Source of the DNA: an uncultured Bacteroidales bacterium
GTDB taxonomy: Bacteria > Bacteroidota > Bacteroidia > Bacteroidales > Bacteroidaceae
DNA: 64,000 nucleotides
NCBI GenBank assembly: GCA_902779875.1
Contig: CACZCX010000017.1
Location: 56,848 to 120,847, forward strand
Reading direction: 5' to 3'
Shown here: positions 1 through 64,000 of the stretch, piece by piece
Numbering within the stretch: position 1 is the first letter of the stretch
Layout: every line of letters starts with the position of its first letter
Translations under genes and position numbers: made by a program
The notes under the pieces: model-generated
Database searches by the model: none
Told to the model about the DNA's origin: nothing
The model's input: the letters and a program-made list of their open reading frames with translations, nothing else

Positions 1-180
1 ATGTACGGCACGCCCAACCATCCTATAGTAATGGATATGGGCACCACCGGCATTGATGCGCTCAACGAGACATCGGGCATGGAATCTGTATATGACCTGG
101 GCGGACGCAAGGCAGAGAATATGATTAACGACCGCAAGGAGATACTCATCATCAACGGTCAGAAACAGGTAGTTGAATGA
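1..180 (+). CDS. C-terminal end of a secreted/surface protein (partial)
   Basis: Open frame from the window edge to TGA at 178-180; the N-terminus lies outside the window, so the first ATG is not claimed as the start. The visible 59 residues end with VYDLGGRK…ILIINGQKQVVE, the pattern of the short C-terminal sorting domains of Bacteroidetes exported proteins (a 'YDLxGRK' strand followed by a 'GxxIINGxK' strand). The stop overlaps the next ATG as ATGA, implying co-transcription and translational coupling. The enzymatic part, if any, cannot be seen. Confidence 0.7.
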   Translation: MYGTPNHPIVMDMGTTGIDALNETSGMESVYDLGGRKAENMINDRKEILIINGQKQVVE

Positions 181-1376
181 AAATGACTGCCAGGTTCCAC
201 AAGCTGTTGGCACTCCTCTTATTGGGGAGTGCCAATCTGTGGGCTATCGGTAACGATCCCTTCCCTGAGGTCAATTACCACATGTATCAGGGAAGCATGA
301 TCCTTACGGCCCAGGTCGTCCTTGACGGAAACGTCGTGAACGATGCCGTCGTAGCCGTCTACTGCGGTGATGAGATCCGCGGCAAGGATTATGTAGGCAA
401 CGACTCCAATAACCCCGGTTATGTCTTCACGACCATTTGCGGAAACTATACCGGCCATGAGCAGTCACTCCATTTCATGGTCTCGACAGGCGGAAACATC
501 TACAGTTTCTACCCCGACCCGGAGCTTCTCTACTCATTCAACGGCGTTGTAGGATCCACCTCACAACCCTACTACATCGACCTCTCACCGGTCTGTCTGG
601 ACAACTCCGATGCATCGGCCCTCATAGGTCGCAAAGGACGTAGGGTCAGCGTATCGTTCAGCCGCTCATTCACTGAGAACATAAGCAGCACAGTATGCCT
701 GCCGTTTAGCTTAAGCAGCGATCAGGCATCGGCCTACGGTACGTTTTACAGGTTTGCCGGCGTAACACGCAACGGGGACGAATGGATTGTGACCATGACC
801 GATGCCACCGGCGCCGACCCGCTCCAGGCAGGCACGCCCTACCTGTTCAAGCCGTCGGCCACAGGCAAGGTCACGTTTACCGGGACAGTGGAGGTTCCGG
901 CCGATGCCACGCAGGAGAGTTTCAAGCCGCAGGATGCTGCAATGGATGAATGGTCGTTCATAGGTACCTACAACTCCAGGATATGGAGCCAGGGTGATGC
1001 CGAACTGGGGACGGTCTACGGATTCGTGGCCACCGAGTACACCGGTAGCGATTTCAGTGCGGGCACCTTTGTCAAGGCGGGTGACGGAGCGAGCATAGCC
1101 CCGTTCAGGGCCTACCTTAAGAGACAGGCCTTGGGTCGCGCTCCCGGACGCGACATGAGCGGTTCCAACGATGTGCCTTCACGCCTGATGGTCTACCTGA
1201 CCGACAAGGACGGAAATCTCACCGCAGTCGGTTCACTGGACAGTGAGAGCGGCAGCGTGACATTCAGCGAGAGTGCATGGTACTCACTTGACGGCACTCC
1301 TCTACCCGCCAGACCCGTGAGCCCCGGTATATATATCAGAGGTACCCGCAAAGTGATAATACGGCAGAACTATTAA
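177..1376 (+). CDS. Secreted protein with C-terminal sorting-like domain, unknown function
   Basis: 399 residues. The N-terminus is a signal peptide (MKMTARFHKLLALLLLG, then small residues) and the C-terminus reads YSLDGTPLP…SPGIYIRGTRKVI, a T9SS type-A-like tail. The middle is rich in Thr/Gly/Ser beta strands and contains a region around residues 165-330 (VCLPFSL…GTPYLFKP…) often found in large Bacteroidales surface proteins. ATG overlaps the upstream stop (ATGA). It probably works outside the cell or on its surface with the preceding protein. No catalytic motif was recognised; function unknown. Confidence 0.8.
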   Translation: MKMTARFHKLLALLLLGSANLWAIGNDPFPEVNYHMYQGSMILTAQVVLDGNVVNDAVVAVYCGDEIRGKDYVGNDSNNPGYVFTTICGNYTGHEQSLHFMVSTGGNIYSFYPDPELLYSFNGVVGSTSQPYYIDLSPVCLDNSDASALIGRKGRRVSVSFSRSFTENISSTVCLPFSLSSDQASAYGTFYRFAGVTRNGDEWIVTMTDATGADPLQAGTPYLFKPSATGKVTFTGTVEVPADATQESFKPQDAAMDEWSFIGTYNSRIWSQGDAELGTVYGFVATEYTGSDFSAGTFVKAGDGASIAPFRAYLKRQALGRAPGRDMSGSNDVPSRLMVYLTDKDGNLTAVGSLDSESGSVTFSESAWYSLDGTPLPARPVSPGIYIRGTRKVIIRQNY

Positions 1377-1384
1377 TTCAGTCT

Positions 1385-1528
1385 ATGAAAAAGAATTACC
1401 TGAAACCGCTGACACAGGTTTATGACATACAATGCTCCGGGATCCTCTGCATGAGCACCGAAGAGCCGCTCTATCACGGCCCGTTCGGTCAGCTTACGGA
1501 CCGTGACAAAGACCGGTTCACCGCCTGA
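1385..1528 (+). CDS. Small peptide of the MKKxYxxP type (47 aa)
   Basis: ATG lies 8 nt after the stop of the secreted-protein gene, so the two are probably co-transcribed. It encodes MKKNYLKPLTQVYDIQC, then SGILCMS and a polar tail ending RDKDRFTA. The head MKKxYxxPxxxVxxI followed by a short hydrophobic LC(M/A)S element is a recurrent layout of tiny uncharacterised Bacteroidales genes next to exported proteins (recollection, not a search). It has two Cys and no transmembrane span. Function unknown. The main support is the start context, the position, and the fact that the frame ends just before a repeat element. Confidence 0.5.
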   Translation: MKKNYLKPLTQVYDIQCSGILCMSTEEPLYHGPFGQLTDRDKDRFTA

Positions 1529-1567
1529 CTGACAGCTCGCTCAGCCCCTTCCCGATCAGCGGACTCC

Positions 1568-1709
1568 CGCCAAAGTGTCCCGCACCAACCCGCGATAGAA
1601 CGTATTCTTAGCGTGGTCGGTGCGGGACACCCCTTCATTTCGGGCTAGTGTCCCACGCGAGTGCGCCCCAGAAGCGTTGTGGGGCCTCTCCGTGCGGGAC
1701 ACTTTGGCG
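1568..1709. repeat. MITE-like element, 142 bp, perfect 18-bp terminal inverted repeats (copy 1)
   Basis: The left end CGCCAAAGTGTCCCGCAC is the exact reverse complement of the right end GTGCGGGACACTTTGGCG. Two further inner GTGTCC/GGACAC boxes let the element fold as two successive hairpins. It carries no ORF and lies in the 302-bp gap between the 47-aa gene and blaI. Related copies occur at 4353-4460 and 52119-52259, with fragments at 5432-5470 and 5802-5816; shared internal marks are CGCGATAxxxCGTATT and C(C/T)TCATTTCGG. No obvious target-site duplication was found. Confidence 0.85.
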
Positions 1710-1780
1710 AAATCGGCCCACCCTAGTATGTTTATTTTTACAACTAAAGTATAAATAATTGTCAAAATGTTTTGTGGTCT

Positions 1781-1793
1781 TTACAAAATGTAA
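1781..1793. promoter_or_regulatory. Putative BlaI-type operator upstream of the regulator gene
   Basis: Perfect inverted repeat TTACA-AAA-TGTAA, 38 bp upstream of the blaI-like ATG. BlaI/MecI operators are dyads built on TACA…TGTA, so this is the expected place and sequence for autorepression of the regulator-sensor operon. Binding is inferred. The half-site spacing (3 nt between the arms) is one base wider than in the classical staphylococcal operator. Confidence 0.5.
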
Positions 1794-1830
1794 TTTATTT
1801 GTGTCGGAAACCTGAAACAAACCTTTGTAT

Positions 1831-2193
1831 ATGAAAAAACTGACCGATAAAGAACTGGCAATCATGAACGTGCTTTGGGACAACGGAGCTCTCTCCATGA
1901 GGGATCTCCTGACCAAGATGCCCGAGCCCCAGCCCAACTTCAACACGCTTACCACATTCGTGCGCCGTCTGGAGATAAGCGGTATGATAAAGCACCAGGA
2001 ACTGGGAGCGCGTTTCTTTCTCTACGAAGCCGCAATGGACCGTGACAAATATGTCGAGATGATGAACAAGGAGAGCGTGTCACGTTTCTTTAACGGCTCA
2101 TACAAGGATTTCATATCCTGCCTTGTACAGCAGCAGGAAGTCAGCATCGATGACCTGAAGGATCTTATCCGCATGGCCGAAAACGCAAAGTAA
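1831..2193 (+). CDS. BlaI/MecI/CopY-family transcriptional repressor
   Basis: About 120 residues, the usual length. The N-terminal winged helix is LTDKELAIMNVLWDNGALSM…NFNTLTTFVRRLEISGMIKH, matching the family pattern ('E..IM..LW..G..tv.di', 'TVxTxLxRLxxKG'). The C-terminal helices (residues about 75-120) should mediate dimerisation and cleavage. ATG at 1831 is preferred over an upstream in-frame TTG at 1825. The M56 protease gene follows after 1 nt, the standard BlaI-BlaR arrangement in which sensor proteolysis relieves repression. No beta-lactamase gene is next to the pair, so the signal and targets are unknown. Confidence 0.9.
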   Translation: MKKLTDKELAIMNVLWDNGALSMRDLLTKMPEPQPNFNTLTTFVRRLEISGMIKHQELGARFFLYEAAMDRDKYVEMMNKESVSRFFNGSYKDFISCLVQQQEVSIDDLKDLIRMAENAK

Positions 2194-2194
2194 T

Positions 2195-4327
2195 ATGGGA
2201 AGTCTCGTATTATATATAATGGAATGGGCCTTTGCCCTGATAGTGCTGCTTACCATTTACAAGGCGGTATTCAGCGGGACTACATTCTACCGCTTTAACC
2301 GGTTCTACCTGCTGGGAGCCACCGTGCTCTCGGCTCTTCTCCCCCTTGTTCATATCTCAATCCCGGAAAAGACGCCCGTAGTCAGCAGCATGGCTATATC
2401 GGACACGGAGTTCGCCCAGGAGCTGTCAGGCACCTTTGTCTTGACCGATGCACCCCTGATTGAGTTCCTTGAGTCCGATGAACAACCCGTCATGGTTCAA
2501 CCATCCACCGCTCCCAGCATGTGGGCAGTGATCCTTGTTTGCATGTATTCCGGCTATGTAATCATGCTTATGATAGGTTGGTCACGCAGCATTATCAGGG
2601 CAAGGCGGTTCCTGCGGGGCAAACCCCGCCGCCGGATAAGCCGCACCGTCTGGCTGGTCACGCACCATGAGGTGTTCGGCCCGTTCAGCTGGATGAACTA
2701 CATCGTGATATCCGATGCCGAGAACGGATTCGCACGCCGAGCCAGCCTCAGGCACGAGTACTCACATGTTAAGCAGCTTCATTCCTTGGATCTTGTATTC
2801 CTGTTGGCCTGCACCATCGTCAACCCTGTTTGCTGGCTTGTACTGCAGGAAATCAAGGTAGTTCATGAATATGAAGCTGACCATGAGGTGATAAACCGTC
2901 ATGGCATACGTAACGGGGATTATCAGAAACTATTGATAATGCGGACTGTAGGCGCAGAGGCCTATGCGCTTGCCAGTTCGTTCAACCTTAACATTAAAAA
3001 GAGAATCATTATGTTGAACAAGAACCAAACCGGGAAAAGACGCCTCATGTGGCTTCTTATCCTGATTCCCGCACTGGGAATCACTTCTGTCCTGTTTGCC
3101 CGTACAGAAAAGGCCGTAAACCTGGATGACAATTTACGTTTCACCTCGGGTAATGCAGAAATGAAATTCAGAATTCCTGAACCGGAACGTGGTCCGTTGG
3201 TAAGTATCAGGATGGTAGATGAGGATAACAATCCTATCAGCCCCACCTTTGCTACTGTAGAACGTGTTGGTGGTGATATAGTCGCTCCTGATCCTGATCC
3301 TAATCTAAAGACCGTCCCGCCTCCTCCTGCTGCCGTAACCAGAGCTGAAATGACAAATTTTGAAGGACGTATAACCGTATCTGACTGGGCTGCCGGCCAG
3401 AAGTTGAGGATATCGGCCTATGGTTATGAAACCAAGGATGTTATTGTGGATTCAAAAGAAAAGGAAACTGTTGTAGTCATGAAAAAGAGTGCCAATCCCG
3501 AAAAGGAGGAAAACGTATTCTATATCGCTCCCCGCAATCTCATGACAATTTCGGCCGGTATTGATGGCCAACTGCATGTCAAAAACGGTTTGCTGGACAG
3601 AGACGTGACCATAAGCGAACTCAAATCCCTTCTCAAGCAGTTCATACAGAACCCTGACAATGACAGCAGATTACCTTCTATCGAGGAATATGACACCGGG
3701 GTACCCGGATATGATCCTATTCTTACTACAATCAAACATGTTCTCGTTCTGCAGTATGAGCCCGAGACCCCTTCCGGCATAGTGAGCGATGTAAGATATG
3801 AGGTGCAGAAAGCATACAATGAGTTGCGTGATGACTATTGCATGAACCTGTTCGGGAATAACTATGACCAATGCTTAGATAATCAGCAGTTATTGGCACG
3901 CGCCAAATACTCAATGAAATTGTGCGATCCCGTAGCAACAAGATACAGCTACAACAATGACGGCAAGCTTGACCTGAACGGTTATATCAACGGAACCTCC
4001 GCCGTTGTCATTCCCGGACAGGAAACCGATAATATCAATAAGGATCTGCGCATCAAGGTCACGAACAATCCTCGCAGGATATACGCATCGACAGTACTCT
4101 TTGAGCAGGAAAACGGCCAGGAGCAGACTAAAAGCGAGACGACTCCGCAGGAAATCAGTCTGGATGAACTCAATGACTATATAACCCAGGCCATATCGGA
4201 CGGCAGGCGAATCAGGTATACCCGATTTGTAATCCATCCCGATGCGCCCGAGAGCATACTGGCAAGCCTCAAGAGCATAGTCCGCAACCGCATGCTCCTA
4301 AGTTACATCCAGGAAAGCTACAAATAA
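2195..4327 (+). CDS. M56 (BlaR1/MecR1-like) membrane metallopeptidase sensor
   Basis: 710 residues. N-terminal transmembrane helices (about 5-25, 37-53, 108-128) surround a cytosolic zinc-protease domain: HEYSH at residues 187-191 is the HExxH motif and HEYEAD (224-229) supplies the third ligand. A further helix (RLMWLLILIPALGI, about 284-300) leads to a periplasmic part with a carboxypeptidase-regulatory-like beta domain (about 329-430, with YGYETKDVIV) and two later segments that resemble each other weakly (starting ISELKSLLKQF and LDELNDYITQA) and may be ExbD-like. There is no penicillin-binding sensor domain, so the ligand is unknown. It lies 1 nt behind the BlaI gene. Confidence 0.88.
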   Translation: MGSLVLYIMEWAFALIVLLTIYKAVFSGTTFYRFNRFYLLGATVLSALLPLVHISIPEKTPVVSSMAISDTEFAQELSGTFVLTDAPLIEFLESDEQPVMVQPSTAPSMWAVILVCMYSGYVIMLMIGWSRSIIRARRFLRGKPRRRISRTVWLVTHHEVFGPFSWMNYIVISDAENGFARRASLRHEYSHVKQLHSLDLVFLLACTIVNPVCWLVLQEIKVVHEYEADHEVINRHGIRNGDYQKLLIMRTVGAEAYALASSFNLNIKKRIIMLNKNQTGKRRLMWLLILIPALGITSVLFARTEKAVNLDDNLRFTSGNAEMKFRIPEPERGPLVSIRMVDEDNNPISPTFATVERVGGDIVAPDPDPNLKTVPPPPAAVTRAEMTNFEGRITVSDWAAGQKLRISAYGYETKDVIVDSKEKETVVVMKKSANPEKEENVFYIAPRNLMTISAGIDGQLHVKNGLLDRDVTISELKSLLKQFIQNPDNDSRLPSIEEYDTGVPGYDPILTTIKHVLVLQYEPETPSGIVSDVRYEVQKAYNELRDDYCMNLFGNNYDQCLDNQQLLARAKYSMKLCDPVATRYSYNNDGKLDLNGYINGTSAVVIPGQETDNINKDLRIKVTNNPRRIYASTVLFEQENGQEQTKSETTPQEISLDELNDYITQAISDGRRIRYTRFVIHPDAPESILASLKSIVRNRMLLSYIQESYK

Positions 4328-4352
4328 CCCCACTCCCGGATTCCGGGATTTC

Positions 4353-4460
4353 CGCCAAAGTGTCCCGCACCAACCCGCGATAGAACGTATTCTGAGCGTC
4401 GTATTCTGAGCGTGGTCGGTGCGGGACACACCTTCATTTCGGGCATGTGTCCCGCGCCGA
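4353..4460. repeat. MITE-like element, truncated (copy 2)
   Basis: Begins with the same CGCCAAAGTGTCCCGCAC end as copy 1 and follows it almost base for base through CCCGCGATAGAACGTATTC, then carries a tandem duplication of about 14-15 bp (tattctgagcgtcg / tattctgagcgtgg). It continues to the inner GTGTCCCGCG box but lacks the right terminal repeat. It starts 26 bp after the stop of the M56 gene, where the first half-hairpin could act in 3'-end formation. Confidence 0.8.
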
Positions 4461-4666
4461 TATGCCCTGTGAGCGCTAGGAGGAATACCGGGACAGGCTG
4501 ATTACCATTGATTCGGCAGAGTTCAATGAGCTGAAGTTGCCTTTCAGCGTGATTGAGACGCCCGGCCGGAATGGAACTGGCCACCAGTGCCGGAGCGGAA
4601 CCGCGGGACAGACGCCGGTATGAGACGGCCGGGGAAAACCTGCAGAATGATGCTGTCCAGATTAGA
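4461..4666. other. Degenerate intergenic stretch
   Basis: Follows the truncated repeat. In one plus frame it reads EEYRDRLITIDSAEFNELK, then LPFSVIETPGR and soon a stop, with no start codon or signal, which looks like a decayed coding fragment. A similar short string (aataccggga…gatta) recurs at about 5371-5388. No recognisable family; nothing else seen. Confidence 0.3.
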
Positions 4667-5080
4667 TTAGTCTTGCTTGGATTGAGGATCCTTGTTTTCT
4701 TGCCATTGGCTCTTATAGCGGCGGAAGAAGCCCAACATGACAGCACTGATGATAGTTAAGGCGCTGAAGATTTTTGCTACAATATCCGTATCTGCCATGT
4801 AGGAGTAACGTATGGCAGCTATAAAAATCACAAAAAATGCAATCATACAGAAGAAACTGATTCTGTATATTGTCTTTTTTGTTGATGGCTTCAATGAATC
4901 CAATCTGTTGCTGGGGTTGAAAACGATCATCCATATGATGCTTGCTGCAGCCATAATTCCGCATGGTACAGCGACAAGGCTTGCTCTATGTGAGGCCATG
5001 GCAACAAGGAAAATGCCGGCAGCAACAACCAGCCCGATGATGCTAATCATGTAAATGTCTCTTTTTGTATCTGATTTCAT
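4667..5080 (-). CDS. Small four-helix membrane protein, unknown function
   Basis: 137 residues with four hydrophobic segments (about 11-28, 35-53, 69-88, 99-115) separated by short polar turns, and a charged C-terminus (RRYKSQWQENKDPQSKQD). ATG at 5080. It follows the 69-aa membrane gene by 21 nt and is probably co-transcribed with it. I do not recognise the family; the DUF-like size and layout suggest an accessory membrane protein. Base composition is lower in GC than the neighbouring conserved genes, consistent with an accessory origin. Confidence 0.6.
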   Translation of the reverse strand: MKSDTKRDIYMISIIGLVVAAGIFLVAMASHRASLVAVPCGIMAAASIIWMIVFNPSNRLDSLKPSTKKTIYRISFFCMIAFFVIFIAAIRYSYMADTDIVAKIFSALTIISAVMLGFFRRYKSQWQENKDPQSKQD

Positions 5081-5101
5081 AACGGTTAGTTTGATTTATG
5101 T

Positions 5102-5311
5102 TTAGGACTTGTCTGAGTCATGCTTAAGCAATCTTTTCCTGAATAAGGTAAGTATAATGAGGATTATGGAGGCGACGCCATAGATTGTCCAGCATATGCT
5201 TTCTAACTTACTACTCCCGGAACCGAAAACACAGTATCCTTTTATTGCAAGACAAATCAGCATGACTGTCATTGTTATGCTTAGACAGAGTTGGTAGGTT
5301 TTGTTGTTCAT
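5102..5311 (-). CDS. Small two-helix membrane protein, unknown function
   Basis: 69 residues: two hydrophobic spans (about 7-27 and 38-56) and a basic tail (FRKRLLKHDSDKS). It is the first gene of a probable two-gene unit with the four-helix protein. An imperfect palindrome lies just upstream (5337-5366). No family recognised; support is the clean start, the hydrophobic periodicity and the neighbour. Confidence 0.5.
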   Translation of the reverse strand: MNNKTYQLCLSITMTVMLICLAIKGYCVFGSGSSKLESICWTIYGVASIILIILTLFRKRLLKHDSDKS

Positions 5312-5336
5312 AATTGTTAGAAAAGGGTTAGTATTT

Positions 5337-5366
5337 GCAAATTAAGGGATTATCCCTGGTGTTTGC
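5337..5366. repeat. Imperfect palindrome upstream of the small membrane-protein genes
   Basis: GCAAA…TTTGC outer arms and an inner AGGGAT-T-ATCCCT dyad within 30 bp, about 26-55 bp upstream of the 69-aa gene start on the minus strand. The position would suit an operator; no regulator can be named. Confidence 0.3.
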
Positions 5367-5431
5367 AAGAATACCGGGAAAGATTACGCGCACCGGATGG
5401 CGGGATGCGGAGGCCGATGGTTCAGGGCTAC

Positions 5432-5470
5432 TGGCACTCTCCTGCCCGCCCGCGATATAGGGATATCGGG
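5432..5470. repeat. Fragment of the MITE-like family at the pseudogene breakpoint
   Basis: Contains GGCACTC and CGCCCGCGATATAG, both also in the 52119-52259 copy (read on its minus strand). It begins where recognisable GNAT protein similarity of the minus-strand pseudogene ends. The match is short, so this is a tentative assignment. Confidence 0.4.
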
Positions 5471-5602
5471 TGTGAGGGCATCGGCCTCAAAAATACTTCT
5501 GGGAGGTGCGGCAACACCTTCAGGGATGAAGATTGCTTCATAAAGGAAATCTTTGAGAAGAGGTGTCTCTGTGGGTTGTATTGGTCTGATATAGTAATTC
5601 AT
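5470..5602 (-). pseudogene. GNAT N-acetyltransferase, 5' fragment
   Basis: The ATG at 5602 starts MNYYIRPIQPTETPLLKDFL followed by YEAIFIPEGVAAPPRSIF, which I recognise as the N-terminus of a GNAT acetyltransferase common in Bacteroidales and Firmicutes (R-x-M/I-x-P-x-E…LLxDFLYEAIF). Similarity stops after about 43 residues and the frame runs through unrelated Pro/Arg-rich sequence to a stop at 5384; the acetyl-CoA-binding motifs are absent. A promoter-like TACTTTTG remains upstream on the minus strand (5625-5632). The break coincides with a repeat fragment, suggesting disruption by that element. Confidence 0.6.
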
Positions 5603-5632
5603 CTGCTATTTGATAATTGTGATGCAAAAGTA

Positions 5633-5913
5633 ATGATTATATCAATGACAGTTAGTATCCTTGCTACTGCAAACAAGGAGAGAAGGGCGCTGGTTGTGAA
5701 ACCGGGCCCCTTATATTTCAATTATTGGAAAAGGACTGAGAAGGCTGGTTTAGGAACCGGCCTTTTCCCCCAACTCTTATGGTGCTGACCCCCAACTACC
5801 CGGTGCGGGACACTTTCATTAATCAATGTTATGTTTGGGCCTGATTTTGACAACATTGTATAAATGTGGCACTTTTTAATATGATTGATTTGGACGCGCT
5901 GTTGGTACGTCCA
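5633..5913. other. Intergenic region with a repeat end fragment
   Basis: No gene seen. A fragment GGTGCGGGACACTTT at 5802-5816 matches the right end of the MITE-like family. An AAGGCTGGTT…AACCGGCCTT stem at 5741-5764 could be a weak terminator. The plus-strand frame crossing this region has no family resemblance and low coding quality. Confidence 0.4.
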
Positions 5914-5921
5914 TATTTTTG
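5914..5921 (+). promoter_or_regulatory. -7 element TATTTTTG upstream of the outer-membrane barrel gene
   Basis: Matches the Bacteroidetes TAnnTTTG element about 67 bp upstream of the ATG at 5988. A TTTGG string about 20 bp further upstream could be the -33 box. Inferred from consensus only. Confidence 0.4.
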
Positions 5922-5987
5922 TGATGCTCAGCTGAATGAGAGCGCCAATAATTGAGAGAGCTACCTAATTGTTTAACAATAGTTTAT

Positions 5988-6608
5988 ATGAAAAAATCAA
6001 TTCTTTTTGCCGCCTTTATGATGGCGTGCTCCCTTGTTGCAGCCCAGACATCGGGCAACATTTCTCTTGAGAATCCGGAGTTCAAGTACAAGCCGTACAA
6101 ACCTGTGGAGTTCTCCGTAAATGCAGGTTACAACCTGACAAGCATGATTTATCCGGACCTTCATCTTACATCGGCCAGCCAACCCGGATTGACATTCGGA
6201 TTCACCGCCCAGAAAAATTTCGAATCAATAGGATTAAGATTAGGTGCATCTTATGAACAGAACAGGAGCTACTTTATTGATGAGAATGACCCGATGCACT
6301 CGTCGCTCAGTTTCAAGCAGTCATCCATAAATATTCCTGTAACCCTATTGTACAACACCCCTTCAAGGAACGGCTCCTGCCTGTACGTTGGTGCAGGTTT
6401 CAATATGCGCTACTCTCTGGGGGCATCGATGGAGAAACTCAACTACAACACCAACCAACTGCAATGGAACACACATATAGTAATCGGTCTCAAGTTCAAG
6501 CATCTGTATATTGAGGAGGAGTTTGGCTCCCAGCTCAACGACCTGATAAACAGCTCGCTCAAATCCAAGATGGGTACGGCTATGCTCAAGATCGGTTTCA
6601 GGTTCTGA
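5988..6608 (+). CDS. Outer-membrane beta-barrel protein (PorT/OMP_b-brl-like)
   Basis: 206 residues from ATG 5988, chosen because it gives the signal peptide MKKSILFAAFMMACSLVAAQ; the longer frame has an implausible leader. The mature part alternates in short amphipathic beta strands (FSVNAGYNLTSM, FGFTAQKNFESIGLRLGASY, NIPVTLLYN, LYVGAGFNMRYS) and ends in an aromatic residue (LKIGFRF), typical of BAM substrates. Likely a small 8-stranded barrel in the outer membrane. It precedes a lipoprotein gene by 62 nt; joint function is possible but unproven. Confidence 0.78.
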   Translation: MKKSILFAAFMMACSLVAAQTSGNISLENPEFKYKPYKPVEFSVNAGYNLTSMIYPDLHLTSASQPGLTFGFTAQKNFESIGLRLGASYEQNRSYFIDENDPMHSSLSFKQSSINIPVTLLYNTPSRNGSCLYVGAGFNMRYSLGASMEKLNYNTNQLQWNTHIVIGLKFKHLYIEEEFGSQLNDLINSSLKSKMGTAMLKIGFRF

Positions 6609-6635
6609 GCCACTGATTTTATTGAAAAGATTTGG

Positions 6636-6643
6636 TACTTTTG
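6636..6643 (+). promoter_or_regulatory. -7 element TACTTTTG for the propeller lipoprotein gene
   Basis: Exact TAnnTTTG match 27 bp before the ATG at 6671, in the 62-bp gap after the barrel gene. This suggests the lipoprotein has its own promoter. Confidence 0.5.
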
Positions 6644-6670
6644 ACAATCAATAGTTAGAACAGATTGAAA

Positions 6671-7801
6671 ATGAAGTCAAAGGTCAAGACTGTATTACTC
6701 TCTTTGTTGCTTTTTGTTTCCTGCACGGAATCGTACCAGAATCAGTTCAAGAAAGGTTTGGATTCAATCGATAAGGTCGATGCCCATTTTATCTCCGCTT
6801 ATTCTGACTCTGTCGATGTCGTAATCCTGGATAGTGATACTGTCAATGCCCTTCTGGGGAATGTCACCAAAGTCTTATATGACGATGGGCATTACTTCAT
6901 ATCTCATGACACTCAGGCCAATATCAATGATACAAAGCAGCTGATTGTGGTCTTTGACGAGAACGGCAAGTTTGAGTGCCAGATAGGTCGTTTTGGCCGA
7001 GCCAGGAATGAGTTCAACGGATTTAGGGGATGGGCTCTTGATCCTGCGAACAAGGAGGTATTGATCAGTGATATATATCGTTCAAGAATTATCCGATACA
7101 AATACGACGGCTCATTCGCGGGTGAGCTGGAATATTCGGAATTGTTGAATGCGAACCAATTGTTCTATGCCGGAGGTGATTTGTATCTGCAGGTCTTGAT
7201 ACCTAATGACAAAGGTTTGGATGACATCGCCGTTTTGAACGATGAAGGAAAATTCAGGAACGTCATTAAAGACCGGAAAATACAGACGGAGATTTTCATG
7301 ATGCCGGGCATAAGAGAACTGTCGAACCCCTCAAACGATACCCTGTATCATCTCAGGTCTTTTGACAACTATCTGTATGCGCTGCACGATGGCGCTGTCG
7401 CAAGAAAGATTCCTATTCCATTCATGCCGTCTTTATCGGCCGAAGATTCAGAAAGGATAAACATGGACAGCAAAATCATGGAATACATACCTTCATACGG
7501 GATAGACACAAAGGATTACTATTTCCTCTCATTATCAGGAGAGAATTACCGCATGTTTGTATATGAAAAGAGGAACAAGAAGTGGATAGCGTATACGAAC
7601 AGCACATCAAATCTGGACTTCATCCCGCCCTTTAAGTTTGTTGGCAGTGCCGATAAAAACGTAATCATCGGGGTTATGAATGCTCCTACGGCCAACAGCT
7701 GGTTGGAGAGCAATGCCAATTTCACTCCTGCAGACAGAGCCAAGCTCAAAGCGATCGGAGGCAGCGAAAACGCCTCACTGCTGATTTATCATCTGAAATA
7801 A
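6671..7801 (+). CDS. Lipoprotein with 6-bladed beta-propeller domain
   Basis: 376 residues from ATG 6671 (a TTG two codons earlier is less likely). The signal ends in a lipobox, LLFVSC, giving an acylated Cys at about residue 17. The mature part carries propeller blades: repeated 'IVVFDENGKFECQIGRFG', 'EFNGFRGWALDP…EVLISD' and 'RIIRYKYDGSFAGEL' units are typical of the Bacteroidales 6-bladed beta-propeller family (NHL-like). Likely a periplasmic or surface scaffold or binding protein. Substrate unknown. Confidence 0.8.
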   Translation: MKSKVKTVLLSLLLFVSCTESYQNQFKKGLDSIDKVDAHFISAYSDSVDVVILDSDTVNALLGNVTKVLYDDGHYFISHDTQANINDTKQLIVVFDENGKFECQIGRFGRARNEFNGFRGWALDPANKEVLISDIYRSRIIRYKYDGSFAGELEYSELLNANQLFYAGGDLYLQVLIPNDKGLDDIAVLNDEGKFRNVIKDRKIQTEIFMMPGIRELSNPSNDTLYHLRSFDNYLYALHDGAVARKIPIPFMPSLSAEDSERINMDSKIMEYIPSYGIDTKDYYFLSLSGENYRMFVYEKRNKKWIAYTNSTSNLDFIPPFKFVGSADKNVIIGVMNAPTANSWLESNANFTPADRAKLKAIGGSENASLLIYHLK

Positions 7802-7860
7802 AAACGGACACTCTCGGTTTTTTGCCAAAGTGTTCGAATCCCGACGGAAGCACTGAAACG

Positions 7861-7895
7861 AAAATGCCCGAAATCCGAGGATTCCGGGCATTTTT
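7861..7895. terminator. Bidirectional terminator between propeller gene and tRNA-Arg
   Basis: Stem AAATGCCCG…CGGGCATTT with A/T tracts on both sides; serves the minus-strand tRNA-Arg and possibly the plus-strand lipoprotein gene. Confidence 0.75.
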
Positions 7896-7902
7896 GGCTT
7901 TG

Positions 7903-7976
7903 TGATTCCGTTGGGATTCGAACCCAAGACCCACAGCTTAGAAGGCTGTTGCTCTATCCAGCTGAGCTACGGAACC
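7903..7976 (-). tRNA. tRNA-Arg (TCT)
   Basis: Minus-strand cloverleaf of 74 nt: acceptor GGTTCCG/CGGAATC (one G-U), D arm GCTCAGCTGGATAGAGC, anticodon stem ACAGC/GCTGT with loop CTTCTAA (anticodon TCT), T arm TGGGTTCGAATCCCA. CCA is not encoded. A terminator stem follows at 7861-7895. Confidence 0.95.
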
Positions 7977-8188
7977 GAACCTGGAGCCAGACGAACAAAG
8001 TCGTTCATTTTTTACGTTAATTCAAAGCAATCAAGCGAGCATGCTCGCTTTGTCGTGGCGTGGTGAGGTCAACGAAGTTAACCACCCATTTTGCGGCTGC
8101 AAATTTAGCAAATCTCCAACAAAAAACGCCACCCAACCCAAGAAAAATAAAAACCATATTCCACATAGTAAAAAAAATACCCCGAATC
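7977..8188. other. tRNA-Arg upstream region with an 18-bp perfect palindrome
   Basis: Holds the unassigned promoter region of tRNA-Arg and a perfect palindrome AAGCGAGCATGCTCGCTT at 8033-8050, followed by a GTGGT…ACCAC dyad (about 8069-8096). No coding gene seen. The palindrome could be an operator or a cruciform; no evidence decides. Confidence 0.4.
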
Positions 8189-8219
8189 TTGCACTATCCG
8201 AGCAATAGCTTTACTTTTG
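8189..8219 (+). promoter_or_regulatory. Bacteroidetes promoter (TTG-N20-TACTTTTG) for the dispanin gene
   Basis: TTG at 8189-8191 and TACTTTTG at 8212-8219 are separated by 20 bp, the consensus spacing, 24 bp before the ATG at 8244. One of the best promoter matches in the window. Confidence 0.7.
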
Positions 8220-8243
8220 TTAAAACTAATCTAACAACTAATT

Positions 8244-8591
8244 ATGGAACAAAATTACAATCAGGAAGAGAAGTCTCAGACATCATCAAGCTTTGTCCTT
8301 CCCCCTCACAACAACCTTATGATCTGGTCAGTGTTGATCACCTTGTTTTGCTGCCTCGTAGGAGGTATTGTCGCCATCGTCTACTCTGCGAACTCCAACA
8401 GTGCATACCGTAACGCTTTGATATCGACAGACCCGGCACTCAAGCAGTCTCTCTACAACGAATCAGAGGCCGAGAACAAGAAGGCCAAGACATGGATATT
8501 CGTAAGTATCGGTGTTGCTTTGGTCGGCTGGATCGTTTATGCAATATTCTTTGCTACCGTCGGTATGGCAGCATTCTCACAATTCATGTAA
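8244..8591 (+). CDS. CD225/dispanin family membrane protein
   Basis: 115 residues. After a polar Gln/Ser-rich head come PPHNNLMIWSVLITLFCCLV and GGIVAIVYS, the CD225 signature (P-x-N-x-L…LFCC-x-x-GI-x-A-I-x-Y), then a second hydrophobic helix (about 88-110). Bacterial dispanins are small two-helix inner-membrane proteins of unknown function that often sit with TM2 or DUF2752 proteins. Here a DUF2752 gene follows after 16 nt, an arrangement suggesting a shared membrane role. Confidence 0.85.
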   Translation: MEQNYNQEEKSQTSSSFVLPPHNNLMIWSVLITLFCCLVGGIVAIVYSANSNSAYRNALISTDPALKQSLYNESEAENKKAKTWIFVSIGVALVGWIVYAIFFATVGMAAFSQFM

Positions 8592-8607
8592 TTACTGAAA
8601 CGATTAT

Positions 8608-8982
8608 ATGAACAGAAAAAGGGCGACAGTAACAGCAATTGTTATAGTCGCCCTTATTCTTATTGTCATTTACGGACTTCTGGATCCTGCCTCGACAAGG
8701 TTTCCACGGTGTCCGTTCTTTCAACTCACGGGATTCAAATGTCCCGGTTGCGGCTCACAGCGGGCCATACATCAGCTGCTTCATCTTAATATAGCCCAGG
8801 CGTTCCGATACAATGCCTGTCTGGTGCTGTTCCTGCCGGTACTCATATTTCTTATCCTTGCCGACAGGCTTAAAGTCCGATACCCCCGTCTGTACGCGGC
8901 CAGCTACAACCCCGCCTTCTCGTGGAGTCTGTTTGCCGTGCTGATGATCTGGTTTATTATCAGGAATATTTTTGGCTGGTAA
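8608..8982 (+). CDS. DUF2752 family membrane protein
   Basis: 124 residues with three hydrophobic segments. The hallmark CPFFQLTGFKCPGCGSQRAI (CP-x-(5-9)-G-x-x-CPGCG-x-(Q/T)R-A) is complete at about residues 32-51, with Cys pairs that could bind metal or form disulfides. It is paired with the dispanin gene upstream. Its 3' end overlaps the convergent minus-strand gene by 23 nt. Biochemical role unknown for the family. Confidence 0.88.
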   Translation: MNRKRATVTAIVIVALILIVIYGLLDPASTRFPRCPFFQLTGFKCPGCGSQRAIHQLLHLNIAQAFRYNACLVLFLPVLIFLILADRLKVRYPRLYAASYNPAFSWSLFAVLMIWFIIRNIFGW

Positions 8983-9694
8983 CCCTTTCCGTAAGCAACA
9001 GGACCGGAAGCGGCAGCCAATAGATCACGAATTCCACATACTTCATGGACTCCTGTGTAAGTCCAAGCATATGATCGATATTTGTGTATTCCAATGTCTG
9101 TATGAGCTGTGCGGCCACCAGCATGGTCACCAGGAAATGGGCGAACTGGGGCAGTATGGTGCAGAACGCATCGGCACAGTCATAAGCGGTACGGAAGGTC
9201 TCGGTGGAGAGTCCGTACACAAGCGACGGCAGGCAGACGGCCAGCATGGCAAGGAACATGAATCCGTCATAGAGGGGACTGCCCTTGAGCGTGCCGGTGA
9301 TGCCCAGAAGCAGATGGCTTCCGGCATTGACACCAAGGATTATCAGGCTCAGATAGACCAGCAGCACCACCGCGCTTATATAGAAGGCGGTTGTCTCCTT
9401 GGGTGAGAGGTTGCGGATTCTGGAGAGAGCCCTGAAAAGGCCGCTTCCCCTACCCGCGCCGATGGCCATGAAGAGCATCAGGGCGTTACCTACGGGTGCA
9501 TCGCCCAGACATGACGAGGCGGAGCGTACAGCCCACCGTATGCCCGACACGCCCAGCACGCTGCGAAGCGCCGGGCCGCCGTTGCCACTTGCCTGGCTCA
9601 CCTCCATGATGCTTCCTATCCATGAGATGAGTATCACCGCCAAAAGCAGCAGCAGGTAGACAATGGCCGGATGCCACCACCATTTCTTATTCAT
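8960..9694 (-). CDS. AbgT-like polytopic membrane protein (short form)
   Basis: About 244 residues with roughly six hydrophobic helices. The N-terminus MNKKWWWHPAIVYLLLL…ISWIGSIMEV and the segment SGIRWAVRSASSCLGDAPVG followed by NALMLFMAIGAGRGSGLF resemble the N-terminal half of p-aminobenzoyl-glutamate (AbgT) transporters ('GI-R-W-x-L…F-x-PLG-x-V-L-x-M-x-G-I-G-x-A-E-x-S-G-L'), but the protein is half the usual length. ATG at 9694 is preferred over ATG 9703; either overlaps the end of the response-regulator gene, so it is the last gene of the signalling operon. Function uncertain; it may be an output or a sensor partner. Confidence 0.55.
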   Translation of the reverse strand: MNKKWWWHPAIVYLLLLLAVILISWIGSIMEVSQASGNGGPALRSVLGVSGIRWAVRSASSCLGDAPVGNALMLFMAIGAGRGSGLFRALSRIRNLSPKETTAFYISAVVLLVYLSLIILGVNAGSHLLLGITGTLKGSPLYDGFMFLAMLAVCLPSLVYGLSTETFRTAYDCADAFCTILPQFAHFLVTMLVAAQLIQTLEYTNIDHMLGLTQESMKYVEFVIYWLPLPVLLLTERVTSQKYS

Positions 9695-10406
9695 CGGCCT
9701 CAAGATTGGAGGGGTCTATTATGTGGAGTTCGATGGCACGAACCACCAGACGGGTCACGTTCACGCCACGCTGCTCACCCTCGGGGAAGAGCCTGGAGAC
9801 CAGGTCTGCCTGACGTTTCTCTAGCGACTTGCTGCTGAACGGCATGGTACGGAGCTCGCTTATCATATCCTTGGTATAGCCAAGGGCCAGATGGCGCAGG
9901 AACCGCTCGTCATACTCGTCAATCTCATATTCTATGCTGGCGCTGCGCTGGAGTCCCTCATCGGTCACCACCTTGCGGAACCGCTCCACCAGTTTCTCCA
10001 GCACGGGCTGGTTGAACACGTAGCGTTTGCCGCTCATCACGTCCATGACCTCATTGCGGGTGAGCAGTTCACCGGTCTTGAGCACTATTCCGTGCGCACC
10101 GGCATCGAGCACATCGGCCCAGAGTTTCTCATTCAGGAGCTCGCCGGTGAATACCAGGACCTTGACACCGCCCTTCTGCGTGAGCTTGCGGCATATATCC
10201 ACGCCAACGGTGGTGGAGCCGCCCAGGCCCAGGTCAAGCAGCACCAGGTCAGGCTGTGCGCCGCCGTCTATGAGAGCCCAGAACTCGCGCTCGGTCTGCG
10301 CGGTACCTATGACCTCTATCTCCGGGATGTCATTACGGATTATGGAGAGTGTACCCTTCATCTCGAGTGACACGTCCTCAACTACGATTGTCTTGATCTT
10401 GTCCAT
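9687..10406 (-). CDS. Response regulator with REC domain and Bacteroidales-type output domain
   Basis: 239 residues. The receiver domain (about 1-125) has the acidic pair VVEDVS near the N-terminus, the phospho-acceptor Asp in LVLLDLGLGG (about residue 58), the Thr of LVFTGEL and the Lys of IVLKTGELL. The C-terminal part (about 150-239) with FLRHLALGYTKDMISELRTM and KSLEKRQADLVSRLF resembles the NarL-like effector of DUF5932-type regulators and probably binds DNA. It starts 12 nt after the kinase gene and is its likely partner. Confidence 0.85.
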   Translation of the reverse strand: MDKIKTIVVEDVSLEMKGTLSIIRNDIPEIEVIGTAQTEREFWALIDGGAQPDLVLLDLGLGGSTTVGVDICRKLTQKGGVKVLVFTGELLNEKLWADVLDAGAHGIVLKTGELLTRNEVMDVMSGKRYVFNQPVLEKLVERFRKVVTDEGLQRSASIEYEIDEYDERFLRHLALGYTKDMISELRTMPFSSKSLEKRQADLVSRLFPEGEQRGVNVTRLVVRAIELHIIDPSNLEADE

Positions 10407-10418
10407 ATTCTCAATATC

Positions 10419-13400
10419 TTATTTCTGTCTTGCGGCAGGCAGGGTGAACCATATAAGCACACCGTCCTGCTCCTTCTCGGCATTGATGCGGCATCCGGGA
10501 TGTCCGAATGACTCGTCATGCTCGCGTATTATCTGACGGCACAGCACATATGCCATGTTATCCTTGTTCATGAGGGGCGTAAAGAGGAGGTCGAGCAGCT
10601 GGGGCTCCGGCGACTCACACTTGCGGTGCAGCTCAAAACGTACGAACTCACCCTCCTCCACGGCACGGAGAGTCATGTCACCACCCTCCGCCAAGCCTCT
10701 CTCTATGAGGTTCTCCAGCAGGTAACGCACCATGACGCTATCGGCCGTAACCATAAGGTCCGATGCCTCCACGCTGACCTTATACCTGACCTCGGCACGT
10801 GACTGCAGCTTGGCGGCGAACGGCACGACCTGCTCCAGGACGGTGCCCGCGGCAAACTGCTCACGGTGTATGATACGGCCCGATGTCTGCGAGAGTGCAT
10901 ACTGGCTCAGGATGCCGAACATCTCCCTGTAGTAGTCTACCAGTTCCTGCATGTCCTGGACCTGTGACGCGGTACGCTCTGCTGGTGCCGTACGGCTGGC
11001 CTCCTCGACCATCTGGACTATCCTGTTGGGATACCACACGGTCTCATGCTTGAGGGTGCTCAGGCAGTTGTCAAGTATGAGGTTGCTCACATGGAGGCGG
11101 TTCTCCTCATATCTTATGCGGTCTGACTCCTCCTCAATCTGTTCTATGTCACGGAATCCTGACTCAAAACGTATCACGCAGCTGTAGAGGGCAGTAGCCA
11201 GGTATTTGGCCACCATGCCGCGTATGATCTGCCAGGTGGCATCGGGCTCATGTTCCAGACGGAATCCCACGGCACCTATCATACGCTCCTCTTCATCGAG
11301 AGTGAGCACGAGCGGCAGCGCACGGCACAGTCCGTCGGCCGAGCTCTGCTCCCTGCCCTGGGCCATGCAGGCGTTCACACGGTCCTGCAAGCGTTCATCG
11401 GGCAGTCCTTCATGGTGGACAGCACTTATGATACGGCCCTCGTCATTGAGTGTTATCATGAGCGAGCGCAAATCAGTAAGGTGATCCATCTCTATGAATA
11501 TGCCGTCGGCAAGACGGGCCACCACCTCATCGGCATTGAACTGATCCAGGTCCTTGACTGCCGTGATGTCCTGTATGCGGTCAACCACGCGGAGCGCCTG
11601 CTGCAAGTCGCTGCGGAACCGCATCCAGTGGCGCGAGTGCATGACGTATCGGGCCAGCAGCACCATGAGGAATATGAGCACGAATATGATCACGGCAATC
11701 GACAGGTTGCTGTTGGTTCGCTGCAATTCACGGTAGTCCTCCTCAATCTTCCACTCTCCGTAATAGAGCTTGAACAGCTTGAGGTAGGCGTCGTCATTAT
11801 ATCGGTAGACGCTCCAGTCACGCATTGCCAGGGCCGATACCGCTATCTCGTTGCGCAGCCAGAGTATGGTCTCGTAATCGGTCGCAAACCCGTCATCGAG
11901 CCAGTAGGTTTCGGCCGGCACCAGGTTCTCGTAGACGGAGAGCAGCATGTGCTCCGAGCCTCCGTGCTGCAGATAGTCGCGGTTGAGCATGCTGAACGCC
12001 GAGTCGGCATACAGCAGAGCGTCCTCAAAGCGTCCCTGGGTATTGCAGATATAGGTCTGGTTGGCGTAGTTGAAGGCTGCCACCAGCAGGCTGTCGGGAG
12101 CCACGATGGAATCCTGCGCATGGATGGTAAGGCTTGAACAGAGCAGTACGAGCAGCATGAGGGCTCTCCTTATACCCTTGGGCAGACGGAATGAGAACCG
12201 GCTGCCCTTGCCCGGAGTGCTCTCCACGCCGAACCGGCATACGCTGAACAGGTCATCGGACTTACGGTATTTCTCGATTATGCCCTTGCAGTTCATCAGG
12301 CCGAATCCGCTGCCCTTACCCTGGCTCTGACCCTGTCCTATCTGCTCGGGGTCATAGACTTTCTGGTTGAGTATGCTGTTCACGTCATCGGCACTCAGGC
12401 CCACTCCCGTATCTGAGACCGATATCTCCACGTAGTCACTGCCCTGCTCCGCCTCTATGGTGATGCGGCCGCCCTGCGGAGTGAACTTGCGGGCGTTGTC
12501 GGCCAGCGTGTTGATCATGAAGAGGGTGAGCACACGGTCTGCGCGTACCACGGCATCGGTTGGCCTGACATCCAGTTCCAGACCTTTCTGGCTGAAACTG
12601 CGGTTGCCGTGCCTTACTATATCGAACAGGTTCTGCAGAGCGAAACTCTCCACGTTGAGCACCACCACGCCCTGACGTATGCGGATCCACTGTGAGAGCA
12701 GGTCGTTATACTGGTTTATACGCTCGGCCAGCTCACGTACGTAAAGCAGGCTCTGCTCATACCGGGGGCTGTCGGCCGGCATCTCCGAGAGATGTTTTAT
12801 CTCCTGACGCATACGGTCTATATAGGGCAGGCACTCGGCTACCACCTGGCAGCAGGTCTTGCGGGCCAGGTTCTCGCGTTTGTTGTTATCGGCATGCAGA
12901 CGGTAGAGGTAGTGCTGTTTCTCGGCCTGTTTGAGACGGTCGGCCTGGCCCACCAGCTCATCGGCATTAAGCATGGCGGCCTTGATGTAGGGAGCCACTG
13001 TATTGAGCACGGCGCGGTTGTCACGGCTCACACGGCGTCCGCCCCAGTCCGACTGTATGGTGCCGTCGGCGGCGATAGTTATGTTATCGGCCCCCGTGAT
13101 CTCCTGCAGCACAGGTGAGGCTATGCGGTTGAGCCACTCTATCAGGTCCGTCCCGGCGGGTACGGGTCTGAGGATGCTCTCGCACAGGCCTACCGTCTTC
13201 TGCATCATATCCACATACTTACTGTTGGCGGCGTTGATACGCTTGTGGAACAGCAGGAAGAACAGTATGAGCAGCACCATGGCGGCCGCCACGGCATAGA
13301 GCATCATGACCAGACGGCGGTGCGAGCGCTCCAGGAATATGGTGCGGGCCTCATAACGGCGGTCCAGACGTATGTTTTTCTGAAGTTCCAGATAGACGTT

Positions 13401-14606
13401 ACGGTTATAGTCCGATGCCACCTTGTTGTCCAGTCCCGAATAGGCCAGGCTGACCTGCTCGCGGAGTGACGCCAGACACTCGGGAACCACGCCGTGCGGA
13501 AGTGACTCCATCCACCTCTCCTCCACGATGACTCCATCGGCCCTGTAGAACTCCAGCGGCTCGAACTCCACCTGTCCGGCGTTGTTCAGGCGGAAACTGT
13601 CATTGAGCATATCCAAAGCGGTGCCGAGGATACCCAGGGCCTCCTCGTAGAGTCCGCGTTCTATGTAACATGAGGCAAGCAGCCTCTCATTCTCTATAAT
13701 CTCATACTGCGCTCCCAGCGAAGCCGACAGCTGCAATGCCTTGAGTGCCAGCTGGGTAGGCAGCAGGTCGGGCTGTACGTCCGATGCGTTCAACCTGGAG
13801 AGCATATCGTCACTCACGCCGGTGAGCACGTTCTCCACTCCGTACTCCAGCAGTAGCGAGCAGATGGCGTTGATGCTCAGGGCCTGCATCATGACGTTGT
13901 CATACCTCACGGCGTTACGCAGGCAGTTGTCCAGGCTGCGCAGGCGCTCCACGGCCAGGTCCTCCTGACGGTAGGTCTCCAGCCCCACTCCCAGTCCGTG
14001 CATATAGGTGTACATGAGATAGGAGTCGTGGTCCTCACGCAGGTGGTTGTCAGGTATCACGTATGACATCTCTCCGCCGGCCTGTCCCAACTGCTCCAGC
14101 TCGAACCAGTATCGGGCCGACTCCAGACGGAACGAACGCTCCAGTGATGCCAGCTGCTGCCTGTCACGGTCGCTGAGCACCTCACTCTCCTCATTGAGCG
14201 AGCGCAGGTTCTGAAGGATGTCGTTACGGTATGCGTAGAATGATACGTTGTCCGATGTACGCTGGCAGATACGCATAAGGCCTATCTCTGACTCCACCAC
14301 ATCGATAAGGTTCTTGGTGATGCCGGTCACGGAGCTGTAGAGCTTCCAGGCCTCGGTGTAGTCCATACGGAGGAATGCCAGACGCGCCAGGGTGTTGACG
14401 GCGCGTGCATGCTCATCGGAATGACGCGGGGATATATCGAGAGCGAATCGGGCGTAACGCTCGGCCGAGTCCATGTCATTCCACATGCATGAACGGGCCG
14501 CCTCGTTCAGTTCAAACGCGGTCTGTCCTGAACTTCGGGCCATGAGCTGAGCCTGCGTGAGCAGCAGCACAGCCATGATCGTGAGCATATGTCCTATCCT
14601 TCTCAT
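10419..14606 (-). CDS. Giant tandem sensor histidine kinase (DUF5112/DUF5113-like fusion)
   Basis: 1395 residues from ATG 14606, chosen because it gives signal peptide MRRIGHMLTIMAVLLLTQA and an ATGA overlap with the upstream gene. Order (residues from this start): TPR-like helical sensor 30-425; TM 437-453; cytosolic helical region; HATPase 680-810 with NTLADNARKF (N box), DTGVGL (G1) and GKGSGFGL (G2). Then KGIRRALMLLVLLCSSLTIH-A (about 810-831), a second signal-like segment; another periplasmic part; TM 968-988; and a second kinase module with STLKHETVWYPNRI (H box-like, about 1185) but a degenerate ATPase end. Looks like two Bacteroidales sensor kinases fused head to tail. Ligand unknown. 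Confidence 0.8.
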   Translation of the reverse strand: MRRIGHMLTIMAVLLLTQAQLMARSSGQTAFELNEAARSCMWNDMDSAERYARFALDISPRHSDEHARAVNTLARLAFLRMDYTEAWKLYSSVTGITKNLIDVVESEIGLMRICQRTSDNVSFYAYRNDILQNLRSLNEESEVLSDRDRQQLASLERSFRLESARYWFELEQLGQAGGEMSYVIPDNHLREDHDSYLMYTYMHGLGVGLETYRQEDLAVERLRSLDNCLRNAVRYDNVMMQALSINAICSLLLEYGVENVLTGVSDDMLSRLNASDVQPDLLPTQLALKALQLSASLGAQYEIIENERLLASCYIERGLYEEALGILGTALDMLNDSFRLNNAGQVEFEPLEFYRADGVIVEERWMESLPHGVVPECLASLREQVSLAYSGLDNKVASDYNRNVYLELQKNIRLDRRYEARTIFLERSHRRLVMMLYAVAAAMVLLILFFLLFHKRINAANSKYVDMMQKTVGLCESILRPVPAGTDLIEWLNRIASPVLQEITGADNITIAADGTIQSDWGGRRVSRDNRAVLNTVAPYIKAAMLNADELVGQADRLKQAEKQHYLYRLHADNNKRENLARKTCCQVVAECLPYIDRMRQEIKHLSEMPADSPRYEQSLLYVRELAERINQYNDLLSQWIRIRQGVVVLNVESFALQNLFDIVRHGNRSFSQKGLELDVRPTDAVVRADRVLTLFMINTLADNARKFTPQGGRITIEAEQGSDYVEISVSDTGVGLSADDVNSILNQKVYDPEQIGQGQSQGKGSGFGLMNCKGIIEKYRKSDDLFSVCRFGVESTPGKGSRFSFRLPKGIRRALMLLVLLCSSLTIHAQDSIVAPDSLLVAAFNYANQTYICNTQGRFEDALLYADSAFSMLNRDYLQHGGSEHMLLSVYENLVPAETYWLDDGFATDYETILWLRNEIAVSALAMRDWSVYRYNDDAYLKLFKLYYGEWKIEEDYRELQRTNSNLSIAVIIFVLIFLMVLLARYVMHSRHWMRFRSDLQQALRVVDRIQDITAVKDLDQFNADEVVARLADGIFIEMDHLTDLRSLMITLNDEGRIISAVHHEGLPDERLQDRVNACMAQGREQSSADGLCRALPLVLTLDEEERMIGAVGFRLEHEPDATWQIIRGMVAKYLATALYSCVIRFESGFRDIEQIEEESDRIRYEENRLHVSNLILDNCLSTLKHETVWYPNRIVQMVEEASRTAPAERTASQVQDMQELVDYYREMFGILSQYALSQTSGRIIHREQFAAGTVLEQVVPFAAKLQSRAEVRYKVSVEASDLMVTADSVMVRYLLENLIERGLAEGGDMTLRAVEEGEFVRFELHRKCESPEPQLLDLLFTPLMNKDNMAYVLCRQIIREHDESFGHPGCRINAEKEQDGVLIWFTLPAARQK

Positions 14607-15397
14607 CTCTTTCTCAAGTGGAACAACCTCCAGAGCCATCCGTGGCGCTTAACCTTGGCGGCACTTTTGAGCGGTTGCACCTGTATGACCTCGGCAGCCT
14701 CCAGTCCGTACTCTGTATGGGCCGATACAACCACGCTGCACGGTTCCCGGGTATCGGCCGGCATGGTCACGCTGCAACTGAATCCATCGGCATTGACCTT
14801 GATCACCGCCTCCGGGTCCGATGCAGACCATCCCAGGAACATACCCTCATCAAGTCCACGAACCCTCAGGGTCGCCGTCTCGCCGGCTTTGAGGTCGGTC
14901 TTATCGGCTTGTATGGAGAGTACCATAGGCCCCTCCCTCAGGCCGTTCACTATATCGTCCAGGGCAAGGCCCTCAATGTCCGTTACGGTCTCATCGTCAT
15001 CGGGCGACTCATACTCACGGCCGTCTATCGTCACGCCGCTCACATAGTTGCGGTCCCGGGCCGACGGAGAGGGGGTGAACCGGAGTTCGCTGCATCCTGT
15101 CAGCTCACAGCCGGAGAGTATGATGCCGTCACCCTCAAGGGCCATGTAAAGCACTCCGCTGGTGCTCTCTATCCTGCAGTTGTGCAGTATGGCGCCGTAG
15201 GAGCGGCTCAGCACTATGCTGTCGGTACGGAAGGTGCAGCCTTCAAAAAGCACGGGCCATGACACCTGCACCGTGCCGTCAAAGCTACGGTTGCTGAAAC
15301 GGTTTAGTACGGGCAGCGTCCGGGCACTCATGCCGACACCCGCAGACAGACACATAAAGAGTGTCAGCAGCCAAACCTTATATCTTCTCTTTGTCAT
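14603..15397 (-). CDS. Secreted protein, first gene of the sensor operon
   Basis: 264 residues from ATG 15397 (MTKRRYKVWLLTLFMCLSA signal peptide; an ATG two codons earlier is possible). The first half (LFEGCTFRTDSIVLSRSYGA, ILHNCRIESTSG, GIILSGCELTGCSELRF) has right-handed beta-helix-like turns. The second half (about 150-240) looks like an Ig/big-like domain (KTDLKAGETATLRV…SCSVTMPADT), and a basic tail WLWRLFHLRKR ends it. ATGA overlap with the kinase gene indicates tight coupling, so it is probably a periplasmic partner or ligand-binding accessory of the kinase. No named family recognised. Confidence 0.7.
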   Translation of the reverse strand: MTKRRYKVWLLTLFMCLSAGVGMSARTLPVLNRFSNRSFDGTVQVSWPVLFEGCTFRTDSIVLSRSYGAILHNCRIESTSGVLYMALEGDGIILSGCELTGCSELRFTPSPSARDRNYVSGVTIDGREYESPDDDETVTDIEGLALDDIVNGLREGPMVLSIQADKTDLKAGETATLRVRGLDEGMFLGWSASDPEAVIKVNADGFSCSVTMPADTREPCSVVVSAHTEYGLEAAEVIQVQPLKSAAKVKRHGWLWRLFHLRKR

Positions 15398-15409
15398 GAC
15401 CACAACTCA

Positions 15410-15439
15410 CAAAACTAATCCTTTTTTTCCGTACCTTCG
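15410..15439. promoter_or_regulatory. Divergent promoters: sensor operon (-) and trmO (+)
   Basis: On the minus strand TAGTTTTG (15410-15417) lies only 12 bp before the ATG at 15397, implying a very short leader. On the plus strand TACCTTCG (15432-15439) precedes the trmO ATG (15457). Both match or nearly match TAnnTTTG. The whole divergent gap is about 59 bp. Confidence 0.5.
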
Positions 15440-15456
15440 CCTTATCTAATTGAGAA

Positions 15457-16134
15457 ATGAAGAGGATTGGTACTATAAAGACGGGATTTGCGAGCAAGTT
15501 CGGGGTTCCGAGACAGAGCGGGCTGGTGCCTGAGCTCAAGGGGACCGTGGTGTTTGATCCGGAATACCGCAATGCCGATGCCCTTCGCGGACTTGAGGGA
15601 TTCTCGCACATATGGCTCATATGGGAGTTCTCGGAGGCGGTCCGTGACAGCTGGTCACCCACCGTCAGACCGCCCAGGCTGGGCGGCAACACACGTCTGG
15701 GCGTATTCGCCACACGCTCCCCTTTCCGCCCTAACCCCATCGGACTCTCATGCGTCAGGCTGGAGTCGATCGAGCTCAACACCACTGAGGGTCCTGTGCT
15801 CCATGTGAGCGGCGCCGACCTCATGGACGGCACTCCCATCTATGACATCAAGCCCTACATACCCTATACGGACTGTGTGACCGATGCCACATCGGGCTTT
15901 ACAGGTTCCGTATCCATGCATAAGCTCAACGTCATCATACCCGCTCAGTTTGAGGCAAAAACAAAACCCCAGACGCTCCAGGCGCTCCGGGGTATTCTTG
16001 CGGAAGATCCGCGTCCACGCTATCAGGATGATCCCGAGCGTGAGTATGGGTTTGATTATGACGGCTACGCTGTCAAGTTCAAGGTACCGGATACCGATAC
16101 ACTCACCGTCACCGATATCAGGCGCTTGAAATAG
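15457..16134 (+). CDS. trmO: tRNA (N6-threonylcarbamoyladenosine-37) N6-methyltransferase TrmO
   Basis: 225 residues. Family motifs: FGVPRQSGLVPE near the N-terminus, LEGFSHIWLIWEF, TRLGVFATRSPFRPNPIGLS (the TsaA/YaeB signature) and GADLMDGTPIYDIKPYIPYTD. The enzyme uses S-adenosylmethionine to methylate t6A37 of certain tRNAs. Length matches the usual 220-240. It stands alone, convergent with the DUF1573 gene (6-nt gap). Confidence 0.93.
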   Translation: MKRIGTIKTGFASKFGVPRQSGLVPELKGTVVFDPEYRNADALRGLEGFSHIWLIWEFSEAVRDSWSPTVRPPRLGGNTRLGVFATRSPFRPNPIGLSCVRLESIELNTTEGPVLHVSGADLMDGTPIYDIKPYIPYTDCVTDATSGFTGSVSMHKLNVIIPAQFEAKTKPQTLQALRGILAEDPRPRYQDDPEREYGFDYDGYAVKFKVPDTDTLTVTDIRRLK

Positions 16135-16140
16135 AGTCGC

Positions 16141-16584
16141 TTACTCCTCCTGAGGCTTGACCCTGTCGGCCACAAGCTCCTCAACCATCTCTCCCATGAT
16201 ATAGAGATATGCCGAGTTCTTCTTGCAGTTGGTTGTGAGGGCGATTGTCTTTTTCATCTTGCCCACCCTCTGAGTGGAACCTTTATAGGTAACCCTGATG
16301 GAATCCTTCATTCCGGGCAGTATCGGTCCCTCGGGCGCAAAGGCCTTGGTGCAGCCGCATGTGGCGGTCGCCGTGAGTATGAGCAGTTCCTTATCGCCTG
16401 TATTGGTGAATACGAAATAGCACTCCTTGTCACCGTTGGCACGGTCAAACAGACCAAAGTCCTTTGTGCTTCTCTCAAAGGTGATTTCAGGGTATCTCTC
16501 ATCGGCCTGTTTTTCATCCTGCCCCCAAGCCGGCAGTACGGCTGTCATTGACAGTACGAGGGCAAACAGTTTAAATTTTCTCAT
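16141..16584 (-). CDS. DUF1573 secreted protein
   Basis: 147 residues: signal peptide MRKFKLFALVLSMTAVLPAWG, then the DUF1573 core with KDFGLFDRANG…CYFVFTNTGDKELLI and the hallmark TATATCGCTKAFAP (CGCT motif), followed by V-x-Y-K-G-S-x-x-x-G-K-x-x-K-x-I. DUF1573 proteins are periplasmic or surface Ig-like folds common in Bacteroidetes, with unknown role. Single gene with its own promoter region in the 122-bp divergent gap. Confidence 0.9.
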   Translation of the reverse strand: MRKFKLFALVLSMTAVLPAWGQDEKQADERYPEITFERSTKDFGLFDRANGDKECYFVFTNTGDKELLILTATATCGCTKAFAPEGPILPGMKDSIRVTYKGSTQRVGKMKKTIALTTNCKKNSAYLYIMGEMVEELVADRVKPQEE

Positions 16585-16706
16585 AATGTTGGTCTTTAAA
16601 CAACCGCTAAGTTACTAATAAAAAATCATTAGTCAATATCAGTCCCAAATCTTTGCCCAATCCAAAAATGAAAGTTAATTTTGATTCCGCAAAATAAAGG
16701 ACTCTT

Positions 16707-18239
16707 ATGTTTGACGCTAAAGATCTTGAACAGTTTAAAAAGAAAGGAACAGACGCCGGTAAGGTTCAGGCGCAGTTGGATTTGATTAAGAAAGGATTTC
16801 CCTACCTGGAACTGGAATCGGCCGCATCGGTCGGAAACGGCATAATGGCTATCGATGAAAGCCTCTGCAGCAGTTACATAAAGAACTGGGACAACTACCT
16901 TGCCAGTGGCCATAAGGTCACCAAGTTCGTGCCTGCATCGGGTGCGGCAAGCCGTATGTTCAAGGATCTGTTCGGTTTTCTTGATGCCGCGTATGACCTG
17001 CCCACATCGGGTTTTGAGAAGACCTTCTTCAACGATATCAGCAAATTCGCATTCTATAATGAGCTCAATGAGGCCTGCCGCCGCAATGAGGGCAAGACTA
17101 TAGCTGAGCTTATTGCTGACGGTCAGTACAAGAGCGTGGTAAGTAACCTGCTCGAGCCCAAGGGACTGGATTACGGATCACTGCCCAAGGGACTGCTCAA
17201 GTTCCACAACTACAGTGCCGCCCCGCGCACTCCGCTTGAGGAGCATATGGTCGAGGGAGCCCTGTATGCATCGGGCGTGGACGGTAAGGTGCACCTGCAT
17301 TTCACCGTATCGGCCCAGCACCGCGACCTGTTCCGGGAACTGGCTGAGGCCAGCGCCAAGGCCATATCCAAACGCTACAGCACCACATATGACATCACGT
17401 TCTCGGAGCAGAAGCCCAGCACCGACACCGTTGCCGCAGCTCAGGACGGAGGTCCTTTCCGTAACGATGACGGCTCCATCCTGTTCCGTCCGGGCGGACA
17501 CGGCGCGCTCATTGAGAACCTCAATGACCTGGATGCTGATGTGGTATTCATCAAGAATATTGACAATGTGGTCCCCGACCATCTCAAGACCGATACAGTA
17601 ACTTACAAGAAACTCCTGGCTGGTGTTCTGGTAAGCACACAGAGCAAGATATTCGACTACCTGCGCCTGCTGGAGAGCGGCAAGCAGACCGATGCGCAGC
17701 TTAAAAACATTACACGTTTTGTGACTGAAACGCTCTGCTGCCGCAAGAAGGACCTGGCATCGCTCAGCGAGAGCGAACTCTCGGCATGGCTGTTTGCCAA
17801 GCTCAACCGTCCTTTGCGCGTGTGCGGTATGGTCAAGAATGTGGGTGAGCCCGGCGGCGGACCGTTCCTGGCTTATAACGCCGACGGCACAGTATCACCC
17901 CAGATCCTGGAGAGTTCACAGATCAACCTGGACGATCCTGTCAAGAAGGAGATGTTCACCAAGGGCACTCACTTCAATCCGGTAGACCTGGTATGTGCGC
18001 TGCGCGGTTACAAGGGCGCAAAGTTCAACCTGCCCGACTACGTGGACAAGGCTACGGGCTTCATCTCCTCCAAGTCCAAGAACGGCCGTGAGCTCAAGGC
18101 TCTGGAACTGCCCGGTCTCTGGAACGGCGCCATGAGTGACTGGAACACCATATTCGTGGAGGTTCCCCTCACCACCTTCAACCCCGTCAAGACCGTCAAC
18201 GACCTCCTCCGCCCCCAGCATCAGCCCGCAAAACTGTAA
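16707..18239 (+). CDS. DUF4301 family protein
   Basis: 510 residues, cytosolic, beginning MFDAKDLEQFKKKGTDAGKV, the start typical of DUF4301. Conserved landmarks include KFVPASGAASRMFKDLF (a phosphate- or nucleotide-loop-like Gly/Ser segment), FRPGGHGALIENLNDLDADV, FIKNIDNVVPDH and VGEPGGGPFLAYNADG. The last two resemble nucleotidyltransferase/UDP-sugar pyrophosphorylase patterns, so a sugar-nucleotide-type activity is possible but unproven. Its final codons AAA CTG TAA lie inside a palindromic repeat, so the repeat supplies the stop. Confidence 0.9.
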   Translation: MFDAKDLEQFKKKGTDAGKVQAQLDLIKKGFPYLELESAASVGNGIMAIDESLCSSYIKNWDNYLASGHKVTKFVPASGAASRMFKDLFGFLDAAYDLPTSGFEKTFFNDISKFAFYNELNEACRRNEGKTIAELIADGQYKSVVSNLLEPKGLDYGSLPKGLLKFHNYSAAPRTPLEEHMVEGALYASGVDGKVHLHFTVSAQHRDLFRELAEASAKAISKRYSTTYDITFSEQKPSTDTVAAAQDGGPFRNDDGSILFRPGGHGALIENLNDLDADVVFIKNIDNVVPDHLKTDTVTYKKLLAGVLVSTQSKIFDYLRLLESGKQTDAQLKNITRFVTETLCCRKKDLASLSESELSAWLFAKLNRPLRVCGMVKNVGEPGGGPFLAYNADGTVSPQILESSQINLDDPVKKEMFTKGTHFNPVDLVCALRGYKGAKFNLPDYVDKATGFISSKSKNGRELKALELPGLWNGAMSDWNTIFVEVPLTTFNPVKTVNDLLRPQHQPAKL

Positions 18240-18271
18240 CATCGGGGACGGTTCCTAATGTGTTAGTTTTT
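18230..18271 (+). repeat. 42-bp palindromic repeat, copy A1
   Basis: Runs from AAAACTGTAACAT through GGGGACGGTTCC to AATGTGTTAGTTTTT. It is the exact reverse complement of the copy at 18328-18369. The in-frame AAA CTG TAA at its left end provides the last two codons and the stop of the DUF4301 gene. Confidence 0.95.
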
Positions 18272-18284
18272 ACACAACTGTCAT

Positions 18285-18315
18285 AAAATAAGGCCCATAC
18301 GCTGGGCCTTATTTT
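18285..18315. terminator. Bidirectional terminator between DUF4301 and flavodoxin genes
   Basis: 13-bp perfect stem AAAATAAGGCCCA / TGGGCCTTATTTT with loop TACGC, centred between the two inverted 42-bp repeats and serving both convergent genes. Confidence 0.9.
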
Positions 18316-18327
18316 GTTATACGATTC

Positions 18328-18369
18328 AAAAACTAACACATTAGGAACCGTCCCCGATGTTACAGTTTT
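18328..18369 (-). repeat. 42-bp palindromic repeat, copy A2 (inverted)
   Basis: Exact reverse complement of copy A1. On the minus strand its AAA CTG TAA provides the last two codons (Lys-Leu) and the stop of the flavodoxin gene, mirroring copy A1. Confidence 0.95.
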
Positions 18370-18854
18370 GGAGTAACTGCAGCGAGCCAGGCGTCAATAC
18401 GCGAGTCTGTCAGGCTCTCCTCATTGATTTCATCAAGCGGAAGTCCTATGAACTTACCGTCTATTACAGCATCGGAGGCATCGAAAGAGTATCCATCGGT
18501 ATCGACAGAACCTATGAAATTGGCGCCGCTGTCCTTGATATTGTTGTAGAGTTCACCTATTCCGCCTACAAACGTGTCACTGTATGAAGAGCAGTCACCG
18601 CAGCCGAACAAGGCAATCGTCTTACCGCTCAAGTCCGCGTTACGAAGTATCTTGAGACCGTCGTACCAGTCATCCTGAATCTCACCGGCTCCCCATGTGG
18701 AGGTTCCGAGTATGAGGTTCTGGTTATCGGCAATTATACTGGCGGTAAGATCCTGTACGTTCAGGGCCTGGCATCCCAGTCTGGAGGCTATCTTCTCGGC
18801 GATAGACTCGCAGGTTCCCGTTGAGGAACCGTAAATCACAATGGTTTTATTCAT
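18360..18854 (-). CDS. fldA: Flavodoxin
   Basis: 164 residues, long-chain flavodoxin size. The FMN phosphate loop is IYGSSTGTCESIAEKIA at the N-terminus; the isoalloxazine-contact loops are GTSTWGAGEIQDDWYDG (Trp) and ALFGCGDCSSYSDTFVGGIG (Tyr), both canonical. FMN electron carrier in the cytosol, probably replacing ferredoxin under iron limitation (family knowledge). The C-terminus ends PKL because the repeat A2 supplies the stop. It lies upstream of nothing obvious and has its own 158-bp upstream gap. Confidence 0.96.
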   Translation of the reverse strand: MNKTIVIYGSSTGTCESIAEKIASRLGCQALNVQDLTASIIADNQNLILGTSTWGAGEIQDDWYDGLKILRNADLSGKTIALFGCGDCSSYSDTFVGGIGELYNNIKDSGANFIGSVDTDGYSFDASDAVIDGKFIGLPLDEINEESLTDSRIDAWLAAVTPKL

Positions 18855-19012
18855 CGTTTCAGAATGTCGTTAAGTAGTTAATAATTAAATAAGTATCATG
18901 AATATCCCGATTAGGGAATCACTTCCGATAAGATAAATGCAGACAAACTTCACAGCCTATCTGCATCCTGATGTTTTATAAATGTTTACTCAAAAGAAAA
19001 GTTATCTATGCA

Positions 19013-20332
<1,320 letters not shown>

Positions 20333-20396
20333 TTAATTTGATGCAAAAGTATCCCACCCGCGCCCCGCCCACAATACCTAAAAAATGGTGTTTTAA

Positions 20397-20438
20397 AAAA
20401 ACTGCAACATCGGGGACGGTTCCTAATGTTGCAGTTTT
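20397..20438. repeat. 42-bp palindromic repeat, copy B (single, most symmetric)
   Basis: AAAACTGCAACAT and ATGTTGCAGTTTT are perfect 13-nt inverted arms around CGGGGACGGTTCCTA; the inner bases can extend the stem with G-U pairs. Unlike the other copies it lies on the 5' side of a gene (eno) and abuts a tRNA fragment. Confidence 0.93.
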
Positions 20439-20475
20439 GAGCGATAGACGGGGCACGATCCCGCGACCTTCGGCT
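20439..20475 (-). repeat. Partial tRNA-Gly copy (T arm and acceptor 3' half)
   Basis: Matches 32 of 37 positions of the 3' part of the intact tRNA-Gly at 20567-20639, in the same orientation. Paired changes keep the T stem (GCGAG/CTCGT becomes GCGGG/CCCGT), but the loop is altered and the D and anticodon arms are missing, so it is not a functional tRNA. It directly abuts the 42-bp repeat B. Confidence 0.75.
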
Positions 20476-20509
20476 CAGGCGAGCGAGCAGCGAGCCATCG
20501 GACAAGCCT

Positions 20510-20526
20510 TTGGCTTCCCAAGCCGA
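20510..20526 (+). repeat. Inverted copy of the tRNA-Gly anticodon arm
   Basis: TTGGCTTCCCAAGCCGA is a 17/17 inverted match to the anticodon arm of the intact tRNA (20597-20613), lying between that tRNA and its partial copy. The arm is itself nearly self-complementary, which weakens the inference of a separate event. Confidence 0.5.
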
Positions 20527-20533
20527 TAAAAGA

Positions 20534-20563
20534 GGAAAGATTTCCAAAACCGGAAATCTTTCC
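20534..20563 (-). terminator. Stem-loop 3' of tRNA-Gly
   Basis: Perfect 12-bp stem GGAAAGATTTCC/GGAAATCTTTCC with a 6-nt loop, immediately 3' of tRNA-Gly on the minus strand, followed by TCTTTTATC. Probable terminator or processing signal; the T tract is short. Confidence 0.6.
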
Positions 20564-20566
20564 ATG

Positions 20567-20639
20567 AGCGATAGACGAGTCTCGAACTCGCGACCTTCGG
20601 CTTGGGAAGCCAACGCTCTACCAACTGAGCTACTATCGC
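20567..20639 (-). tRNA. tRNA-Gly (CCC)
   Basis: 73-nt minus-strand cloverleaf: acceptor GCGATAG/CTATCGC, discriminator T (usual for Gly), D arm GCTCAGTTGGTAGAGC, anticodon loop TTCCCAA (anticodon CCC), T arm CGAGTTCGAGACTCG. CCA not encoded. Confidence 0.95.
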
Positions 20640-20668
20640 AATTGCAGACGCGAAGTTAATGAAAAACA

Positions 20669-20699
20669 AAAAAGGCCCCATCATTCAGGGGCCTTTTCT
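20669..20699 (-). terminator. Terminator of serpin 1
   Basis: Stem AAGGCCCC…GGGGCCTT followed on the minus strand by TTTTTTGTTTTT, 18 bp after the serpin 1 stop. Confidence 0.88.
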
Positions 20700-20716
20700 T
20701 GAAAATTATGTAACTA

Positions 20717-21970
20717 CTAATCTAAGCTGCAGACCTTACCCATAAACAGGAATGCGCCCGATACATTATCCCTGATGGCATAAATGAAAGGAGGCTCAAC
20801 CAAAGCCGTGGGCCAAATATCTATAATGACGTAACCCGGAGTCTGTTCAGGAAATTCCCTGGGATCAGCTTCCGCGTCAATTCCGCCCTCAACGACATCG
20901 AACCTGATACTCTGATTCAAGTATCGGTTAGAATACATATGGTTTCCGATATTGGGCAAAGCCCAGGTCTTGAACAGTTCTGACACGCCGAGATTCTCCA
21001 GTATGGAACCGAGTTTGATGTCATTGTCTACACTGAACTTGGGCAGGTTGGTGTGAAGTATTTTGGAATAGACCAAATCATTCGTATCATAACAACTCAA
21101 GTTCGATATGATTTCATCAATGGGAGTGTTATTCGAAGAGAATACAAAATCCATCCTGAATGATAAGTTCCGGAAAGGCAATGACAAGAGTTCGTAATAC
21201 CCATTATAAACATAATAAGCCAGAGACGTTGACCCCATCCTGTTATCCTCCCTTGTTTTGAAAGGATAATCCCAAATCGATGAGAACCAGGCCGAATTTG
21301 CCAGGACCATCGCGGTTTCAGGACCGTAATAATCAATAACCTGCTTATTGAGCTTACCACAGGTGTTGTCATAAGCCCACTGGCAGATAGAGTCATAGGC
21401 CGATTGTGTATGTGACTTGAAATCCAGATATCCGGTTGCGGCGCCATATTTCTGCTGAGCCACATCAAGATAGCCGGACTTGAACTCAGAGTCTTCGGAC
21501 AGCCAGATACCGTTTGATATCTTTACGCAGTTGGTCTGCTCAAGGGCATTCTTGAGTTTAGAAAGGCTGTTGTTAAGGAAAGCCTTGTCAACCACCTCCC
21601 CGTACAGAGCCTCAGAGAGCTCCGCATAACCGGCATCATCCATACCGTTGGCCAGCAGGCCCAATGTAACCTGAAGGCTCAAAGGCGATATGCAGAAGTT
21701 CTGATCGCCCATACTTTCATTAACTGCCATGAACAGCTTGATGGCAAATGAATCCGACTGATGGAACAGTCTGCTTTCATCGGTCGAAAGCTCCAGACTG
21801 AGCGGTGACGGTTCTCCGCGGGAGAAAGAGTGCTCCCTGACCGTTCCCTCCTTTAATTCAAACGGCTGCTCCTCCTGACCTTCTATCTTGTCCTGAGGAT
21901 CACAACCCGCAAACAAAGAGGCTGCAGCTATCGCCACACCTGCAAAAAGGAATAATCTCTTGATTCTCAT
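20717..21970 (-). CDS. Serpin-family lipoprotein 1 (degenerate reactive loop)
   Basis: About 417 residues from ATG 21970 (MRIKRLFLFAGVAIAAASLF-AGC); a longer frame starts inside a 42-bp repeat and is rejected. The lipobox SLFAGC makes it membrane-anchored. Serpin marks: NFCISPLSLQVTLGLLANG, KISNGIWLSEDSEF, AMVLANSAWFSSIW and PPFIYAIRDNVSGAFLFMGKV. The hinge that must insert as strand 4A reads VVEGGIDAEADPREFPEQ, with Asp, Arg and Pro where small residues are needed, so it is probably non-inhibitory. It is a tandem paralogue of serpin 2. Confidence 0.9.
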   Translation of the reverse strand: MRIKRLFLFAGVAIAAASLFAGCDPQDKIEGQEEQPFELKEGTVREHSFSRGEPSPLSLELSTDESRLFHQSDSFAIKLFMAVNESMGDQNFCISPLSLQVTLGLLANGMDDAGYAELSEALYGEVVDKAFLNNSLSKLKNALEQTNCVKISNGIWLSEDSEFKSGYLDVAQQKYGAATGYLDFKSHTQSAYDSICQWAYDNTCGKLNKQVIDYYGPETAMVLANSAWFSSIWDYPFKTREDNRMGSTSLAYYVYNGYYELLSLPFRNLSFRMDFVFSSNNTPIDEIISNLSCYDTNDLVYSKILHTNLPKFSVDNDIKLGSILENLGVSELFKTWALPNIGNHMYSNRYLNQSIRFDVVEGGIDAEADPREFPEQTPGYVIIDIWPTALVEPPFIYAIRDNVSGAFLFMGKVCSLD

Positions 21971-21980
21971 ATTATTGAAT

Positions 21981-22022
21981 AAAAACTGCAACATTAAGAA
22001 CCGTCCCCAATGTGTTAGTTTT
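21981..22022. repeat. 42-bp palindromic repeat, copy C1
   Basis: AAAAACTGCAACATTAAGAA…CCAATGTGTTAGTTTT, 10 bp upstream of the serpin 1 start and in direct orientation with copy C2, 5 bp away. Confidence 0.9.
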
Positions 22023-22027
22023 GCCGG

Positions 22028-22068
22028 AAAACTGCAACATTAGGAACCGTCCCTAATGTGTTAGTTTT
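22028..22068. repeat. 42-bp palindromic repeat, copy C2
   Basis: AAAACTGCAACATTAGGAACC…CCTAATGTGTTAGTTTT; here the inner stem ACATTAGG/CCTAATGT is perfect. On the minus strand, its AAAC-TAA end provides the last Asn codon and stop of serpin 2. Confidence 0.93.
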
Positions 22069-23389
22069 GGTTGATGCTGTTGACACGGCCCATGAACATG
22101 AATGAGCCCGATACATTATCCCTGATGGCAAAGATGAAAGGACGGTCAATCGTAACGTTGATAGGCATACTTAGAGACCAAGTACCTACAGCCGAAGTAG
22201 CAACTGCGGCCTCAACGCCTTTCTCCATGACATCAATCTTAAGATCCTGATTTACGTATGCAAGCTGGAACGCATTAGTATTTGTAATATTTGCCATATC
22301 CAAAGTCCTTGCAAAAACACCAGTCATACCTAATTTCCCCAAAACAGAACGTAACCGGATGTCAGTGTTAATACTGAACCTCGGCATACTGAGGTTTATT
22401 TTTCTTGTACTGGCATAAGGAACGGACCAATCAATATCCCCGATGATAGAGTCTATTGTCTGATCTCCCTTAGGAACGAACATATCCATCCTGAACGAAT
22501 CTTTATTGAGAAGAAGAGATACTACCATATATTTGTCCAGACTGGTATTACAGTACGCATAAATATCATTTCCTGATTTGGCTTTCATCATCTTTACGGT
22601 CTGAGTCCGGCCATCCGCCAGTTTAAACTCACCATCCTTGGTAGAATCCGCAAAGAAAGGATATGCCCAGGCCGATGAAAACCATGTGGCATTTGTCATA
22701 ACGAACGTGGGTGCTTCATTGAGGTCTCCCAGATCCAGTTCTCTCAGCTTACCGTAGGTGTTGTCATATGCCCATTGACAGATAGAATCATAAGACGCCT
22801 GCATATCTGAACGGAAATCAAGGAAACCGGGTTCGCAGTAGTTCCTGGCACCTTCAAGGAAGTTCTCCTTATAACTAATGCCTTCCTGCATCCAGATAGC
22901 ATTAGACAGTTTCATGCAATTTGTCTCTTCAAGGGCACTCTTGAGCCTACCATAGCTGCTATTGAGTAGGCTCTTATCAACGTATTCCCCGAACAAAGCC
23001 TCCGATAGTTCTGCATATGATTCTTCAACCAGTGCGTTGGCAACCATACCCAACGTAACCTGCAGACTCAGAGGTGATATGCAGAAATTCTCCTCACCCT
23101 TTGACTCACTGACCTTTTTGAACAGCTTGATTGAAAACGAATCCGACTTCTGGAACAGCTGACTTTCATCGTCTGATAGTTCCAAAAAGAGCCGCCACTG
23201 CTCTCCGCGGGAGAAAGAATGCTCCCTGATCGTCCCCTCCTTAAGTTCAATCCTGGATTCCTGGTTCTGTTCCTGCTCCTGTTCCTGCTCCTCCTGACCT
23301 TCAATCTTGTCCTGAGGATCGCAACTCGCAAACAAAGAGGCTGCAGCTATCGCCGCACCTGCAAAAAGGAAAAAATGTCTAATTCTCAT
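22061..23389 (-). CDS. Serpin-family lipoprotein 2 (intact inhibitory hinge)
   Basis: 442 residues. Lipoprotein signal MRIRHFFLFAGAAIAAASLF-ASC, then a Glu/Gln-rich linker with repeated EQ pairs (about 37-47). Serpin core: NFCISPLSLQVTLGMVANAL, MKLSNAIWMQEGISY, FVMTNATWFSSAW and RPFIFAIRDNVSGSFMFMGRV. The hinge EKGVEAAVATSAVGTW has the small residues of inhibitory serpins, and the scissile region near TWSLSMP suggests chymotrypsin- or elastase-like targets (inference). Likely protects the cell from gut proteases. The stop lies in repeat C2. Confidence 0.93.
   Translation of the reverse strand: MRIRHFFLFAGAAIAAASLFASCDPQDKIEGQEEQEQEQEQNQESRIELKEGTIREHSFSRGEQWRLFLELSDDESQLFQKSDSFSIKLFKKVSESKGEENFCISPLSLQVTLGMVANALVEESYAELSEALFGEYVDKSLLNSSYGRLKSALEETNCMKLSNAIWMQEGISYKENFLEGARNYCEPGFLDFRSDMQASYDSICQWAYDNTYGKLRELDLGDLNEAPTFVMTNATWFSSAWAYPFFADSTKDGEFKLADGRTQTVKMMKAKSGNDIYAYCNTSLDKYMVVSLLLNKDSFRMDMFVPKGDQTIDSIIGDIDWSVPYASTRKINLSMPRFSINTDIRLRSVLGKLGMTGVFARTLDMANITNTNAFQLAYVNQDLKIDVMEKGVEAAVATSAVGTWSLSMPINVTIDRPFIFAIRDNVSGSFMFMGRVNSINQN
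23261..23296. repeat. Six-base microsatellite in the serpin 2 linker
   Basis: On the minus strand, tandem CAGGAA/CAGGAG units encode Gln-Glu pairs right after the acylated N-terminus. The paralogue serpin 1 lacks this expansion, so the tract probably arose by slippage. Confidence 0.7.
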
Positions 23390-23440
23390 ATTATTGAATA
23401 GTAAAAAAGGCTATCAGGCTATCAAAAGTGCAATTATACA

Positions 23441-23478
23441 AAAAAAAAAATCACTCCCAACAAAAGAGTGATTTTTTT
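23441..23478. terminator. Terminator between the GH51 and serpin 2 genes
   Basis: Stem AAAAAAATCACTC / GAGTGATTTTTTT with loop CCAACAAAA. It lies just upstream of serpin 2 and, on the minus strand, about 21 bp after the GH51 stop at 23499, ending GH51 transcription. Confidence 0.8.
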
Positions 23479-23498
23479 GACTGAAAGCCGATTACCGG

Positions 23499-25064
23499 TC
23501 ACTCGACCTCGAGAGTGACGATGCTGGCAGCCGGAATCTCAAGAACCAGGTCACCTGTCTTCTTGTCTATGCGGGCTCCGCTAAAGTCAGCGAGCTTGAT
23601 CTTGTCAGGGTTCTCGAATGTATTGTAGTTCGATGCCTTATCGCTGGTAAGAATCTTGCCCGATACCTTCTTGGCCTTGATGCCGTCAAGCTTCACGATC
23701 ACGCTCTGGGCCTCATCGAGCTTGACATTCGACATGGAGATATGCAGTTTGCCGTCCTTCTTTGATGCAGTCGAGCTGAACAGAGGCAGAGGACGTGTGG
23801 CACCCTCCTCGGGGTTGGCGGCATAGCGCTCGTTGGGAGTGAGCTTAACCTCTACGCCCTCCAGGTCAGTGGGTATGAAAGCGGCATCCATATGAGGCTT
23901 GTACATATCGTAAACCCAGTAAGTGGGAGTAAGCACCATCTTGTCATCCTGAGTCAGGATCATGGACTGAAGCACGTTGGCAACCTGAGCTATGTTGGTC
24001 ATCTGGATGCGGTCGCTGTACTTGTGGAATATATCGAGTGAGAGCGATGCAACCAGAGCGTCACGCATGGTGTTCTGCTGATAGAGCTGTGTGCCGGGCT
24101 CGGGCTCCCACCATGTACCCCACTCGTCAACGAGCAGAGGGATGTTGTGCTCGGGATCGTGCTTGCTCATGATTGCAAGGTGCTTCTGGATGACAGGCTC
24201 AATACCCAGGCACTTACCCAGACACCAGTAGAAATCCTCCTCACTGAAATCCAGAGCGGGCTTCTTGGCACCAACCCAACCTGATACGGTATAGTAATGG
24301 AGAGATACGGCGTTCATCATGGTGCCGATCTTCTTCATAAGAACGTCTGTCCAGTCAAAGTCATAATCGGTAGCACCGCTGGCAATCTTAAAGAGCTGTG
24401 TGCCGTTGTAGTCGCGGCAGTAGGTCTGATAACGACGGTATATATCGGAGTAGTACTCAGGCAGCATGTTACCGCCGCAACCCCAAGCCTCGTTACCGAT
24501 ACCGATATACTTTACATGCCAGGGCTCCTCACGGCCGTTCTGCTTGCGCAGCTTGGCCATAGGACCGTCGGCAGCGTTCATATACTCAATCCACTGAGCA
24601 GCCTCCTGAACAGAGCCGCTACCCACGTTGAGTGAGATATAAGGCTCGCAACCCAGGATCTCGCACAGGTTCAGGAACTCATGTGTACCAAAGCTGTTGT
24701 CCTCAACTATTCCACCCCAGTTGTTGTTAACCATTACGGGACGGTTCTCCTTGGGACCGATGCCATCCATCCAGTGGTATTCATCGGCATAGCAGCCGCC
24801 CGGCCAGCGCATTACGGGAACCTCAAGTTCCTTGAGTGCGTTCAGCACATCGTTACGGTAACCGTTGGTGTTAGGGATTGATGACTCGGGACCTACCCAC
24901 AGACCTCCGTAGATACATGTTCCCAGATGCTCCGAAAACTGTCCGTAGATATTCTTGTTGATGGTTGCACCCGGCTTATCGGCGTGCACGTTAACTGTAA
25001 CCTCATTTTTAGCGCTCACAGACAGAGCAGCAGTCATGGCTAGCAGGAAAAATCCTTTTCTCAT
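23499..25064 (-). CDS. Alpha-L-arabinofuranosidase, GH51
   Basis: 521 residues with signal peptide MRKGFFLLAMTAALSVSA. GH51 marks: INKNIYGQFSEHLGTCIYGG, VMRWPGGCYADEYHWMDGIG, acid/base Glu192 in GIGNEAWGCGG and nucleophile Glu314 in LLVDEWGTWWEPEPG; the C-terminal beta domain has the usual LHISMSNVKLDE…ASIVTLEVE pattern. It removes arabinose side chains from arabinoxylan or arabinan, probably in the periplasm. A divergent promoter is shared with mltG. Nearby GH10 suggests joint xylan degradation. Confidence 0.96.
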   Translation of the reverse strand: MRKGFFLLAMTAALSVSAKNEVTVNVHADKPGATINKNIYGQFSEHLGTCIYGGLWVGPESSIPNTNGYRNDVLNALKELEVPVMRWPGGCYADEYHWMDGIGPKENRPVMVNNNWGGIVEDNSFGTHEFLNLCEILGCEPYISLNVGSGSVQEAAQWIEYMNAADGPMAKLRKQNGREEPWHVKYIGIGNEAWGCGGNMLPEYYSDIYRRYQTYCRDYNGTQLFKIASGATDYDFDWTDVLMKKIGTMMNAVSLHYYTVSGWVGAKKPALDFSEEDFYWCLGKCLGIEPVIQKHLAIMSKHDPEHNIPLLVDEWGTWWEPEPGTQLYQQNTMRDALVASLSLDIFHKYSDRIQMTNIAQVANVLQSMILTQDDKMVLTPTYWVYDMYKPHMDAAFIPTDLEGVEVKLTPNERYAANPEEGATRPLPLFSSTASKKDGKLHISMSNVKLDEAQSVIVKLDGIKAKKVSGKILTSDKASNYNTFENPDKIKLADFSGARIDKKTGDLVLEIPAASIVTLEVE

Positions 25065-25101
25065 ATTATATATTGGTAAATTAGTTATCAGAGATGGACG
25101 G

Positions 25102-25131
25102 CAAAGATAATCATTTTTATCGTTACTTTTG
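25102..25131. promoter_or_regulatory. Divergent -7 elements for GH51 (-) and mltG (+)
   Basis: Minus strand TATCTTTG at 25102-25109; plus strand TACTTTTG at 25124-25131. Both match TAnnTTTG. The mltG ATG is only 12 bp from its element, so its leader is very short. Confidence 0.6.
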
Positions 25132-25143
25132 CAAACTCACATC

Positions 25144-26172
25144 ATGACGATGACAAAGAAGATAATCATATCAATAGCCGTAGTCCTCATACTATCAGCA
25201 GGATGCACGGCATTCTATTTCCTCAGCCTGTTCACCACTCCGGTTTCCAAGTGCCCAGACTACCGCATCTACATTACTCCCGATGCCACCCAGCAGAGCG
25301 TCCTGGATGACATCCGCCGCGCGGACCCCGAAGCCGGCACCAAAGCACTCCGGATTCTGCTCAACCGCCGCGGTTACGACAGCCGCATACGGACAGGCTG
25401 TTACACCATACATACCGATGCCACGCCCAAGCAGGTGGCCGATATGCTCTCCAGCGGCTCACAGACCCCCGTCAAGGTGACGGTCAACAGCACCCGCACG
25501 CTGGGCCAGATGATACGCTCGCTCTCCAACCAGCTCATGGCCGATTCCGCACAGATAGCAAGCCGTCTGGAGGACCCCGCTTTCCTGGACTCACTGGGTT
25601 ACACCCCCGCCACGGTATTCTGCATGATCATACCCAACACCTACGAGTTCTACTGGAACACATCGGTCGATGCCCTGATAAACCGTCTGGTCAAGGAACG
25701 TGACCGGTTCTGGAACGACCAGCGCAAGTCCAAGGCCCGCGAGATAGGCCTTACCGAGCAGCAGGTGGTAACGCTGGCATCGATAGTTGAGGAGGAGACC
25801 TCCAAGTCCGATGAACTGGCTGTGGTAGCCGGTCTCTATATGAACCGTCTCAAACGCAGGATGCCACTTCAAGCCGACCCGACCGTGATATTCGCCCTGG
25901 GAGGCGAGAGGCCCAAGAGGGTCCTCAAGAAACACCTGGATGTGGATTCGCCCTACAACACATACAAATACCCGGGCCTGCCCCCCGCCCCCATCCGGTT
26001 CGTGAGCACCCGCTCCATCGATGCAGTGCTTAACTACACCCGTCACAACTACCTCTACATGTGCGCCAAGGAGGATTTCAGCGGTTATCACAACTTCACC
26101 TCATCGCTCTCACAGCATAACGCCAACGCAGCCCGGTACCAACGTGCCCTGCATAACGCCGGCATAAGATAA
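25144..26172 (+). CDS. mltG: Endolytic murein transglycosylase MltG (YceG)
   Basis: About 342 residues from ATG 25144 (ATG 25150 also possible). N-terminal membrane anchor (IIISIAVVLILSAGCTAFYF), a LysM-like region, then the YceG domain with catalytic Glu in LASIVEEETSKSDELAVVAG, followed by LYMNRLKRRMPLQADPTVIF and SPYNTYKYPGLPPAPI. Cleaves nascent glycan strands in peptidoglycan synthesis. Length matches the family. It is alone in its orientation; a bidirectional terminator follows. Confidence 0.95.
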   Translation: MTMTKKIIISIAVVLILSAGCTAFYFLSLFTTPVSKCPDYRIYITPDATQQSVLDDIRRADPEAGTKALRILLNRRGYDSRIRTGCYTIHTDATPKQVADMLSSGSQTPVKVTVNSTRTLGQMIRSLSNQLMADSAQIASRLEDPAFLDSLGYTPATVFCMIIPNTYEFYWNTSVDALINRLVKERDRFWNDQRKSKAREIGLTEQQVVTLASIVEEETSKSDELAVVAGLYMNRLKRRMPLQADPTVIFALGGERPKRVLKKHLDVDSPYNTYKYPGLPPAPIRFVSTRSIDAVLNYTRHNYLYMCAKEDFSGYHNFTSSLSQHNANAARYQRALHNAGIR

Positions 26173-26173
26173 C

Positions 26174-26206
26174 AAAAAGGGGCCGTGACAGATCACAGCC
26201 CCTTTT
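26174..26206. terminator. Bidirectional terminator between mltG and GH10 genes
   Basis: Stem AAAAGGGGC-(c)-GTGA / TCAC-(a)-GCCCCTTTT lies between the two convergent stops, with A and T tracts on both flanks. Confidence 0.88.
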
Positions 26207-26223
26207 CATTTATCAAAAGTCCA

Positions 26224-28632
26224 TTACCGGCATATCATGACCTTCTTTCCGCCTACTATGTAGAGGCCGTCGGGAAGTTCATAGATATAATCAGCTGTTA
26301 CGCACGATGCAATCTTGCGGCCCAGTATGTCATATACATCGACTGTCTTGGGAGTGGTATCCACAAATACGGGATCCTGAACGTCATCATCCATGAATAT
26401 CTCATCGACATCAGTCATGACGGTAACTCTGCGCTGATAGGCCTTGCGTACATCGATGTAGGCCTGATGCGGACTCAGGTCGGCAAAGAACAGAAGAGGC
26501 TTGGTGCCCTCACTGCCGTCGAGCCATGACTGGTTGTCACGCACGCCCCATACCAGGAATGTAGGAGCATTGCTGTGCTTGATCATGATGTCGGCAATGG
26601 CGGCATATTTCTCAGCCTGGATCCTGAGTTCATCCTCGGATATCTCCCTGACGCACTTCTTGTCCTGTACCTGACCGCCCGGCATATCCATCTCGGTGAT
26701 GATACAGTTAAGTCCGATAGCCTTGAACTGCTTTATTGTCTCGTCAATCTGGGCGGGGTTGAGTCCGGTGACCGATGTGTGCATCTGCATACCTACACCG
26801 TCAATGGGAATTCCGGCATCCTTAAGTCTCTTGGCCAGGTTATACATGGCATGGGTCTTACCGTTCTCATAATGACCGCCACCCCAGTGACCGATGTTGT
26901 AGTCGTTGATGTAAAGCTTGGCATCGGGGTCAGCCTGATGAGCCCACACAAAAGCCGAGTCAATATAGTCCTCACCTCCAAAACCGGTGTACCATACGGA
27001 ATAGTTACGGGTAGCATAGCCGTCACCTACGGCGCGTCCCTGGTTCTCCTCCAGGCACTCGTTCACCACATCCCATTCGGCAATCTGTCCCTTCCAGTGT
27101 CCCACCACATTATATATATGGTTCTTGAGGATATTGATTGCCTCCTGCCTGCGGGCATCGCCCGATAATGCATTGAGCGTATTGGCTACCCAATCAGGAT
27201 TCTGGCCATGCCAAGTCAGGGTATGACCGCGAACCTTCATCTTATTCTCCTTGGCATACTGAACCACACCGTCGGCATTCCAGCTGAAGCTGTTACGTCT
27301 GGGCTCGGTTGCATCGAACTTCATGGCGTTCTCAAGAACCACCATGTTGAAGTTCTTGGAGACGGTCTTGCCAAAGTCATCGTTGTTGCTTATGCCCGGG
27401 TTCACGCAGGTACCGAAGTTCTTGCCAATCTTGTCGGCCCAGTATCTTACGGTTGTCTCCTGCAGTGACATATCATAACTCTTGCATATAAAGATAAGGT
27501 CGTCGATATAGTAATCGGCACCCTCAGCCTCTATGCCCAGTCTCATAGTCTTGCTCAGGGAGTTACGCTCAAGAGCAAGTTCCAGGGTGTTATCCACCCA
27601 GCTGATCTTGGATACCGCATACTTGGGAGCGGTCTTGTGAGCATAATATTTACCGAATACTATACCCAGGGGGGCACCTGCCGACACCTGGTCATTGGCC
27701 AGTATGCTGATATTCAATGTTGATGAATTCTTAAGGAGTGTCGCTGCCGACATGGGGGCAGAATTGCCGGGTAATGTGGGATTGTCCAGTTCCACGTAGA
27801 CCTTCTCACCGGCTACGCCGCTTATGTGAAGCACCTTGTTCTGTGCGTTCTTGGGATCGGCCACAACGACAGCCTGTGCACCTTCAACCACTTCTGTTCC
27901 GGTCTTGGTGTAGACAGGGAATGTGGCACCTATCTCATAATCGTTGAAGTCATAGGCCACAATCTGGTCTATCTGGTCCTCAAAGGTGTAACCCCACTCC
28001 GCGAACTTGGCCTCCTGGGCCTGGTAGATGGAGTCCTCATGAGCTATGCGTATAGCCTCGGCCTCGAGTTCAAAGGCGCGGGTGCTGCACAGGAAACAGA
28101 TGTCGTCCAGGTAATAGTCCGCATTGGCGGCCATAAGACCCAGCCTCATCTCCTTGCTGAGTGAGTTACGCTCAGTTGCCAGCGGTGTATAGTCAATGGT
28201 TTTCCACTGTCCGGCAGTAAGGACTGTAGGATTGGTATTCTTGTCCTCATAGGCCGAATAGTTGCCGAGGAACAGCTTGAAATGACAGTTGGCATCCTTG
28301 TCATATGAGTTGGCACTCCTGATTGACGCCCTGATAATGGTATACCTCTTTAATATGGTAGAGTGACTGATGTTATCCGGAGTATCCATCTTGACGAATC
28401 CGGCAGTCTGGCCTGTGGTTACATGAAGCACCTTGTTGTCCGGGTCATTGGCATCGGCCTCAACGACAGCGGTCGCTCCCTCGACGGCATTGCCGCCGGC
28501 ATCAACTACAGGGAATGTCTTACCTACCTCAAGGTCATCGAATACACCGACCCACGCGTAGTACTTGTTGCTCTGGGCGGAAATTGCGAAAAATGAAAAC
28601 AGGAATGAAGCAAAGAGTAGAATCTTCTTCAT
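26224..28632 (-). CDS. Multidomain GH10 endo-1,4-beta-xylanase with two N-terminal CBM-like modules
   Basis: 802 residues from ATG 28632 (MKKILLFASFLFSFFAISAQ signal peptide). Two homologous beta-sandwich modules, residues about 22-182 and 222-383, share landmarks (NKVLH, ERNSLSKxMRLG, DYYxDDxxFxC) and look like CBM4/9/22-type binding domains. The GH10 barrel (about 395-725) has VRGHTLTWHGQNP, acid/base Glu525 in WDVVNECLEE and nucleophile Glu647 in ITEMDMPGGQ. The C-terminus VDVYDILGRKI…LPDGLYIVGGKKV is a sorting-like tail. Secreted or surface xylanase. Confidence 0.95.
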   Translation of the reverse strand: MKKILLFASFLFSFFAISAQSNKYYAWVGVFDDLEVGKTFPVVDAGGNAVEGATAVVEADANDPDNKVLHVTTGQTAGFVKMDTPDNISHSTILKRYTIIRASIRSANSYDKDANCHFKLFLGNYSAYEDKNTNPTVLTAGQWKTIDYTPLATERNSLSKEMRLGLMAANADYYLDDICFLCSTRAFELEAEAIRIAHEDSIYQAQEAKFAEWGYTFEDQIDQIVAYDFNDYEIGATFPVYTKTGTEVVEGAQAVVVADPKNAQNKVLHISGVAGEKVYVELDNPTLPGNSAPMSAATLLKNSSTLNISILANDQVSAGAPLGIVFGKYYAHKTAPKYAVSKISWVDNTLELALERNSLSKTMRLGIEAEGADYYIDDLIFICKSYDMSLQETTVRYWADKIGKNFGTCVNPGISNNDDFGKTVSKNFNMVVLENAMKFDATEPRRNSFSWNADGVVQYAKENKMKVRGHTLTWHGQNPDWVANTLNALSGDARRQEAINILKNHIYNVVGHWKGQIAEWDVVNECLEENQGRAVGDGYATRNYSVWYTGFGGEDYIDSAFVWAHQADPDAKLYINDYNIGHWGGGHYENGKTHAMYNLAKRLKDAGIPIDGVGMQMHTSVTGLNPAQIDETIKQFKAIGLNCIITEMDMPGGQVQDKKCVREISEDELRIQAEKYAAIADIMIKHSNAPTFLVWGVRDNQSWLDGSEGTKPLLFFADLSPHQAYIDVRKAYQRRVTVMTDVDEIFMDDDVQDPVFVDTTPKTVDVYDILGRKIASCVTADYIYELPDGLYIVGGKKVMICR

Positions 28633-28712
28633 AAGCAGTAATGTGATAATTAGTTGGTTAATAACACACAAATCTACACAAAAATGTAGATAAGGAGCAA
28701 GTTTAGGTCATA

Positions 28713-28893
28713 AAAAAAACCGCATCGGTGATGTGATGAGAACTCCGAGAATATAAGTTTTGAGCGCCCGGCCTCCTTTGTAATCCACCGACCGAAGGTT
28801 ACCCCGTTAAGGGCGTGGCCCGCCATTGGAAACCGAAGCAGTCCCGGTAGTCTTAATTGTTTGATGAGTCTCCCGATCTAACCCGATGCGGCA
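28713..28893 (-). ncRNA. Bacteroidales-1 / 6S-like RNA candidate downstream of rplT
   Basis: Non-coding transcript unit of about 180 nt on the minus strand. The ends close with a perfect 9-bp stem (CCGCATCGG at the 5' end, CCGATGCGG at the 3' end) and the 3' end runs into seven T, a terminator. A TATATTTG promoter element sits about 5 bp upstream. Bacteroidales-1 RNAs are known to lie downstream of L20 genes in this order and have been linked to 6S RNA, so location and layout agree; the internal sequence was not compared with a covariance model. Confidence 0.7.
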
Positions 28894-28896
28894 CTA

Positions 28897-28904
28897 CAAA
28901 TATA
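28897..28904 (-). promoter_or_regulatory. -7 element TATATTTG of the ncRNA
   Basis: TAnnTTTG match on the minus strand placing transcription start near 28891-28893, at the base of the terminal stem. Confidence 0.65.
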
Positions 28905-28909
28905 AGATA

Positions 28910-28943
28910 AAAAAGCGGGCGGAAATCATTCCGCCCGCTTTTT
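28910..28943 (-). terminator. Terminator of the thrS-infC-rpmI-rplT operon
   Basis: 15-bp perfect stem AAAAAGCGGGCGGAA / TTCCGCCCGCTTTTT with a 4-nt loop, 17 bp after the rplT stop and abutting the ncRNA promoter. Confidence 0.92.
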
Positions 28944-28959
28944 AACGTATCAGGTTTAC

Positions 28960-29304
28960 TTATTTAACCTTCTTGATGATGGCCTTGAATGCCTCAGGGT
29001 TGTTCATAGCCAGGTCGGCGAGCACCTTACGGTTGATCTCGATACCAGCCTTGTGAATGGCACCCATGAGCTGTGAGTAGTTCATACCCTCAAGACGTGC
29101 AGCGGCGTTGATACGCTGGATCCACAGGGCGCGGAACTCTCTCTTCTTGTTCTTACGGTCACGGAAAGCATAAGTCAGACCCTTCTCCCATGTGTTTTTG
29201 GCAACGGTCCAAACGTTCTTTCTGGCACCAAAGTAACCTCTGGTAAGACCTAAAATTTTCTTTCTCTTTGCTCTAGAAGCAACGTGATTTACTGATCTCG
29301 GCAT
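28960..29304 (-). CDS. rplT: 50S ribosomal protein L20
   Basis: 114 residues, the standard length. Starts [20 protein letters not shown] and contains the family signature TKGYFGARK-like [36 protein letters not shown] and the C-terminal [15 protein letters not shown]. Binds 23S rRNA early in 50S assembly and, in many bacteria, represses its own operon. Third gene of infC-rpmI-rplT. Confidence 0.99.
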
Positions 29305-29398
29305 AGTTTTGTTTGTTTTTGAATGTCAGCGCCCGCATATTCAGGACTTTAGGCTGACAAGTCGGTTAATTTTGTTTTGACTGATCTCTTAATCGGGG

Positions 29399-29596
29399 TT
29401 ATCTCATGCAGAGCAGATCCTTAACCTGTTTTGCATTGGCCTGGTCCAGAAGAGTGAAGTGATCCAGGTTTCTCTTACGCTTCTTAGTCTTCTTGGTCAG
29501 AATGTGGCTGTGATAAGCGTGTTTTCTCTTGATTTTGCCCGATCCGGTAAGAGCGAATCTTTTTTTAGAACCGGAATTAGTCTTTGATTTCAACAT
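29399..29596 (-). CDS. rpmI: 50S ribosomal protein L35
   Basis: 65 residues. [20 protein letters not shown] is the L35 N-terminal signature (K-T-x-x-x-x-K-R-F-x-x-T-G-x-G-K), followed by [14 protein letters not shown]. Lies between infC and rplT, 94 bp from rplT. Confidence 0.99.
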
Positions 29597-29667
29597 TGTT
29601 ATTAAAAGTTTTGTTTGTTATTTAAAACCGTACGCACCATGCCCGGGCGCACGAGTCATTTATTCAT

Positions 29668-30234
29668 TTATTCATTGCCTTCTTCCTGCTTGGCATCCTT
29701 CTTGGCGGCTCCACCCTTCTTGGGAGAGATGAAGATCGTCATGCGTTTGCCTTCAAGAATGGGAGCCTGCTCCTGCTTTCCGTACTCCTCCAGATCTTTC
29801 GCAAAGCGTGCCAGGATATTCTCACCCTGTTCCTTGAAGAGGATTGAACGGCCGCGGAAGAACACATATGCCTTTACCTTGTCACCGTTCTGCAGGAATC
29901 CCATGGCGTGCTTGAGTTTGAAGTTGTAGTCGTGGTCATCGGTCTGGGGTCCGAAACGGATCTCCTTGACGTCAATCTTGACCTGCTTGGCCTTGGCCTC
30001 CTTCTGCTTTTTCTTGAGCTGGTATATGAACTTGGAGAAATCTACTATCCTGCATACAGGCGGAACTGCATTTGGTGAAATCATTACCAGATCCAGTTCC
30101 ATATTATCGGCTATCTGAAGCGCCTCACGCAGTGAGACTACTCTCGGTTCAAAGCCCTCACCGACTATACGGACCTCCTTGGCTCGGATCTCGTCGTTGA
30201 CCTGATACTGATCACTCAAATTGTCTTTCTTCAT
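29668..30234 (-). CDS. infC: Translation initiation factor IF-3
   Basis: 188 residues. N-domain: [20 protein letters not shown]…[19 protein letters not shown], then [20 protein letters not shown] (family signature) and the C-domain [20 protein letters not shown]…[11 protein letters not shown]. The start is ATG rather than the AUU used for autoregulation in enterobacteria. A Lys/Glu-rich tail ([19 protein letters not shown]) extends beyond the core. Follows thrS by 75 bp. Confidence 0.98.
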
Positions 30235-30309
30235 TCAGAATGTTATATAAGGTTTCTCTATTTTCGTTTTATATACCTTTTCAATAAAATATTCCAAGCG
30301 GGCGCAAAA

Positions 30310-32166
30310 TTACCATTTATTTATCATAGAATTAACTTCATCGGCAATTTTTTTACCGAAATCGTCAATTTTCATATTTCCAAGGTTCTCAGCGCCCTGC
30401 TTACGAACGTTAACCTCACCGTTTTCGGCCTCCTTCTCACCTACGACGAGCATGTAAGGAATGTGCTTAACCTCATTGTCACGGATCTTACGTCCTATCT
30501 TCTCGTTGCGGTCATCCACGAATCCGCGGATCTCATATCTGTCCTCAAGCTCCTTCTGTACCTTGTATGCATAGTCGTTAGCCTTCTCGGAGATAGGCAG
30601 GATGGCAACCTGGTCAGGTGTGAGCCAGAGGGGGAACTTACCTGCAGTATGCTCAATGAGCACTGCAACGAAACGCTCCATTGAACCGAACGGTGCGCGG
30701 TGAATCATAACCGGACGCTCCTTCTGGTTGTCCGATGCAATATACTCGAGCTCGAATCTCTGAGGCAGGTTATAGTCAACCTGGATGGTACCCAGCTGCC
30801 AGCGGCGGCCCAGGGCGTCCTTAACCATGAAGTCGAGCTTAGGACCGTAGAACGCAGCCTCACCGTACTCGACGGTTGCCTTGAGGCCCTTCTCCTGGCA
30901 AGCCTCGACGATGGCGCGCTCAGCCTTCTCCCAAACCTCGTCGCTACCTACGTACTTCTCGTGGTCGTTGGGGTCACGCAGTGAGATCTGAGCCTCGAAG
31001 TTGTCAAAGTCAAGAGCCTTGAAGATGATCTCGATGATCTCCATAACGCGGATGAACTCACCCTTAACCTGGTCAGGACGGCAGAATATGTGTGCATCAT
31101 CCTGTGTGAAGCTGCGTACGCGGGTCAGTCCGTGAAGCTCACCGCTCTGCTCGTAACGGTATACTGTACCGAACTCGGCTATACGCAGAGGCAGGTCGCG
31201 GTATGAACGGGGCTGTGACTTGAATATGCAGCAGTGGTGAGGGCAGTTCATAGGCTTGAGCAGGTAGCACTCGCCCTCCTCAGGTGTGGTGATGGGCTGG
31301 AAGCTGTCCTTACCGTAGTGATCCCAGTGACCTGAGGTTACGTAAAGCTGCTTGGAGCCGATATGCGGGGTGATTACCTGCTGGTAACCGTAACGCTTCT
31401 GGATACGTGACAGGAAATCCTGCAGTCTGAGACGCAGTGCCGTGCCTTTGGGAAGCCAGATGGGAAGTCCCTTACCTACCATGTCGCTGAACATGAAGAG
31501 CTCCATCTCCTTGCCGATCTTGCGGTGATCACGTTTCTTGGCCTCCTCGAGGAGTTCCAGATACTCGTCAAGCATCTTCTGCTTGGGGAATGTGATACCG
31601 TAGATACGGGTCATCTGCGGGCGCTTCTCGTCACCGCGCCAGTATGCGGCCGATGTGATGGTTCCGTCCTCCAGGTCGGCTATGAGCTCGTTCTTGTAGC
31701 TCTGGCCGCGTGAAGCAAAGAACTTGAGGGCATCGGCCTTGGATATCTCCTCGCGTACGAGTTTCTCCTTCTTCTGGACGAGTTCCTTCATCTTGGCCTC
31801 GATGGCGGGGAAATCACTCTCCTTGATGGTTACACCTTCGGGGGGCATGATATCGTAGTAGAATCCCTTCTCGATTGCCGGTCCGATACCGAACTGTGTG
31901 CCGGGATAAAGCTCCTGCAGGGCCTCGGCCATGAGGTGGGCGCTGGTATGCCAGTAGGCGTGCTTGGCCTCCTCATCCTCCCACTTGTGCAGCTTGATGG
32001 TAGCATCGGTGGTGATGGGGCGGTTGAGCTCTGTAATCTGGTCATTTACACTGCAGGCCAACACATCCTGTGCCAGTCTCTGGCTGATGCTCTCAGCAAT
32101 CTCATAGCCGGTTACGCCGCTTTCATATTCGCGTACGGAACCGTCGGGAAACGTAATTTTTATCAT
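30310..32166 (-). CDS. thrS: Threonyl-tRNA synthetase with a truncated editing domain
   Basis: 618 residues against about 645 in Bacteroides. TGS domain 1-60; editing (SAD) domain about 65-185 keeps HTSAH at 73-77, but at about residue 171 the sequence jumps from ADLEDGTIT straight to [11 protein letters not shown], skipping about 30 residues that normally contain CRGPH, whose Cys and His are editing-site residues. The catalytic core is intact: MNCPHHC zinc Cys, [20 protein letters not shown] (motif 2), [12 protein letters not shown] and [20 protein letters not shown] (motif 3); the anticodon domain is complete. Likely active in aminoacylation but impaired in removing mischarged Ser. Confidence 0.97.
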
Positions 32167-32240
32167 GTTGTTTGTATGTGTTTTCTAATTTAAGCGTGCA
32201 AAATTATTAATTTCTTTTCAAATAAGAAACTAATGCTCAA

Positions 32241-34265
32241 TCAATCGGCTTTGGAGAAACGTTTTATGATATTGTAAGCGCTGTAGATACCCAGCTCGCC
32301 CGCCTTGCTCAGGTCACGGGTCGCATCGTCCGTGCGGTTGAGAAGTATCAGGACCAGGCCTCTGTTGTACCAGGCCTCAGCCAGATTCTCATCCAGTTCC
32401 AGAGCCTTGTCAAAATCCAGAAGGGCCGCATGGAGGTCATTGGTCAGGGCATAGAAGGTGCCGCGGTTGTAATAGGCGTAGGCGAACGAGGGCTCCAGCT
32501 CTATGGCCTGTGTGAGGTCCCTGATCACGTACTGATAACCGGCATCGGCGTTTATCCGGAGGCCGCCGCCCCTGCCCTGCTGAAGGGTCTGGTCTCCGTC
32601 GGCACGCAGCATCTGCGCGTTACGCTCCCTGACCTGGGAACGGAGGAACCAGAGAGCCCAGTTGGAGGAGTTGACCGATATGGCATTGTCCAGATCCTGC
32701 TCGGCATTGGTATAATCCTGAAGCAGGGCAAAATCCATGGCTCTCGACATAAGCACCAAATCGGTCCTGGAGTCAGCAGAGAGGTTCTGGGTTCGTTTGT
32801 CTATATCGGCAAAGAGTCTCCTTATCTGCTCCTCGTCGAGCGATACGTCATGGTTCTCAAGCTCTATGTTACGCATGAAATAGCCCGATGAGCTCAGCAC
32901 GTCAAGCGACTGGCTGCTGCGGACGGCTATGATGTCCTGTTTGCCGTAATCCCTGTAATAGGTCAGACGGAAAGGCTCCAGGAACTGGACATCGACATTA
33001 CGGTTCTGCACCTTGCCGCGGTATTCGCTGGCGAATCCGGTGGAGTTCTCCAGGTTCTCGTCGACAACGATCTTGCGGTAGTTGCGCACGTTCCTGTCAG
33101 AGCGCTCACGGGTCTTGCCCTCATCCTCACGGTCATCGTCATCGTCATAGCCCATAGCCTGGTTCAGACGGCGGTTCTGCTCACGGAGAACCACCATGGC
33201 ATCGGACTCGGCTCCGCGGCGGTCTCCCAACTTCTCACGCAGCTCGCTGCGCATGCGGTAGCCGTCGGTGAACCTGGGATATTCATCCAGGACCACGGTT
33301 ATATCCTTCTCGGCTCCCAGATAGTCACCCGTCTGTTCACGGAGCATGGAGCGGTAAAAATAGGCGGTCATGTTGTCGGGCTCGGCATCTATGACTACGT
33401 CAAAATCCTCGATGGCACGGTTGTCATCGCCTATCTGTGCCCGCAGGTTACCGCGGTTGTATCGGCCCGCCACATTGCCGGGATCGATCATGAGGGCCAT
33501 GTCATAGTCGTCAAGGGCACCCTGCAGGTTATCCCTGAAATAGCGGATCATGGCTCGCGTTATGTAAGAGCCCGCACTGCCGGGATCCAGATAGACGCAG
33601 CGGTCCAGGTCCGATTCGGCATCGGCGTAACGCTCCATGCGCGCCAGCATGATGCCACGGTTATGGAGGTTCTGAATGTCATATTTGTTTACATCGACCG
33701 CCTTGTCGGCCCAAGAGAGTGCGCCGGTGCTGTCGCCCGACTCCCACAGGAGCTCGGAGCGCATGGCCATGGCAGGCGTGTAACGGGGCGACGATGCAAG
33801 GAGTGTATCGAGGGCCAGCATGGCCTCCTCCTTGCGGTCCAGACGTATAAGGCTCAGTATGAGGTTATGACGCATGGATATGTTCGCGGGCTCAAGACTG
33901 AGTCCGGCGCGGAAGTCCTCTATGGCATCGTCATAACGCTGTTGGAATACCCTGGAGAGGCCTCTCACCTGATAGGCCCTGAACACGAACGGGTTGCGGT
34001 CCAGGGTGTAGTTACAGTCCATCTCGGCACCACGGTAGTCCTCGAGCGAGAGCTTGGCCACCGCCCTGTAGAAATAGGGTTCATAGAGGTACGGCTTGGC
34101 ACCTATGACCTGATTGAAATACTGGATGGAGAGTACGTAATCCTCAAAGTAAAGGGCGGCGCGTCCCACCGACATCATACGGTCGGTGTTGATCTGTGCC
34201 TTAAGCGGAGAGCACAGCACTCCCAGGAGCGCCGTGCAGGCAATAATTGTCCGCCCTATCCTCAT
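32241..34265 (-). CDS. Secreted/periplasmic TPR-repeat protein
   Basis: 674 residues with signal peptide MRIGRTIIACTALLGVLCSP. At least ten TPR units (YFYRAVAKLSLEDYRGAEMD, LHNRGIMLARMERYADAESD, AYFYRSMLREQTGDYLGAEKD, YYNRGTFYALTNDLHAALLD and others) cover residues about 30-375 and 520-670. Between them lies an acidic stretch (GYDDDDDREDEGKT) and a beta-rich insert (VQFLEPFRLTYYRDYGKQDI). It follows def by 1 nt; the yqgF-def-TPR-thrS order is, as I recall, conserved in Bacteroidales. Likely a cell-envelope scaffold; partners unknown. Confidence 0.85.
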   Translation of the reverse strand: MRIGRTIIACTALLGVLCSPLKAQINTDRMMSVGRAALYFEDYVLSIQYFNQVIGAKPYLYEPYFYRAVAKLSLEDYRGAEMDCNYTLDRNPFVFRAYQVRGLSRVFQQRYDDAIEDFRAGLSLEPANISMRHNLILSLIRLDRKEEAMLALDTLLASSPRYTPAMAMRSELLWESGDSTGALSWADKAVDVNKYDIQNLHNRGIMLARMERYADAESDLDRCVYLDPGSAGSYITRAMIRYFRDNLQGALDDYDMALMIDPGNVAGRYNRGNLRAQIGDDNRAIEDFDVVIDAEPDNMTAYFYRSMLREQTGDYLGAEKDITVVLDEYPRFTDGYRMRSELREKLGDRRGAESDAMVVLREQNRRLNQAMGYDDDDDREDEGKTRERSDRNVRNYRKIVVDENLENSTGFASEYRGKVQNRNVDVQFLEPFRLTYYRDYGKQDIIAVRSSQSLDVLSSSGYFMRNIELENHDVSLDEEQIRRLFADIDKRTQNLSADSRTDLVLMSRAMDFALLQDYTNAEQDLDNAISVNSSNWALWFLRSQVRERNAQMLRADGDQTLQQGRGGGLRINADAGYQYVIRDLTQAIELEPSFAYAYYNRGTFYALTNDLHAALLDFDKALELDENLAEAWYNRGLVLILLNRTDDATRDLSKAGELGIYSAYNIIKRFSKAD

Positions 34266-34266
34266 G

Positions 34267-34824
34267 TTACTTTCTGGATATCTTGACTTTATAGTCGCAT
34301 CTGAACTTGCCGGCAGCTATGGAACCCAGAGCCTTCTTGTTCATCTGCCTGCGCAGGGGCGACATACGGTCTATGAAGCACTTGCCGTCCAGATGGTCTA
34401 TCTCATGCTGCAGCACGCGTGCGGGGAATCCTTCGAACCACTCGTCATGCTCCTCAAAATTCTCGTCGAGCCAGCTCACACGTACGCGTGAGGGACGGTT
34501 CACCTTCTCATGGATTCCGGGGAAACTCAGACAGCCCTCCTCATAGGGGACCATCTCTCCGTCAGTCTCTTCAATATAAGGGTTGATATAGGTCTTGAAA
34601 TAACCCTTGTACTCGGGGGAATCATCGGACATTACATCAAGGTCTACGACAGCAAGTCGTATGGGAAGACCTACCTGAGGAGCTGCAAGGCCCACACCCT
34701 CAGCCTGTCTGAGAGTCTCGAACATATCCTTGATAAGCTGGTCCAGACCCTCATAGTTCTGGTCAATCTCCTCTGTCTCTTTCTTTAGGACACCCTGTCC
34801 GTAAGTGTAAATCGGTAATATCAT
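34267..34824 (-). CDS. def: Peptide deformylase
   Basis: 185 residues. All three motifs are present: GVGLAAPQVGLPIR (motif 1), EEGCLSFPG (motif 2, zinc Cys) and QHEIDHLDGKCFID (motif 3, HExxH). Removes the formyl group from nascent proteins. Its ATG overlaps the ruvX stop (ATGA), and the TPR gene follows after 1 nt. Confidence 0.98.
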   Translation of the reverse strand: MILPIYTYGQGVLKKETEEIDQNYEGLDQLIKDMFETLRQAEGVGLAAPQVGLPIRLAVVDLDVMSDDSPEYKGYFKTYINPYIEETDGEMVPYEEGCLSFPGIHEKVNRPSRVRVSWLDENFEEHDEWFEGFPARVLQHEIDHLDGKCFIDRMSPLRRQMNKKALGSIAAGKFRCDYKVKISRK

Positions 34825-35243
34825 TTTACGTATTGTTTTGAATCCATGTATGACTGGAGTATGATGGTCGCGCTGATCTCGTCAACAAGAGCCTTGTTGC
34901 GCCTTGCCATCTTACCTATTCCTGAATCAAGGATGACACGCTGGGCTATCACCGAGGTGAAACGCTCATCGAACATGACCACCTGCTTGTCAGGATACTG
35001 TTTCTTGAGTTTTTCAACGAAAGGACGTATCTGTTTCATGCTGGCCGACTCCTCACCGTTCATATTGGTGGGATAGCCCACGACTATTATATCGACCGGT
35101 TCCCGACCCATGTAATCGGCCAGGAACGCCGGCAGTTCATGAGTAGCCACTGTCCTGAGCGCGCCGGGCACTATGCGCAGCGGGTCAGTGACAGCGATTC
35201 CGGTACGTTTGGTACCGTAGTCAATTGCGAGTATCCTTCCCAA
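34821..35243 (-). CDS. ruvX: Putative pre-16S rRNA nuclease / Holliday junction resolvase-like YqgF (RuvX)
   Basis: 140 residues. RNase H-like fold marks: GRILAIDYGTKRTGIAVTDP (first catalytic Asp), DIIVVGYPTNMNGEESAS, VVMFDERFTSVIAQRVI (Glu) and a final KALVDEISATIILQSYMDS (Asp). YqgF processes the 5' end of 16S rRNA in E. coli. Overlaps def by 4 nt and follows the SPOR gene by 3 nt. Confidence 0.95.
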   Translation of the reverse strand: MGRILAIDYGTKRTGIAVTDPLRIVPGALRTVATHELPAFLADYMGREPVDIIVVGYPTNMNGEESASMKQIRPFVEKLKKQYPDKQVVMFDERFTSVIAQRVILDSGIGKMARRNKALVDEISATIILQSYMDSKQYVK

Positions 35244-35246
35244 GGC

Positions 35247-35723
35247 TTACTTTCTGTAGAGTATCCAGGCGCTCTGGAAGTCCTGGTTGTCAGGATATTT
35301 TGCCTTGAAGGTGTTACGCTCGGAAACGGCCTCCTCCTTGGTGTCAAAGCTGGCACAAACCACGCGGTAGGTTTTGCCTGCCTCGTTAACCACTACGACA
35401 GCCTTATAGCCGTCCTTGATGAGACGCTCACGCAGGGCGTCGGCATTGGCCTTGAGGGAGAAACTGCCGCATACAATGCCGTATGCCTTGATATCCTGGT
35501 CACCTGATACGACCGATACCTTCTCCTCGCGGACCGATACGTTCGATACATCCTCAGCCTTGGGAGCCTCGTTCTGTGCCTTGGGCTCCTCTATGACGGT
35601 CTTGGGCTCGTCGCCTGCTACCGCCTTCTCATATGCCTGCTTATAGGCGCTCTGACTTGATTTGCATGCTGTGAGTGAGAGCACTGCTCCCATAACCAGC
35701 AGAATTGATGTAGTTCTCTTCAT
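35247..35723 (-). CDS. SPOR-domain lipoprotein
   Basis: 158 residues. Lipoprotein signal MKRTTSILLVMGAVLSLTAC; a Glu/Pro/Lys-rich linker (about 25-70); then a SPOR fold, YGIVCGSFSLKANADALRER…GYKAVVVVNEAGKTYRVVCA…EAVSERNTFKAKYP. SPOR domains bind denuded glycan strands at division sites. Part of the pgm-to-TPR operon, with gaps of 3-6 nt on both sides. Confidence 0.88.
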   Translation of the reverse strand: MKRTTSILLVMGAVLSLTACKSSQSAYKQAYEKAVAGDEPKTVIEEPKAQNEAPKAEDVSNVSVREEKVSVVSGDQDIKAYGIVCGSFSLKANADALRERLIKDGYKAVVVVNEAGKTYRVVCASFDTKEEAVSERNTFKAKYPDNQDFQSAWILYRK

Positions 35724-35729
35724 AATCTT

Positions 35730-37469
35730 TTAGTTGTTTAGCGGAATCAATGAAAAGCGGACTGTATCCTCTTTCAAATAACCCTGCACCGGACCGGCCG
35801 GTGAGAGACTCCAGTTATTGTATCTGTTTATATTGACGTTGTTATGGTCTTCTTTGTTAATGTAAAAGTCTGCAATGACATAATATCTTATATCGATCGA
35901 TGACGAACTGTTAAGCCTGCGCATCATCTCCTTGCGTGTCAGGCCTGTGGCATCGAACAGATAGGACTCTGTCCCTCCGTAAAGGAAAGAATTAATTGTG
36001 GTACGGTAATACTTGTCTGGGTTAAATTTTTCACCCCTCATGGTTTGGGTTATCGTAACACGCTTTCCCACAGGCTTTGTCACGTCAACGGTATAGTCCA
36101 GACCTGCGGCCGTGATAAAGCAGCTGGCGGGATACTCGGGCTGCGTGCCCTCGCCGTCGGGTTTGAGTCTGAGCAGATGCTCCGTCCCCTTTCCTATGGT
36201 GTTGTAGAACAGGCCCGATGAATACTCCAGTATATCCTTTATCTCGCTTCCCTTGAGCATGACCGATACCATGGTGTTCTCATAACGGTAGAGTTTGGAG
36301 ACATCCCTGATCCTCATATCGCCGGCGGGAATAAGGGTGGCGGTAGGAACCGGCGCGGTAAGCGACACCTCGGCTCCTGCAAAACGCATCTGTATGGTGT
36401 GTATGTAGTCCATAGCCGTTCCGCTGCGCCAGAGCACGCCGTTGCTCTCCAGGTCACAGTTGAGCGTTCCGATCAGAGAATCGGCATAGGAGCGTACATC
36501 GCTCTGCCAGCCGGCCAGATGTCTCTCAAAGTCCCTGTCAGGTATCTCACCCGTTATATCCACAAGCCGGGCCGATGCATCCACGCGGGCGTTCTCCCTG
36601 TCAACGGTGACAGTCAGCTCCGCGGCGTTAAGGGCATAAGGTCCCGGATTTATCATGATGACGGTATCGCCCTCGCAGTTCACCACGCTTGTGCAGTTCG
36701 CCTCGTGGTCATGTCCGTATATCACGGCGTCAAATCCGGGCACCGTAGCCACAACTCGTCTGGAATCGTCCTCATAGACACCCTCGGCATCCATGCGTCC
36801 CTCCTCCAGTCCCGAATGGAACAGTCCTATCACCACATCGGCCTTAAGCTCGTCACGCAGCACGGGCACCCATTTCTGCGCAGTCCTTACCATGTCACCC
36901 ACAGAGATCTCGGCCATCTGGTCCTGCGGGATGGAGTAACGTACCACCGGAGTGGTAAGGCCCAGCACCGCAATCCTGACTCCCTGACGTTCAATAATCC
37001 TGTATGGCAAAAGGAAATCGCCCGACTCCACATAATAGAGGTTGGCGGAGAGCACGGGGCAGCCGAGAGCCCTCATGAACCTGTCATAGACTGCCGATCC
37101 GGCCGACAGGTCATGGTTACCCATGGCTATGGCCTCACAATCCAGATAGTTGTATGCCTCCGATACCAGCGGGCTGCGCAGGAACTGTGATGTCGCGTCC
37201 TGATACACCTCAATGGAGCCTTGCAGCACGTCACCGGCATCAAGGTAGACCACATTACGGTTCTCCTTGCGTTCACGGGCCAGGAATGTTGCGAACTTGG
37301 CAAGACTGCCCTCCCTATCCGAGGCGTCCACGCAGTCGGTATTGAAGATACAGCCGTGGACATCGGTAGTGGCCACCACCTTGATGGTGACGGTCTTGGG
37401 ATTGGTGCCGCATCCTGCCAGGATAAGGGCAACCATGATAAGAGCTGAGTGTAGAGGACTATTTTTCAT
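35730..37469 (-). CDS. 5'-nucleotidase / UshA-like metallophosphatase lipoprotein
   Basis: 579 residues; lipobox MVALILAGC. The metallophosphatase domain (about 25-310) has VVATTDVHGCIF, VYLDAGDVLQGS, AIAMGNHDLSAG, VVIGLFHSGLEEG and DAVIYGHDHEANC. The C-terminal 5'-nucleotidase domain (about 330-560) has LWRSGTAMDYIHTIQMRFAG and RYENTMVSVMLKGSEIKDIL. Releases phosphate from nucleotides or related esters in the periplasm or at the surface. Co-transcribed with GH43 and the SPOR gene. Confidence 0.93.
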   Translation of the reverse strand: MKNSPLHSALIMVALILAGCGTNPKTVTIKVVATTDVHGCIFNTDCVDASDREGSLAKFATFLARERKENRNVVYLDAGDVLQGSIEVYQDATSQFLRSPLVSEAYNYLDCEAIAMGNHDLSAGSAVYDRFMRALGCPVLSANLYYVESGDFLLPYRIIERQGVRIAVLGLTTPVVRYSIPQDQMAEISVGDMVRTAQKWVPVLRDELKADVVIGLFHSGLEEGRMDAEGVYEDDSRRVVATVPGFDAVIYGHDHEANCTSVVNCEGDTVIMINPGPYALNAAELTVTVDRENARVDASARLVDITGEIPDRDFERHLAGWQSDVRSYADSLIGTLNCDLESNGVLWRSGTAMDYIHTIQMRFAGAEVSLTAPVPTATLIPAGDMRIRDVSKLYRYENTMVSVMLKGSEIKDILEYSSGLFYNTIGKGTEHLLRLKPDGEGTQPEYPASCFITAAGLDYTVDVTKPVGKRVTITQTMRGEKFNPDKYYRTTINSFLYGGTESYLFDATGLTRKEMMRRLNSSSSIDIRYYVIADFYINKEDHNNVNINRYNNWSLSPAGPVQGYLKEDTVRFSLIPLNN

Positions 37470-37472
37470 TTA

Positions 37473-39218
37473 TCAGAAGAAATTCCATGATTTGATTCTA
37501 ACGTCACCGGTGGTCACAATGAACATGAGGTGCATGACACCCTCAGGCTTCTGTACCACAGGAACGGTGATGGTGGAGTATGTTTTGCTGTCAACATCGG
37601 CCAGGACATATACCGCACCGGCCCTTCCGGGGTTGGTGCTGCATATCTTGATGGAGCCCTTGCCCGTTACCGTGGCGCTGAAACCGACGGCGCCCCTCTT
37701 GAAATCCACATCCGAAAGGGCCATCCACGAGCCCTCTTTCATATGGGCGACGCAGTAGGTGTTCTTGGGTGTGGAGCCTTTGGTGAACTCGGTGGTCACG
37801 TTCCATTCCCATGCCATGGTGGCGCCGGGCACCTCCCTGTAGGGATCAAAGTTGCGGATCTGACTCACGCCTTTCTGGGTAATGCCGCTGTTGGTCAGCT
37901 GCTCTATACGGGCATTCTTTTCATCGACCTTTATCTCACTGAGGCATGTGCTGCGGAGTTCAACATTGTCATTGATATCAGGATTGGAGCTGCGCATGGC
38001 ACTCTTGAGCGTACGGGTATGATACAGAATATAATACTTACCCTGGAACTCTATAATGGCATGATGGTTGTTTCCGCCGCCACCAGCCCACGAAGCGCCG
38101 CCGGGATTGTCAAAGCAGTTACCCACAAAAGTATAGGGACCCAGCGGGTTGTCCGACACCATATATCCTATGTTTCCGCTACCGGGGGCATTGCCTCCCG
38201 CCTTGAAGTTGGAGCAGTAGCTGTATAGATATTTGCCACCCACTTTATTTATACCGGAATCCTCAAACATGTAAGGAGGCTTTATCTGCACGGGAGTTCC
38301 CGATATGGAGGTCATGTTGGTACCCAGCTTGACACAGCGGGCCGAACCCGGGTCAGACGGGTTGTCATCATTAAATCCTCCTCCAAAATAAATGTACGCC
38401 TTACCGTCATCATCCATCAGCACAGCAGGATCATAGATTGAAGGTACGTCTCCGCAATTGGGGGAACTGCGTGAGATAAGTGGACCACTCAAATTGGAAG
38501 GCTGTTTCCACGGTCCGTAAGGACTGTCGGCCACAAGCACACCTATTCCGTTGTTACTGTTTGAGAAATAGAGAAAAAACTGTTCCTGACCCATGATTGT
38601 CTTGTGTGCGGCGCAGGGAGCCCACATTTGGCTGGCCCATGAGGCAGGACCTGCACTTCCAGCCACAGGCTGTGTGCCATGGTCAGTCCAGTTCACCAGG
38701 TCATCCGATGATATTATGTTTACATTCTTGCAATCCGAGTAATCAAAAGCACCGGTAATGGGCTGCCCGTCAGTGGAACGGTACAGATGGTCATCGGTCA
38801 TGTAGATGTACATTCTGTCTCCCACTACCATACCGAACGGGTCGGCACCGAACTTATGTCCCATGAGGGGGTTGTGGTACTCGGCCGTGCGGGACACTGA
38901 CTTGTAAGCCTTGGCTCCGCTGGTGATGGTCAGGGCATCGAAATCGGCCTTGATCTCCTCATTCGTACGGGTGTTGGTCGATTTGAGCTCCGGATAAGAG
39001 AACGTCACGCTGTCAACCAGTGCGGTGTTGAGCGTGTCCCTGCCCTCCAACGTATAGAGGAGCATGGAGCCGTCACCCCTGAACGCCATGCTGTCAGTCT
39101 CATAGACAGCATAGTCGCGCGACGCGCCCCCGCTCCAGACCGAGAGGGAACGCGCCTGCTGCGCCGACAGAGCGCCGCACAGGAGCAGAGTGAGTAAAAG
39201 TGATACAGTCTTCTTCAT
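37473..39218 (-). CDS. Glycoside hydrolase family 43 with C-terminal beta-sandwich (CBM6-like)
   Basis: About 581 residues from ATG 39218 (MKKTVSLLLTLLLCGALSAQ signal peptide). A short N-terminal beta region is followed by a five-bladed GH43 propeller: base Asp in HKFGADPFGMVVGD, SIYDPAVLMDDDGKAYIYFG (pKa-modulating Asp) and general acid Glu in MFEDSGINKVGGKYLYSY; HHAIIEFQGKYYILYHTRTL is also typical. The last 130 residues resemble CBM6. Predicted arabinofuranosidase/xylosidase or arabinanase. Unusually, it sits between pgm (21 nt) and the 5'-nucleotidase (3 nt) in a housekeeping operon. Confidence 0.9.
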   Translation of the reverse strand: MKKTVSLLLTLLLCGALSAQQARSLSVWSGGASRDYAVYETDSMAFRGDGSMLLYTLEGRDTLNTALVDSVTFSYPELKSTNTRTNEEIKADFDALTITSGAKAYKSVSRTAEYHNPLMGHKFGADPFGMVVGDRMYIYMTDDHLYRSTDGQPITGAFDYSDCKNVNIISSDDLVNWTDHGTQPVAGSAGPASWASQMWAPCAAHKTIMGQEQFFLYFSNSNNGIGVLVADSPYGPWKQPSNLSGPLISRSSPNCGDVPSIYDPAVLMDDDGKAYIYFGGGFNDDNPSDPGSARCVKLGTNMTSISGTPVQIKPPYMFEDSGINKVGGKYLYSYCSNFKAGGNAPGSGNIGYMVSDNPLGPYTFVGNCFDNPGGASWAGGGGNNHHAIIEFQGKYYILYHTRTLKSAMRSSNPDINDNVELRSTCLSEIKVDEKNARIEQLTNSGITQKGVSQIRNFDPYREVPGATMAWEWNVTTEFTKGSTPKNTYCVAHMKEGSWMALSDVDFKRGAVGFSATVTGKGSIKICSTNPGRAGAVYVLADVDSKTYSTITVPVVQKPEGVMHLMFIVTTGDVRIKSWNFF

Positions 39219-39239
39219 AAAACAGGTCAAAAATAAATA

Positions 39240-40979
39240 TCAGATGCCGAGGTCCTTTTTAAATCCGTCTATTTTCCTGAGTGCATCGGCCTGCACCTTG
39301 AGGTAATCCTTCTTGCTTGCCATGGGGAGCTTGGCCTCCATGTAGAACTTGATCTTGGGTTCGGTACCCGACGGACGTACCGATATCTTGTCACCGGCTG
39401 CGGTGAAATACTGAAGCACGTTCGAGGGCTCGGGCATATCCAGGTCAGTAACCTTGCCTGAGGCATCGGTCTGCTTGAGCAGCTTGAAGTCCTTTACGAG
39501 CACCACCTTCTCACCTGCGAGTGACTTGGGCGGGTTGGCGCGGAACTGCTCCATCATGGCCTTGATCTCATCGGCGCCGCTCTTGCCGGGCTTGACCACG
39601 CTCACGGCTGCCTCCTGTGAGAATCCGTACTCCTGGTAGGCATCAAGCAGAAGGTCGAACAGGGTCTTGCCGTTCTCCTTGGCCCAGGCAGCGATCTCAG
39701 CCATCAGCGAGCAGGCCGATACGGCATCCTTGTCACGCACAAAGTCCTCGGCCAGGAAACCGAAGCTCTCCTCACCGCCACCGATGTAGTGCTTGCCCTT
39801 GGCGTTCTCATCGGCAATGACCTTGGCAATCCACTTGAATCCTGTGTAGCAGTCAAACATCTCGAGGTTGTTCTTCTCGGCGATGCGGCTGATAACCTCA
39901 GTGGTCACGATGGTCTTGACGATATACTCCTTACCGGTCATCTTGCCCAGCTTGGTGTACTGCGTTATGATGTAGTAGAGGAAAATCATTGCGGTCTGGT
40001 TACCGTTCAGCAGGGTCAGTTCACCCTTGTCATCGCGGCAGGCCACACCCAGACGGTCAGCGTCGGGGTCCGATGCCATCACCACGTCGGCGTTCAGCTT
40101 GCGTGCCAGGGCCAGGGCCATGGTCAGAGCCTCAGGATACTCGGGGTTGGGTGATACCACGGTCGGGAAATTGCCGTCGGGAATCATCTGCTCGGGAACG
40201 CAGTTCACGTTGGTGAATCCCCACTGCTTGAGCGAGCGCGGTATCATGACGCGGCCGCATCCGTGCAGCGGAGTGTATACTATGCAGAGGTCGTGGTTGC
40301 GCTTGACCAGGGCGGGATCTATGCAGATGCCCTCGATGGCATCCAGGTAAGGTTTATCGACCTCCTCACCTATGATCTGGATCAGTGCGGGGTTACCCTT
40401 GAACTTGATGTCCTGAACCTTTACCTTGGCAACCTCATCGATGATGCCGGTATCGTGCGGGGCGAGCACCTGTGCGCCATCCTCCCAGTATGCCTTGTAG
40501 CCGTTGTATTCACGGGGGTTGTGACTGGCGGTCACGTTCACGCCGCTCTGGCAACCCAGATAACGGATGGCGAACGATACCTCAGGTGTGGGACGCAGGT
40601 CATCGAACAGATATACCTTGATGCCGTTGGCGCTGAATATGTTGGCTACGGTCTCGGCGAACAGACGTCCGTTGTTACGGCAGTCATGTCCCACTACGAC
40701 TGATATCTCCTTACGCTCCTTGAAGTTCCTGTTGAGATAGTTGGCCAGACCCTGGGTAGCCATACCCACAGTGTATATGTTCATGCGGTTGGTACCTGCG
40801 CCCATGATGCCGCGCAGACCGCCTGTACCGAATTCCAGGTCCTTATAAAATGCGTCAATAAGATCGGATTTGTCCTCTTTAGCCAAAAGAGCCTTTACCT
40901 CTTCACGTGTTTTCTCATCAAATGAACTGCCAAGCCATTCCTGAGCCTTGGCGGTTACAAGTCCTAACAGATCATCCAT
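39240..40979 (-). CDS. pgm: Phosphoglucomutase/phosphomannomutase family (alpha-D-phosphohexomutase)
   Basis: 579 residues. Phosphoserine loop VNVTASHNPREYNGYK, metal loop MASDPDADRLGVAC, sugar-binding GGGEESFGFLA and phosphate-binding SVRPSGTEPKIKFYME are all present. N-terminal EFGTGGLRGIMGAGTNRMN is typical of the long (PGM2-like) branch. Interconverts glucose-1-P and glucose-6-P or related sugars. First gene of the long minus-strand operon. Confidence 0.95.
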   Translation of the reverse strand: MDDLLGLVTAKAQEWLGSSFDEKTREEVKALLAKEDKSDLIDAFYKDLEFGTGGLRGIMGAGTNRMNIYTVGMATQGLANYLNRNFKERKEISVVVGHDCRNNGRLFAETVANIFSANGIKVYLFDDLRPTPEVSFAIRYLGCQSGVNVTASHNPREYNGYKAYWEDGAQVLAPHDTGIIDEVAKVKVQDIKFKGNPALIQIIGEEVDKPYLDAIEGICIDPALVKRNHDLCIVYTPLHGCGRVMIPRSLKQWGFTNVNCVPEQMIPDGNFPTVVSPNPEYPEALTMALALARKLNADVVMASDPDADRLGVACRDDKGELTLLNGNQTAMIFLYYIITQYTKLGKMTGKEYIVKTIVTTEVISRIAEKNNLEMFDCYTGFKWIAKVIADENAKGKHYIGGGEESFGFLAEDFVRDKDAVSACSLMAEIAAWAKENGKTLFDLLLDAYQEYGFSQEAAVSVVKPGKSGADEIKAMMEQFRANPPKSLAGEKVVLVKDFKLLKQTDASGKVTDLDMPEPSNVLQYFTAAGDKISVRPSGTEPKIKFYMEAKLPMASKKDYLKVQADALRKIDGFKKDLGI

Positions 40980-41092
40980 AAAATTATGCAGTTAATTCAA
41001 TTACTAATATACGCGCACGCTACGTGCAAAAGACAAAAGTAACCATTTCCCTTGAATGGTTCAAGAGAAAAACTTAAAAAAAATGCCACAAA

Positions 41093-42607
41093 TCATTTAC
41101 GGGAGAGCCTGGAAACGATTCCCGGGATAAGAGTAGTGTTGGCGTTGAAGAACCTAAGCGAAAGAACCGCTGATACGGCGCACAGTACGGCACAGACGGC
41201 ATAACCACCATATCCGCCCGCGACCACTGCGGCGGCTGCCGCTGCCACGATCAGGCCCTGCGTGAGAATTTTCCTTACAAGCACCGGAGCCATACGGAAC
41301 CCGTAGCGTATCCTGCTCACGAGCAGGACCAGCAGCAGATACGAGAGTTCCCATGCAGCGAACGCCATTCCTATGCCTTTCACGCCGGCGCCCCTGTAGC
41401 CCACAACAATACATATTATCAGCAATATATAACAGAGTGACTCCTGCAGCATATAGACCTTGGAGTCTGAGCGGGCGGTAACCAGGAACGCTATCGGCTG
41501 GTACACCGACTTGAAATAGAGGCCTATGACTGCCAGCTGGGCCAGCATTATTGAATCATGGAATTTTTCGTACTCCAGAACCACGAACACCATGACCGGG
41601 ACCAGGAGCATGAACAGTATGACCAGAGGTGCCGAGAGCATGCTCATAGCAAGCGACTGGTTGTTCATGAGGGAATGTGAACGGGGCATATCGTCAGCTG
41701 CGGCCGACAGACGGGGGAAATACTCCGATTCCACCACCGCCATAAAGAGGTCGGTAAAGTAGGTCACCAGCATGTATCCCGCAGAGTAGACGCCCAGTAT
41801 GGCCTCTCCCCCCTCCTTCTGGATATAGTTCGTGATGAACTGCCAGGCCAGCGAGGCCAGGAAGGCAGTCACGGTAAAGAAAAGCCCGAATCCTATCATG
41901 CCGGTACCCTCCCTGAGCAGGCTCCAACTGAAAGGCCTCACCCTGTAAGGGAACCGTTTCATGGAGTAGCAGCAGGTCACGCACAGTCCGCCTATCACCG
42001 AGAGGGCCAGAGCCAGGACTATACCGTCAATCCTGAGGAACCAATACAGGGGGACCGACACGCAGAGTGACACTGCGCCGGTAAGCAGACGGCTCAACGC
42101 AATCTGACGGAGCATTCCGGCACCCTTAAGTATGGCAGTCTCTCCGTTGGTCACGGCAGCCGCAGCCACTGACATGGAGAGTATCATGAAACTGTAGGTG
42201 TAACTCCTGTCACCATCGAATGCCCTCATGCTCAGATAGGGAGCGAGAGCCAGGCAGACCGTCATGCCCAGAATCGCGGTGAGCAGAGCCCAGCTTCGGG
42301 TGAGCAGGATCTTTCTGTCAAGCCCTTCAGCTTGAGGCTCACCTGCGGCATGCGATATGACGGGCACCGCCACGGTGGCAATACCCAGGTTGGTGGAGCT
42401 GCGTACAGGTTCCAGGTTACGGTTAAGGCTCTCCGTGATGCCGTAGCCCACAGGTCCCAGCCATCGGGACTTGAATATGTTCAGCACCATGGTGATAAGC
42501 ACGTTGACGCCCTGTACACCGCCGAACACGCCGGTATACTTGAGTATCCTGTCAAACAGGTTCTTATCGGACTCTATGCTGTTTTTGGGCTGATTTGTAC
42601 TCTCCAC
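41093..42607 (-). CDS. Oligosaccharide flippase (Wzx/MATE-like)
   Basis: 504 residues with 12-14 predicted hydrophobic helices. The start …NLFDRILKYTGVFGGVQGVN, then VLNIFKSRWLGPVGYGITES, resembles O-antigen flippases of Bacteroidales. Probably moves undecaprenyl-linked glycan across the inner membrane. Divergent from three glycosyltransferase genes, supporting a role in surface glycan assembly. Confidence 0.88.
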   Translation of the reverse strand: MESTNQPKNSIESDKNLFDRILKYTGVFGGVQGVNVLITMVLNIFKSRWLGPVGYGITESLNRNLEPVRSSTNLGIATVAVPVISHAAGEPQAEGLDRKILLTRSWALLTAILGMTVCLALAPYLSMRAFDGDRSYTYSFMILSMSVAAAAVTNGETAILKGAGMLRQIALSRLLTGAVSLCVSVPLYWFLRIDGIVLALALSVIGGLCVTCCYSMKRFPYRVRPFSWSLLREGTGMIGFGLFFTVTAFLASLAWQFITNYIQKEGGEAILGVYSAGYMLVTYFTDLFMAVVESEYFPRLSAAADDMPRSHSLMNNQSLAMSMLSAPLVILFMLLVPVMVFVVLEYEKFHDSIMLAQLAVIGLYFKSVYQPIAFLVTARSDSKVYMLQESLCYILLIICIVVGYRGAGVKGIGMAFAAWELSYLLLVLLVSRIRYGFRMAPVLVRKILTQGLIVAAAAAAVVAGGYGGYAVCAVLCAVSAVLSLRFFNANTTLIPGIVSRLSRK

Positions 42608-42700
42608 GTAGTGATAACGTATTTCCGGACGTAAAATTACTTTTTCCTCTAGAAATAAAAACAGTATATTTACGTTTTGAAAGAAAAAGGAAGGTCCGTA

Positions 42701-43480
42701 ATGAGTTCTCCCAGACCCACGCTTGACATACTCATATGCACCATCGGCAACGGCTTGGACAGGGTGCCGTCGATGCTCCTACCCCCTACCGAGGGCGTAA
42801 GATACATCGTGTCAGCGCAGTACGAGGATTCCCCGACCGTTATTCCGCAGGAACTCTCCGGCCGCGATGACGTGACCGTGGACCTTATACCCGGCAAGGG
42901 GCTCTCGCGCAACCGCAACAATGCACTCAGGCTGGCAGCATCGGACATATGTCTTATTGCCGATGACGACAGCCGCTACCGCCCTGAGTTCATCGAGACC
43001 ATACTCTCCTCCTGGCAGGAGAACCCGCAGGCCGATATACTCACCTTCCAGGCACAGACGCTGGAGGGGGAGCCGCTGCACCCCTATCCCGCCGACTACG
43101 TCTGTTCGATAGAGATAACGTTCCGACGCACCAGCATAACGCAGCGGGGCATCAGGTTCAATGAGCGGTTCGGTCTGGGCAGCCCGCTCCTGAGCGCCGG
43201 TGAGGAGGATGTATTCATGGCCGATGCCCGCAAAGCCGGGCTCAACATATGCTACATCCCTAAGGTGATCGTTCAGACCCAGGCTCGCACCACCGGCACC
43301 CGGTTCCTTGAGGACCCCAGGATCCAGGTCACCAAGGGCGCCACATTCCGGTACGTATACGGGACCTGCAGTGCCGTATGGCGCAGTTTCAAGGAGGCTG
43401 GCTGGTATCTGGTGCACAGGCACGTGAACCCGCTACCCATCCTATTCAACATGCTCAAAGGAATATGGATATTACGATAG
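42701..43480 (+). CDS. Glycosyltransferase family 2 (A)
   Basis: 259 residues from ATG 42701 (a TTG-started longer frame is rejected). GT-A fold: LDILICTIGNGLDRVP, GLSRNRNNALRLAASDICLI, metal-binding ADDDSRYRPEF and a C-terminal FNERFGLGSPLLSAGEEDVF acceptor loop. Adds a sugar to a surface glycan. It overlaps the next gene by 16 nt. Confidence 0.88.
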   Translation: MSSPRPTLDILICTIGNGLDRVPSMLLPPTEGVRYIVSAQYEDSPTVIPQELSGRDDVTVDLIPGKGLSRNRNNALRLAASDICLIADDDSRYRPEFIETILSSWQENPQADILTFQAQTLEGEPLHPYPADYVCSIEITFRRTSITQRGIRFNERFGLGSPLLSAGEEDVFMADARKAGLNICYIPKVIVQTQARTTGTRFLEDPRIQVTKGATFRYVYGTCSAVWRSFKEAGWYLVHRHVNPLPILFNMLKGIWILR

Positions 43481-44382
43481 TCATACCTGTTTACAACCGC
43501 AAGGCGCTGCTCAAACATACCCTTGAGAGCATAATGCGCAGTCCCATGGCCGGCGTCCCCGTCATAGTCGTGGACAACGGCAGTACCGACGGCACCAGGG
43601 ATATGGTATCGGCCTTCTGTCAGAGCCACCCCAACGTGACCCTTGCCACGGAGCCTGAGCGCAGTGCCGCCGCCGCCCGCAACAAAGGACTTTCCATGGT
43701 CACCACCGCTTGGGTCTATTTCTTTGATTCCGATGACGAGTTCGAGGACATACCCCACCGATGGGACGAGACGGCACAGCTCATTGCATTCCCCACCCGC
43801 CAGAAAGTGGAGGGCAAGGTATCGGTCCGTGCCTACAAGCCTGTTTGCGACCCCGCCGTGCAGATACTGAGCAGCATGCTCAACACCATAAGCATGATAT
43901 TCCGCACCTCATGGCTCAAGGAGATAGGCGGCTGGAACACCACCTGCCGCGTCTGGGATGACTGGGAACTGGGCTGCAGGGCCCTGCTGGCGGCCCCCTC
44001 CATGCAGTGGATCACAAGCAAGGCCTACCATACCGTCAAGGTTCACTCCGACAGCCTTACCGGTCCCAGTTTCCGCTCACGGTTCACACAGCAGATGGAG
44101 GCCATGCAACAGGTATTCATACTGACCTCACGGGCTGATGCCCGCACCGCGGCACGCTGCCGTCAGGCCCTCATGCTGCGTACCTTCATACTGAGCGGTA
44201 AGCTGCTCTACGAGGGCGAAAAGAAATATTCCGCGCTCTGCCGCGAATTCATATCCCGGAACATGGGCAAGAGGCCCCGTGGCCGCGCCATGGGATGGCT
44301 GTTGGAGCAGTATACCGCCATGGGAGGACGCGGAGCCTGGAAGATTGCATTGTGGTACGTAACAAGGAAAAAGAAAAGATGA
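43465..44382 (+). CDS. Glycosyltransferase family 2 (B)
   Basis: 305 residues from ATG 43465, where the GT2 domain begins: MDITIVIPVYNRKALLKHTL, VIVVDNGSTDGTRDMV, SAAAARNKGLSMVTTAWVYF, FDSDDEFED (DxD) and RVWDDWELGCRALL. Start overlaps gene A, stop overlaps gene C (ATGA), so the three are one transcript. Confidence 0.9.
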   Translation: MDITIVIPVYNRKALLKHTLESIMRSPMAGVPVIVVDNGSTDGTRDMVSAFCQSHPNVTLATEPERSAAAARNKGLSMVTTAWVYFFDSDDEFEDIPHRWDETAQLIAFPTRQKVEGKVSVRAYKPVCDPAVQILSSMLNTISMIFRTSWLKEIGGWNTTCRVWDDWELGCRALLAAPSMQWITSKAYHTVKVHSDSLTGPSFRSRFTQQMEAMQQVFILTSRADARTAARCRQALMLRTFILSGKLLYEGEKKYSALCREFISRNMGKRPRGRAMGWLLEQYTAMGGRGAWKIALWYVTRKKKR

Positions 44383-45503
44383 GGATACTTCTGCTGGGAG
44401 AATACAGCAACGTGCACAACACGCTGGCCCAGGGCCTGAGGGCTTTGGGGCATGAGGTCACCGTAGCCAGCGACGGAGACCATTGGAAGGACTATCCCCG
44501 TGACATAGACCTCAGCCGTGACCTGGAGAGCCGCACCGGAGCTCTGTCGCTGCTTTGGAGAATCATGAAAGCCCTTCCCTCCATGCGCGGTTATGACATA
44601 GTGCAGCTCATCAATCCCATATTCCTGGAACTTAAGGCAGAGCGTATCATGCCTTTCTACCGATACCTCCGCCGCCACAACCGCAGGATCCTCATGGCGG
44701 CCTTCGGCATGGACTACTACTGGGCCAAGGTCAACACCGACATACGTCCGCTGCGTTACAGCGATTTCAACTTCGGTTCCACTCCCCGCACCGACATAGA
44801 GGCCCAGCGTTTCCGTGACGAATGGATAGGCACACCCAAGCAGCTCCTCAACGAGACCATAGCCCGTGACTGCGACGGCATACCTGCCGGGCTCTATGAG
44901 TACTGGGCCACATATAACGAGGTTACCGACACCGGACGTGACGGCCGCGCCATCCGTGACAAGATGCAGTTCATACCATTCCCCATAGTGCTGCAGGAGA
45001 ACCCTGTCACGACCCATGACGGAGGCCCTCTCAGACTGTTCGTAGGCATAAGCCCCGGACGTAACGCCTACAAGGGGACCGATATCATGCTCAGGGCTGC
45101 TCAGGCCCTCAGGGAGCGATACCCCGACCGTCTGGAGCTGAGGATTGCCGAGGGTGTGCCGTTCGAGCAGTACAAACATATGATGGACGGCAGTGACGCC
45201 ATCCTGGACCAGCTCTACAGCTATACCCCCTCCATGAACTCGCTGCTGGCCATGTCAAAAGGCATAATCGTGGTGGGCGGCGGAGAGCCCGAGAACTATG
45301 ACATCCTGGGAGAGAAGGAACTAAGGCCAATAATAAACGTACAGCCCGATGAGCAGAGCGTCTATGACGAGCTGGAACAGCTGCTGCTCCACCCCGAACG
45401 TATACCGCTGCTCAAACGTCAGTCCGTGGAATACATTAACCGCCACCATGATTACATCAGAGTGGCGGACAGGTACGTTAAGTTTTACTCAGGATTGTTG
45501 TAA
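44379..45503 (+). CDS. Glycosyltransferase (GT4-like, GT-B fold)
   Basis: 374 residues from ATG 44379 in an ATGA overlap with gene B. N-terminal MRILLLGEYSNVHNTLAQGL and GHEVTVASDGD form the first Rossmann half. The C-terminal half has LRLFVGISPGRNAYKGTDIM, then LDQLYSYTPSMNSLLAMSKG and VVGGGEPENYDILG, the donor-binding region of GT4 enzymes. Its 3' end overlaps the convergent acyltransferase gene by 19 nt. Confidence 0.85.
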   Translation: MRILLLGEYSNVHNTLAQGLRALGHEVTVASDGDHWKDYPRDIDLSRDLESRTGALSLLWRIMKALPSMRGYDIVQLINPIFLELKAERIMPFYRYLRRHNRRILMAAFGMDYYWAKVNTDIRPLRYSDFNFGSTPRTDIEAQRFRDEWIGTPKQLLNETIARDCDGIPAGLYEYWATYNEVTDTGRDGRAIRDKMQFIPFPIVLQENPVTTHDGGPLRLFVGISPGRNAYKGTDIMLRAAQALRERYPDRLELRIAEGVPFEQYKHMMDGSDAILDQLYSYTPSMNSLLAMSKGIIVVGGGEPENYDILGEKELRPIINVQPDEQSVYDELEQLLLHPERIPLLKRQSVEYINRHHDYIRVADRYVKFYSGLL

Positions 45504-46834
45504 AGTCTGACCAGCAGTTCCTTGATGCAGGGAGCCTTACGCTTCTTGAATTTCCACCTTATATCAGAACAGAAACGTCTGAAATAGGTACCGTAATCAA
45601 ACAGGTACTTGAATGACGGGAGTGACAGCAGGAACAGTATTGTGGCCAGCTGCCAGTTGAAAATCAGGAAATATACCAGTGCCCAGATTATGGCAGACGG
45701 AATGGCCAGTGCCAGACGGGTACCGTATCTTGCGGTGTTATAGAAAGCGTCATCCTTGATATTGCGGAGTATCAGAGCCAGGGGAATCCACTTGATGCTA
45801 CCCACCACTGCCGAGAAGGCGTAATACGGCAGGCCCAGGAGAGCAACCAGGAATTCAAATACAAGTCCCATGAAACTCCTCTCATTCGCTATGGCATAGA
45901 CGGACAGGCCGTTCTGGATTCTCCAAACCCTCAGCTGGTCAACCTTCTTGAACAGCTCGGCAGCCTTCTCGGGGTTATCCTGCTTGAGTGCAAGTGCCTC
46001 AGCCACCGCATATCGGCCTACAGCCAGGTTGCGCATCAGTCCTTTGAGTTTACGTCCCTCCTTATTCTCGATCTCCTTAAGAGCCTTCCTGAAGTATTCG
46101 GGGTTATCGGACTTTAATTTGGTGTATTCCCAGATGGCATCGTAATCCTCATCATCGGGTATATAGATGATCTGCTCAGCCATACGCTCCGTGAGGATCT
46201 GACGCAACTGCTGCATGACCACAGGCTGGGGTTCCTCGCTGTGGCTCTGCATGAATTCCGATATGTTGATGGGCTTGCCAAAGTTTATCAGCACCTTGGA
46301 GCGGAAACGGAAATAGTCGCTGTACTCTATTCCAATGGGCAGGATATAGACGCTTTTGCTGCCATCGGACTTCTCAATGGCCGACTCGGCTATATGGAAT
46401 ATGCCCTTGCTCAACTTGAGCAGCGAATGCTTGGGGCGGTGTGTAGCCTCGGGATAGATCACGAACGGAACGCCGTCCATGATTACGCCGGTTGCCTGCG
46501 ATATGGCCTCGTCATTATGCTTGACTGCGTCTATGCCGTCCCTGATGCGGTATATGGGCATGACACGCAGGAACGAGAGTATCTTGCGGGCTGTCTTTTT
46601 CTTGAATATGTCAGCCCTGGCCACGAACACCTTGCGGCCGCGTGAGGTTGACAGGAGCACCATGGGATCCATGAGTGCGTTGGTGTGGTTGGCAGCCCAG
46701 ATTACGCTGCCGTCCTGAGGGATATTATCGGCACCCTCGACCTGATATTTGCTGTAAGAACTTCTGACCGACCAGTCAACGAAAACCTTCAGGAAGGTAT
46801 AAAACCAGTCTTTGTCTTGAATATGCTTCCTCAT
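45485..46834 (-). CDS. Lysophospholipid acyltransferase-like (PlsC) protein
   Basis: 449 residues. The acyltransferase motif NHTNALMDPM (H-x4-D) is near residue 53; GRKVFVARADIFKKK and FVIYPEATHRPKHSLLKLSK (substrate EGT/R-like motif) follow. The C-terminus has three to four hydrophobic helices. Probably a 1-acyl-glycerol-3-phosphate or related lipid acyltransferase at the inner membrane. Its ATG overlaps the stop of the BASS gene (ATGA). Confidence 0.88.
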   Translation of the reverse strand: MRKHIQDKDWFYTFLKVFVDWSVRSSYSKYQVEGADNIPQDGSVIWAANHTNALMDPMVLLSTSRGRKVFVARADIFKKKTARKILSFLRVMPIYRIRDGIDAVKHNDEAISQATGVIMDGVPFVIYPEATHRPKHSLLKLSKGIFHIAESAIEKSDGSKSVYILPIGIEYSDYFRFRSKVLINFGKPINISEFMQSHSEEPQPVVMQQLRQILTERMAEQIIYIPDDEDYDAIWEYTKLKSDNPEYFRKALKEIENKEGRKLKGLMRNLAVGRYAVAEALALKQDNPEKAAELFKKVDQLRVWRIQNGLSVYAIANERSFMGLVFEFLVALLGLPYYAFSAVVGSIKWIPLALILRNIKDDAFYNTARYGTRLALAIPSAIIWALVYFLIFNWQLATILFLLSLPSFKYLFDYGTYFRRFCSDIRWKFKKRKAPCIKELLVRLYNNPE

Positions 46835-47811
46835 TTTTTACGCCAGAATTTGGGAAGGCCGGTCGTATCGAAAGCCGAGAAACGGAAAGCCGTTGACAGC
46901 AGAAGGCCCGATATGATATGCCATACTCCCCACCATGCGGTAACGAACACCATGCCGCCCTTGGCTATCTCAGGCGGGAATATACCGGTGTTGAACAGCA
47001 GGAGGAGTCCCAGTCCTGAATTCTGTATACCGGTCTCCAGTGTCACCGCACGACGGTCCTTTACGGGTGTCTTTCCTATGGTAGACGCGGTGTAACCTAT
47101 TCCGAAACCGACCAGGTTATGAATCAGGACAACTATAAATATGTAACCAATGTATTCCTTGAAAAGCATGAAGTTCTGCGACATCATTATTCCCACTACG
47201 CAGAGGAACACCACGATGGAGAGATATCGCATGATCTCCTTGAGACGGGCCGATGCATTCGGAGCGAACTTCACGGTGAGCAGTCCCAGCAGCACCGGTA
47301 TACCTATGATAAGTATTACCGTGAGGGCTATCTGAAGAGGCGGAACCTGCAGGGTGCGGAGCACGTCGGCTGCCGACTGGTCCAGGTACTTGGTGTAGAG
47401 GCCGCCCCAGATGGCGTAGTTGATCGGGGTGAATATGGGAGCAGCCAGAGTGGTGATGGTGCTCATAAGCACCGACAGCTCCGCGTTACCCTTTCCGTAT
47501 GAGGTCATAAAATTCGATACCGCACCGCCCGGGCATGAGGCCACAAGCAGCAGACCCATGGCAACCATAGGCGGCACATAGTTCCTGAACAGCACACAGA
47601 GGAGGAAAGTAACCAGCGGAAGCACTATCCACTGACTGAAAAGACCTATGAACATGGAGCCCGGGCGGTTGAACACGCCGCGGAAGAACTGAGGCTTGAG
47701 TCCCAACGCAACGCCGTACATAACTACGGCCATGAACAGCATCAGCAGCCAGTTTCCTGTCTTGTTGAAGTTGATTATCAGCGTATCCAGTTGTTGGAGA
47801 CTCTCGTACAT
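46831..47811 (-). CDS. BASS-family (bile acid:sodium symporter) transporter 1
   Basis: 326 residues with 9-10 hydrophobic helices. Family marks: LLLVASCPGGAVSNFMTSYG (CPGG…SN), ELSVLMSTITTLAAP and [18 protein letters not shown] (ExGxQN), which build the sodium sites. Substrate unknown: bile acids, pantoate and organic anions are all known for the superfamily. Co-transcribed with the acyltransferase gene. Confidence 0.9.
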   Translation of the reverse strand: MYESLQQLDTLIINFNKTGNWLLMLFMAVVMYGVALGLKPQFFRGVFNRPGSMFIGLFSQWIVLPLVTFLLCVLFRNYVPPMVAMGLLLVASCPGGAVSNFMTSYGKGNAELSVLMSTITTLAAPIFTPINYAIWGGLYTKYLDQSAADVLRTLQVPPLQIALTVILIIGIPVLLGLLTVKFAPNASARLKEIMRYLSIVVFLCVVGIMMSQNFMLFKEYIGYIFIVVLIHNLVGFGIGYTASTIGKTPVKDRRAVTLETGIQNSGLGLLLLFNTGIFPPEIAKGGMVFVTAWWGVWHIISGLLLSTAFRFSAFDTTGLPKFWRKK

Positions 47812-47899
47812 CTTCTGGCTTTAATTGTTACACCGTTCTTATAGGTGCCGCAAACTTAACAAATATCCCTCAAACAACCAAAATCACATGGATTGATTG

Positions 47900-47907
47900 T
47901 ATCTTCG
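47900..47907 (+). promoter_or_regulatory. -7 element TATCTTCG upstream of rlmH
   Basis: Near match to TAnnTTTG, 24 bp before the rlmH ATG at 47932. Confidence 0.4.
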
Positions 47908-47931
47908 TGGTGTTAAACATACTCAAAACTA

Positions 47932-48405
47932 ATGAAGATTCTCCTTATCGTTGTAGGCAAGACCGACCAGCAGTGGCTTGTGGACGGCATAAAGCAGTAC
48001 GTGGACCGTCTTACCCATTTCTGCCAGTTCGAGATGCAGGTCATACCCGATATCAGGAACACCAAGAACATGGACCAGAACACGCAGAAGACACGTGAAG
48101 GAGAACTTATACTCAGTCTTTTGCAGCCGTCCGATGATGTCTGGCTTATGGATGACAAGGGCCGCGAGATGGCATCGGTCGAGATGGCCCGCTGGATGGA
48201 AAAGAGGATGGGCGCCTCATCAAAGAGGCTGGTTTTCATAATAGGTGGCCCTTACGGATTCTCCAAGGATGTCTACGACCGCGTTCCCGGCCGTCTCTCG
48301 CTCTCCAGGATGACCTTCTCGCACCAGATGGTCCGCCTCATATTCGTGGAGCAGCTCTACCGCGCTTTCGCCATCCTCAACAACCTCCCCTACCACCACG
48401 AGTAA
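47932..48405 (+). CDS. rlmH: 23S rRNA (pseudouridine1915-N3)-methyltransferase RlmH
   Basis: 157 residues, the standard length. MKILLIVVGKTDQQWLVDGI, then VWLMDDKGREMASVEMARWM, FIIGGPYGFSKDVYDRVPGR (SAM-binding knot) and MTFSHQMVRLIFVEQLYRAF. The stop TAA shares its last two bases with a 42-bp repeat. Confidence 0.97.
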   Translation: MKILLIVVGKTDQQWLVDGIKQYVDRLTHFCQFEMQVIPDIRNTKNMDQNTQKTREGELILSLLQPSDDVWLMDDKGREMASVEMARWMEKRMGASSKRLVFIIGGPYGFSKDVYDRVPGRLSLSRMTFSHQMVRLIFVEQLYRAFAILNNLPYHHE

Positions 48406-48443
48406 AAACTAACACATTGGGGACGGTTCCTAATGTTAACTTT
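48404..48443. repeat. 42-bp palindromic repeat, copy D1
   Basis: AAAAACTAACACATT…GGGGACGGTTCC…AATGTTAACTTT; begins inside the stop codon of rlmH. Confidence 0.88.
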
Positions 48444-48494
48444 ATCATATAGTAAAGACGGATTATTTCCGACCTTCTTTTGTTGAGTTTGAGC

Positions 48495-48524
48495 AAAAAC
48501 TGTAACATTAGGAACCGTCCCCGT
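48495..48524. repeat. 42-bp palindromic repeat, copy D2 (3'-truncated)
   Basis: AAAAACTGTAACATTAGGAACC and GTCCCC are kept, then the copy breaks at the stop codon (TAA at 48526-48524 on the minus strand) of the aminotransferase gene. Inverted relative to D1, with 51 bp between. Confidence 0.85.
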
Positions 48525-49627
48525 TATTCAAATTCGCAGACTGATTCTATTATTTGAGAGGCTTCGCTGTCGGTCAGAACGGGACTGATCGGAAGGCTCA
48601 GCTCCTGAGCGTGGATCTTCTCGGTTACCGGAAGCGACATGCCGTTCCACTCCTCATAGCACTGCTGCTTGTGCGGAGGGATAGGATAATGTATAAGCGT
48701 TCGGACGCCTTTTTCCTTGAGGAACTCCTGGAGTTCATCCCTGCGCTCGCAGAACACAGGGAACAGATGCCAGACATTTGACTGCTCCGGAAGCCTCTGC
48801 GGCATGCTTACAAGTGGGTTCGAGATTGAATCCATATACATGGCGGCAATCCTCTTGCGGGCCGAATTGTCCTCATCGAGATGTGCCAGCTTGACCCTCA
48901 GTATCGCAGCCTGGATCTCATCTAGACGGCTGTTGCGACCGCGGTATCGGAACACGTATTTCTGAGTGGAACCGTAATTCGCCAGGGCGCGTACAGTCTC
49001 AGCCAGCGTGCCGTCATCGGTCGTGACAGCGCCGCCGTCGCCCAGGGCACCCAGATTCTTGCCGGGATAGAAGCTGTGAGCGGCCGCGTCGCCCAGCGAG
49101 CCCGTACGACGGCCGTTCAGCGTCTCGCAGCCGTGAGCCTGAGCGTTGTCCTCAATCAGTTTGAGCCCGTATCGGCGGCAAATCTCAGCCATCCGGGGCG
49201 ACCATGACAGACGGCCGTACAGATGCACGGTCATCAGCGCCTTGGTCCGGGGCGTGATATGTTTCTCCAGCTCGTCTTCATCGATCTCAAGAGTGGACCA
49301 CTTGGGCTCCACCAGCACCGGCTTGAGCCCGTTGTCGCTTATGGCCAGGACCGATGCAATATACGTGTTGGCAGGTACCAGCACCTCATCGCCGGGCGCC
49401 ATGACGCCAAGCTCCATGTAGGCGCGCAGTATGAGCCAGAGGGCATCAAGGCCGTTGGCGCATCCCACGCAGTTGCGGGTACCTATATAATCGGCGTACT
49501 CGCGTTCAAACGCGCTCACCTCACTCCCCAGCAGATACCATCCGCTGTCCACGGCACGAAGCACCGCGCGGTGTATCTCATCGGAATATTTTTCAGTAAT
49601 CTTGCCCAGCGGCAGAAACTCTATCAT
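48524..49627 (-). CDS. DegT/DnrJ/EryC1-family sugar aminotransferase (FdtB/QdtB-like)
   Basis: 367 residues from ATG 49627, 2 nt after the upstream stop. PLP fold marks: [20 protein letters not shown] (phosphate loop), [35 protein letters not shown] (Asp pairing the pyridine N) and the PLP Lys in [38 protein letters not shown] is also diagnostic. Adjacent to a 3,4-ketoisomerase fusion, so it likely makes a dTDP-3-amino-3,6-dideoxyhexose for surface glycans. Confidence 0.92.
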
Positions 49628-49629
49628 AG

Positions 49630-51000
49630 TCAAAACAGCATTTCGTAAGTATCATAAACGACCGACCGCGCGCCGAATCCCTCCTTCTGGAATATGAGCC
49701 CCTCATTCAGATAGCTGCCTCCGTTCTCGGTCGAGACGCCAAAGTCAAAATAAGTGCGGTCGGCATAGACCTCGCTGATAAGGGTCTTGAGCAGCAGATC
49801 CAGCGCCCCGTTCCTCTTGCCGGAGTCCGATGAAGCCAGATACTGCGTATGAACCACATGCCCCATGTCGTAGACAAGCGCGCCGGCCACCACCTCGCCG
49901 CCGTCACGCACCACGTGCAGCTTGATCTGCCCCGGGAAACGGCTTGCGAGCAACTGCAGCTCAGCTATGGTATGCACCGGCTTTTTCCTGTGCTTGTCCA
50001 TCAGTATGCCCGCCAGGATATTCCAGAAGGCCTCAAGGTCCGATGTCATATTACCGTCATCCACCACCAGGCCCGCCTTACGTGCCTTGGCCAGCCCGTT
50101 CTTGCGCGACTGACGCATGGGCAGACGGTTCGAGAAATCAATGACCGATGACACTCCCCTCTCCTTGAGCTTGCCTCCGCTGCGGAACAGCGCGTAAAGG
50201 TCCTCCTCGGCCGGGAGCTTGCTGTATATATACGGTATAGGTTTATAGAGCCAGCGGTGAGCCCCGAGTTCCCGTTTCATCCAGTCGATGGCGCAGCTGA
50301 ACACCTCGAGCGCATCGACAGCGATCATATCCTTGGGAACAATCAGGCCGCCGTAGGTCAGACCTCCGTGCGACTGCACCGTACCCTCGTCCTCACGCCA
50401 GTTGGCCGGCAGCATGGCCAGCAGCTTGCCGTGCTTGTAGAACATGAGCGAGCAGTCCCTGAACCGGTCGCTGTGGTAGTCCATGTAGCCGCGGTCAAAC
50501 AGGAACGTGCCGTTCTTGGACGCCGCCACAAAAGCGTTCCACTCCTCCTTATGTGATTCGTCGTACCTCACCACCGAGAGCTGCTCGGTCAGATACTCGT
50601 TATAGTCGTTTATATAGCCCGATGCATTATACGGGTGCGATGCAAACACCATGCAGACCGTGCCGGGCGCAAAGTCCCTCAAATCGCACCATACTCCGGG
50701 CGGGATAAGGATACCCTTGCGGGGAGAGTCCATAAGCACCTCGGAGTGATGCGTGCCGTCATCGACCATCATACGGAAACTGCCGGTCACCGGTACGACC
50801 ACCTCGGCAGACTCGCTGTGGGAATGGCCGCCGCGGGTCTTGCCCTCGGGCACCCCGTAAATCCAGAACACACGCTCTATCTGGAAAGGAATCTGATGCG
50901 CACCCTCGGCAAACGAGAGCGCTCCCCTGTCATCGGCCGATTCAGGGAACTCTATGATCCTGCATCCTCTTGGTAATGATATATTGTTGTTTTCAGACAT
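49630..51000 (-). CDS. Fusion: dTDP-sugar 3,4-ketoisomerase (FdtA/WxcM-like cupin) + FemAB/GNAT-like acyltransferase
   Basis: 456 residues. Residues 1-140 are a cupin of the FdtA/QdtA type: [39 protein letters not shown] (catalytic His pair in GGHxH) and [15 protein letters not shown]. Residues about 150-456 form a FemAB/GNAT_6-like fold ([64 protein letters not shown]). In the Fuc3NAc/Qui3NAc pathways ketoisomerase, transaminase and N-acyltransferase act in sequence; here first and third may be one protein. It precedes the aminotransferase by 2 nt. Confidence 0.88.
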
Positions 51001-51104
51001 TTTTCTTATTGGAGCCCAAAATCAGTAACTCATTCATTTCATTTATCAAAGATAACGGATAAAATAATTCTTTGTTGTTTTTTGAAAAAATATCATCAGA
51101 AAAC

Positions 51105-51135
51105 TTGCAAGACTCAAATATGTGCCTTACCTTTG
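51105..51135 (+). promoter_or_regulatory. Promoter (TTG-N20-TACCTTTG) of tRNA-Ser
   Basis: TTG at 51105-51107 and TACCTTTG at 51128-51135 have the consensus 20-bp spacing, 33 bp upstream of the mature tRNA 5' end. Confidence 0.75.
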
Positions 51136-51168
51136 TGCCCGCTTAAGGATGCCGATTACGGTTCCCAA

Positions 51169-51255
51169 GGAAGTTTGGGTGAGTGGCTGAAACCAGCAGT
51201 TTGCTAAACTGCCGTACGGGTTACCGTACCGGGGGTTCGAATCCCCCAGCTTCCG
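51169..51255 (+). tRNA. tRNA-Ser (GCT)
   Basis: 87-nt class II tRNA: acceptor GGAAGTT/AGCTTCC, anticodon stem GCAGT/ACTGC with loop TTGCTAA (anticodon GCT), long variable arm CGTACGGGTTACCGTACC, T arm GGGGGTTCGAATCCCCC, discriminator G. Confidence 0.95.
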
Positions 51256-51285
51256 CCTCCTTTTGCAACACGAAAATAACCGCAT

Positions 51286-51357
51286 GGCGCTTTCATCTAA
51301 CGGTTAGGATACAAGATTCTCAATCTTGGCATACGGGTTCGATTCCCGTAGGCGCTA
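51286..51357 (+). tRNA. tRNA-Glu (CTC)
   Basis: 72 nt: acceptor GGCGCTT/AGGCGCT (two G-U pairs), D arm ATCTAACGGTTAGGAT, anticodon stem CAAGA/TCTTG with loop TTCTCAA (anticodon CTC), T arm ACGGGTTCGATTCCCGT. Probably co-transcribed with tRNA-Ser 30 bp upstream. Confidence 0.93.
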
Positions 51358-51362
51358 CAAAA

Positions 51363-51394
51363 AAAGGCCCGAGAAATCGGGCCTAATTTTTTTT
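51363..51394 (+). terminator. Terminator of the tRNA-Ser/tRNA-Glu unit
   Basis: Stem AGGCCCGA-GAAA-TCGGGCCT followed by AATTTTTTTT. Confidence 0.92.
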
Positions 51395-51420
51395 GTAGCG
51401 CCTACGGGAACCGAACCCGT
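51395..51420 (-). repeat. Inverted partial copy of tRNA-Glu (T arm and acceptor 3' end)
   Basis: 25 of 26 bases match the reverse complement of 51333-51358, the T arm, acceptor 3' strand and discriminator of tRNA-Glu. It abuts the tRNA terminator and is followed by a perfect palindrome GCGCCCCAAGGGGCGC (51421-51436). No D or anticodon arm, so not a functional tRNA. Confidence 0.85.
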
Positions 51421-51540
51421 GCGCCCCAAGGGGCGCTTTCGGGTCCCATTTTTTTATTTTGCTTCGCAAAAAGGGCGGCCTACCCGGCCGCTCTCGTTCG
51501 CATACTCACTTCGCCCCAATACCATCGCACCTGCGTTTTT

Positions 51541-51573
51541 TACATTAGGAACCGTCCCCGATGTTGTAGTTTT
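51541..51573. repeat. 42-bp palindromic repeat, copy E1 (5'-truncated)
   Basis: TACATTAGGAACC…GTCCCCGATGTTGTAGTTTT, lacking the left arm; separated by 4 bp from the inverted copy E2. Confidence 0.88.
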
Positions 51574-51577
51574 CGGG

Positions 51578-51618
51578 AAAACTGTAACATCGGGGACGGT
51601 TCCTAATGTGTTAGTTTT
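51578..51618. repeat. 42-bp palindromic repeat, copy E2
   Basis: AAAACTGTAACAT…GGGGACGGTTCC…AATGTGTTAGTTTT. It ends exactly next to the TAA stop (51621-51619) of the minus-strand gene that follows. Confidence 0.92.
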
Positions 51619-52077
51619 TTAGAAAGTCAGGGTGAGGGTGGCTCCGGTTGGGGAGAGGCCGAAATCCATCAGAGCTACGTCATTATTCCATTCTCTGCTG
51701 AGTCTCTTGACCGCCTTTGACGTCCTTATTACCACTATTCCCGAGGCAACGGTTCCCAGGAATCCGCCAATCGCTATAGTCTGGCCTAGCTTACAGCCCG
51801 GTTGTTTTTTAGTACCCTCCTGGTACAATTTGACAAAATCTTCCATATCCTGACCGTCCCAACGTTCATTGGCATAACGGTTAGCCTGAACGTTATAGAT
51901 CACTTCACCGGTTATCCACACGGCACCGCAGGCAGCAAGACTGATCCAGGCATTCTTTTTGGCTTTGAGAGCACTTTCAAGCTCTACTGATACATTACGG
52001 TTAGAGACATCGGCCCTCTGAGCAAACATCGGCAAACAAAGAACCATCAAAAACAAGGTTAAATAAATACGCTTCAT
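51619..52077 (-). CDS. Exported/membrane hypothetical protein
   Basis: 152 residues: signal peptide MKRIYLTLFLMVLCLPMFAQ, an amphipathic region, a hydrophobic helix (about 43-60, WISLAACGAVWITGEV), a polar stretch (NERWDGQDMEDFVKLYQEG) and a second hydrophobic helix (about 98-118, TIAIGGFLGTVASGIVVI). Ends LSPTGATLTLTF, beta-strand-like. No family recognised. The stop touches repeat E2. Confidence 0.6.
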   Translation of the reverse strand: MKRIYLTLFLMVLCLPMFAQRADVSNRNVSVELESALKAKKNAWISLAACGAVWITGEVIYNVQANRYANERWDGQDMEDFVKLYQEGTKKQPGCKLGQTIAIGGFLGTVASGIVVIRTSKAVKRLSREWNNDVALMDFGLSPTGATLTLTF

Positions 52078-52118
52078 AAGGTTAAGAAAAAAACTATTTG
52101 CGCAAATATAGTGTTTTT

Positions 52119-52259
52119 GCCAAACTGTCCGGCATTAACTCCACTCAAAATACGCTATATCGCGGGCGAGTGCCGGACATGGGGCCGAAATGAGGGTGTG
52201 TCCGGCAGAGAAGCGGGGCAGGACGCTCCTGAGCGGGGTGAGTGCCGGACACTTTGGCG
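52119..52259. repeat. MITE-like element, 141 bp (copy 3, inverted)
   Basis: Ends GCCAAACTGTCCGGCA and TGCCGGACACTTTGGC are 15/16 inverted repeats. Read on the minus strand it parallels copy 1: CCGCCAAAGTGTCC start, C(C)CTCATTTCGG, CGCGATATAGCGTATT and four GTGTCC/GGACA boxes. It replaces the CCCGC core of copy 1 with CCGGC throughout, with both sides of each stem changed together. It fills the 237-bp gap before the BASS transporter gene. Confidence 0.85.
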
Positions 52260-52314
52260 GGAGGAGCGCAGCGCGGCTAAGCCAGAGGGCAAGAGCTGGC
52301 CGGGCGCAGGGGAA

Positions 52315-53160
52315 TCAGCGGGACTTGACGCAGTAGACGTAGATGAGCAGGACCACGTTCATCATGAGCGAGTAGAGGATGGCGGGGATAGCCATCTCCT
52401 CGTTGGCGAATATGAACGGGCTGGAGGCGATCGCGATGGCCTGGGCTGCGTTCTGCATACCCACCTCTATCACCACGGTCTTGCGCTGCTCAGCACTGTT
52501 CCTGACCAGACGTGACAGCAGCGACGAGCAGGTGATTGCGACCAGGATCAGGGCGGTCACGCACACGCCTACGCGGCCCAGGTTATCAAGGATGGTGCGA
52601 TAGTGCTGGATAAAGAATACGGTGATGAGCACCATAAGGAGCGGGAACGCCAGCCGGGAGAGCACCTTGTCAATCCTGCCGGCAGCATTGGGCCAAATAT
52701 AATGAATGCCGATACCCACAAGGACGGGCAGCAGCATGAGCAGAAGGTTCTGCTTAATGAGGTTGCCTACAGGCAGCGTAATACCCACGCTCTCCCCCAC
52801 TATACGGGTGGCCCAGCTCATGATCAGAGGGATGGTAAAGAGGGTGATGATGCTGCTCAGCGCAGTAAGAATAACCGACAGAGCCACATCGCCGCCGGCC
52901 AGTTTGGAGAATATGTTCGATGAACTTCCACCCGGGCAGCAGGCAATCAGTATAAGGCCGATGAAAAAGACCGGAGTGAGATTGAAAGCCCACGCCAGAC
53001 CGAGCGCGATAAGCGGCAGAAGCACCAGCTGACCCACAAGGGCGACAGCGATAGGCCACGGACGACGGAATACTTTACCAAAATCTTCAAACCTCAGGGT
53101 AAGACCCAGGTCAAACATCAAAAGCGTAAGAATGGGCAGTACAATCCAGATAGTATTCAT
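52315..53160 (-). CDS. BASS-family transporter 2
   Basis: 281 residues with about nine helices. LIACCPGGSSSNIFSKLAGG (CPGG..SN), DVALSVILTALSSIITLFTI and VVIEVGMQNAAQAIAIASSP (ExGxQN) identify a sodium-coupled BASS carrier closer to the classical NTCP/ASBT branch than transporter 1. Substrate unknown. Lies 73 bp after the start of the Na/Pi fusion gene's 3' end and is probably separately transcribed. Confidence 0.9.
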   Translation of the reverse strand: MNTIWIVLPILTLLMFDLGLTLRFEDFGKVFRRPWPIAVALVGQLVLLPLIALGLAWAFNLTPVFFIGLILIACCPGGSSSNIFSKLAGGDVALSVILTALSSIITLFTIPLIMSWATRIVGESVGITLPVGNLIKQNLLLMLLPVLVGIGIHYIWPNAAGRIDKVLSRLAFPLLMVLITVFFIQHYRTILDNLGRVGVCVTALILVAITCSSLLSRLVRNSAEQRKTVVIEVGMQNAAQAIAIASSPFIFANEEMAIPAILYSLMMNVVLLIYVYCVKSR

Positions 53161-53233
53161 ATAAAAAATTTACAGGCCGCAAAGGTACTCATTTTTTCCT
53201 TGCGGCCCATATAAATATCATGCTCAAATTCCG

Positions 53234-55210
53234 TTATTCCTCGGGAGCGGGAGTATAGCTGTAACCCAGACCCGCACGGGTCACGATGCAGTGCGAGTAA
53301 GGCTCAATCTTCTTGCGGATACGTGTTATGTTGACATCGACGGTACGCGGCGTCACGATCACGTCATTGGGCCATATGGTCGAGAGCAGGTCCTCACGCG
53401 AGAACACCTTCTCGGGATTGTCAACAAACAGCGACAGGATATCGAGCTCAGTCTTGGTCAGAGGCACGGGATAGCCGTCAATCCTTACCACACGCCCTTG
53501 GGGGTCGAGTGCGATGCCCTTGACATGCGTATCGGTGATAGCCACACCAAGTCTGGCCTCCACCACATTGATGATATAGTCACCGGTCTTTTCACACTCG
53601 CTTATGATATCAGTGTAGATTGTACCGCTGGCATAGCTGTAGTCATGCTTGTCAATAGCCATGATGTTCTGCTGCTTGAGTTTGGTACGCAAGGCATTGA
53701 TCTGAGTCTCGGTCGATTTGGCTGTCTCTATGCTGAAATCCTCTCTGCGGCCTGAGAGCAGCATATTCATCTCGGTTACGGCAGCCTTGACCAACTGGAG
53801 CATATCCTTGACGCCCTGAACCTGGGCCTCGGTAAAGTCAATCTTGTTCTCACGCTTGCGGTGCATGATACGCGCCAGATTGAAGAAACTGTCACCCACG
53901 CTCTCCAACTCGCCGATCTGACGGAGCATGGAGCGGATCTTCTGCTTGGAGTCATCGGACAGGTGAGCCTCACCTATCTGTCCCAGGTAACGGCCTATCT
54001 CACTCTCCATCTCATCGCTCTGGTCCTCATACTTGGCAATCCTGTCATAGAGTTTCCGGAACTCGTCATTGTCATTGGTAGAATAGAGGGTAAGCACCTC
54101 GTCAAACATTTTCTGCATCTGCTCACCGAACACAACAATCTCTTTCTGCGCCTGCAGGAGCGAGATTTCAGGCGTCTTCATAAGACCGCCGCGGATAAAC
54201 TGGAGCTTGGAGCCCTCCTCCATCTCGCTTGCCTTGGGCTTGATGATGCTGCACACAATCCGCTCAAGCTGAGGTATGAACCATATAAGTATGAACGTGT
54301 TGATGACGTTGAACCCTGTATGGAAAGCGGCAAGCGCAAAGTTAAGCTGGGCAGGTGACTGTGAGCTGGCCGTAGGATCCAGACCGACCACGCGGCAGAC
54401 GGTGTTCACAAAGGGATAGAACACGCAGAGTATCCAAACCACGCCGAACACGTTGAACAGCAGGTGCGACATGGCGGCGCGACGGGCCTGAGTATTGGCC
54501 GACATGGCAGCCAGGTTGGCAGTGAGCGTGGTGCCGATGTTCTCACCCATAACGAGCGCGATACCCTGATAGATCGATATGGCACCGGTAGAGCAGAGCA
54601 CCATGGTGATGGCCATGAGTGCGGCCGATGACTGCGCGATGCAGGTCAGCACCGATCCTATAAGCAGGAATATGACGATGGTCAGGTATTTGCTGGAGTC
54701 AAACGATGTAAAGAAGGCCATGGCATACTCGTTGTGCGCCAGGTCCATCTCCTCACCGGTGGAACGCAGCAGACTGATGGCAAAAAGCAGGAAGCTGAGT
54801 CCGAACAGGAAATCGCCCACATATCTGTGTTTTCCGGTCTGGATGAGTATGATACCCACCAGAAAAGCAGGCCAGACTATATTGGCTATATTAAAAGAAA
54901 AACCTGCCGACATTATCCATGCCGACAGGGTAGTACCGATATTAGCGCCCATTATGACCGATATGGCCTGTGCAAGAGTAAGAAGAGCAGCGTTAACGAA
55001 AGATACGGTCATTACCGTGGTTGCTGCCGATGACTGAACGGCTACCGTTACAAGAGCGCCAGTGGCTACGCCTGAGAATCTGTTTGTGGTCATTGATCCC
55101 AGTAGATGTCGAAGGCCGGGACCAGCCATTTTCTGAAGGGCTTCGCTCATCACTTTCATGCCATAGATGAGCAGGGCAATTGCGCCCAGAAGTTTCAATG
55201 CAATCAACAT
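53234..55210 (-). CDS. Na/Pi cotransporter (NptA-like) fused to PhoU and a PhoB/OmpR-type DNA-binding domain
   Basis: 658 residues. Membrane part (1 to about 315) with two inverted repeats: AVQSSAATTVMTVSFVNAAL…GANIGTT and CIAQSSAALMAITMVLCSTG…GENIGTT (QSS and GxNIGTT motifs). PhoU-like helices about 345-555. Residues 563-658 are a winged helix: LTKTELDILSLFVDNPEKVF, SREDLLSTIWPN, RTVDVNITRIRKKIE and VTRAGLGYSY, all canonical Trans_reg_C. Typical family members end after PhoU. One uninterrupted frame links the parts. A Pho-box-like direct repeat precedes the promoter. Confidence 0.92.
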   Translation of the reverse strand: MLIALKLLGAIALLIYGMKVMSEALQKMAGPGLRHLLGSMTTNRFSGVATGALVTVAVQSSAATTVMTVSFVNAALLTLAQAISVIMGANIGTTLSAWIMSAGFSFNIANIVWPAFLVGIILIQTGKHRYVGDFLFGLSFLLFAISLLRSTGEEMDLAHNEYAMAFFTSFDSSKYLTIVIFLLIGSVLTCIAQSSAALMAITMVLCSTGAISIYQGIALVMGENIGTTLTANLAAMSANTQARRAAMSHLLFNVFGVVWILCVFYPFVNTVCRVVGLDPTASSQSPAQLNFALAAFHTGFNVINTFILIWFIPQLERIVCSIIKPKASEMEEGSKLQFIRGGLMKTPEISLLQAQKEIVVFGEQMQKMFDEVLTLYSTNDNDEFRKLYDRIAKYEDQSDEMESEIGRYLGQIGEAHLSDDSKQKIRSMLRQIGELESVGDSFFNLARIMHRKRENKIDFTEAQVQGVKDMLQLVKAAVTEMNMLLSGRREDFSIETAKSTETQINALRTKLKQQNIMAIDKHDYSYASGTIYTDIISECEKTGDYIINVVEARLGVAITDTHVKGIALDPQGRVVRIDGYPVPLTKTELDILSLFVDNPEKVFSREDLLSTIWPNDVIVTPRTVDVNITRIRKKIEPYSHCIVTRAGLGYSYTPAPEE

Positions 55211-55228
55211 ATTTCAATATTTCAACCA

Positions 55229-55259
55229 CAAAAATAGGCCTTATTCCCAATTACACAAA
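55229..55259 (-). promoter_or_regulatory. Promoter (TTTG-N19-TATTTTTG) of the Na/Pi-winged-helix gene
   Basis: Minus strand TTTG (55259-55256) and TATTTTTG (55236-55229) are 19 bp apart, giving a start near 55223, about 13 bp before the ATG at 55210. Confidence 0.7.
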
Positions 55260-55273
55260 TAAAATGGGAAAAA

Positions 55274-55292
55274 TGTAATGAAATTGTAACAG
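55274..55292 (-). promoter_or_regulatory. Pho-box-like direct repeat upstream of the -33 box
   Basis: Minus strand CTGTTACAATTTCATTACA: TTACA repeated with 11-bp spacing, the geometry recognised by PhoB-type winged helices (E. coli CTGTCAT n4 CTGTCAT). Centred about 60 bp upstream of the predicted start, a normal activator position. The gene it controls encodes such a winged helix. Binding is inferred. Confidence 0.5.
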
Positions 55293-55360
55293 AGCAGTGT
55301 GGCGAATCCGTTTCGTCCCCACTCACCCTCGCCAAGGTGGTTTCAACCCCGTTTCCGGGC

Positions 55361-55401
55361 ATAAAAATAGCCGGAGCGCGTTGTAACGTCACCCCGGCTA
55401 T
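55361..55401 (-). terminator. Terminator of the CE15 esterase gene
   Basis: Stem ATAGCCGG / CCGGCTAT around an 19-nt loop, followed on the minus strand by TTTTTATG, 17 bp after the CE15 stop. Confidence 0.75.
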
Positions 55402-55417
55402 CTCTATAACAATTGAT

Positions 55418-56677
55418 TTATTTGAAATCAGTCTCTGCCCATGGAATCCACTTCTGAACCTCTTTGTCTTTTAATGTTTCATCGACATAAAGGATAGTAG
55501 TGTTGGCATCCTCCTTACCCAGCAGGAACTTGTCAATGAATGCCTCTACCTCAGGATACTGGCTCTGGGGGAGCTGGCAATGACCGTGCTTACCCTGGAT
55601 TGAGAATCCCATACGGTCCTCGATTCCGAACTTTTCCCAAACCTCACGGGCAGCTACGCATGATACGTAACCGGCCTCGTCGGCAAGCCACTCATAGTCG
55701 GTGTTACCGAGTACCAGGAGGGCACGGGGGCAAACCAGAGCGCAGAGCTCGTGGTGGTCATACGGAAGCTTTGATACGTTATCCTCCTTCCAGTCCCACA
55801 TGGACTTCATGAACCAGTGATCATCGGTATTACCCAGATTCTCTACATTGCCAAGAGTCTGTGATACACGCCAAGCAGCTGCACCACCGCCACCGGGCTC
55901 CTGAGCGATTGTCAGAGCGATACGCTCATCCAGTGCACCTGACCAGAGGGCCATCTTACCAGCGTATGAGCAACCGGTGATACCGATGTGCTTCATATCG
56001 ATCTTGCTGGCAGCGCCTACGATCTCCAGACCGTCGATGAGGCGGCTTACGCCCCAAGTCCACTCTGCATATGCACCGTTGTCAACCAGTTCGGGATAGA
56101 GACGGTCAAAATTGTATGTGCCACGGCCGTCTTTCTTCTCACCGCCGCCAAAGCCGCCCATCTGTGAGTAGCTGTTCACCTGACGCTCGCTAAAGTTCAT
56201 GGTAGCGATCTTGCGCTCGCTGAAGAACTGACGGGGCAGGCTGTTGTTTGAAGCACCGATCATAAGGGGGAACGGGCCGTCACCTTCCGGATAGTTGATT
56301 TTGGCAGAAATCTCAAGAGTCTCACCGTTGCGGGTAACCTTTACGGTCAGGGTATTGTTCTCAAGGGTTGCCTCGATATTCTCCTTGCCGATCATAGGCT
56401 TCTCACCGATCTCGTAGTGGTAGAGCTCACGGATGATCTCAGCGCGACGCTTCTCCCAATCCTTGAACTTCTTTACCTGCTTTGTGCTGTTTGAGAACTC
56501 AAACGGGTTGGGCAGGGTCTCCGAAACCTTAGCCTCATCAACTGAGGGGAATGACGGAGCAGGATACTTAGCACCGGTGAATTCCTGATCGTAAACCAGA
56601 GGAATCTCATTCTTGGCCGACATTGTGGTAGCCGAGAGGACTGCAACGGCTAACAGAATAACTTTGCTTCTTTTCAT
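55418..56677 (-). CDS. CE15-like glucuronoyl esterase (alpha/beta hydrolase)
   Basis: 419 residues with signal peptide MKRSKVILLAVAVLSATTMSA. CE15 features: nucleophile Ser237 in ITGCSYAGKMALW, acidic residue Glu260 in IAQEPGGGGAAAWR, catalytic His366 in QGKHGHCQLPQSQ and the Trp-containing HWFMKSMWDWKED loop. The family motif GCSRxGK has Tyr instead of Arg here. Cleaves ester links between lignin and glucuronoxylan in known members, which fits the xylan-active genes nearby. A TATATTTG promoter precedes it. Confidence 0.88.
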   Translation of the reverse strand: MKRSKVILLAVAVLSATTMSAKNEIPLVYDQEFTGAKYPAPSFPSVDEAKVSETLPNPFEFSNSTKQVKKFKDWEKRRAEIIRELYHYEIGEKPMIGKENIEATLENNTLTVKVTRNGETLEISAKINYPEGDGPFPLMIGASNNSLPRQFFSERKIATMNFSERQVNSYSQMGGFGGGEKKDGRGTYNFDRLYPELVDNGAYAEWTWGVSRLIDGLEIVGAASKIDMKHIGITGCSYAGKMALWSGALDERIALTIAQEPGGGGAAAWRVSQTLGNVENLGNTDDHWFMKSMWDWKEDNVSKLPYDHHELCALVCPRALLVLGNTDYEWLADEAGYVSCVAAREVWEKFGIEDRMGFSIQGKHGHCQLPQSQYPEVEAFIDKFLLGKEDANTTILYVDETLKDKEVQKWIPWAETDFK

Positions 56678-56720
56678 ATTGTAAGTTTAGGTTAATAAAT
56701 AAGCGTTGTCAAAAGGTCCC

Positions 56721-56728
56721 CAAATATA
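56721..56728 (-). promoter_or_regulatory. -7 element TATATTTG of the CE15 gene
   Basis: Minus-strand TAnnTTTG match 43 bp upstream of the ATG at 56677; a TTG about 17 bp upstream of it could be the -33 box. Confidence 0.5.
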
Positions 56729-56788
56729 GGGCTTATCTTTAATATCAAAAATTTTGCGGTCGGTTAAACCTATGCAAAACATAAAAAA

Positions 56789-57799
56789 TCAGAAACCAAG
56801 GACAATTTTGACAGGAAGGTGGTCCGAATAGCCGCCTTGGTAACGGCGTCCGTTATAAGTACGGAACGGCTTAACTCCTCCGTAACTGTCATCGTCAGTA
56901 AGAAGGAATCCGTGGTTCATTATAGACACATCAAGCAGCTCAGTACAGCCAAGTCCGTTCAGCACCGATGCCGATACCACGAACTGGTCATATTTGTCCC
57001 ACACGCCCTGGTATTTGTAGCTACCGTCGGGCAGAGGGTCCATAAGAGTGACCAGCTCACCGTCACTGAGATTCTTGCCCGATGCATACACGTGCGCCTT
57101 AAGAACGTCACGCACAGCCGCATCATCAGGTCCTTCGTTCAGGTCGCCCATTATTATGACGTAAGGTTTGCGGCGCACCCCGAGAATACTGTCCACCGAT
57201 TCGCGCACCACCTTTGCGGCACCCATACGCAGACGCTCGGTCTCATCGGTCCCGCCGTAACGGCTAGGCCAGTGGCAGACGTAGATATCGAGTGTGTCAT
57301 GGTTCTCGAGCATGCCTGTAACATGCAGCACGTCACGCGTAGCGCCTCCGCCCACCTCACGCAGGTTGACACGCAGCGACTCATGGTCAATAAGACGGAA
57401 CAGGCTGCTGCGGTACATAAGCGCCACATCAATGCCACGACGGTCAGGCGAATCGGTCATGACGAACTTGTAGCCCACCTCACGCAGTGCAGAGCGGGCG
57501 GTGAGGTCCGTAAGGACGGTGGCGTTCTCCACCTCCGAAAGGCCCACAAGCGCGGGTGCCATCTCTTGATCGGCCGATACGATCACCTTGGAGAGCGCAT
57601 CCATCTTATCACGGTAACGGGAGACGGTCCAGTGATAATTGCCATCAGGGGTATAGTCGTCATCGTCCTTGAGAGGGTCATTCTCAGGATCGAACAGGTT
57701 CTCGGCATTGCAGAACATCACAGTCATGCTCTGCTGCGGAAAAAGATTCAGGGAAGTAAGGATGCAAACAAGGAAGTAAACGATTCGTCTCATATTCAT
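56789..57799 (-). CDS. Secreted endonuclease/exonuclease/phosphatase-family protein
   Basis: 336 residues, signal peptide MNMRRIVYFLVCILTSLNLF. EEP marks: MTVMFCNAENLFDPENDP, LVGLSEVENATVL (catalytic Glu), LDIYVCHWPSRYGG, VIIMGDLNEGPDD (Asn/Asp) and GYSDHLPVKIVLGF (SDH). Could act on DNA, phospholipid or sugar phosphate; the substrate cannot be told. It follows the beta-helix lipoprotein by 6 nt, so the two are co-transcribed. Confidence 0.9.
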   Translation of the reverse strand: MNMRRIVYFLVCILTSLNLFPQQSMTVMFCNAENLFDPENDPLKDDDDYTPDGNYHWTVSRYRDKMDALSKVIVSADQEMAPALVGLSEVENATVLTDLTARSALREVGYKFVMTDSPDRRGIDVALMYRSSLFRLIDHESLRVNLREVGGGATRDVLHVTGMLENHDTLDIYVCHWPSRYGGTDETERLRMGAAKVVRESVDSILGVRRKPYVIIMGDLNEGPDDAAVRDVLKAHVYASGKNLSDGELVTLMDPLPDGSYKYQGVWDKYDQFVVSASVLNGLGCTELLDVSIMNHGFLLTDDDSYGGVKPFRTYNGRRYQGGYSDHLPVKIVLGF

Positions 57800-57805
57800 T
57801 GTGTT

Positions 57806-59230
57806 TTAGTCATGTGGCTTGTATTGGTAACAGCCCGCGTCGGCTCCATCGGCCGGTCGGGTTACGCCGGCCAGGTCCATGAGCCACAAGGCTGATGCGG
57901 CATCGGCAATGCCTCGCGCCGGTGAGAGGGAATCCAGCTCAAACACCGAACGGTAGCCGACTCTGGTCCTGTTCCTGAAATTGGAGGCGCCGTAGGCCTT
58001 ATTCCTGTTATTCTCGAACCGCACGTTGCTGAAACGCGAATCGGTGGTATCACGAACCATCAGGAGCGAGTTGCTTACACTGTAGGGAGCCGTCTCCCTT
58101 ACGGAATCGGCAAACTGGGTGATCAGTTCCGAAGTATGACGTCCGGTTATTATGCAGTTATTGAACGATGCACCGCCGAACCCGACGCCCCTGCCTTCAC
58201 GGCTGTCACTGAGCAGCACCGCCTGCCCCGCGCCATCCCAGAGAGAGAAGGCCGCGATGGTGCAGAACGTGAACTCCGACTGTCCGCCGGCAATATCCAC
58301 ACATACCCCTCCGGCATTGGTAATCTGCGAGTTGGCGACCGACAGTCTGCATCCCGTCGCCTCCAGTCCGTTACCTTTAATATTATGTATGACCGATGAC
58401 ACCAAGCTCAGTTTCAGACTCTCACTGCCTGCGCTGTCGGCCTTTATGCCAAAGTCGGCACCGTGAATGTCACACCACTCCAGCATATTGCCGTAACTGC
58501 CGCCACGGAGCCTTACTCCGCCCCACTGCCCTGAGAGCAGGTCATAAGGCAGGTCCTCAAGCATATCGTCCAGGCGGTCTCCGCGCATGATTATCACGCT
58601 GTCGGGCGTGCCCTGCGCCACCAGACGGCCGGCAACGTCAAGTACCGCACCCTTATGGAAATAGAGTCGCGTACCGGGCTCCAGAGTAAGGGTGGCACCC
58701 TCCTTTACGTAGAGGCTGTCGTAGATTATATAAGGTACAAGCGGGGTCAGTCTGGTATCGGACTCAATCCTCTGCCCTTTCAGGACTACGGCGTTCTGAG
58801 CGCTCACCTCAAGTCTTACATGCTGAACGTTGCCGCTCTCCAGGATGAACCGTATGGAATCAAACGCCTGGAACAGCCCGGTCTCTCCGCTCTCGGGTAT
58901 ATTGACCGATACAAAACAGAACAGGCTGTCACCTGCCCCGAGTTCAAGCGACGTGATGGTGGAACCTCCCTCCCCGTCCATGTTCATGCGGAAGGGGCTG
59001 GCCGCTCCGCCACCCATAACGGCGTCGAACCGCAGTCCCACGTCATTACGGTTATAGACCTTGAACCATACCGAGGCCGATGCCACACCCGTGAATACGG
59101 TATCCATGCTCACCGTATCGGCCGAGAAAGAGAGACGGTAACGGCCGTCAGCGCTGAACTCCCACTCGTCGTGACACGACAAGAGGGAAAGGAGGGCTGT
59201 CAGGGCCAGCATGAGACGGACCGGTTTCAT
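57806..59230 (-). CDS. Right-handed beta-helix lipoprotein
   Basis: 474 residues, lipobox LLSLLSC (MKPVRLMLALTALLSLLSC). After a beta-sandwich (about 25-145, SFSADTVSMDTVFTGVASAS) come right-handed parallel beta-helix coils (LYVKEGATLTLEPGTRLYFH, AVLDVAGRLVAQGTPDSVII, WGGVRLRGGSYGNMLEWCDI, ISVANSQITNAGG-like turns). The last residues (RGIADAASALWLMDLAGVTR) resemble 'DLxGxxR' ends of surface proteins. Possibly adhesive or polysaccharide-binding. Confidence 0.82.
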   Translation of the reverse strand: MKPVRLMLALTALLSLLSCHDEWEFSADGRYRLSFSADTVSMDTVFTGVASASVWFKVYNRNDVGLRFDAVMGGGAASPFRMNMDGEGGSTITSLELGAGDSLFCFVSVNIPESGETGLFQAFDSIRFILESGNVQHVRLEVSAQNAVVLKGQRIESDTRLTPLVPYIIYDSLYVKEGATLTLEPGTRLYFHKGAVLDVAGRLVAQGTPDSVIIMRGDRLDDMLEDLPYDLLSGQWGGVRLRGGSYGNMLEWCDIHGADFGIKADSAGSESLKLSLVSSVIHNIKGNGLEATGCRLSVANSQITNAGGVCVDIAGGQSEFTFCTIAAFSLWDGAGQAVLLSDSREGRGVGFGGASFNNCIITGRHTSELITQFADSVRETAPYSVSNSLLMVRDTTDSRFSNVRFENNRNKAYGASNFRNRTRVGYRSVFELDSLSPARGIADAASALWLMDLAGVTRPADGADAGCYQYKPHD

Positions 59231-59307
59231 AGAATGTATGGTTTTTGAGGTGCGCTAATATAAAACGGAAATCCCACAAAAATAGTATTCTCTGCAAGAT
59301 TCATGAC

Positions 59308-59315
59308 TATCTTTG
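59308..59315 (+). promoter_or_regulatory. -7 element TATCTTTG of the BASS-like/lipase operon
   Basis: Exact TAnnTTTG match 22 bp before the ATG at 59338, in the divergent gap with the beta-helix gene. Confidence 0.55.
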
Positions 59316-59337
59316 CACAAAAACAGGGAGAACAGAC

Positions 59338-60336
59338 ATGAAAGAGAGGATTGACAGAGGCAGAGTATTGAAATTCCTTAAGGACTGGATGCTTGTGATA
59401 GGCATGATATCGGGTGCCAGCGCATACCTCATATACATGCAGATACCCTCCATCCACTCTGCCGGTCCCGTACTGGAGCTGATATGCCGCAAGGCACAGC
59501 CCATACTGCTGTTCCTCATGCTGTTCATTAGCTTCAGCCGAATAGAACCCCGTCAGCTGCACCCCACCCGCTGGAATATATGGAACCTGCTCATCCAGGT
59601 AGGTTCGTTCCTGCTGCTCTCGCTGGCAGTGATCTGGGCCATGCACAGCCAGACCGCACTTGCCGCCTGGATACTGCGTCACCGCATACTCTTTGAGGCG
59701 GCCATGCTCTGTATGATATGTCCCACAGCCACCGCATGCGCTGTGGTCACCGGCAAGCTGGGAGGTGACATGGCACAGGTGGTCATGTACACCATAACAA
59801 TCAACCTGGCGGTATCGGTCGTAGTTCCGCTCACCGTGCCCCTGCTCTATCCGCAGGCCGGCATCACATTCGTAGCCGCTTTCAGCCGCATCCTGGCCAA
59901 GGTATTCCCGCTGCTCATACTGCCCTGTCTCACCGCGTGGACCGTACGCTGGCTCTTGCCCCGCTTCCATGAGTGGGTAGCCTCCAAGATGAACCTCTCG
60001 TTCTACCTCTGGAGCGTGTCACTCACCCTGGCCATACTCATGAGCACCCGTGCCATCGTGCATAGCAAATGCAGCATACTGACACTGGTGGGAGTTGCAC
60101 TCACATCCATGCTCTGCTGCATATTCCAATTCGCCGCAGGCCGCATGACCGGAAAGCGCTCAGGCAACCGCATTGAGGCCAGCCAGTCCCTGGGACAGAA
60201 GAACACCGTATTCGGAATCTGGATGGGTTACACTTTCTGGAACCCGCTGGTATCGGTAGCAGGCGGATTCTACACAATCTGGCATAACATCCACAACACA
60301 CGGCAGCTCTACAAGAGTGCCAATAAAAAGCACTGA
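59338..60336 (+). CDS. BASS-like transporter 3 (divergent)
   Basis: 332 residues from ATG 59338 (MKERIDRGRVLKFLKDWML). About nine hydrophobic helices, including LLFLMLFISFSRIEPRQLHP and MLCMICPTATACAVVTGKLG. The CPGG…SN box is CPTATACA, and ExGxQN is replaced by EASQSLGQKNTVFGIWMGY, so the sodium sites of the other two transporters are not conserved. This variant resembles the putative-transporter branch seen in Bacteroidetes. It is followed by the lipase-like gene after 2 nt. Confidence 0.75.
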   Translation: MKERIDRGRVLKFLKDWMLVIGMISGASAYLIYMQIPSIHSAGPVLELICRKAQPILLFLMLFISFSRIEPRQLHPTRWNIWNLLIQVGSFLLLSLAVIWAMHSQTALAAWILRHRILFEAAMLCMICPTATACAVVTGKLGGDMAQVVMYTITINLAVSVVVPLTVPLLYPQAGITFVAAFSRILAKVFPLLILPCLTAWTVRWLLPRFHEWVASKMNLSFYLWSVSLTLAILMSTRAIVHSKCSILTLVGVALTSMLCCIFQFAAGRMTGKRSGNRIEASQSLGQKNTVFGIWMGYTFWNPLVSVAGGFYTIWHNIHNTRQLYKSANKKH

Positions 60337-60338
60337 TT

Positions 60339-61568
60339 ATGATTGAAAGGACTATAAAAGCATTATCGGCACTTACCCTCCTTTTTACCCTCACATGCTG
60401 CGAAAAGGAGGATTACGTAAATGACGACACCCCGCGTACACCACGACGTGAGTGGTATGAGATCGTAAAGACCGATACGCTCACCGCCGCCGAACTGACA
60501 CAGGGTCTGGCAGGCTATTCCATACCCATTATCCGCACATCGGTGGCCCGCGTGGCATTCATGTACAACTCCACCGACGGGACCGACTCGGTACATCTGT
60601 CCGGCACGGTGACCTACCCCATAACCCGCAACAACTTCAACAGGCTTCTGCTGGAGAACCACCAGTTCTACGTAAACGACAACGAGGCTCCCTCACAGTC
60701 CTCGACAGGCGGTATGATAATATCGGCCAGATCCGGATCCGAGAGCATATGCATCACACCCGAATACCAGGGACTGGGACTCACCAGCCACATGCGCCTT
60801 CCCTATTTCAATGCAACGTTGCTCGCACGTCAGAGCATAGACTGCTTCAATGCCGCCCTGACACTCATTACGGACCTGGGGATTGAACTTGTCCCGAACT
60901 ACTTTACATACAACTTCGGATACTCGCTTGGAGGTGCCGTATCGGCCGCCATAGCGAGAGAGGTAGAGCTCGACCCGGAGCTGGACAGGACCATGCACAT
61001 AAAAAAGAGCATCTGCGGCGGTGGTCCCTATGATCCCAACGCCCTGCTTGAACACTACTCGTCCATTCCCGATGACTCCATAGCCTATCCCATCGTCATA
61101 ATATGTGCCCTGGAGGGTGCCCGTGACGAGAATCCCGCCATGAGAGAGGCTTACAGCGACACTATCCTCTACTCGCGCAAACTCAGGGAGTCAGGTCTCT
61201 TTGAAGCCATTCAGGCCAAACAGAGTAATACCAGGCAGCTCATAAGGCTCATACATGAGAACGGATGCTACACCCTCCGGGAGATGGTTAATCCCGACCT
61301 TTTTGACCGGGAGTCATCCCTTTACAGGTTCCTCGTTGAGCATAACAGCAGGAATGACCTCACAGTGGGCTGGTCTCCGCATAAACCCATGTACGTTTGT
61401 CATGCCGGCCAGGACAACTGCGTCCCGTTTGCCTGCTACCAGAGCCTCAAGACCAAGATGGCCGGCAACCCCAACATTACATGGGAGGTCACCAGGAACG
61501 AGGACCACGCCAATGACGGCACCTATTTCTATATGAGGCTCATACTTGGAATGCTGCCTCTTGAATGA
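60339..61568 (+). CDS. Lipoprotein alpha/beta hydrolase (secreted lipase-like)
   Basis: 409 residues; lipobox in LTLLFTLTC. Nucleophile elbow FGYSLGGAVSAA (Ser about 193), Asp in VCHAGQDNCVPFACYQ and His in NEDHANDGTYFY complete the triad. CGGGPYDPNALLEHYSSIPD and the upstream region SICITPEYQGLGLT match the secretory lipase-like fold of Bacteroidales. Likely a surface or periplasmic esterase. Start 2 nt after the transporter stop. Confidence 0.85.
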   Translation: MIERTIKALSALTLLFTLTCCEKEDYVNDDTPRTPRREWYEIVKTDTLTAAELTQGLAGYSIPIIRTSVARVAFMYNSTDGTDSVHLSGTVTYPITRNNFNRLLLENHQFYVNDNEAPSQSSTGGMIISARSGSESICITPEYQGLGLTSHMRLPYFNATLLARQSIDCFNAALTLITDLGIELVPNYFTYNFGYSLGGAVSAAIAREVELDPELDRTMHIKKSICGGGPYDPNALLEHYSSIPDDSIAYPIVIICALEGARDENPAMREAYSDTILYSRKLRESGLFEAIQAKQSNTRQLIRLIHENGCYTLREMVNPDLFDRESSLYRFLVEHNSRNDLTVGWSPHKPMYVCHAGQDNCVPFACYQSLKTKMAGNPNITWEVTRNEDHANDGTYFYMRLILGMLPLE

Positions 61569-61594
61569 CAGGCCCGATTGTCTTAAAAAAGAAC

Positions 61595-61602
61595 TATCTT
61601 TG
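61595..61602 (+). promoter_or_regulatory. -7 element TATCTTTG of tilS
   Basis: TAnnTTTG match 14 bp before the tilS ATG (61617). A short leader is implied, and tilS need not depend on the upstream operon. Confidence 0.5.
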
Positions 61603-61616
61603 AGCCTGATAACGCT

Positions 61617-62948
61617 ATGGATTTAGTAAACAGAGTAAAGGAGTACATTGACCGTAACCGGCTTCTGGAGAGCAGACAGCCCGTCCTGGTTGGGTTGAGC
61701 GGCGGAGCTGACAGCACCGCCCTGCTTAAGGTATTGCTTGCTCTGGGTTATCCGTGCACTGCAGTACACTGCAACTTCCACCTGCGCGGAAGCGAGAGCG
61801 ACCGTGACCAGGAGTTCGTGACAGCGCTGTGCCGCACCCTCGGCGTGGAACTGGTAACATGCAGCTATGATACGCGCAAGTATGCATCGGACCACGGCAT
61901 ATCGATTGAGATGGCCGCACGGGAATTGCGTTACGCCGATTTTGAGCGTATCATGAAGGAGCGCGGCGCCGCTGCAGTATGCATAGCCCACCACCGTGAC
62001 GACTCTGTGGAGACCGTGCTGCTCAACCTCATAAGAGGCACCGGAATCAAAGGTCTCACGGGCATCAAGCCCCGTAACGGCCATATCATACGCCCGCTTC
62101 TGTGCCTGTCGAGAGACGAGATAGAGCAGTGGCTCAAGGAGAACGGCCAGTCATATGTGACTGACAGCACCAATCTGGAGACTGATTATACCCGCAACAA
62201 GGTACGTCTCAAGCTGCTACCGCTCATGCGTGAGATCAACCCCTCGGCCGATGAGGCCATACTAAGCACCTCCAGCCATCTGCAAATGGCTTATGACATA
62301 TGCCTCCCGGCTCTTGAGGCCATGCGTGACCGATGCGTCCGCGAGAAAGACGGCATTATGACAATTAGCATTGACGCCCTGAGCACCCTGCCCTCGGTTC
62401 AGGGATTTCTCTTTGAGATTCTCTCTCCGCTGGGATTCAACGAGACACAGATAGCTGCGGTATCACGTTCGCTCCACTCGCAGCCGGGCACGCGGTTCCT
62501 CTCCTCCACTCACCAGATTGTCAAGGACCGTGACTCGTTCATGGTATCGGCCCTGTCCGGTTCGGAACCGGATGAGATTACCGTAAGCCTTGATACGACT
62601 GAGGTGAAGCTGACCGGGGGCGGCATGCTGAGCATAAGGACCGCACCCGCGGGATCGGCCATATCGGCCTTACCGGAAACAGCCACTCTCGATGCATCAC
62701 TGCTGAGCAGGGGCGCCATCACCATACGCCGCTGGCGTGAAGGCGACTGGTTCATACCGTTCGGCATGAAAGGGCGCAAGCTGGTGAGCGACTACCTGAC
62801 CGACTGCAAGGTCAGCCCTCTGGAGAGAGAACGACAGCTGGTGGCTCTCCACGGCGATGACATAATCTGGGTCATGGGCCGACGAAGCGACAACCGCTAC
62901 CGTGTAAGTCCACGGACAGAGACACAGCTCATTCTTACATTATCATAA
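61617..62948 (+). CDS. tilS: tRNA(Ile)-lysidine synthase
   Basis: 443 residues. P-loop VLVGLSGGADSTALLKVLLA (SGGxDS), AVHCNFHLRGSESDRD, SIEMAARELRYADFERIM, CIAHHRDDSVETVLLNLIRG, IRPLLCLSRDEIEQWL and TDSTNLETDYTRNKVRLKLL cover the N-terminal PP-loop domain; a C-terminal substrate domain follows (VSDYLTDCKVSPLERERQLV). Converts C34 of tRNA-Ile(CAU) to lysidine. Ends at a bidirectional terminator. Confidence 0.97.
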   Translation: MDLVNRVKEYIDRNRLLESRQPVLVGLSGGADSTALLKVLLALGYPCTAVHCNFHLRGSESDRDQEFVTALCRTLGVELVTCSYDTRKYASDHGISIEMAARELRYADFERIMKERGAAAVCIAHHRDDSVETVLLNLIRGTGIKGLTGIKPRNGHIIRPLLCLSRDEIEQWLKENGQSYVTDSTNLETDYTRNKVRLKLLPLMREINPSADEAILSTSSHLQMAYDICLPALEAMRDRCVREKDGIMTISIDALSTLPSVQGFLFEILSPLGFNETQIAAVSRSLHSQPGTRFLSSTHQIVKDRDSFMVSALSGSEPDEITVSLDTTEVKLTGGGMLSIRTAPAGSAISALPETATLDASLLSRGAITIRRWREGDWFIPFGMKGRKLVSDYLTDCKVSPLERERQLVALHGDDIIWVMGRRSDNRYRVSPRTETQLILTLS

Positions 62949-62952
62949 AAAA

Positions 62953-62977
62953 CGGACCGTCCTTTACGAACGGTCCG
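62953..62977. terminator. Bidirectional terminator between tilS and GH3 genes
   Basis: Stem CGGACCGT…ACGGTCCG between two convergent stops, with CTTTATTTC on the plus side and TTTTTTATG on the minus side. Confidence 0.88.
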
Positions 62978-63000
62978 CTTTATTTCTGGCTCTTACGGAA

Positions 63001-63999
63001 TCAGATTGTGACAGTCGCCTTAAGACGGATATCGTCCGATGCGCCGCCGAGCATGAGCTCAATCTCACCGTTCTCCAGTGTCCAGCCGTCGGTGGTCTTG
63101 GACTCGTCCCAGTAGCGGAGTTCCGATACGGGAACCTCCAGGGTTACGGTCTTGGTCTCACCTGCGCCCAGGGTTACGCGCTTGAATGCCTTGAGCTCCT
63201 TGTAGGGACGCTCAACCTTGGAATCCTTATAGTGCACGTAGAGCTGTGCCACCTCATCGGCCTCCATGCCGCCCTCGTTCTTGAGGTTGAATGTAACCTT
63301 GATCACATCCTTTGCGCCGTATTTGGTCTTGTTGGTCTTTATGTTGGAGTAACCGAAATCAACATATGACAGACCGTGTCCGAATGCGTACATGACGGGC
63401 TTCTCCTTGGTGTCGAACCAGCGGTAACCTACCAGCAGTTTCTCGGTGTAGAGTGCATCAGGCACTGCGTTTGAACGGCGTGAGCTGCCGTTGCCGCCCA
63501 GATCCTGACGGTACATGTTGGTGAACAGGTCACCATCGGCCGATGCTCTCTGCGGGAAGTTACCCATAGCATATGCGGGTGAGTCCTCAAGCTTGATGGG
63601 GAATGTGAAAGGCAGCTTGCCTGAGGGGGCTATAGCGGGTGAATATTTCTCAAGTTTCTGCAGATCACAGGGACCGCCGCTTATTATAACGCTTACTATG
63701 TTGGGGTTTACAGCCGATATGGCTGCAACCAGCTCCTCCTGACCCAGTGTGAGCTTGATGTCTGAACGGTCACTGCCCTCAGTCTCGATGCTCTTGCTGG
63801 TACCTCCTACAAATATTACCAGGTCTGCCTCCTTTGCGGCCTTGATAGCCTCAATGAGCAGATCGGTGTTGATTGAGGGAGTAGCGGCAGGTCTGCCCCA
63901 TCCACCAGCCTGCGGCAGAGCATAACCCTCGTTAAAGGTAACCTGTACACCGTTTCCGGCATGGTTCTGAATACCCATGAGCGGGGTAATCTCATAAGG
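63001..63999 (-). CDS. Glycoside hydrolase family 3, C-terminal part (partial)
   Basis: 333 residues visible; the frame is open to the window edge (PYEITPLMGIQNHAG…), so the N-terminal catalytic barrel and the nucleophile Asp are outside. Seen: the GH3 C-terminal domain with ADLVIFVGGTSKSIETEGSD (acid/base loop: E in 'ETEGSDRSD'), LGQEELVAAISAVNPNIVSV and PLMYAFGHGLSY-like VMYAFGHGLSYVDFGYSN, then a fibronectin-III-like domain (KVTFNLKNEGGMEADEVAQL, TLEVPVSELRYWDES). Predicted beta-glucosidase or beta-xylosidase; fits with GH10/GH51/GH43. Confidence 0.92.
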   Translation of the reverse strand, partial: PYEITPLMGIQNHAGNGVQVTFNEGYALPQAGGWGRPAATPSINTDLLIEAIKAAKEADLVIFVGGTSKSIETEGSDRSDIKLTLGQEELVAAISAVNPNIVSVIISGGPCDLQKLEKYSPAIAPSGKLPFTFPIKLEDSPAYAMGNFPQRASADGDLFTNMYRQDLGGNGSSRRSNAVPDALYTEKLLVGYRWFDTKEKPVMYAFGHGLSYVDFGYSNIKTNKTKYGAKDVIKVTFNLKNEGGMEADEVAQLYVHYKDSKVERPYKELKAFKRVTLGAGETKTVTLEVPVSELRYWDESKTTDGWTLENGEIELMLGGASDDIRLKATVTI

Positions 64000-64000
64000 A

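Follow-up and report, generated by a model that had tools for sequence, protein, structure and literature searches.

Can a phosphate transporter be the transcription factor of its own gene? How phosphate transporters signal to PhoR through PhoU has long been asked, and this signalling is difficult to test, since its components are separate from one another and bound to the membrane. In the window studied here, which is the whole stretch of 64,000 nucleotides analysed from an uncultured Bacteroidales bacterium, one minus-strand frame of 658 codons (53234-55210) is open without an internal stop and joins a Na/Pi cotransporter, a PhoU-like region and a PhoB-type winged helix. With transporter, PhoU and effector joined and no kinase between them, the coupling of transport to transcription becomes testable with one gene and one promoter. 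A single membrane protein may, in some Bacteroidales of gut and rumen, cover work that is usually divided among a transporter, a kinase and a stand-alone regulator.

Domains of the fused protein

The fused protein was assigned to Na_Pi_cotrans (3.2e-53), PhoU (5.7e-11) and Trans_reg_C (4.4e-21, residues 581-651) by Pfam, and no receiver family is among the five Pfam families listed. The transporter part covers residues ~1-330 (54221-55210, minus strand), scores 179.9 bits to PF02690 (cut-off 29.1) and 215.3 bits to TIGR00704 (cut-off 210.1), and has SLC34 as its counterpart in the PDB. Membrane insertion and sodium-coupled phosphate uptake are predicted from this family membership. A PhoU-like helical region (PF01895) follows at residues ~346-554 (53549-54175, minus strand), with blocks of pLDDT 71-94 and PhoU 2i0m at Foldseek rank 7 (TM 0.82 by target length). 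Residues 555-562 (53525-53548, minus strand) form a short joint to the winged helix, with pLDDT below 50 at 558-560; its place corresponds to that after the last residues of unfused NptA in relatives. The AlphaFold model as a whole has a mean pLDDT of 78 and a pTM of 0.48, so that the placement of the domains relative to one another is tentative.

The winged helix itself (PF00486; residues 563-652; 53255-53524, minus strand) resembles the effector domain of PhoB by sequence and by fold. Among the regulator models in the best 25 of 45 NCBIfam families, residues 560-652 score highest to NF053854, the Bacteroides PhoB family (113 bits), followed by the PhoB family TIGR02154 at 68; phmmer against the PDB places E. 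coli PhoB effector chains at the top (7e-16), and Foldseek ranks 1-5 are PhoB effector domains, free and bound to pho-box DNA (1gxp). Profile, phmmer, helix alignment and Foldseek thus identify a PhoB-type effector domain with its recognition helix and not a full-length PhoB, for which the 113 bits fall short of the 270 of NF053854, cover model positions 132-224 only and include no N-terminal receiver. The recognition helix (residues 621-634, limits taken from the AlphaFold model; 53309-53350, minus strand) contains RTVDVNITRIRK, and at the positions that presumably face the DNA its residues equal those of most Bacteroidales PhoB rows. The earlier note had read the frame as an NptA-type transporter, PhoU and a complete winged helix without a receiver, and Pfam, NCBIfam, phmmer and Foldseek agree with that reading.

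The neighbouring genes lie on the same strand. Directly downstream is a protein of the sodium/bile-acid symporter family (PF01758; 52315-53160), which by eye seems to have its own TACCTTTG promoter element, and upstream is a glucuronyl-esterase-like protein (PF22244; 55418-56677) that is probably unrelated. Further along, the frame at 49630-51000 (minus strand) combines, by eye, sugar-isomerase-like cupin and acyltransferase-like parts.

Distribution of the fusion

The earlier note had allowed for two separate genes joined by the assembly, and relatives do carry nptA and phoB as two genes in tandem (18 loci). Yet the same joined frame recurs in 21 of the 37 genomes of the genus, the window included, and in other genera, and the titles of the source projects indicate several sampling projects, with many of the contigs carrying fused or unfused loci coming from rumen. 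This conservation of the joined frame excludes an assembly fusion, and an assembly or frameshift artefact is barely conceivable. The 20 other fused genomes of the genus have 66-72% identity to the window in the main piece; in 19 of them the homologue has 70-72% identity and is matched from residue 1 (16 genomes) or from residue 7, 11 and 18 (three genomes), and in the twentieth it consists of two fragments. In a family sample of 201 genomes, at least 16 were fused among the matches listed, which ended at about E 3e-170 (eight from this genus and two from each of four others), and the loci L003-L112 include 46 fused among 110 with close copies counted. The threshold of a class-wide search (345 genomes), E 1e-190, was so strict that distant fusions may have escaped it. 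Completeness of the genus genomes ranges from 62 to 100%, and the absence of a gene from any one of them therefore carries little weight.

Probable origin from tandem genes

Transporter frames were found at 150 loci, of which 60 are fused, 18 are followed by a PhoB-like gene on the same strand and 72 have neither arrangement (close copies counted; 15 of the 18 tandem loci were fetched because the adjacency had already been seen). Separate tandem genes are likely to be the ancestral state. The unfused NptA of tandem loci ends in words like GDYVVNVVQARLGK, and in an alignment of 15 fused and eight tandem rows the fused proteins pass through GDYVVNVVQARLGK-like words into the first strand of the PhoB effector. 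Because the fused rows run straight from the end words of NptA into the effector, loss of the stretch that begins at the nptA stop and ends with the PhoB receiver would be the simplest account.

In a quick transporter tree, one fused family group is sister to tandem rows and the window's clade lies elsewhere. A single fusion event was rejected by this tree for groups that were named after the tree had been seen (AU p 2.5e-6 for the two fused groups together, 1.1e-6 for the first group with L020, and 1.3e-9 for all three). In the winged-helix tree, the first fused group falls among the PhoBs of tandem loci, and that of the window lies next to PhoBs of rumen Bacteroidales (weak, 94/67); taken alone, this tree does not reject one origin (p 0.15). 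Two origins are favoured, short of proof, and the fusion was probably made at least twice. The winged helix of L020 groups with other family fusions (98/93) and its transporter groups with tandem genes, so a transferred tail is more likely there than a third fusion. Many switches between fused and unfused states inside the large clade may be losses or paralogues. In G255, G259 and G266, the fetched copy is unfused and a fused copy is also present.

A Pho-box-like site at the promoter

The promoter of the fused gene was described earlier as a TTACA-type direct repeat upstream of a TTTG-N19 promoter; the sequence reads as claimed, and the site is a conserved promoter element in relatives. TTTG (55256-55259, minus strand) and TATTTTTG (55229-55236, minus strand) are separated by 19 nt and are taken here to be the -33 and -7 elements of a Bacteroides-type promoter. 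The box, TGTTACAATTTCATTACA (55274-55291, minus strand), lies 37 nt before the -7 element and has the two direct repeats with a period of 11 nt by which a Pho box is described in the sections of PMC4415409 consulted. When up to three mismatches were allowed, the window site had one match in the whole 2.14 Mb genome, namely itself. The reversed control also gave one match, so rarity alone proves nothing and the weight lies on conservation in relatives.

In the genus, the box of the fused gene reads T(A/G)TTAAGATT(A/T)TGTTACA or a near variant and lies ~84 nt upstream of the start, with 37 nt between it and the -7 element; the window box is a diverged copy with the spacing unchanged. Of the 27 rows in the window's clade that have a box, 26 show the 37-nt spacing, with the window and close copies counted; L153, where the spacing is 40 instead of 37, is out of register in the conservation rows. 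Over 17 rows, hand-picked and anchored on their box and so biased in favour of the box, conservation was 1.55 bits per position in the box, 0.21 in the 40 nt before it and 0.79 in the 37 nt between box and -7 element, and the window's mean identity to the other rows was 67% in the box, compared with 20% on its upstream side and 37% on its downstream side. In four other genera, the fused genes carry a variant of TGTAACC-N4-TGTAACA at -82 to -88, which is 24-32 nt upstream of the -7 element; the weakest of these, that of L018, is not beyond shuffles (0.155).

The genus-box pattern, with at most one mismatch, gave 31 matches in the 37 genomes and 29 in the summed reversed control. Within the 21 genus genomes that have the fusion, 18 of the 19 matches lie before the fused gene, including all 15 exact ones (the control gave 19 matches in these genomes). 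The signal is therefore one of location and not of raw count, since raw counts do not exceed the reversed control; the pattern was built from these same promoters, and it misses the window's own site. The pattern YGTAAYNNNWTYGTAAY was searched in 24 genomes, eight fused and 16 tandem, and gave 60 matches against 20 in the reversed control (both summed). In the fused genomes, seven of the 21 matches lie before the fused gene, in seven of the eight genomes, and in the tandem genomes (39 matches) the tandem nptA is preceded by one in 13 of 16, once in reverse orientation. Ten tandem loci with a match were inspected, and seven have the box 31-32 nt before a -7 element. The other YGTAAYNNNWTYGTAAY matches looked at lie before unrelated-looking frames. 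The largest number in any of the eight fused genomes, eight, is that of G122, which has its fused gene on C42 and a PhoB on C6. The pstB regions of four genomes with the fusion (G147, G104, G209 and G211), which take in the sequence ahead of the run's first frame, gave no box scoring 12/14; this was a search with one pattern, and looser sites may exist.

Boxes are also found in other settings. In G215, which has PhoB, nptA and phoB-phoR are divergent, with a similar box between them. In G259 and G266, the box GGTTAAAATTCTGTTACA stands directly upstream of both fused frames (L275 and L276 being the loci in these genomes), 37 nt before the -7 element; these genomes hold together an unfused and a fused transporter, a PhoB-like protein, the box and an intact helix, and PhoB could be reading the box there. 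At G119:C83:4346-4361 (L225, L273), the box TTAAGATTTTGTTGCA lies on the opposite strand near the start of an unfused nptA paralogue with 39% identity, in a genome without PhoB or fusion.

Recognition helix and box

The box-bearing fusions have the PhoB recognition helix RTVDVNITR(I/L)RK or one close to it. In the fused proteins of other rumen Bacteroidales (L043-L053 and L059-L099), the helix is altered and a clear box is missing, and function therefore does not follow from architecture alone. When close copies were removed, helix and box agreed in 35 of 36 rows, which amounts to ~3 independent contrasts (sign test p 0.25). The cut-offs behind this count were chosen post hoc: 21.9 for the helix, between L013, L018 and L020 (22.0) and L045 (21.4), and 10 for the box, with L060 and L090 counted manually as box-less and L149, L150 and L154 left out because of their N-terminus or a contig edge. 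The exception is L036, which, like L274 when scores of at least 12/14 are required, has an intact helix without a box; the fused L275 and L276 have both.

Rates of change follow a similar division. The median ratio of dN in the winged helix to dN in PhoU is 1.05 and 1.03 in the box-bearing groups and 1.72 and 1.56 elsewhere. In the box-less groups, dN of the winged helix is still well below dS, with synonymous sites near saturation; L043-L053 and L059-L099 thus keep the domain despite the altered helix.

PhoB, PhoR and Pst beside the fusion

In the genus, PhoB over the curated cut-off is present in none of the 21 fused genomes and in five of the 16 others (Fisher p 0.010). PhoR was likewise found in none of the 21 and in four of the 16 (E 1e-25, with the one protein beside phoB in G215 as query); all four are PhoB carriers, and in the fifth carrier phoB lies near a contig end. 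The family sample has PhoB in 120 of 201 genomes, divided as one of 16 fused and 119 of 185 others (p 5.5e-6, with relatedness ignored). A third set of 50 hand-chosen genomes (22 with a fused copy fetched, 26 unfused, three of which also hold a fused copy, and two tandem) gave no contrast: with the tandem genomes apart, PhoB over the cut-off occurs in two of 25 with a fused copy and two of 23 with an unfused copy only, and full-length matches below the cut-off occur in two with a fused copy and one without. PhoB is therefore rare anyway in these rumen clades. The suggestion that PhoR and PhoB would be absent beside the fusion thus stands within the genus and fails as a rule, as G122, G231 and G259 carry PhoB over the cut-off beside the fusion; G239 and G266 have a full-length match below the cut-off. 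The fusion usually occurs without PhoB, but this does not prove that it has taken over the work of PhoB.

Neither PhoB nor the fusion is present in 11 of the 37 genus genomes. Among genomes without PhoB or fusion, G050 and G088 (96-97% complete) also have no match to the Na/Pi transporter at E 1e-60, with weaker ones at ~1e-54 and ~1e-51. PstB scores at least 313 bits in six of the 37 genomes, four of them fused, and in none does it exceed the family cut-off. The PhoB model also finds an RprY-like winged-helix regulator in the genus, whose recognition helix reads RSMDVYITKLR at each of the 25 loci inspected (15 of these in genomes with the fusion). Because this helix differs, the RprY-like regulator is a poor candidate for reading the box.

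Proposed mechanism and alternatives

The fusion is real, conserved and unusual, and circumstantial support for autoregulation through its own box is good; the sensing step is a proposal. On balance, the protein is probably a one-protein phosphate regulator, a membrane-embedded autoregulator without a phosphorelay that would have arisen by collapse of an nptA-phoB pair. The transporter would hold the winged helix at the inner face of the membrane, where the winged helix would bind the box of its own promoter, as helix and box together suggest. Phosphate status may be read by the transporter or the PhoU region and may expose, hide or pair winged helices on the tandem repeat, so that transport or PhoU would gate DNA binding. 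PhoU links transporters to PhoR elsewhere, and it sits between transporter and effector in the fused protein. According to the sections of PMC4415409 consulted, the E. coli PhoB effector without its receiver binds DNA constitutively, and the NptA-PhoU part is therefore likely to act as a restraint on the winged helix. Because the box is just upstream of the -33 element, activation, that is, positive autoregulation in low phosphate, fits slightly better than repression. The Bacteroides fragilis Na+-dependent phosphate transporter BF4351, which may not be an orthologue, is 101-fold lower in low phosphate in a PhoB-dependent manner (Table 2 of PMC3547664), and this speaks against the simple picture. 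The most complete form of the proposal is a tentative one, somewhat less likely than not: that the transporter is itself a transcription factor, in which transport or phosphate occupancy switches the winged helix on its own promoter via PhoU and so replaces PhoR-PhoB, and that this arose at least twice by excision of the receiver from nptA-phoB pairs.

The same constitutive binding of a receiver-less effector could be put to use without any sensing of phosphate. The winged helix would then bind permanently and hold the transporter level steady, in the manner of a thermostat, with the tether limiting it to its own locus, and such a limit fits the 18 of 19 box matches that lie at the gene itself in genus genomes with the fusion. 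PhoU is nevertheless kept between transporter and winged helix with many invariant columns, and a box upstream of the core promoter instead of over it fits repression less well; this reading is unlikely, though it deserves to be kept in mind. Much less probable is proteolysis at the joint, which would free a soluble PhoB effector to act on several genes. The low confidence of the model at residues 558-560 would suit a cleavage site, but a freed effector acting widely agrees poorly both with the 18 of 19 matches at the fused gene and with the lack of a 12/14 box, by one pattern, in the pstB regions of four fused genomes.

A winged helix that survives as a structural or protein-binding relic, with another regulator reading the box, is also improbable, by a hair less so than proteolytic release. 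Another use of the domain is conceivable in L043-L053 and L059-L099, which retain it with altered recognition residues, and a few genomes hold a PhoB beside the fusion. Against this, the box-bearing groups have the helix of PhoB or one close to it, the box and the helix mostly occur together, and the RprY-like regulator of the genus has a different helix at 25 of 25 loci.

Comparison with known systems

A search of titles and abstracts, covering few subscription papers, found no description of a phosphate transporter joined to a DNA-binding domain. CadC and ToxR have a winged helix of the OmpR/PhoB type. Like transmembrane regulators of that kind (PMC10269533, main-text parts), the fused protein joins membrane segments and a DNA-binding domain in a single polypeptide, and it would act from the membrane. 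With PF00486 and PF02690 in one frame and long N-terminal helices in the model, it falls within the definition of a transmembrane transcription regulator given in those parts of the survey, which asks for a DNA-binding domain and one or more transmembrane segments in the same protein; it is not a PhoB, because it has no receiver. About 56% of the regulators in the survey are single-pass, and no transporter-fused regulator is described in its abstract or in the passages used here. In the fused protein, by contrast, the membrane part is a complete secondary transporter, and the winged helix is C-terminal, behind PhoU, and derived from the PhoB of the same pathway. Another two-component system shortened to one membrane protein is Rsp of Neisseria gonorrhoeae, in which the PilS receptor is joined to the DNA-binding domain of PilR (PMC10269533, same parts); Rsp is built from the sensor of the kinase, however, and not from a transporter.

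The remaining comparisons concern phosphate itself. In the PhoR-PhoB system, PhoU stands between transporter and regulator. This system with its transporter has the effector domain, the type of box (two 11-nt direct repeats) and the nutrient in common with the fused protein, but the fused protein has neither kinase nor receiver and combines transporter, PhoU and effector in a single chain. Na/Pi cotransporters of the NptA/YjbB kind have a PhoU tail and so share the transporter and PhoU part, but they have no DNA-binding domain. The tandem nptA-phoB genes of Bacteroidales (18 loci) encode the same two proteins in the same order, with a Pho-box-like site before nptA in 13 of 16 genomes searched (once in reverse orientation), but as two genes and with a complete PhoB that includes the receiver. 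Tandem genes, fusions with a box and fusions without a box form a natural series for the change from a two-component to a one-component system.
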